Shown here: positions 1 to 22,586 of the stretch, piece by piece
How positions within the stretch are numbered: position 1 is the stretch's first letter
How the letters are laid out: the number at the start of each line of letters is the position of its first letter
Source: a virus
Length of the DNA stretch: 22,586 nt
Direction: 5' to 3' (one strand)
IMG/VR virus record: IMGVR_UViG_3300045997_000053
Location: 1-22,586 of that record
The notes under the pieces: generated by a model
The model's input: only the letters and a program-made list of their open reading frames with translations
What the model was told of the DNA's origin: nothing
Databases searched by the model: none
Program-made: the position numbers and the translations under genes

Positions 1-1817
1 CACACTGAATACTCTGTGCCGGATGTGTTAGACGCCCCTATCAGAAAATTGTAGGCAGGCCCGGACAGCATCAGGTTCTCGCAGCGGCGAGGGATAACTA
101 GTGTCACCTCAAACGCATCTGTCGCCAACGTCGCAGGTGTATACAAATACATTCTGCGGGCCATCTGGTTACCAGAGTCAATCCAGTCCAGGGCACCGTT
201 AACAATCTGCACACTACCCGCACCGATAGTCGATATCGGTGTGAACACAGACGGAATCGCTGTGCCGTTAGCGTAGTCATCGAACTTCACCTTCGCCAAC
301 ACGCCACCCGGCGTCACTTGCTGCGACAACTTCGCTTCCAAGTCAGCGATAGACCCATTCGCCTGGGTGATACCAGCGAGCAGCCCGTTCAAAACTTCCT
401 TGATTGACGGGAGGGTGATGTCCTCACCTGGCTTGATGATGTTCGTCGCACCTTGGTGGATGAACTTGACAATATCGCCCAGGTTCTCGGGCAAATCCTC
501 AATGAACTTTTGTGGGATTGTAGTCCCACGCTTTGTTAGTGTACCGTCATCGAACCTCACCCGGCCCGTAGGTCCGGGTGCTACACGTAGCTGAAGCCGA
601 ACCCTTGACACCCCGGTGCCTACTGTGTAGGAACCTGCCAGGTTCTCAGACCAGTCGGTGCTGTTAGCACCGGCACGTTCACTGTTCTTAATCGGCACCA
701 CCGACACCAAGTCGGTGGTGGGGTCAGGCCCCCTGAACAACACCAGATCAATTCCGATCTTGGTGTGGTCACCGACCAGATTCTCCCGCTGGGTGTAGAT
801 GTCCATGTCAAGGACATTACCTTCGGTAACAAAAATCTCATTTGACCACAATGTTCTCGGAGTGGTGCCGTCCAGGTCTGTGTACACGCACCCTGGTGTG
901 GTACGGCCGGCGACTGTGTCGTAGAACCACAGCCCTTTGCCGTCGATAGACACCGGCCCCTCAAACCGTGGGGCTTCCAGCAAGTTGACCGGAGGGCCAC
1001 CCAAGGTGGAGAGGGGCACCAACTGTAAGCGTGCGGGGTCTATCTGCCCGAACATCGACCGGGAGATAACTTGCTGAATCAGTGTGCGAAGCTCAGGGAT
1101 TGTGCCTTGCCCTTGCCCGCCGAACACCTGGAACAGCAGATTGAATACGTCTTGCGCCTTCTCGGCGGCAGCCTGCGCCTGGTCGATAGCCCCATCAACC
1201 TGGGTTGTTATCCCTGACAGCAGCAGGCCCAAGCCTGCTGCGGTAGCCTCACCCACACCACCCAGCGAGGAAAACAACTCATCCAGCAGGTTTTGGACAG
1301 CTTCGCCAGCATCCAACCCCTGCAAAAAGGCGATAACATCGTCCAGAGTGGCGTCAGTCTTCCCGGCCACCCGGTCAAGGAACTCTTGCCACTCCGCTGG
1401 GTCCAGAACCCCAGACATCCAATTCTGAAGCTCCGCCATCACCTCGACAAGCGTCTTCCCAGGCGTGAACACCCCAGTCAACACTTGCCACAACTGGTCA
1501 AGGAACGCCTGAAAATCCAGGGCCTTCATCCAGATCGGCGAATCTGTCAACGCATTCAAAATCTGGTCAACGGCACCCTCAACCGTATCCCACACCCCAC
1601 CCACCACAGGCGGTAGCAGTTCGCGGAACGTTTGCAACGCCTCAAGCGGCATCGTCAACAGATACTCGCGGAGGATGTCGATCGCCGTGGCGATCGTAGG
1701 CGACGGCACCCTCGTCAACGAACGGATCAGGTCTTCAGTGAAATCCTGGCCGTAGTGCCAGCCGCCGCCACCGATCTGGTAGGCCCCAGCCTCAATCGGT
1801 TGATTCGGTGTCGTCAT
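1..1817 (-). CDS. Minor tail protein, probable receptor/host-surface binding (partial, runs off left edge)
   Basis: An open frame starts with ATG at 1817 and has no stop down to the window edge, giving 605 codons; the C-terminus is missing. The start has a strong Shine-Dalgarno (AGGAGG, 9 nt upstream) and overlaps the end of the preceding membrane-protein gene by 26 bases. The N-terminus (MTTPNQPIEAGAYQIGGGGW) and the following helical stretch resemble the large minor tail proteins that end the tail operon of L5-like phages. The middle is helical (about residues 20-250). After it come beta-rich segments, one containing SIDGKGLWFYDT and a later one starting KVKFDDYANG, that look like carbohydrate-binding or lectin-like sandwich domains. 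From position and domain style I infer a tail-tip protein contacting the host envelope; the exact ligand is unknown. Confidence 0.85.
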   Translation of the reverse strand, partial: MTTPNQPIEAGAYQIGGGGWHYGQDFTEDLIRSLTRVPSPTIATAIDILREYLLTMPLEALQTFRELLPPVVGGVWDTVEGAVDQILNALTDSPIWMKALDFQAFLDQLWQVLTGVFTPGKTLVEVMAELQNWMSGVLDPAEWQEFLDRVAGKTDATLDDVIAFLQGLDAGEAVQNLLDELFSSLGGVGEATAAGLGLLLSGITTQVDGAIDQAQAAAEKAQDVFNLLFQVFGGQGQGTIPELRTLIQQVISRSMFGQIDPARLQLVPLSTLGGPPVNLLEAPRFEGPVSIDGKGLWFYDTVAGRTTPGCVYTDLDGTTPRTLWSNEIFVTEGNVLDMDIYTQRENLVGDHTKIGIDLVLFRGPDPTTDLVSVVPIKNSERAGANSTDWSENLAGSYTVGTGVSRVRLQLRVAPGPTGRVRFDDGTLTKRGTTIPQKFIEDLPENLGDIVKFIHQGATNIIKPGEDITLPSIKEVLNGLLAGITQANGSIADLEAKLSQQVTPGGVLAKVKFDDYANGTAIPSVFTPISTIGAGSVQIVNGALDWIDSGNQMARRMYLYTPATLATDAFEVTLVIPRRCENLMLSGPAYNFLIGASNTSGTEYSV

Positions 1818-2058
1818 CCGGCGACTCCTCCTTCTGTGACCTCTTGGCCGAAACGTATCCCACAACACCGCTGAGCAGCCCGGTGACGATCGAACCTAGC
1901 AGGCCCGCTAACGGCACAGCCAGGTTGGCTGTGCCCCGCACATGGTTGACAGACCAGTCGTATGAGTTCAACACGATAGCGTAAGACGCCGAACCAGCCA
2001 GCAGCAACGCTGTGATCGCCAGCACAATCGCCAGCATCCACACTACCTTGTCTTTCAT
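1792..2058 (-). CDS. Small two-helix membrane protein in the tail gene cluster
   Basis: An 88-aa protein. I chose the ATG at 2058, which overlaps the stop of the upstream gene (TGATG) and follows GAGGTGG; an in-frame GTG lies one codon earlier at 2061. Two hydrophobic helices are visible at about residues 6-29 and 46-69, joined by a short polar loop, followed by a charged tail ending in DDDTESTD. This is the size and topology of a class II holin, but a holin candidate already sits beside the endolysin. It could be a second holin, an antiholin or an uncharacterised membrane protein. Its 3' end overlaps the next minor tail gene by 26 bases, so the two are probably translated together. Confidence 0.8.
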   Translation of the reverse strand: MKDKVVWMLAIVLAITALLLAGSASYAIVLNSYDWSVNHVRGTANLAVPLAGLLGSIVTGLLSGVVGYVSAKRSQKEESPDDDTESTD

Positions 2059-2501
2059 CACACCACCTCAGCAACATCCCTCGCAGGCTCATACTCCTGA
2101 ATCAAACCAGCCTCACGGTACTGGCGTAGCATCGCTTCGTTCTCTTGCTGCGTCAACTCCCGAATATCCGGAATACGGTACAGCGGTGGTGGCGTAGCAT
2201 CCATAGGTGCCCAGCGAGCGGCAGGGTTGTACCCGGAGGTAGCACCCCGGAACGGCGGCAACCACTTAATCTTCTGAACAGGCAACTTGCTGACATGTAT
2301 GTTCCCGTCCTCGTCCGCTAGGGTCTTCAGGTAGTCCACATGCCGAAACCCAGCATTCCACAAATGCTGGGACCAGTCACCAATGATAGCGGGGTTGGTG
2401 ACGGCACCAACCCCAGCCACTACCGGCATATTCCTTAATGCCCAAGCCACATGCTGCTTCGGATCATCCCAATCAACATTGTCTTGTGTGGGTAACGCCA
2501 T
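2058..2501 (-). CDS. Small minor tail protein (L5-like tail cluster)
   Basis: I chose the ATG at 2501 (147 aa, MALPTQDNVDWDDPKQHVAW) because AAAGG lies 6 nt upstream; an in-frame start 20 codons earlier would run into the preceding gene and has no comparable site. The protein is soluble, with no membrane segment. It has a helical N-terminal half (WALRNMPVVAGVGAVTNPAIIGDW), a Pro-rich middle (WLPPFRG, TPPPLYRIPD) and an acidic, Gln-rich C-terminus. Its place directly after the hub-like minor tail protein and its size match the approximately 147-aa minor tail protein found there in L5-like phages. A tail-tip structural role follows from context; no catalytic motif is visible. Confidence 0.8.
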   Translation of the reverse strand: MALPTQDNVDWDDPKQHVAWALRNMPVVAGVGAVTNPAIIGDWSQHLWNAGFRHVDYLKTLADEDGNIHVSKLPVQKIKWLPPFRGATSGYNPAARWAPMDATPPPLYRIPDIRELTQQENEAMLRQYREAGLIQEYEPARDVAEVV

Positions 2502-2512
2502 GACGGGCCTTT

Positions 2513-4297
2513 CTATAGTATGCCGAGCTCGCCGGCCATCGCATTGAAGTCCCGAATCCACTCCAACGCCTTGAACGCAGGATCAGCAGGCTCAGGCATA
2601 CCGACCTCAATGTTCCAACCAGATGGGCCGTCTTTGCCCCACTTGTATCCGACTTTCTTCACCCGCTCCACAAACACCGTGAAGGGGATCGGGAAGCCAG
2701 GAACAGTGGTGCCAGTACGGTTACCGACCCAGAAGTGCCCATGTCCACGCTCACCCACCAGGTACGGTGTGGCGTCGGACACTTCGATCTTGTGGACGGT
2801 CCTCGCCCTGGTGGCGAATATCCTGGCCCTGGTGGCGGCGAACGCCGACAGCGTGAACGCCTTCTCGAAATCCACCTTCGCTTCATACAAGTGGAACTCG
2901 CCCAAGCCTGTAAACTGGTCTTCCAGGCCGGCGATCGGGATGTTCATCCCCGCCGCCCGCAACGTCGGCCACTCTTGGAACGCCCCGAACACATTCTCGT
3001 ACAGCGGCTTGGCGACAGCATCAATCATTCCGCCTAGAGGCGGCAAGTCGATAGCACCACCAACGGCACCAAGAGCAGCGAGTTGGCTGTTGATGAACGA
3101 GGTGAGGATATCGCCGCCTATATTGATGGCCGCTGAAATTCCCTCATTAATTCCGGGGGCCGACTGGCCCCCACCAACAAAGCTGGTGTCGGTGGCCTCA
3201 AAATACTGGAACTCAGACGTTTTGATACCAGTATACGGCCCATCCTCAAACACCACATGCGGGGCCTGAGGCCGGGTGCCCAGGAAGCCTGGATTCCAAT
3301 ACTCGCCAGGGAACGTCGGATCACCAGTGAACACATCAATGCCTTCAGTGGTGCCGTCAGCAGCGATATTCACTACCGCCCTGGCGAACCCTGTCAGCAG
3401 CGAACCGCCGAAAGCGGTCTCGCTACCCCACCCACTGTTGTCCTCAATATCCCACACCAAACACCCATGCCTGATCGGAATCATCCTGGCAAGGTCTTCT
3501 AACGTGTCAATATTCAGTTCGCCACGCAACTCGGCGAACGGATGCTCATCCTCACCCTTCAGATACCTGCGGCACGTCAACGTCAACTGGGAATCTTCCA
3601 GAATCTTCCGGGCGGTATCGAAGAACGATTTGAACCGTGACCACACAATCACCGTGGTCGAATTGTCCCCCAAGAATGGGAACGGTTTCACAATCTGCCG
3701 CCAAAAGCCGGGGTTGAATGACAACCCCATCCACTCAGTCGGGTCTAGCGGATCATCCGGTAATGTCCACAGCGACGTTTCCAAACGGAGCAGATTCACA
3801 AACAGCGTGACCAGCAGGCACCACTTTGCAGGCCCGAATATCACCCAGGCTTTCGGGAATTGTACCTCTGGCCTGAGGAACGGATTGCACCACACCAGGA
3901 TGTGTTTGCAATGTTCGAAGTCATTCTTGAATGTGATTTCCAAGAATGTGTCGCCAAGTTTGTCACGCACAACCCGGTAGTTGTCCATGAACCCTGACCA
4001 GCGGGTGCCCTGCTTCTCGAACGTGACATGCACATTCCGTTTCTGCCGGCCACGATGATTCATCACCCACTTCGACAAATAGTGGTCTAATGACAGTTGG
4101 AGGACAGCCATCCCGGTGTCGTTCTCGACGTGTTCGAACTCGCCGCCACGCTCACCAGCAACCTCGCCGCGCAACACCCAGTCGCCGTCCCACATGCGGG
4201 TAGTCGGCGGCTTCAAACGGCCAGCATCAAGCCTCGCCCTACGTGCCTTCACAAACTCCCAGCACCGCTGGTGATCTGCAAGTGTGGTCAGACTCAC
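2513..4297 (-). CDS. Minor tail protein, hub/baseplate-like
   Basis: A 594-aa protein starting with GTG at 4297, overlapping the stop of the preceding gene (GTGA). The N-terminal third (residues 1-150: WDGDWVLRGEVAGE, YLSKWVMNHRGR, FTFKND-like strands) has the look of the phage tail hub proteins encoded after the distal tail protein in siphoviruses. The middle (about 165-330) has several Trp-rich segments. A Gly/Ala-rich segment around 390-440 (INIGGDILTSFINSQLAALG) could be amphipathic or membrane-interacting. The C-terminus contains TPYLVGERGHGHFWVGNRTG. L5-like phages have a minor tail protein of nearly this length in this position. It probably forms the central tail-tip hub below the distal tail ring. 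No peptidase motif was recognised. Confidence 0.85.
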   Translation of the reverse strand: MSLTTLADHQRCWEFVKARRARLDAGRLKPPTTRMWDGDWVLRGEVAGERGGEFEHVENDTGMAVLQLSLDHYLSKWVMNHRGRQKRNVHVTFEKQGTRWSGFMDNYRVVRDKLGDTFLEITFKNDFEHCKHILVWCNPFLRPEVQFPKAWVIFGPAKWCLLVTLFVNLLRLETSLWTLPDDPLDPTEWMGLSFNPGFWRQIVKPFPFLGDNSTTVIVWSRFKSFFDTARKILEDSQLTLTCRRYLKGEDEHPFAELRGELNIDTLEDLARMIPIRHGCLVWDIEDNSGWGSETAFGGSLLTGFARAVVNIAADGTTEGIDVFTGDPTFPGEYWNPGFLGTRPQAPHVVFEDGPYTGIKTSEFQYFEATDTSFVGGGQSAPGINEGISAAINIGGDILTSFINSQLAALGAVGGAIDLPPLGGMIDAVAKPLYENVFGAFQEWPTLRAAGMNIPIAGLEDQFTGLGEFHLYEAKVDFEKAFTLSAFAATRARIFATRARTVHKIEVSDATPYLVGERGHGHFWVGNRTGTTVPGFPIPFTVFVERVKKVGYKWGKDGPSGWNIEVGMPEPADPAFKALEWIRDFNAMAGELGIL

Positions 4298-4509
4298 TGC
4301 GGCCTCCCGAACCCGAATCGTCCTTCATCCCACGGCTCATACCGTTGGTCAACAAACTCCTGCGCTAGGGTGAAGTTGTGGGCAGACCCACCAAGATGAC
4401 TTGGTGTTTCCGACGAGTCAGACTCGTCGGATTCGACAACCTCATACTCTGTTCGGGTAACAACCAGAATAGGCAATTTCCCGAACAACAACAACACCCA
4501 ATGCGTCAT
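4294..4509 (-). CDS. Small protein of unknown function between distal tail and hub genes
   Basis: A 71-aa protein. The ATG at 4509 overlaps the TAA of the distal tail gene (TAATG), and its own TGA overlaps the GTG of the next gene, so it is embedded by translational coupling on both sides. An in-frame GTG nine codons earlier lies inside the distal tail gene and is less likely. The first 18 residues are hydrophobic (MTHWVLLLFGKLPILVV), followed by an acidic Ser/Glu-rich stretch (EVVESDESDSSE) and an aromatic C-terminus (RYEPWDEGRFGFGRPQ). The N-terminus could be a signal anchor or a beta strand pair. I do not recognise a family; a small tail-tip or accessory role is inference. Confidence 0.7.
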   Translation of the reverse strand: MTHWVLLLFGKLPILVVTRTEYEVVESDESDSSETPSHLGGSAHNFTLAQEFVDQRYEPWDEGRFGFGRPQ

Positions 4510-6461
4510 TACTCCAACCCCCACGGGCGGGACCAAGGCCGGGGCAGCCGCAATGTCACCATCTGACCAGGCGCAGCCCCGGACACGGTGATGTGAAAGT
4601 CTTTCGCCTCAGTGTACGGCGGGATAGGATGGCGGAACCGGACACCGTTCATCCTAGCCCACAACTGCGACTCCGACTCCGACACCACCTGCTCCACCCT
4701 AGGGTCGGTGTCCACGATCGCATTCTCCGCAGGATACGTCTTCGACTCGGTGGTTTCCACCACCCGCCCGGACGGTGTCCCACCCGACAACCCACTAGTA
4801 TCAATAGTCAGGTCAGCTAACTGCTGACCTTCCAGGTTACCTTTGAAGGTGACGATGTACGGTCTGGACCCTTCGGTGACCGTGGCGACCACCACACCAG
4901 GCTCATTGCCGCCAGTGAGGTGGCTGTTCGGCTGCATCATGGGCATATTGATGCCAGCCAGCTTACCTTGGAATGTCACCTCATACAGGCGACCGCCCTC
5001 AGTCTCCGACTTCACCTCAACCGCGCACCCGACACCGCCAGTCAACTGCGAAGCGTCCCCGGTGATCGGCTGCAAGTTGACGCCAGCGAACTTCCCACCA
5101 AACCGCACCATATACGGCGACCACGGGGAGAAAATGTCCTTCGTCACCGCCACATCAAGAATGTCAATGTTCGACAGCCCGATCAGGGCTGTGTACACCT
5201 GCACCGCTGACGCCCTGGCAGGGATCGGCTGGGTGGTCTGCCCATCAAACGTCAACGTGAACGTGCCACCAGTAGGCTCACCAGTGACCTGAACCTCTTG
5301 CACCTCATTGGTGGAGGTGGCCCGCACCGACACATCCCGGTAATCCACATTCGGCAACTGGGCCAAACGTTCCGCCAACTCATACGCCGACGCATTCCAC
5401 AAAATGCCTGGTGTGACGTGGCCGTCCACATTCAAGGTGAATGATCCGCCAGTCGCCCCGCCAACCAGCTTCACTGTCTGCACCTCGTTGGTACGAGGTG
5501 CCCTATCCACAGACACATCATCGTAGGCGATACCAGCCAACGCCTCCAAAGCGGACTTCACTTGGGCCGTCGATGCGTCGAACGGAACACCCGCAGTAGT
5601 CTCACTACCGTATGACAGCGTGAACGTACCAGCCGTGGGCCGGCCGTCAATATACACCTTCCGGACGCCACGCTGACGCAACCCACCAATCAGAGCAGGC
5701 AACCTGACACGGCGGTCAGCATACTCCGGATCAGTAAACGAATAGTCCGGTAATGTCCAGATAGTGGCCTTCGACTTCGGGGCACCCAGCCACGGAATAC
5801 CAGGAATATACGGCTCTGCTGGCTTCTCAGTAGAACCAGGAACCGTCCACACAGGCCAGATTGTCTGGTCAGTCGGGTTGACGCCACCATCAGTGGCGTC
5901 GATCGAAATCACCAAATCCTCTGTGGGGAGCTCAGGTTGCGGCCAAGGCCACGGCAAATTGTTTGGATTGAACCGGGTGTCAGTCTGCGTCACCGCCGAG
6001 AACACCACATCGTCCTCATACCAGAACGGGTCTTGGGCGACCGCAATCACCCCAGCCTCATGCAGGGTCTTCGTTTCCGGATCGACATCTAGTGAAATGT
6101 CCATCGCCTCACCCAGGCGAAGCTTCAAATATCGGACACCCGAATCGGTGGTCACAATCAGGCGGCAATCCCTGTCGAATGCCCACGCCTTCTTCCACGC
6201 CGCATCCCGCGACATCCACCGATTACCGTCACCCTCATCGTTGAGGATCATCACCTTGAACACAATGTCGCGGCGCATGATGCGGTGAGTGAGATACCTG
6301 GCACCAGGATAGTTACCAGGTTCCTCATACACTGTTTTCACAGGCGGATCATACAACCCGGTCACACCCGTAGCCAGCCACACCCCTTTGTCGCCGGCCC
6401 CGTCCCCGGCGAGAACAAACCGTTCGCCGTTGACGCCTTCGAGTTCCACCTTGGTTTGCAT
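4509..6461 (-). CDS. Distal tail (Dit-like) minor tail protein with AAABBB repeat insertion
   Basis: A 650-aa protein starting at ATG 6461, three bases after the tape measure stop, with GGAAGG upstream. Residues 1-150 resemble the N-terminal ring domain of siphovirus distal tail proteins, including the DPETKTLHEAGVIAVAQDPFWYED region. Residues 577-650 (YPAENAIVDTDPRVE, QLWARMNGVRFRHPIPPYT) are the conserved C-terminal portion typical of L5-like homologues. Between them, residues 266-574 hold six repeat units: three of about 60 residues with a GG(T/S)FTL-type core, then three of about 42 residues with a TFxGxLxG-type core and LTGG-like ends. The protein should form the ring joining tail tube and tip. 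The repeats probably project outward and may bind host glycans; that role is inferred. Confidence 0.87.
   Translation of the reverse strand: MQTKVELEGVNGERFVLAGDGAGDKGVWLATGVTGLYDPPVKTVYEEPGNYPGARYLTHRIMRRDIVFKVMILNDEGDGNRWMSRDAAWKKAWAFDRDCRLIVTTDSGVRYLKLRLGEAMDISLDVDPETKTLHEAGVIAVAQDPFWYEDDVVFSAVTQTDTRFNPNNLPWPWPQPELPTEDLVISIDATDGGVNPTDQTIWPVWTVPGSTEKPAEPYIPGIPWLGAPKSKATIWTLPDYSFTDPEYADRRVRLPALIGGLRQRGVRKVYIDGRPTAGTFTLSYGSETTAGVPFDASTAQVKSALEALAGIAYDDVSVDRAPRTNEVQTVKLVGGATGGSFTLNVDGHVTPGILWNASAYELAERLAQLPNVDYRDVSVRATSTNEVQEVQVTGEPTGGTFTLTFDGQTTQPIPARASAVQVYTALIGLSNIDILDVAVTKDIFSPWSPYMVRFGGKFAGVNLQPITGDASQLTGGVGCAVEVKSETEGGRLYEVTFQGKLAGINMPMMQPNSHLTGGNEPGVVVATVTEGSRPYIVTFKGNLEGQQLADLTIDTSGLSGGTPSGRVVETTESKTYPAENAIVDTDPRVEQVVSESESQLWARMNGVRFRHPIPPYTEAKDFHITVSGAAPGQMVTLRLPRPWSRPWGLE
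4740..5666 (-). repeat. Six-unit protein repeat (A-A-A-B-B-B) inside the distal tail gene
   Basis: Translated repeats within the distal tail protein. A units begin at residues 266, 327 and 387 and contain PTAGTFTL, ATGGSFTL and PTGGTFTL, then an Ala-rich helix (VKSALEALAG, LAERLAQLPN, VYTALIGLSN) and a DVSV/DVAV strand. B units begin near residues 450, 493 and 535 with YMVRFGGKFAG, YEVTFQGKLAG and YIVTFKGNLEG, and end near LTGG, LTGG and LSGG. In the common form of this module an A half is followed directly by a B half, as in the major tail protein of this window. Here all A halves precede all B halves. Confidence 0.85.
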
Positions 6462-6463
6462 GG

Positions 6464-9292
6464 TTACCTTCCAGCCAATTGCATAGACTGCCTGTTGTCT
6501 TCAACCCGTTTCACAGCCAGCGCATCATCGACGCTACCCACATTGATTGTGGTGCCGCCACCCATGCCGCCAGTGATCAGCGAGGACAACATTTGCATAC
6601 CGAACCCGATACCCTGCTCCAATCCTTGCGAGATGGCACCTTGCCCGCCGATCCCCAGATCGCCAGCGAACTGCTTGTACACACCCATGCCGATATCCTT
6701 ACCAGCAGACAACAAACTGTCCAGGGTGTTACCAACAATATCGTCAGTCTTCTGAGTTTGGTTACCGTATTCTTTCGAATACCCAAGCTGTTCCTTCTGG
6801 AGAGAAAGAATGTCCTTGATGTTCTGAAGTTCCTTCATCTGGCCGCGAAGGTTCTCTTTCTGCGCCTTGTCTTCTTTCGGCACAGCATCCAACTCAACCT
6901 TCAACGACTTCTTCTGCAACTCCAGCGCAGCCATTGTCTCTTTGAGTTGGTCCTTGAAGTCCGGCATCTCAATGCCGCCCTTCATGGCTTCACTGATAGC
7001 CTCAGCCAAGGCAGTAGCACGGTCGATGACCGACTGCTTACCTTCATCCAAGCCGTTGACGAAACCTTGGGTGACGTTCAAGCCGATATCTTTGAACACC
7101 CCGGAAGGTGATTGGATGTCCAGCTTGACGGCGGCAGCCGCTGTGACGGCAGCGGCCAGGGATTGGGCGGCAGCGACAGCTTGACCGATACTGGCGGTGA
7201 TACCAGCAGCCATACCGGCACCGACCTGGGCACCCGCCGCCTGAGAGGCGGCGAACAACTGGGCACCGATCGCGCCGATAGCAGCCGGGAGGGTTTGGAT
7301 AGCTGCGATAGCCTGCTGAACCCCAGCCTGCACGGCAGCCACCATACCTTGCATGCCTGTGGTAGCGGCCTGCTGGACACCTTGGAAGGTGGCGTTCACA
7401 ATGTTGATGACACCAGACATACCAACCGACATGGCGGACGATATCTGTGAGCCGATACTGCTCACCGCCGCGCCGATACCCGACAATTGGGTGGTGATGA
7501 ATGTCGGTATCTCAGCCCACGCCGCCTTGAAGGTGGAGAAGTCCGGGGCCGGCAGCGACTCGCCAGACGTGGCCTGCGACAGCGAACCACGCACCTGCTG
7601 CGTCACAGAGTCGATGAACGTTTGGTATTCGGTGACCTTCGCCTCGGCTTGCGCCGTGTCCGGAGGGGCCACAACCGGCTTGATGTCCTCGACAGCCGTC
7701 GCTATCGCCTCGGCACCAGTAGTGATAGACTGCTGCACCGGGGCCAGCGGCGGTGCCGCCGCAGCGGCACCAGTGATACCAGCCGTCAACGACTCAATGA
7801 ACGCCCCACCAGCCTCAGACGCAGGCTGCGTCAACGCCGACTTGTCGAACCCTGAGAAGATCGTGGAAGTCAAGTCAGGGGCGGCACCCGCCCCGCCCGT
7901 CATAGCCCCCTGCAACGAGGAAATGAACTGCTGCCCCATCTCGGTGCCAGCATTCATCACCACATCATGCTGGTCAACGCCGAACATGTTAGCGAGGCTT
8001 TCCCGCATAGACCGCTTCGCGGCCCCCTCGTCAATGATTTCCTTACCACCACCGAACATGGTTTCACCGGTAAGGAACTTCTCCAAAGGAGAACCCTTGA
8101 ACACATTCTTGAAATCGTCAGCAATAGCTGACGGGTCCAACCTAGGCAGCATATTGTCGAACAAATCGACAAAGTTCGACAACCCATTCGAAATGTTTTG
8201 AATATCCCGCAACGTGTCGGCAACCGACTTCAACCCGTCATTGAACGAATTGATGCCCTGCGGATTGTTGAAAAACTCAATACCCTTCTTGCCGATATCA
8301 CCAATCAGATCGGCAACAATCTTCAGGGAACCGCCAAGACCATCAAATGCACGGCCCAGATCACCGTTCTCGGTGATCTTCTGAACCCACTCCCCGAACC
8401 CCTTACCCGCTTTGTTGATCCAGTCAGTGATCGCAGGCAATTTCAAAGAGAACTGTTCAGCTAGGCCGATCAGGCCGTCAGTGAACCCGGTCATACCAGG
8501 GCGCATACTCGACAGTGCCGCACCGATATTACGGATCGTCGCTTCGATCTTCGCCATGCCGGGGGCTGAGGTGACAGCATCCACCACCCCGGACGCCATG
8601 TTCGCCAAACCCTTGGTGACAGTCGGCAACGACGCCTGAAGCATAGGGAACACTTTGCCCAGGCGGTCGAACAGCGGGGTGAACTGGTCCTTGACAGCCC
8701 CAGACATAGAGGTTTTCAGATCGGCGAATGGCTGCGCCAGTGACTTCGCGGCCTCTTTCAAGCCGTCCATACCCAATGTGAGGGCGGCGATCGGGGTCGC
8801 TACCGTAGCGATCAAACCGGGAATAGATGCCAGAGCGGCAGAAATCAAACCTAGCAGCGGGCCAGCCACGGCGGTGATGCCGGCCACAATAGCCACAGCA
8901 CCCGCCGCATTGATACCGGTACCGAAACTGGGCTTGAAGTTGCTGATATCCTTACCGCCAGGAAGCAAAGCGGCAATGTCACGCTTCGTCTTCTCAGCAG
9001 CCTGCTGATCAACCTCAGTGCCGACCTTCACTTTCTCCTTAGAGAAAGTGCCCTTCACCCAATCCTTGAACCGTTGGACACCAGTCCGATCAACATCCAC
9101 CTCAATCGTGGCGGTACGATCATCCGCCACAGCGTCAATCTCCGCCGCAGCAGCGGCGGTGCCCTTCGCATTGACCTCAATATCGGCGTCACCGATACTC
9201 TCAAGGACCGCCTTCACCTTCTGACGGAACCCAGTCATGTCCGGAACGACCTTGATGGAAATCCGACCGACTTCAGTGCCCATACCGGCCAT
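6464..9292 (-). CDS. Tape measure protein
   Basis: A 942-aa protein, the longest in the window, directly after the frameshifted chaperone pair, which is where siphoviruses encode the tape measure. ATG 9292 follows AGGTGG. The N-terminus (RISIKVVPDMTGFRQKVKAVL) is typical of the family. A hydrophobic segment at about 127-174 (AAGAVAIVAGITAVAGPLLG) is likely the membrane-active part released on DNA entry. A long Ala/Gly/Gln-rich helical core follows, then a charged coiled coil near 770-850 (ELQKKSLKVELDAVPKEDK) and a Gly-rich end. It sets tail length and occupies the tube lumen. At the usual ratio of about 1.5 angstrom per residue it predicts a tail near 140 nm. No lytic transglycosylase or peptidase domain was seen. 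Confidence 0.96.
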   Translation of the reverse strand: MAGMGTEVGRISIKVVPDMTGFRQKVKAVLESIGDADIEVNAKGTAAAAAEIDAVADDRTATIEVDVDRTGVQRFKDWVKGTFSKEKVKVGTEVDQQAAEKTKRDIAALLPGGKDISNFKPSFGTGINAAGAVAIVAGITAVAGPLLGLISAALASIPGLIATVATPIAALTLGMDGLKEAAKSLAQPFADLKTSMSGAVKDQFTPLFDRLGKVFPMLQASLPTVTKGLANMASGVVDAVTSAPGMAKIEATIRNIGAALSSMRPGMTGFTDGLIGLAEQFSLKLPAITDWINKAGKGFGEWVQKITENGDLGRAFDGLGGSLKIVADLIGDIGKKGIEFFNNPQGINSFNDGLKSVADTLRDIQNISNGLSNFVDLFDNMLPRLDPSAIADDFKNVFKGSPLEKFLTGETMFGGGKEIIDEGAAKRSMRESLANMFGVDQHDVVMNAGTEMGQQFISSLQGAMTGGAGAAPDLTSTIFSGFDKSALTQPASEAGGAFIESLTAGITGAAAAAPPLAPVQQSITTGAEAIATAVEDIKPVVAPPDTAQAEAKVTEYQTFIDSVTQQVRGSLSQATSGESLPAPDFSTFKAAWAEIPTFITTQLSGIGAAVSSIGSQISSAMSVGMSGVINIVNATFQGVQQAATTGMQGMVAAVQAGVQQAIAAIQTLPAAIGAIGAQLFAASQAAGAQVGAGMAAGITASIGQAVAAAQSLAAAVTAAAAVKLDIQSPSGVFKDIGLNVTQGFVNGLDEGKQSVIDRATALAEAISEAMKGGIEMPDFKDQLKETMAALELQKKSLKVELDAVPKEDKAQKENLRGQMKELQNIKDILSLQKEQLGYSKEYGNQTQKTDDIVGNTLDSLLSAGKDIGMGVYKQFAGDLGIGGQGAISQGLEQGIGFGMQMLSSLITGGMGGGTTINVGSVDDALAVKRVEDNRQSMQLAGR

Positions 9293-9300
9293 CAGACCAC

Positions 9301-9732
9301 CTACTTCTTTCTCATCATAGACGCCGCCATAGCAGCAAACGAACCAGGCCGCTTAACCTGATCCTCTTTCGGACGGCCATCAGGCAAAGGATACGGGGTT
9401 GGCGGGGCAGGACGCTTCTTCTTCGGGTCCATATTCGCACACAGAAACATGTAGTTCGCCACACGCTGTGCATTCAACTCAGCCACCCGCAGGTAACGGT
9501 CCTCATCCCAGTCGCGGAACTTACGGCCACCGCGCTGCTCCGCGATCGTAGCCGAACCCAACGGCAACCACCCGATATGAATCAACACAAACAGCGGAGA
9601 CACATCACACGTCAAAACGTCCCGCAAATCCAAACCGAAATAGTGCCTCAGGTCAGGGACAAGAGTCTCGCCAAACTCATCAATCAGCTTGGCGAGTTCC
9701 CGGCTTCCCCCGGTTGAGTAGAATCCATCCAC
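9301..9732 (-). CDS. Tail assembly chaperone, frameshift extension (gpG-T type)
   Basis: This open frame is in the -1 frame relative to the upstream chaperone gene and overlaps its 3' end by 49 bases. In lambda-like and L5-like phages the T part is made only by programmed frameshifting. A slip at GGGGGAA (9711-9705) would join residue 106 of the first product to GGA at 9708-9706, giving a 241-aa fusion. The GTG at 9732 has no convincing ribosome site, supporting expression as a fusion. The extension is acidic then basic (LAKLIDEFGETLVPDLRHYFG, then DPKKKRPAPPTPYPLPDG), ending in MMRKK. It should bind the tape measure protein during tail assembly and be absent from the virion. Confidence 0.88.
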   Translation of the reverse strand: MDGFYSTGGSRELAKLIDEFGETLVPDLRHYFGLDLRDVLTCDVSPLFVLIHIGWLPLGSATIAEQRGGRKFRDWDEDRYLRVAELNAQRVANYMFLCANMDPKKKRPAPPTPYPLPDGRPKEDQVKRPGSFAAMAASMMRKK

Positions 9733-10025
9733 GCCTCAAGCACACGCATCGTCAACGCCGCATCGTCACCGATCGCATCCACCAAACGCTGCCCATCGTG
9801 GGACGCTAAGATGATGATCTGCACAGCACAATCCTGCATCACATCGACATCGTTCGTTTCCTGAAGCCGATCCAACTGCTCCATCACAGCGGTGCGCGGA
9901 CCCTTGTCCAAACGCAGCAACGGCTGCAACTCCACAGCAAGCTCATCACCCAGTTCAATCGACACCGGGGCGTACTTCTTCTCAACCTCCTCGCGGAGGG
10001 AATCAAGTGTGAAAATCTTACCCAT
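9684..10025 (-). CDS. Tail assembly chaperone (gpG type)
   Basis: A 113-aa protein between the major tail protein and the tape measure, the fixed position of the gpG chaperone. ATG 10025 (MGKIFTLDSLREEVEKKYAP) follows AAAGG, 8 nt upstream. It is mostly helical and acidic (VELQPLLRLDKGPRTAVMEQL, DDAALTMRVLEAWMDS), which fits the family. Its last seven codons lie downstream of the slippery run and would be replaced in the frameshifted G-T product. The short form should be made in excess and, with G-T, coat the tape measure and recruit tail tube subunits. A hairpin-rich spacer separates it from the highly expressed major tail protein gene upstream. Confidence 0.92.
   Translation of the reverse strand: MGKIFTLDSLREEVEKKYAPVSIELGDELAVELQPLLRLDKGPRTAVMEQLDRLQETNDVDVMQDCAVQIIILASHDGQRLVDAIGDDAALTMRVLEAWMDSTQPGEAGNSPS
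9705..9711 (-). other. Candidate -1 ribosomal frameshift site GGGGGAA
   Basis: Reading the minus strand in the frame of the first chaperone, the codons are CCG GGG GAA. A one-base backward slip re-pairs GGG with GGG and continues as GGA AGC CGG in the T frame. The zero-frame stop comes seven codons after the slip codon. The P-site re-pairing is perfect, but the A-site would change from GAA to GGA, so this is not an ideal X-XXY-YYZ heptamer. Confidence 0.75.
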
Positions 10026-10039
10026 GTGGCGGACCTTTC

Positions 10040-10070
10040 ATAGTTGGCGGCGGGCAAATATAGTTGGCGG
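10040..10070. repeat. Tandem-spaced 11-bp direct repeat (ATAGTTGGCGG), 20-bp period
   Basis: ATAGTTGGCGG occurs at 10040-10050 and again at 10060-10070, exactly 20 bp (about two helical turns) apart, between the major tail protein and chaperone genes. The second copy lies nearest the hairpin that follows the major tail gene. Function is unknown; two same-face protein sites or a simple duplication are both possible. Confidence 0.7.
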
Positions 10071-10071
10071 G

Positions 10072-10108
10072 GAGGAGGGCCAGGGCCCGCCAGGAACTGG
10101 CCCCCCTC
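10072..10108 (-). terminator. GC-rich hairpin after the major tail protein gene
   Basis: GAGGAGGGCCAG (10072-10083) pairs with CTGGCCCCCCTC (10097-10108) with one mismatch across a 13-nt loop. It begins 12 bases past the tail protein stop. A shorter CCCCC/GGGGG pairing (10102-10118 region) could compete with it. No U-tract follows, so partial termination, pausing or mRNA end protection are all possible. Confidence 0.5.
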
Positions 10109-10120
10109 GTCTAGGGGGAA

Positions 10121-10990
10121 CTAGGCGAACAGTTCCTCATTGATCCACTCGAACAAGTTCGCATTCCCATTCTTCAGGAACGTCGCCTTGATCGGCAGCG
10201 AAGCGAAATCATCCACAGGCATCTGGATGGAATCGTCCCGCTTCACCGACGCCTTCGGCGCATAGAACCCAACCCGGCGGTCACCGTCAATGATGATCAC
10301 CAAGAAAGCGTACTCGTTCGTCTTCGACACGTCACCCGACACACCGAACACGCCAGGGGTGCTGGACGCATTCTTGCCGTAGTACAGTTCGAAGTTCTCG
10401 GTGTCGAACTGGTGCAGGAACATCGTCAGGAAGTCGGCAGCCGCATCCGACTGAACCTCCCGCAGCTTAGCATTCTGCCAAGTGCCCTTCACCTCGCTGT
10501 CACCGCCATCGAACCCGAACTCGGGCATGTCGTTGCGGCTGGTGTGGCCGATCTGATCCCAACCGACACCGTCCTGGGTGGCGGTCACCGTCACCGTGGG
10601 CGTGGTACCACCCGTCAGGGTGGGGGTGGCCGTGATCGCATGATCAGAACCCTTCAGGGTACCAACCCAGGACACGGCGAGACCCTTGACAAGGTCTTCA
10701 CCCTGAACCGTCACATTACCGGGGCCGACAGTCGCGAGGGCTTCCAGCGCAGCCTGGATAGCTGCCGCATCGGCATCGTGGGCGAGTGCAGCGGATTCTT
10801 CGGCTTCCACCGTGAGGGTGAAGGTGCCGCCAGTCGGGGAGCCGGTGGTCTTGAGAACCTGGGCCTTGGTGCCGAACGTGAGCGGGTCAAGCGTCTTAAT
10901 CTGGGCCGGCGTCGGACGAGCAGTACCCACTGCCGCCTTGTAAACGTATCCGACCGCCGCAGTCAATACGGCATTGTCATTCTGTGCCAT
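10121..10990 (-). CDS. Major tail (tube) protein with inserted beta module
   Basis: A 289-aa protein starting at ATG 10990 after AAGGAG. The N-terminus (MAQNDNAVLTAAVGYVYKAA) and the block after residue 142 (GWDQIGHTSRNDMPEFGFDG) match the major tail subunit of L5-like phages, as does the end (INEELFA). Homologues of this type are usually about 200 residues. The extra length is an insertion at about residues 42-141 with GSPTGGTFTLTVEAEE, an Ala-rich helix (AIQAALEALATVG) and WVGTLKGSDHAI...LTGG. This is one complete A+B module of the kind found in the distal tail protein. The subunit forms the tail tube; the insert should decorate its outer surface in every ring, which is inference. Confidence 0.93.
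   Translation of the reverse strand: MAQNDNAVLTAAVGYVYKAAVGTARPTPAQIKTLDPLTFGTKAQVLKTTGSPTGGTFTLTVEAEESAALAHDADAAAIQAALEALATVGPGNVTVQGEDLVKGLAVSWVGTLKGSDHAITATPTLTGGTTPTVTVTATQDGVGWDQIGHTSRNDMPEFGFDGGDSEVKGTWQNAKLREVQSDAAADFLTMFLHQFDTENFELYYGKNASSTPGVFGVSGDVSKTNEYAFLVIIIDGDRRVGFYAPKASVKRDDSIQMPVDDFASLPIKATFLKNGNANLFEWINEELFA
10568..10867 (-). other. Inserted A+B surface module in the major tail protein
   Basis: About 100 codons that interrupt the otherwise familiar tail-tube sequence between TLDPLTFG and GWDQIGHTS. It has the A-half signature SPTGGTFTL plus Ala-rich helix and the B-half signature WVGTLKG and LTGG. It resembles the units of the distal tail protein but in the uninterrupted A-then-B order. 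Confidence 0.8.
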
Positions 10991-10994
10991 GAGG

Positions 10995-11423
10995 CTAACT
11001 CCTTGATGTGTGTCTCGACGGTCTTACGCCGAATTGGATGAGTCCCTGGATGCGCCAGGTATCCATGAAGGGCGAATCAAACAGGGAAGCCCCCATTGTT
11101 TCCCTAATGGAATGCAGATATCCTGCGGGTGTCTGTGTCTGATACAGCACCGCATCATATAGCGCCTCTAGCGCATCACTGTACAGGAGCTCAGTCTCAA
11201 CCAAGCCCTCACTGCCAAAGGCAGTCATCTCCACCACTGGGAAAGCCAACTCTTTCGGCTTCGTAGGGTGGCGTCCTCCACGGCCCTCACTCCAAGGACG
11301 TAGATTGATCAGCGGAAACTTACGGTAGTCAACGTCCGGGTAGTACGTTGAGAAGTTGACATCCGGAAGTTTCGCCCTCAAAATCGGGAGAAGTACCGCT
11401 TGGATGCGGGGCAGCTTACTCAT
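10995..11423 (-). CDS. Tail terminator protein
   Basis: A 142-aa protein just before the major tail gene, the usual position of the tail terminator in L5-like phages. ATG 11423 overlaps the previous stop (ATGA). The N-terminus (MSKLPRIQAVLLPILRAKLP) is a helix followed by PDVDYRKFPLINLRPW, and the C-terminal part has a strand-rich segment ending in WRIQGLIQFGVRPSRHTSRS. The RKFPLINLR-type segment and the overall size fit the family of phage tail terminators that cap the tube and join it to the head connector. Assignment rests mainly on position and length. The next gene's ribosome site overlaps its last codons. Confidence 0.8.
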   Translation of the reverse strand: MSKLPRIQAVLLPILRAKLPDVNFSTYYPDVDYRKFPLINLRPWSEGRGGRHPTKPKELAFPVVEMTAFGSEGLVETELLYSDALEALYDAVLYQTQTPAGYLHSIRETMGASLFDSPFMDTWRIQGLIQFGVRPSRHTSRS

Positions 11424-11806
11424 CCACGCCCGCCCTTCACATTGAATCCGACACCCGGCCCGGACAAAGCCAACCCAGCCCCGGTCAAAATGTATGTCGC
11501 TTCAGGTGCAGCGGTATCAGTGCCACCAAACACACCGGACGGGTTGTGCCCGAACTCCAAGGCCATCGCATTCGAACCTTCAAGGCTGAACCAAGCGTCG
11601 GGGCGCAATGCACCTTTGTCAGTGTCGTAAGGACCATGAGGCCAGAACCGGGTATGTGTAGACGATCCGCGAACCGCTTCCAAATTGGCATGGGCCAGCT
11701 TCTCGCCTTTGTCGGCGCAATCTTTCGTAGCCTCCCCAACCTTGGGGATTTTCGCCAACTTGGAATACATCACAGTCTCACCATCAAGGTGCTCGATAGT
11801 TGCCAT
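11420..11806 (-). CDS. Tail completion / head-tail joining protein (HK97 gp10-like position)
   Basis: A 128-aa protein. ATG 11806 overlaps the TAA of the preceding stopper gene (TAATG). It carries an N-terminal helical part (KLAKIPKVGEATKDCADKGEKL), then HTRFWPHGPYDTDKGALRPDAWFSLEG and a Gly-rich end (GFNVKGGRG). Actinophages commonly encode a protein of this size and style here. The segment NAMALEFGHNPSGVF is typical, with a conserved-looking EFGH motif seen in gp10-like tail completion proteins. A role in completing the tail or joining it to the head follows from position. No enzyme motif was seen. Confidence 0.78.
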   Translation of the reverse strand: MATIEHLDGETVMYSKLAKIPKVGEATKDCADKGEKLAHANLEAVRGSSTHTRFWPHGPYDTDKGALRPDAWFSLEGSNAMALEFGHNPSGVFGGTDTAAPEATYILTGAGLALSGPGVGFNVKGGRG

Positions 11807-12156
11807 TACGTTCTCCGGACTGTGTATGTGTGATGCGCCGTGCGAGGTGACGAATTGTAGACGTTCACGTCACCGAAAATAGACCACCGCTGGCCCCGCC
11901 ATTCGATCACCGACTGCGCCCCCAAGATAGGGAACCCGCGAGGGAACCTCACAGTATACACTTTCTCGGTCGCATAGCCCTCAAGGTCTTGCTCCGCACG
12001 CCGTGCAGATGTACCCGACTGGCCCTGAACTTGGAAGCGGCACCTAGCCCAAACGCCCTCTTTCGACGCCTGGGTTTTGATATTCCCGTCAGCGTCAGTG
12101 AGAACCACCTCAGGGAACACAATCACATCCTCAGTAGTGTAGTCGAGCAAACTCAT
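11806..12156 (-). CDS. Head-to-tail stopper
   Basis: A 116-aa, beta-rich protein between the adaptor and the tail completion protein, where siphoviruses encode the connector stopper. ATG 12156 lies one base past the adaptor stop, with AGGGG upstream inside the adaptor gene. Strands are suggested by VIVFPEVVLTDADGN, VYTVRFPRGFPIL and QSVIEWRGQRWSIFGDVN. The last of these, WRGQRWSIFGDV followed by YNSSPRTAHH, resembles the C-terminal strand pair of small beta-barrel stoppers. It should close the DNA exit channel under the adaptor until ejection. Assignment is by position, size and predicted fold. Confidence 0.8.
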   Translation of the reverse strand: MSLLDYTTEDVIVFPEVVLTDADGNIKTQASKEGVWARCRFQVQGQSGTSARRAEQDLEGYATEKVYTVRFPRGFPILGAQSVIEWRGQRWSIFGDVNVYNSSPRTAHHTYTVRRT

Positions 12157-12157
12157 A

Positions 12158-12535
12158 CTACACCCCTGAATCGTCTAGGACCGGGGTCAGGAACGACAAC
12201 CTGGTGCGAACCACACCCAACAGTTCCCATTCTTCAGGGAGAATCTCTAACCGGCCCGCGATCGTCTGCTGAGACAACTGGTATGTGTAGTTGCCGTCAG
12301 TTTCCGACACGTAACCTTCAGGGTTACGTGCCAGACGCAGCACCGCCTCAGCCTCAACCAACTTGAGGTCTTCCAGTTCGATGCTGCCGTCAGCGATCTG
12401 CTCATCCAGGTCCGGAATGCGTCGGAGGATCATCCGTTCGACATCATCCAAACGGACCTGGATGGCGGCGGCTTCTTCAGGAGTCGGAATACGCGCCCAA
12501 CGCACCGACACATCTTCGAGTGATGCGTAGGCCAT
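12158..12535 (-). CDS. Head-to-tail adaptor (Gp19/Gp15/Gp42-like)
   Basis: A 125-aa protein starting at ATG 12535 with AAGGAG 8 nt upstream. The N-terminus (MAYASLEDVSVRWARIPTPE) and the helical body (IQVRLDDVERMILRRIPDLDEQI, LKLVEAEAVLRLARNPEGYVS) match the all-helical adaptor family annotated as phage protein Gp19/Gp15/Gp42. The GNYTYQLSQQ segment and the C-terminal helix with WELLGVVRTR also fit. It should form a dodecameric ring under the portal. It lies between a Pro-rich head protein and the stopper, as expected. Confidence 0.88.
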   Translation of the reverse strand: MAYASLEDVSVRWARIPTPEEAAAIQVRLDDVERMILRRIPDLDEQIADGSIELEDLKLVEAEAVLRLARNPEGYVSETDGNYTYQLSQQTIAGRLEILPEEWELLGVVRTRLSFLTPVLDDSGV

Positions 12536-12538
12536 ATT

Positions 12539-12865
12539 TCACGCTCCTTGTGTGGGCTTAGGGCTGCGCCGCTTCGGCGCTGGGGCTGGCGGAGGTGCCG
12601 GTGCAGGCTCCTCAGCCGGGGTTTCAGCAGGCGGCTCAGGCTCCACAGGCGGAGGCGGAGTAGTCACCTGCTGCACAGGCGGAACAACCGCAGGCGAATA
12701 GCCTGGAATGTTCTTAAACCCGAACGCATAGTCACCCGCCACACGCGCAGGCCAACCATAGCCTGGGGCAGGCTCAGCGAACCTACCTGTGGCGATCAGC
12801 TTGTCGCCAAGCTCATCGTCAACCTCAACCAAACCTGCTGTCACTACATTTTGCAGAATTGCCAT
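12539..12865 (-). CDS. Small head-region protein with long Pro-rich tail
   Basis: A 108-aa protein immediately downstream of the major capsid gene and its hairpin, with ATG 12865 after GAAGGAG. Residues 1-58 form a compact domain (MAILQNVVTAGLVEVDDELGDKLIATGRF, WPARVAGDYAFGF). Residues 59-108 are almost only Pro, Glu, Ala and Thr (TTPPPPVEPEPPAET, APAPPPAPAPKRRSPK), so the second half should be an extended, disordered arm. L5-like phages often have a small protein of unknown role here. The N-terminal part could be a head-tail connector or capsid-associated domain. Function is not assigned. Confidence 0.75.
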   Translation of the reverse strand: MAILQNVVTAGLVEVDDELGDKLIATGRFAEPAPGYGWPARVAGDYAFGFKNIPGYSPAVVPPVQQVTTPPPPVEPEPPAETPAEEPAPAPPPAPAPKRRSPKPTQGA

Positions 12866-12883
12866 GTCTCTCCTTCAGAGAGG

Positions 12884-12910
12884 GGAGGGGCCGGGATCGC
12901 CGGCCCCTCC
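12884..12910 (-). terminator. Strong GC hairpin after the major capsid gene
   Basis: GGAGGGGCCGG (12884-12894) and CCGGCCCCTCC (12900-12910) form a perfect 11-bp stem with a 5-nt loop. It begins 12 bases past the capsid stop and ends before the ribosome site of the next gene. No U-tract follows (CCTCTCTG), so it may be a partial terminator or an mRNA-stabilising stem. Confidence 0.6.
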
Positions 12911-12922
12911 ACCACGGGTTGA

Positions 12923-13876
12923 CTAGGCAGTGACAACGTCCGTCAGCTTGACGAACGCATCCTTGTCATTGACCAGGACGCCGAACTCGGCCTCAACTCG
13001 GACGGCAACCAAGTTGTTCTGCCAGAGCGACACGATACCAGAGCCGTCTTGCGCGGCACTGAGGTCGAGAGTGGCCTGATCCGACACGTCATACGAGATG
13101 CCGCCGATCTGGCCCCACACAACCTGGCCCCAGTCACCGACATAGCCGATCGTGGTACCATCCTTGACGTGATCCGACAAGTAGGTGGGACGGCCCAGAA
13201 CACGACCCGAACGGAACGGGGCGTTGATGTCCTGGTAGGTGGCCTCAATGAACAGAGGACGCTGCGCGGCATCGACGGCACTGTTGAGGATCGGCTCAGC
13301 CGCATTGTCCAGCAGGGTGCCAGTCCACTTCTTGCCGTCCTTCAGGAGGAGGTCAAGCGCGGTGTTCAGCGCCGTGTAGGAGTTCGAGCCAAGCTCCGGA
13401 CCCTTACCCGCACCGAGCGGATCAGCCAGCGACACCGACTTGGTGGTCTGGCCGACATACGCCCCGAACGGGGTATCGGTGCCGTTGAGGACAGCCTCAT
13501 CGAATGCGAGTGCGATCGCCTCAGCGACCTTGGTCCGCATCACATTGAGGTAGTTCAGCGGGTTCGCCCGCACAACCTCAGACGAGGCTGCGAAGATCGT
13601 GGCGATCTTGTGGGGGACGATGTCCTGCTTCGAGAAGTCGCCCTTGGTGACCGGTTTCTGACCGCCCTCACCAACCCACTTGGCGGTAACGTTACCGGTC
13701 CAGTGGGGGATGCGGACACCAGAAGGTCCGAGCGGAATCTTCTGGCAAATCTGCTGAACCACCGAGGTCTTCTCCACAACCGCGAAGTAGTCCTGGGCGA
13801 CCTCCGGATTGATGAATCCGGAGAATGCAGTGTCGCCGGTCTGGGCGACGGTGGAGGGAGTTGCTACAACTGCCAT
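12923..13876 (-). CDS. Major capsid protein (HK97 fold)
   Basis: A 317-aa protein directly after the scaffold gene. ATG 13876 follows GAAGGA, 10-11 nt upstream. Sequence features match HK97-fold capsid proteins of L5-like phages: FSGFINPEVAQDYFAVVEKT, then VVQQICQKIPLGPSG with the P-domain helix region following, TAKWVGEGGQKPVTKG, and the spine-helix region VMRTKVAEAIALAFDEAVLN. The C-terminal half has the A-domain strands (GRVLGRPTYLSDHV, LWQNNLVAVRVEAEFGVLV). It forms the icosahedral shell. A GC-rich hairpin immediately downstream may limit read-through or protect the mRNA, which would suit high expression. Confidence 0.95.
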   Translation of the reverse strand: MAVVATPSTVAQTGDTAFSGFINPEVAQDYFAVVEKTSVVQQICQKIPLGPSGVRIPHWTGNVTAKWVGEGGQKPVTKGDFSKQDIVPHKIATIFAASSEVVRANPLNYLNVMRTKVAEAIALAFDEAVLNGTDTPFGAYVGQTTKSVSLADPLGAGKGPELGSNSYTALNTALDLLLKDGKKWTGTLLDNAAEPILNSAVDAAQRPLFIEATYQDINAPFRSGRVLGRPTYLSDHVKDGTTIGYVGDWGQVVWGQIGGISYDVSDQATLDLSAAQDGSGIVSLWQNNLVAVRVEAEFGVLVNDKDAFVKLTDVVTA

Positions 13877-13895
13877 GATTGGTTATTCCTTCATT

Positions 13896-14402
13896 CTAGC
13901 GAGCGCCAACAATTTTCCGCAACGAATCCAACAGCGGATCGCCGTTGAGTGGCAGAGTATTGCCTGTGCCCTGTGATGGGTCAATAGCACGGTCCCTAGT
14001 TGGGGCCTTGCCGAGGAGTGCCTTCACCCGTTCCACACTGGCCGAAATGGTTTCCTCATCGGAACCCTGCACCAGAGCCGCAACCTCCAACACATCCACT
14101 GACGGGATTTCTGCTGCGAGGACTGACTTCAGCTTCAACAGTTCCAGCTTGGTGCTGGACAGTTCATTCCCCACCGCAGCCATCTGCTCAGCCGCCAAAG
14201 CGGCCTTACCTTCATACTCTTGGATGGCTAGGGTAGACGCCTCCAACTTGGCAGCCTCAACCGCTTCTTTCTTCTCATTGCGGTACTTGGCAGCCTCGTT
14301 ACGAAGCTCCTGAACATACTCTTTGCTGAATGTCTCCACCGGGGCCTCCTGGGCGGGAGGTGGGGCAATCGTGGTGTCGGTAGTGGTATCGGTATCGGAC
14401 AT
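13896..14402 (-). CDS. Capsid scaffolding protein
   Basis: A 168-aa protein between the MuF-like protein and the major capsid, the standard scaffold position. ATG 14402 has AGGAG 7 nt upstream. The N-terminus is Thr/Asp-rich and disordered (MSDTDTTTDTTIAPPPAQ). Residues about 25-95 are a long charged coiled coil (YVQELRNEAAKYRNEKKEAV, ELSSTKLELLKLKSVLAAEI). The C-terminus is a short basic helix (LLDSLRKIVGAR), as in scaffolds that bind capsid subunits. It should guide procapsid assembly and then leave. The fold and place are typical; no protease domain is present. Confidence 0.9.
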   Translation of the reverse strand: MSDTDTTTDTTIAPPPAQEAPVETFSKEYVQELRNEAAKYRNEKKEAVEAAKLEASTLAIQEYEGKAALAAEQMAAVGNELSSTKLELLKLKSVLAAEIPSVDVLEVAALVQGSDEETISASVERVKALLGKAPTRDRAIDPSQGTGNTLPLNGDPLLDSLRKIVGAR

Positions 14403-14423
14403 GTTTCGACTCCTGGTCGTAGA

Positions 14424-14440
14424 AAGCCCATCAGGGGCTT
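14424..14440 (-). terminator. Small hairpin between MuF-like and scaffold genes
   Basis: AAGCCC (14424-14429) and GGGCTT (14435-14440) form a 6-bp stem with a 5-nt loop in the 48-base spacer ahead of the scaffold gene. On the transcribed strand it is followed by TCTACG. Weak as a terminator; it may be a processing or pausing site. Confidence 0.3.
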
Positions 14441-14450
14441 GGCGGGCGAA

Positions 14451-15329
14451 TCAGGCCGCGACTGCGGTCAATTCGGTCATCGTGATTTCACCGGCAGTAA
14501 GCCGGCGACGCAAAACATTCACAGTTTCACGGTTCAACGTGGTAGGTAACCACGCCTTCTCCTTGAAGGAGTAGTACAATTTGCCAGGATCATCGTTCAG
14601 GATTCTCCTAGCTTCGCGGGATGCGGAACTCCACAATTCGGAAGCCCTGTCGGCTTCCTCCTCACCGGGCCACCCTTTCGACTTGAACACTGGAACGACA
14701 AGGCAGTCGCAGCCCGGATGCCATTCCTCCATGTGGTCCGACACGTCATCATCTTCATACGCCCACGATCGGCGAACAGCTTCCTCATCAATCAGATTGA
14801 GGCCCGCCGTCTTGGCGTTCTCATACACCGGCCCACGCGAGACTAGCATCAAGCACCACGCGCATGTTTCCCGTCCGGTAGCGACCCGCGCCCACCCTTT
14901 CAGGATATTCGGTGTAGGATCATCACGCAATGCGTGAATGATCTGTTGCCTGCCAGCATTCTCCACCACCCGCGTAGACTGCAACACCAAGTTCGTCACA
15001 GCGTCCTGCGGGGCGGTTTCCTTCGACATTCGCTCCCTGGCGGGGTCCATATCCTTCACGAACCGCCGAAAGTCATACGACTCCAGGTACACGTCATGCC
15101 TAGGCAGTTGCGGATGCGACAACTTGCGTTGCGAATCATAGAACCGCCGGCCAAGCTCCGCCGACAATCGGCGAGACTCAGCGACCTGCGGAAACAGCAG
15201 GTTCAACAACCCCAGCCAGTCCGCTATCTTCAACAGCGGATTCACAAACAACCCGCCCAACGAATTGACATACCTAGCGGATTGTGCTACAATCAGCGCC
15301 TGGGCTGCCGCATATTCTTCCGGTGTCAC
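14451..15329 (-). CDS. MuF-like minor capsid protein (often annotated capsid maturation protease in L5-like phages)
   Basis: A 292-aa protein starting at GTG 15329, overlapping the portal stop (GTGA). The position between portal and scaffold and the C-terminal cysteine pattern fit actinophage MuF-like proteins. CAWC (C156, C159) is followed about 45 residues later by HPGCDC (H204, C207, C209), with RGPVYENA between. The CxxC and HxxCxC groups suggest a metal site. The N-terminal half is helical (ALIVAQSARYVNSLGGLF, LSAELGRRFYDSQRKL). The protein is probably head-internal, bound to the portal. Homologues are often called maturation proteases, but I see no clear Ser/His/Asp protease motif. Confidence 0.85.
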   Translation of the reverse strand: MTPEEYAAAQALIVAQSARYVNSLGGLFVNPLLKIADWLGLLNLLFPQVAESRRLSAELGRRFYDSQRKLSHPQLPRHDVYLESYDFRRFVKDMDPARERMSKETAPQDAVTNLVLQSTRVVENAGRQQIIHALRDDPTPNILKGWARVATGRETCAWCLMLVSRGPVYENAKTAGLNLIDEEAVRRSWAYEDDDVSDHMEEWHPGCDCLVVPVFKSKGWPGEEEADRASELWSSASREARRILNDDPGKLYYSFKEKAWLPTTLNRETVNVLRRRLTAGEITMTELTAVAA

Positions 15330-16720
15330 GCCGGGGTGGCCGCGCTAGCGGCCTGAGGTTGCGCCTTCGGCGTCGGCGTCGGGGCCAACATCTGACCCAA
15401 CGCATTCACCGGATTCGCCTCCTCATCCCATGCACGCATTTCGATACGTTCCTCAATCGAATACCCAAGATCAACTCGGGCGCGTTCCTTCGGAATGATA
15501 CCGGCACCATTGGCGTATAGCTTGGCAGCAGCGTCCGCCTTCGCGGCATAGGTCGGTGTAGACGGATCACGCCACACCGACTCCATACGCAGATACTCAG
15601 GCGGCAGATCGCCGCCCTTAATCGCCTTGTAGGCGACACGCATGGCCTGCTCCCAAGCCCCGCCGAATATCTTGTTCTTCCGCTCAGTCTTCTTCACCAA
15701 ACGGGATTCCGACGACTTGATCGCCTCCGCAGAGGCGGGATTCTCCGACGACGTGGACAAATACTGCGGCGGCAAACCAGTATACGCCGCAGCCTTCCGA
15801 TCCAACGCATCTAGTGCGTCTACGAAGTTCCGTAGCTCAGCAGCAGTGAACTGCTGCGCCTTCGCATCAGCATCCTCAAACGCCATGATCCTAGCCAGGT
15901 AGGCGTTGAACAACTTCTCCCCGGTCACCGGGTCGATCCCCAAATCCTCCGGCTTCACACCGAATATCAGGCGTTGCGGGATCGCCATGATTTCCGCCGT
16001 CCCCTGCATATCCATCAGGATACGGGCAGCAGCATCAGTCACCGACCGTAGCTCCGGAGTAATCTCAGACGTACCGTACATGTCCGACAACCGGGTGCGG
16101 TTAGGGAGCGGGATCACCGGAACCACCATCAACCCGTGATTCACAGAAGCCAGCACCTTGAACTGGCCTTCCTCCTTCACCCACTGCACCGTCTGCTCCG
16201 GGGTGTACAACGTAGTCGCCATCAACTCATCGTTGTTGTCATACACCACCCGGATCGCCTGCAATACCTGCTTGGTGCGCGGATCAATATCCGCATACAA
16301 CGAGGTAGGCGGCTCAACCCGAATCAACGGAACCTCAGGATCAGCATCCGGGTCCAACGTCGGATCAGGCACCGCCACCGTGATATATGAGCGACCGTAG
16401 ATCAGGGAATCAGTGTGACCTAGCGTGGCCTCAATGTCCAGATCATTCGCCTGCCACCAATCCCACAACTCGGTGTCGGCGTCGGACTTCCCGCCGATCC
16501 GGAAACCCTCGAGCTCCTGGCGTTCCGCGATCGAATCGACATACAAACGTGGATACCCGACATGTGACAACAAGCCGCGCATCTCAGGCGGAACAGCCAA
16601 ACCGATCGCATCCGGGCGTTTCTCCGCCTCATAGTATGCGCGATCGTCTTTCAGGACGGTCTGCACCTGCTCAAACGTGTTGATCAGATCGTCGCGCTGC
16701 TTCTCAATGTCGCCGGCCAT
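15326..16720 (-). CDS. Portal protein (SPP1 gp6-like)
   Basis: A 464-aa protein. ATG 16720 overlaps the large terminase stop (TGATG). It shows features of SPP1 gp6-type portals: LLSHVGYPRLYVDSIAERQE near residue 50, LGHTDSLIYGRSYITVAVP near 100, and VEPPTSLYADIDPRTKQVLQ followed by several strands. The stem/clip region carries LRSVTDAAARILMDMQGTAE and the helix with LDALDRKAAAYTGLPPQYLS. The C-terminus (TPTPKAQPQAASAATPA) is a disordered Pro/Ala tail. It forms the dodecameric ring at one vertex through which TerL pumps DNA and to which the adaptor binds. Confidence 0.95.
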   Translation of the reverse strand: MAGDIEKQRDDLINTFEQVQTVLKDDRAYYEAEKRPDAIGLAVPPEMRGLLSHVGYPRLYVDSIAERQELEGFRIGGKSDADTELWDWWQANDLDIEATLGHTDSLIYGRSYITVAVPDPTLDPDADPEVPLIRVEPPTSLYADIDPRTKQVLQAIRVVYDNNDELMATTLYTPEQTVQWVKEEGQFKVLASVNHGLMVVPVIPLPNRTRLSDMYGTSEITPELRSVTDAAARILMDMQGTAEIMAIPQRLIFGVKPEDLGIDPVTGEKLFNAYLARIMAFEDADAKAQQFTAAELRNFVDALDALDRKAAAYTGLPPQYLSTSSENPASAEAIKSSESRLVKKTERKNKIFGGAWEQAMRVAYKAIKGGDLPPEYLRMESVWRDPSTPTYAAKADAAAKLYANGAGIIPKERARVDLGYSIEERIEMRAWDEEANPVNALGQMLAPTPTPKAQPQAASAATPA

Positions 16721-18402
16721 CAGCGGATCACCAGTGCCTTCCCTGTGCGGGCGTTCTTGGACAAGAGGTAGTCCTGGCGAGCAGCGAAAGCAAGGACACT
16801 TGTGACTGCACAGTCAATTTTTCGACTGGAGTCTTTCGACGCCTTCCGAATACTGATCGCGTCCCATTGAGTAGGATAACGGCGAGCATTAAGTATATGC
16901 TGCCGCAACGTCCTGTTACCATCGTGGAACACTTCTTTCGCTAGAACCGAATCAAGGAACCTCTCGCAATCCATAGCGAACCGCTTCTGGTTACCGCGCA
17001 TATCAAATGCGATCGGATTCCCCGGAGTCGCATTGATCTTAATCTGCTTCCGGTAATCCCGACCCCACTGATCGACGTATGCCTCGAACTCCTTCATATC
17101 AGCACGCATCGCCACCACATCATACGATGCGAACGCCGACCGTACCGCCGCGTCAACATCCTCACGCGGCACCTCCTCATTCGGATGCTTCGCAGGGTTC
17201 CACCAATTCAGCAGAAACAACATCCCATCCGACACCCGGCACGCCACCAACGCAGTCCAGTCATTCGACTTCGACCCGTCAAACCCCAACGTGACCTTCT
17301 CACCCTTCTTCAGGGCGAACACAGGATCAACCAAAGCTAACTGATCCCACTCATTCGGTGCTATCCACGCATCCTCAGTCGCCAACACCTGATTCAGGAA
17401 CTTGCGGCGGGACTCAGTAACAGCGTTACGGGTGTCCAGCACCGATTCAATGATAGCGTCAATCGGCAACCATATTGAGTCGCCACGGGCAATTTCCAAA
17501 CCAGCCCGCAATTTTTCTATACCCTCATGGTGCCCTTGAGGGTCTTCTTTCTCGGATGGTATCTCCGACAACGGCGTATCCGCCGGTGCTTCGAGGGCAT
17601 CATACATCATGCCGACATCGACCGCTTGGCCGGCGGCGATAGCCTGATATGCGTCCCAGTCCCGCTCACCAACCGAATCGGCACCCGGAATGTGGGCGTT
17701 GCAAATCGACAGCTTGCGCGAGAACGGAATCTTCGTCACATTGCCGTCGATAACAGCAGCCACATCATGGCCCTGGTTGGCTTCCACCCACCACTGCGTT
17801 TCGTTCTGGATAACGAGTGTGGGCCGGGAGCCTTCCATCGCATACGGCGACGATGTGATCGCCTCAATGCGGCCACCATCTGACGAGTAGATGATGGTCT
17901 TGTTAATCTCCAGGCCATGCTCCTCGCGGAGCAGTTTGGACGCCATCACCGGGAACAGGGAGAACGTGTTCTTTGTCTGCTCCTGGGCGACGGCAACAAC
18001 TTGAATCCACGGGGAGAACCGCTGCTTACCAACCGGGTCGCCGTCACCATCGAAGTGGCTGAACTGGACAGGCCCGCACAACTCGGCCAGCGACAACATA
18101 GTTGCTATTGGGTCTTTCCCGTGCCCTTTGAGGCGGCGGAACACACCATTACGGTACAGCCAGTTACCTTCGACATCGACCGCATACCACCACAACAACC
18201 AGCGGGCCTGCTCTAGCGTGGGCATGAACGGTTGCCCTGCTGTGTCACTGCCAGGTGACCGCAGGTACTTGGCAGCCCAGTTCAGGACACCCCAACCCAA
18301 GGTCCGGTCAGGCAGCCACCAGGAGCCGTCTAATTTCCGCCGCCAAGTAGGGCCAACAATGTGTGGAGGGGCAGGGAGCAACTGTGATTCGTCAACAATC
18401 AC
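16720..18402 (-). CDS. terL: Terminase large subunit
   Basis: A 560-aa packaging motor. GTG 18402 has AGGAGG 5 nt upstream. The ATPase domain has a Walker-A-like RLKGHGKDP (K97) and a Walker B TLVIQNE ending in E201. The nuclease domain has LGFDGSKSNDW (D375) and KIDCAVTSVLAF (D530), the acidic residues expected of the RNase H-like metal site. N-terminal Trp-rich sequence (SWWLPDRTLGWGVLNWAAKY) is typical of actinophage TerL. It cuts concatemeric DNA and pumps it through the portal, whose gene overlaps its stop codon. The P-loop is GHGKD rather than the classic GxxGxGK[ST], a common deviation in this family. Confidence 0.96.
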   Translation of the reverse strand: MIVDESQLLPAPPHIVGPTWRRKLDGSWWLPDRTLGWGVLNWAAKYLRSPGSDTAGQPFMPTLEQARWLLWWYAVDVEGNWLYRNGVFRRLKGHGKDPIATMLSLAELCGPVQFSHFDGDGDPVGKQRFSPWIQVVAVAQEQTKNTFSLFPVMASKLLREEHGLEINKTIIYSSDGGRIEAITSSPYAMEGSRPTLVIQNETQWWVEANQGHDVAAVIDGNVTKIPFSRKLSICNAHIPGADSVGERDWDAYQAIAAGQAVDVGMMYDALEAPADTPLSEIPSEKEDPQGHHEGIEKLRAGLEIARGDSIWLPIDAIIESVLDTRNAVTESRRKFLNQVLATEDAWIAPNEWDQLALVDPVFALKKGEKVTLGFDGSKSNDWTALVACRVSDGMLFLLNWWNPAKHPNEEVPREDVDAAVRSAFASYDVVAMRADMKEFEAYVDQWGRDYRKQIKINATPGNPIAFDMRGNQKRFAMDCERFLDSVLAKEVFHDGNRTLRQHILNARRYPTQWDAISIRKASKDSSRKIDCAVTSVLAFAARQDYLLSKNARTGKALVIR

Positions 18403-18411
18403 AGCAACCTC

Positions 18412-18561
18412 CTAGTCCCATTTGCCCTCACCGACCGGCTCATCCCGATCATGCTCAGCCACCCACTTCACGTCCGCTAAGTCCACGTACATCACGGTGC
18501 CCTCATCAGGCACCTCGTTGGTGACTTCTATCTCAACCTCGCCGGGTTTCAATCTCACCAT
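18412..18561 (-). CDS. Small acidic protein between holin and large terminase
   Basis: A 49-aa protein missed by length cut-offs. ATG 18561 overlaps the holin TAA (TAATG) and the TAG at 18412 lies 9 bases before the terminase GTG; the terminase ribosome site overlaps its end. The sequence is acidic with alternating hydrophobics (MVRLKPGEVEIEVTNEVPDE, then MYVDLADVKWVAEHDRDEPVG), suggesting a small beta-strand fold. I do not recognise a family. Perfect coupling on the upstream side and no wasted bases suggest a real gene. Confidence 0.65.
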   Translation of the reverse strand: MVRLKPGEVEIEVTNEVPDEGTVMYVDLADVKWVAEHDRDEPVGEGKWD

Positions 18562-18935
18562 TAGACCAGCACCGCATCAGCTAGCGAACCAACAGTCGGA
18601 GCAGGAGCATCCAAAGACAGGGCTTGCCCCGCCGCCACCTTCACCCGATCCAACGCAGCATTCGCATCGTCCGCGTTCCGGATGACCTTGTCCATGTGGT
18701 TGATCAGGATTTCTTCCGCCGAATCCCCCACCAGGCCCTCGTCGCGTTGTTTCTTGACGACGACCCCGGCGGTAGTAGCTGCGCCTGCGCCGAGCAAGGA
18801 GCCAAGGACCGCTAGTAGGTTGAGCCAATTGCCTGCCTGCTCCTTCTCCAACACACCGGTCGCAATCAGGATCGGAACAATCGACCCCAATACACCAGAA
18901 ATCAGATAGAACCACTGCCTAGTCTGGGCTTTCAT
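18561..18935 (-). CDS. Holin (two transmembrane segments)
   Basis: A 124-aa protein. ATG 18935 overlaps the endolysin TGA (ATGA). Two hydrophobic helices are clear: about residues 8-28 (WFYLISGVLGSIVPILIATGV) and 38-60 (LNLLAVLGSLLGAGAATTAG), followed by a charged cytoplasmic-type tail (VKKQRDEGLVGDSAEEILI). This is the layout of the small two-helix holins that follow lysA in actinophages, resembling the r1t-type holin family. It should accumulate in the inner membrane and trigger access of the endolysin to the cell wall. The long C-terminal region (about 60 residues) exceeds many such holins and may control timing. Confidence 0.87.
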   Translation of the reverse strand: MKAQTRQWFYLISGVLGSIVPILIATGVLEKEQAGNWLNLLAVLGSLLGAGAATTAGVVVKKQRDEGLVGDSAEEILINHMDKVIRNADDANAALDRVKVAAGQALSLDAPAPTVGSLADAVLV

Positions 18936-20413
18936 GCCGTGTCCGCTTTCGCCGCTATATACGCTCGAAGCACCTCAGGCCGCTCACGCTCCAACTCCTG
19001 AATGAACCTGCGTGCCCTGCCGACCGCATACGGGTCTTGACGGGCACCCTGACGGTTCGCCACCTTCACGATCGTATCCAATGCGGGAAGGTTACCCCGC
19101 TTCGCGGTGGTTTCCACATCCTCCTCATGCCGCATAGCATCAACAGACGACAACAAGTCGAATGGGCGGTATTTCGCCCCCTCGCCAGGAACCGCATATA
19201 TTGACACCGACGCACGCGGCGAGAACAACTCCGCATGAATCTCGCGGATCATACGCTCCGCTTCCGCACTCAACTCGCCATCTCCTCCACCTTGACCAGA
19301 CAACAGCGACAACAACCTGCCGCCTAAACTCAACGCCCGCTCATACCGGGACCGACGATCAGACAACCCATGCTCCCCACCATTGATCATGTGAGTAGCC
19401 TCAAGAACATTACGATCGTCAGACGCCCGATTCAATTCCCGCTGAGTAGTCCAATACCACGTCACACCCATGAACCCATACCGGTCAGACGCCAACTGTG
19501 CAGGTTGATCCACAAAAAACGTGGGCGACGGGACCAGGCCCTTGTCGAACGCCCACTGCGACAACACAGTGTAGTTGTGCCGGCCAGTGACCTGAATAGG
19601 CCCCCGGCCCTTGAACCTGACACCGTCACCCGGATGGGTGTTACCCAAATCGGAGCGGCCCTCATATTCCGCACCGGACGCAATCTCCTCCATATACCGC
19701 AACCCAGCCGACTCATGGCCGATCTGCGCCACCCACATCGCAATACGGTCCACAGTAGTGCAGCCACACTCAGCGAGGCACTGGGACACCGCAGGGAACA
19801 GGGCAGGGTACCGGTCTGGTACTGTGTTGCCCATCACCTCAGCGAGGACACGCACCCCATCGTCAGGGGCTTGCACCGTGATGGTGCCCGCAGCTAGCGG
19901 GCCACGGCGGAACGTCGAAAACCCATCCGACCTGATCTTCCGGTCGATGAACGACTGGACACGCGGCGCATTCTCCGCACCAAACGTATCATACCCCATC
20001 TGGTGATGCATCGCATCCTTAGGCGACTCCCAATTGTTCGCCCAAAAAACTGTATCCTCATAGAAATCTAGCAGTTCATTCATCGTGTCGATCATCTGCC
20101 GATTGTATCCGGCATTCGCCACACGAAATGGGTGACTGTCCCAATTCAAATCCAAAGCAGTACCAGACAAATGATTCGATGTCCCCACCGAATTACCCGG
20201 CGTCCAACACGCCGAATCGCGGTCCCGCAACTTCTCCACAAACGCATTGTAATCCGCAGCATACGCCCGCAAAATCTGGAGCGGATGCCCTTTCTGAATC
20301 TGCAAATTCACATCATCAGAACCGGGAACAACAATCCACTCACACGATCCCTCATCGACCATAGGCCACCCATTCTCCGAATGAGTGTTACCATACGCTG
20401 TCCTGAAACCCAC
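18932..20413 (-). CDS. lysA: Endolysin LysA: M15-type peptidase plus GH19 muramidase/chitinase-like domain
   Basis: A 493-aa protein. I chose GTG 20413, with AGGAG 5 nt upstream; the ATG at 20434 lies in the last bases of the tRNA gene and an earlier frame start would sit inside the tRNA. Residues 1-165 are a D-Ala-D-Ala carboxypeptidase-like (M15) peptidase: SNHLSGTALDLNW (H81, D88) and MHHQMGY (H136/H137) are the zinc ligands. Residues about 180-365 are a GH19-type domain: AQIGHESAG with E234, and FKGRGPIQVTGRHNY. Residues 375-493 are a helical C-terminal region I do not recognise, probably wall-binding. Together the domains cut stem peptides and glycan strands. No mycolyl-arabinogalactan esterase (LysB) gene is visible nearby. 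Confidence 0.92.
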   Translation of the reverse strand: MGFRTAYGNTHSENGWPMVDEGSCEWIVVPGSDDVNLQIQKGHPLQILRAYAADYNAFVEKLRDRDSACWTPGNSVGTSNHLSGTALDLNWDSHPFRVANAGYNRQMIDTMNELLDFYEDTVFWANNWESPKDAMHHQMGYDTFGAENAPRVQSFIDRKIRSDGFSTFRRGPLAAGTITVQAPDDGVRVLAEVMGNTVPDRYPALFPAVSQCLAECGCTTVDRIAMWVAQIGHESAGLRYMEEIASGAEYEGRSDLGNTHPGDGVRFKGRGPIQVTGRHNYTVLSQWAFDKGLVPSPTFFVDQPAQLASDRYGFMGVTWYWTTQRELNRASDDRNVLEATHMINGGEHGLSDRRSRYERALSLGGRLLSLLSGQGGGDGELSAEAERMIREIHAELFSPRASVSIYAVPGEGAKYRPFDLLSSVDAMRHEEDVETTAKRGNLPALDTIVKVANRQGARQDPYAVGRARRFIQELERERPEVLRAYIAAKADTA

Positions 20414-20431
20414 AACCTCTCCTCTCAAGAG

Positions 20432-20503
20432 CATACCCGCCAGGATTCGAACCTGGGACATACGGTTTTGGAGACCGCTGTTCTACCACTGAACTACGGG
20501 CAT
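20432..20503 (-). tRNA. trnW: tRNA-Trp (CCA anticodon)
   Basis: A 72-nt cloverleaf. Acceptor ATGCCCG pairs with CGGGTAT (one G-U). The D arm is GTTC/GAAC, the anticodon stem GCGGT/ACCGT holds loop CTCCAAA (anticodon CCA), and the T arm CCAGG/CCTGG holds TTCGAAT. No CCA end is encoded. L5-like phages also carry tRNA-Trp just before lysA. The endolysin starts 18 bases after its 3' end, so processing would release a leader containing the lysin ribosome site. Confidence 0.95.
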
Positions 20504-20514
20504 CTGAAAGGCCC

Positions 20515-20565
20515 CCAGGCCGGGTGAGGAAACTGGAGGAGGCAGTCTCAACTGACCCGGCCTGG
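20515..20565 (-). terminator. Long inverted repeat between small terminase and tRNA-Trp
   Basis: CCAGGCCGGGT (20515-20525) and ACCCGGCCTGG (20555-20565) are a perfect 11-bp inverted repeat with a 29-nt loop, beginning 8 bases past the small terminase stop. A smaller CAGT/ACTG stem can form in the loop. The following GGGGCCTTTC is only weakly U-rich. A terminator, or a processing stem for the tRNA, are both plausible. Confidence 0.5.
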
Positions 20566-20573
20566 AGGCAGCC

Positions 20574-20978
20574 CTACCGTGCCAGACGCTGACGGAACAT
20601 TTCCGCCACATCTATCACATCGCCACCCGAATGGTCACGCTCAACTTCCATGCGAACACGGCGGCGGTCACCTTCGGTGACGAGCAGGGACGATAACATT
20701 GAGTTCACCTGCTGCAACAGCAGCGACGACGGCTTACCCTGTTTCAACAAATTGTCCACAAAATACATTGTGAACCGTGCGAACTCCCAATCAGACGGCT
20801 CAAAGTATTTCGACTGCGCCGATTCCCGCATCGCACGATACATCGACCGCACCATAGGGTGCGCGTCAGCTAACCCCAAATCGGGGACCGGAACCTTCCC
20901 GATCGCCGTCACCTTCTCAATATCAACCTTGTTCCTGCGAATCCGCTCATCTGAACGTTTCGGCACCGGACCTGGCAT
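20574..20978 (-). CDS. terS: Terminase small subunit
   Basis: A 134-aa protein. I chose ATG 20978 with AGGAGG 4 nt upstream; an in-frame GTG seven codons earlier lacks a ribosome site. The N-terminus MPGPVPKRSDERIRRNK is characteristic of actinophage small terminases. The rest is helical (MVRSMYRAMRESAQSKYF, EFARFTMYFVDNLLKQGK, LLLQQVNSMLSSLLVTEGD) and ends in an acidic-basic tail. It should recognise the packaging site and stimulate TerL, encoded about 2.2 kb downstream beyond the tRNA and lysis genes. The neighbouring HNH protein likely helps with DNA cutting. Confidence 0.88.
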   Translation of the reverse strand: MPGPVPKRSDERIRRNKVDIEKVTAIGKVPVPDLGLADAHPMVRSMYRAMRESAQSKYFEPSDWEFARFTMYFVDNLLKQGKPSSLLLQQVNSMLSSLLVTEGDRRRVRMEVERDHSGGDVIDVAEMFRQRLAR

Positions 20979-21005
20979 GCGACCTCCTGGGTCTAACACC
21001 CGCCT

Positions 21006-21293
21006 CTAGCGAGCTCCTGGGTGCCGGCCTTGTGGCCGGCGTTTCAAATCACGCCGCCGCCGCTTCGCGGCATTACCCTCTAACGACGACTTCAACCTGT
21101 GATGATACTCACACAAACCCTGCAAATTACGGCGAGAATGATCGTCGCCCGGAACAATGTGATCCACCTCTGAGGCTGAATCGACACATCCGGGCGACTG
21201 GCATTTACGCCCGCAATCGCGCAACGCTTGTTGGCGACGGCGCTCCCAATCGAAGGGCAACCTCTGGCGGCGGTCAGACCCCTCCCAGGTCAC
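21006..21293 (-). CDS. HNH endonuclease
   Basis: A 95-aa protein starting at GTG 21293, which overlaps the stop of the upstream 52-aa gene (GTGA). The HNH core is complete: CQSPGC (C31, C36), VDHIVPG (D44, H45), N56 in RRNLQGLC, and CEYHH (C61, H64, H65). The paired cysteines should hold a structural zinc. HNH proteins beside terminase genes are common in long-tailed phages and, as in HK97 gp74, are needed for DNA packaging. The C-terminal tail is very basic (KRRRRDLKRRPQGRHPGAR). A homing endonuclease is less likely given the compact size and position. Confidence 0.93.
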   Translation of the reverse strand: MTWEGSDRRQRLPFDWERRRQQALRDCGRKCQSPGCVDSASEVDHIVPGDDHSRRNLQGLCEYHHRLKSSLEGNAAKRRRRDLKRRPQGRHPGAR

Positions 21294-21448
21294 TCCTCAG
21301 GAACCTCACGCGGAAACTTCCGACGCTCACGGCGAGCAACTTTCCGGCCATACGCCTCAGCCACCTCATCCTCAAGCTCATCCTCAGTCAACTTCCGCTT
21401 GTTGTGAAACACTGTCACAACCGGCTCCGGAAACAACTCATCAGCCAC
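21290..21448 (-). CDS. Small charged protein upstream of HNH gene
   Basis: A 52-aa protein below usual length cut-offs. GTG 21448 overlaps the stop region of the basic-protein gene and its TGA overlaps the HNH GTG. The only ribosome-site match is AGG, 7 nt upstream, so it probably relies on coupling. The sequence is highly charged: an acidic middle (LTEDELEDEVAEAYG) followed by a basic end (RKVARRERRKFPREVPEE). It looks helical. No family recognised. It fills what would otherwise be a gap of 147 bases in a tightly packed operon. Confidence 0.6.
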   Translation of the reverse strand: MADELFPEPVVTVFHNKRKLTEDELEDEVAEAYGRKVARRERRKFPREVPEE

Positions 21449-21722
21449 GTCTACGCCTATCTGCTGCTCTCGCCCGCCTCACAGCGGCCTTCAATGATGC
21501 ATTGTGCGTCCTCGACGCATACCGGGAAACTTTGGAAATCACCGCACTACGCGACAACTTCTTACTGTGCCCGCGCAGCCGCAAAGCGGAGCGGGCTGAC
21601 CTTGAATCAAACACCGGGAAACTTCTACCGCCCCGCCCGGAGCCGTACCGACGACGTGCAGCCGCCGATACGTGCCCCCGACGAGTACGATTCCTACGAG
21701 TACCCCTACGCCTACGAGCCAT
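21441..21722 (-). CDS. Very basic small protein, possibly DNA-binding
   Basis: A 93-aa protein. I chose ATG 21722 with GGTGG 5 nt upstream; GTG codons at 21725 and 21731 are alternatives. About a third of its residues are Arg or Lys (MARRRRGTRRNRTRRGHVS, AAVRRARAADRRRRG), so it should bind nucleic acid or pack with it. The middle (FPVFDSRSARSALRLRGHSK) resembles a short helical motif found at the end of some phage and bacterial proteins, with an F-P-hydrophobic-D start and SALRLRGH. It comes after the hairpin that closes the secreted-protein unit and leads the packaging genes. Function unknown; DNA condensation or packaging is inference. Confidence 0.65.
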   Translation of the reverse strand: MARRRRGTRRNRTRRGHVSAAARRRYGSGRGGRSFPVFDSRSARSALRLRGHSKKLSRSAVISKVSRYASRTHNASLKAAVRRARAADRRRRG

Positions 21723-21763
21723 CACAACCACCTTTCTTGCTTGGTGGCGGGCTGAATACGCAA

Positions 21764-21786
21764 ACCGTACCCTAACAGGGTACGGT
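21764..21786 (-). terminator. Rho-independent-type hairpin after secreted protein gene
   Basis: ACCGTACCCT (21764-21773) and AGGGTACGGT (21777-21786) form a perfect 10-bp stem with a 3-nt loop, 17 bases past the stop of the secreted protein. On the transcribed strand it is followed by TTGCGTATTC, a weak U-tract. It separates this gene from the packaging operon. Confidence 0.7.
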
Positions 21787-21803
21787 CTGCATACCCAAAA
21801 CTA

Positions 21804-22253
21804 CTACGGAGCCGGATTCGTGGTGATAGTGGTCACCGTCACCGGGAACTTCACCTTCGTCACCGGAGAAAACAGATTCTTCAGAACGTTACCGTTACCG
21901 ATACCGTCCTTGAGGATGCCGTTCCCCGCCGAAATCTCCACCTTCACCGTGTTACCCGAGAAGTTGCCGTTAAACGCCGACACCTTGTTACCATTCAGGA
22001 AACTCACCGAACGATCAGTGAACGTGGAGGTCACCGTCTTCGTCCAAGTATTGTAACTATCCTTGATGGTGGTGTTGGTCTTGGTAGTGGTGCTGTTGTC
22101 AGTAGTGGTAGTAGACGAGGTGGTGGTAGTAGTATCCCCACCCGGACCATTACTGTTAGTGGCGTCCGCAGAAGCGAGGCCCGCTCCCCCCACCAGTGCG
22201 GCACCCACACCCAGCGAAACAACGCCAGCACCGATAACCGAACGAACCTGCAT
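21804..22253 (-). CDS. Secreted Thr-rich protein, probable accessory (moron-like) gene
   Basis: A 149-aa protein. I chose ATG 22253 because AGGAG lies 8 nt upstream; the open frame continues 49 codons further upstream through hairpins, without a good start. Residues 1-29 are a Sec signal peptide: charged MQVR, a hydrophobic Gly/Ala/Val core, and ASA before D30. Residues 33-65 are nearly all Thr/Ser, as in glycosylated linkers. The C-terminal domain has repeated Asn-Gly-Asn motifs (FLNGNK, FNGNFSGN, SAGNGILKDG, GNGN) and ends in Thr-rich strands. It is not a virion gene type I know. It may act at the host surface, for example in superinfection exclusion. It has its own leader and terminator. 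Homology to host secreted proteins is plausible. Confidence 0.8.
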   Translation of the reverse strand: MQVRSVIGAGVVSLGVGAALVGGAGLASADATNSNGPGGDTTTTTSSTTTTDNSTTTKTNTTIKDSYNTWTKTVTSTFTDRSVSFLNGNKVSAFNGNFSGNTVKVEISAGNGILKDGIGNGNVLKNLFSPVTKVKFPVTVTTITTNPAP

Positions 22254-22280
22254 ATCAATCTCTCCTTGATTTCTCCAACA

Positions 22281-22300
22281 CGATCTTCGAACGAAGATCG
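22281..22300 (-). other. Leader hairpin 1 (perfect inverted repeat)
   Basis: CGATCTTCG and CGAAGATCG are perfect inverted copies with a 2-base centre (AA on the plus strand). In RNA they give an 8-bp stem with a GUUC loop. It lies 15 bases upstream of the secreted-protein ribosome site, close enough to influence translation start or act as a DNA operator. Confidence 0.65.
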
Positions 22301-22310
22301 AAACCCTAGA

Positions 22311-22331
22311 GGCGGCACTTTCGGTGCCGCC
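22311..22331 (-). other. Leader hairpin 2
   Basis: GGCGGCAC (22311-22318) pairs with GTGCCGCC (22324-22331) as a perfect 8-bp stem with a 5-nt loop (CGAAA in the RNA). It is followed by TCTAGGGTTT and could act as a weak terminator or attenuator. Confidence 0.6.
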
Positions 22332-22349
22332 GACCGCCGTACCCGAAGA

Positions 22350-22371
22350 CTGTTTCACGATAGTGGAACAG
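22350..22371 (-). other. Leader hairpin 3
   Basis: CTGTTTCAC (22350-22358) pairs with GTGGAACAG (22363-22371) through nine pairs with one non-Watson-Crick position, across a 4-nt loop. The non-matching position would be a C-A mismatch on the minus-strand RNA and a G-U on the plus strand. Confidence 0.5.
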
Positions 22372-22406
22372 ACTGAGGGGCTTGAGGCGGCTCCCCTCAC
22401 TCCGCC

Positions 22407-22433
22407 GCCTCAACCCCACCAAGGGGTTGAGGC
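22407..22433 (-). other. Leader hairpin 4 (11-bp perfect stem)
   Basis: GCCTCAACCCC (22407-22417) and GGGGTTGAGGC (22423-22433) form a perfect 11-bp stem with a 5-nt loop. GAGGCGG at 22384-22390 can instead pair with CCGCCTC at 22405-22411, which overlaps the stem, so two mutually exclusive folds are possible. No U-tract follows. Confidence 0.65.
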
Positions 22434-22488
22434 CCTCACTCCCTCTGCTCGGTCGCTCGGGCCTCCTGCCCCCGGCCCTCACTCCCTC
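22431..22488. repeat. 15-bp direct repeat GGCCCTCACTCCCTC, with a third partial copy
   Basis: Perfect copies at 22431-22445 and 22474-22488, 43 bp apart. The 10-base core CCCTCACTCC recurs at 22394-22403. Between the copies lies GCTCGGTCGCTCGGG, a kind of sequence seen in GC-rich actinobacterial noncoding DNA. The role is unknown. Confidence 0.75.
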
Positions 22489-22512
22489 GCCCCCCATTTC
22501 CCCCCCCCCTCT

Positions 22513-22526
22513 ATGTAGTGATACAT
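22513..22526. promoter_or_regulatory. Dyad operator candidate overlapping the -10 region
   Basis: ATGTA (22513-22517), centre GTGA, TACAT (22522-22526): a perfect 5-bp inverted repeat. It covers the proposed -10 element, a place where repressor binding would block transcription. Confidence 0.45.
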
Positions 22527-22546
22527 GAAAAAAACTCAAAACGCAA
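22518..22546 (-). promoter_or_regulatory. Candidate promoter for the secreted-protein gene
   Basis: On the minus strand TTGCGT (22546-22541) is separated by 17 nt from TATCAC (22523-22518). A second reading is TTGAGT (22539-22534), 16 nt, TACATA (22517-22512). Both are imperfect matches to a housekeeping sigma promoter. Transcription would start near 22511 or 22505, giving a leader of roughly 255 nt. Confidence 0.4.
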
Positions 22547-22563
22547 CTCCATCCACAGGCAAA

Positions 22564-22579
22564 TGTGACCAAGCTCACA
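22564..22579. promoter_or_regulatory. Exact CRP/GlxR-type palindrome TGTGA-N6-TCACA
   Basis: TGTGACCAAGCTCACA matches the core consensus of cAMP-receptor-family regulators (mycobacterial CRP, corynebacterial GlxR) at all ten defined positions. Its centre is about 60 bp upstream of the start predicted from the TTGCGT/TATCAC promoter, a class I activator position. A 10-base exact match is expected by chance about 0.02 times in a window of this size. Confidence 0.5.
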
Positions 22580-22586
22580 CCCTACC

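Follow-up and report, generated by a model that had tools for sequence, protein, structure and literature searches.

The distal tail protein (Dit) encoded in the window, by which we mean the whole 22,586-base IMG/VR virus record, is very probably a Dit of the Bxb1 gp23 type whose C-terminal domain is interrupted by a nested stave of three modules, Dit[A1[A2[A3 B1]B2]B3]Dit, and which would be cage-forming by homology (probability of about 0.88). This interpretation is founded on the homology of the protein, the order of its repeat units and their conservation, the predicted nested fold and the constant lengths of the links between units. The protein family and its structure are already known, and the window Dit is a relative of the solved Bxb1 protein. 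The features are located as follows, with the evidence in parentheses.

4509..6461, minus strand: Dit, 650 aa, orthologue of Bxb1 gp23 'Tail tip cage' (phmmer, VIA-align)
5691..6461, minus strand: N-terminal belt domain and first part of the C-terminal domain of Dit, residues 1-257 (alignment with Douge Dit 8zdo_m, phrog_106 match)
5490..5672, minus strand: A1, residues 264-324, first half of the outermost module, predicted to pair with B3 (unit comparison, profile)
5310..5489, minus strand: A2, residues 325-384, first half of the middle module, predicted to pair with B2 (unit comparison, profile)
5127..5309, minus strand: A3, residues 385-445, first half of the innermost module, predicted to pair with B1 (unit comparison, profile)
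4992..5126, minus strand: B1, residues 446-490, second half of the innermost module (comparison, profile, structure, link lengths)
4866..4991, minus strand: B2, residues 491-532, second half of the middle module (comparison, profile, structure)
4743..4865, minus strand: B3, residues 533-573, second half of the outermost module (comparison, profile, structure)
4512..4742, minus strand: remainder of the C-terminal domain of Dit after the insert, residues 574-650 (module-free relatives)
10568..10864, minus strand: single A-B module in the major tail protein, residues 43-141 (Phage_TTP_17 match of the whole protein)

The gene is located between a 942-aa tape measure-like frame (6464-9292) and a hub frame of the Sipho_Gp37 family (2513-4297), the position expected of a siphophage Dit, and in the Bxb1-type relative Sunshine924 the Dit gene likewise comes directly after the tape measure gene. 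Two overlapping frames that precede the tape measure gene on the minus strand (9301-9732 and 9684-10025) show the pattern expected for tail assembly chaperones made by programmed frameshift. Comparison of the window Dit with 9d93_Ma, annotated as 'Tail tip cage, gp23', using phmmer returned an E-value of 7.9e-207 in two stretches over residues 3-650, and VIA-align superposed the full-length model on Bxb1 gp23 with a Z of 28.7 over 618 aa at about 50% identity. Bxb1 gp23 is a full-length homologue that carries A-A-A-B-B-B at the same site of the C-terminal domain, with the same predicted fold. The structure of Bxb1 gp23, the tail tip cage protein, is PDB 9d93 (Freeman et al. 2025, Cell 188:2925, doi 10.1016/j.cell.2025.03.027). 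Phrog_106 (minor tail protein) matches the N-terminal part of the window Dit, and structure matches to known Dits indicate the presence of both a belt domain and a C-terminal galectin-like domain, while Pfam and NCBIfam provided nothing useful for the module block.

A preliminary description of this DNA had placed three A halves followed by three B halves at positions 4740-5666 and had recognized one A-then-B module in the major tail protein. Both observations hold: the six units occupy residues 264-573 of Dit (window 4743-5672), and residues 43-141 of the major tail protein (frame 10121-10990, minus strand) carry the single module. Pairwise local alignments yielded Z scores of 13.9 (A1/A2), 18.1 (A1/A3) and 23.0 (A2/A3) for the A units and of 12.7 (B1/B2), 9.3 (B1/B3) and 8.4 (B2/B3) for the B units, and none of 1000 shuffles reached the score of any A-A or B-B pair. 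No similarity above that of 1000 shuffles was detected in any A-B pair (Z between −0.9 and 1.5). We built a profile of the single module from 11 one-module relatives and ran it on 23 three-module representatives. On the window Dit, the successive matches covered profile positions 3-59, 1-57, 1-107, 68-107 and 65-106. The same pattern is found in the three-module representatives, in which A1 and A2 match as A only, A3-B1 matches from A into B, and B2 and B3 match as B only; the A3/B1 match is shortened or split where a long B1 loop or a duplication (contig L026, see below) interrupts it, and a few representatives miss one B. Because the profile runs from A into B nowhere else, A3-B1 is the sole uninterrupted A-to-B junction. 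The profile scores of A3B1 (65 bits) and A1B3 (61 bits) are close, and the profile therefore designates no ancestral shell.

Structure prediction, proposed earlier as a way to see which A packs with which B, indicated that A1 packs with B3, A2 with B2 and A3 with B1. The AlphaFold2 model of the module block, computed from 22 sequences, reached a mean pLDDT of 90.6 and a pTM of 0.79, and its best structure match was Bxb1 gp23 (9d93_Mc, Z 21.9, 328 aa). The full-length Dit model had a pTM of 0.56, and the orientation of its domains is therefore unsure. We deduced the pairing from the first and last aligned residues together with the aligned length of single domains superposed on the models. In the Bxb1 capsid protein (9d9x_Ha) the module is contiguous (about residues 305-397); it aligned with residues 127-232 of the block model, which correspond to A3+B1 (Z 12.1, 91 aa, 2.1 Å), and also with the full-length model over the span 262..573, which corresponds to A1+B3 (Z 12.2, 91 aa, 2.1 Å). 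Sheath domains of Mu (9khy_a, 98 residues over 3..318) and XM1 (7kh1_A6, 92 residues over 3..320) aligned with A1+B3 of the block model, and a sheath domain of E217 (8fvg_A, 89 residues over 65..276) and FliD (5xlk_A, 91 residues over 64..276) aligned with A2+B2. Since contiguous single domains superpose on A3+B1, A1+B3 and A2+B2, we infer the arrangement A1[A2[A3 B1]B2]B3, and these superpositions on predicted models argue strongly for A1-B3, A2-B2 and A3-B1 pairs in the window Dit. The same pairs gave the highest values in their rows, by small margins, in a mirror-tree analysis using partial correlations of distance matrices from which the phage phylogeny and the other units had been removed (0.33 for A1-B3, 0.38 for A2-B2 and 0.21 for A3-B1). 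The module-free Dit of Douge (8zdo_m) aligned on either side of the block (257 residues, 2.4 Å, full-length model 1..650), which identifies the nest as an insert in the C-terminal domain of Dit.

The order of the units alone would also be compatible with a parallel pairing of A1 with B1, A2 with B2 and A3 with B3 by domain swapping between strands or subunits. The model contradicts such a pairing, and we regard it as extremely improbable, given that A3/B1 is one continuous module both by profile and by structure and that A1+B3 superposes as one domain at 2.1 Å over 91 residues. Only marginally better placed, and still very improbable, is the possibility that the A units and the B units represent two independent small domains, amplified separately and equal in number by chance. 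The lack of sequence similarity between A and B speaks in its favour, and half-unit slippage is conceivable, as the 17-residue duplication within A3 of L026 illustrates for shorter stretches. However, the single module is a compact A+B domain in solved structures (Bxb1 capsid), and a single contiguous domain can be superposed on each of the pairs A1+B3, A2+B2 and A3+B1. This reading, already raised as an alternative in the preliminary description, is contradicted by the predicted fold, in which separate folding of each A and B unit was looked for and not seen. The distribution of the modules among relatives speaks against it as well, since intact Dit frames carry A and B units in counts of 0/0, 1/1 or 3/3, with the split match in L026 as the sole exception.

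These counts derive from separate scans of the A and B profiles over every open frame of 239 sources, which yielded 72 distinct AAABBB frames, 36 AB frames and a single AAAABBB frame (L026); frames cut off at contig ends are prefixes of AAABBB. In L026, an IMG/VR contig, a tandem duplication of 17 residues (TFDGQTTQPIPWNAGPL) inside A3 splits one A match, and it reflects either recent slippage or an assembly error. No ABAB, AAB or AABB order was observed among the intact frames of these 239 sources, nor any intact Dit with two modules or unequal A and B counts; alternating AB order among relatives was thus looked for and not seen. The module site in Dit orthologues always lies between '...PxLIGGLR' and 'PAENxxxDTDPR', and the parts that flank it are directly contiguous in the module-free L014, L015, L016 and L158. 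Module-free Dits are found in Bowtie, KatherineG, Naiad and a prophage of Mycolicibacterium rhodesiae, and one-module Dits in Kimona, Pistachio, BreSam8, Manu, Cindaradix, Arturo and a prophage of M. abscessus. AAABBB Dits are encoded by the window, Sheen, HINdeR, Sunshine924 (Bxb1 type), many IMG/VR contigs and a prophage of Mycolicibacterium houstonense. The search for one-module and two-module versions with insertion at the same junction thus recovered Dits with no module or one module at the same point of the protein, and no two-module Dit among the sources scanned. Searches by tblastn with a synthetic consensus query or with the tail-protein module alone gave no match, perhaps as a result of the BLAST low-complexity filter. 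One reference with a stop codon was excluded from the full-length alignment.

Several other proteins deserve mention. The Dit frame of phage Arturo (L013:301-1641) is broken near its end by comparison with close relatives, and the annotated gene ends early. Gp6 of Mycobacterium phage Acolyte (L242:811-2127), a hypothetical protein whose gene has the small terminase gene on one side and the lysin A gene on the other, matched A at residues 54-115 and 134-190 and B at residues 195-245 in two pieces, with a weak further B match at 338-365; it is possibly a two-level nest in a protein other than Dit. The major tail protein of Microbacterium phage Teamocil (BFVD A0A649VYE1, 335 residues) aligned with the block over 201 columns at 29% identity, longer than one module would give, and may contain extra A or B units.

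We compared the lengths of the links between units in 21 relatives. The A1/A2 link is 16 residues long with no exception, the A2/A3 link is 16 residues long with one exception, and the B1/B2 and B2/B3 links are 17 residues each with no exception, whereas the A3/B1 hairpin (18 to 21 residues) and the first B1 loop (13 to 64 residues) vary. The distal, free end of the stave is where length varies most. In the block model, the last strand of A2 (120-127) almost directly precedes the first strand of A3 (129-136); likewise, B1 ends in a strand (223-230) that leads almost directly into the first strand of B2 (233-240). Given the constant link lengths and the near-continuous strands of the model, each shell appears to be connected to the next by two short strands of constant length. 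A stiff stave requires such links, and the stave of the window Dit is likely to be stiff.

The first B1 loop of L031, L025 and L034 (Bxb1 type) contains a hydrophobic stretch of 29 to 51 residues, with a 15-residue hydropathy of up to 2.0. It lies at the end of the stave that is innermost in the nest and presumably distal. A B1 loop of the Bxb1-type length occurs in 44 of 73 three-module frames. This hydrophobic loop might contact the mycobacterial outer layer. It is present in the Bxb1 type (about 29 residues) but not in the window Dit.

How the nest arose is less clear than its architecture. In unit trees, units group by position (A1 with A1 in 22 of 22 cases, A2 with A2 in 20 of 22) and the deep branches are weak. 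Because the units cluster by position, the triplication appears to be old and its order cannot be read; the trees proposed in the preliminary description thus sorted the units without giving the order of duplication. In the Dit-core tree, one-module proteins lie among three-module ones, with at least five changes in module number and no direction given, which suggests exchange or loss. One scenario, to which we give slightly less than even odds, is that the stave grew by repeated self-insertion at the A/B hairpin into a stiff, extendable rod, and that phages exchange the number of modules (0, 1 or 3) to change the cage. If true, growth by self-insertion would double the covalent links between neighbouring modules. 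The preliminary description had proposed nested insertion, and the pairing in the predicted structure supports the nesting; the twofold insertion history is the simplest account only, given that no two-module Dit was found.

It is rather unlikely, yet worth considering, that the nested fold is real and arose instead by paired tandem duplication of the A and B half-units or by recombinational import of a ready-made cage. This would be consistent with the lack of an AABB Dit in the scan of 239 sources, with the grouping of units by position and with the scattering of one-module proteins among three-module ones through these five or more changes. Separate duplications of A and of B, however, would involve intermediates (AAB or ABB) in which one half has no partner. 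No such state was seen, whereas a single insertion of a whole module leaves every state foldable.

Apart from its insert, the window Dit resembles known Dits. Gp17 of Douge (8zdo) shares the same Dit core (Z 24.6 over 257 aa), as does the Dit of SPP1 (2x8k, Z 12.2 over 234 aa), but both are devoid of the module block; the Dit of p2 matched the full-length model with a Z of 11.8. The capsid and tail tube proteins of Bxb1 share the module fold and are homologous in sequence, and the tail sheaths of the myophages Mu, Milano, E217 and XM1 have the same Ig-like module fold; unlike the window Dit, each of these proteins contains one un-nested module. Nesting itself, which had been expected to be unusual in a tail ring, is common to the Bxb1 type, which has a solved structure (PDB 9d93), and flagellin and RNA polymerase already provide known cases of nested domains. 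Because 171 residues of flagellin FliC D2/D3 (8sug) align over A2-A3-B1-B2, FliC D2/D3 is the nearest structural parallel; flagellin/FliD outer domains in 8erm aligned over the same units (149 aa). In flagellin, D3 (residues 243-353) lies within D2 (PMC10256154). The outer domains of FliC and FliD thus have a similar module fold and a D2[D3]D2 nest of two levels, versus three in the window Dit, but their core protein and function differ, and a Z of about 5 is compatible with either homology or convergence. The helical D0/D1 filament core is absent from the window protein, the remainder of which adopts the Dit fold in the full-length model. As modelled, the window Dit shares its construction with a nested outer domain of flagellin, yet it is no flagellin. 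The Si3 region of the cyanobacterial RNA polymerase beta-prime subunit contains recursive domain-in-domain insertions of up to six levels (PMC13114784); it is likewise nested, in a protein unrelated to Dit.

Our favoured model is therefore the following. The window protein would be a hexamer-ring Dit of the Bxb1 gp23 type, in which a stave of three homologous modules is predicted to interrupt the C-terminal domain. Each module would comprise an A half (strand-strand-helix-strand) and a B half made of strands, and would be placed within the A/B hairpin of the preceding module, having possibly originated by insertion of a module into its own hairpin. Neighbouring modules would be linked by an outward A-to-A strand and a returning B-to-B strand, both of fixed length. 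With two such strands between modules, a stiff rod is expected rather than a flexible string. By homology with Bxb1, six staves would make a cage around the tail tip, and this cage would come into contact with the mycobacterial cell wall. Among papers citing the Bxb1 structure, a passage of PMC13252515 describes three additional CTE-like domains of the Bxb1 Dit that shape a barrel, and a passage of PMC12474359 describes its modules as a cage in the free phage that is flattened upon contact with the mycobacterial wall; PMC13033339 is also cited on function, for a portion concerning the smegmatis surface. The hexamer, the cage and the contact with the wall are attributed to the window Dit on the strength of this homology and may apply to it.

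The window Dit and its relatives provide a clean case of a domain nested within its own homologues, with 0, 1 or 3 copies at one site. Simple repeat counting misreads such proteins, in which A-A-A-B-B-B stands for three whole domains and not for six half-domains. Nested versus tandem domain growth is directly testable here in phages propagated on Mycobacterium smegmatis. For tail biology, the number of modules would represent a design variable of the cage that faces the mycobacterial wall.
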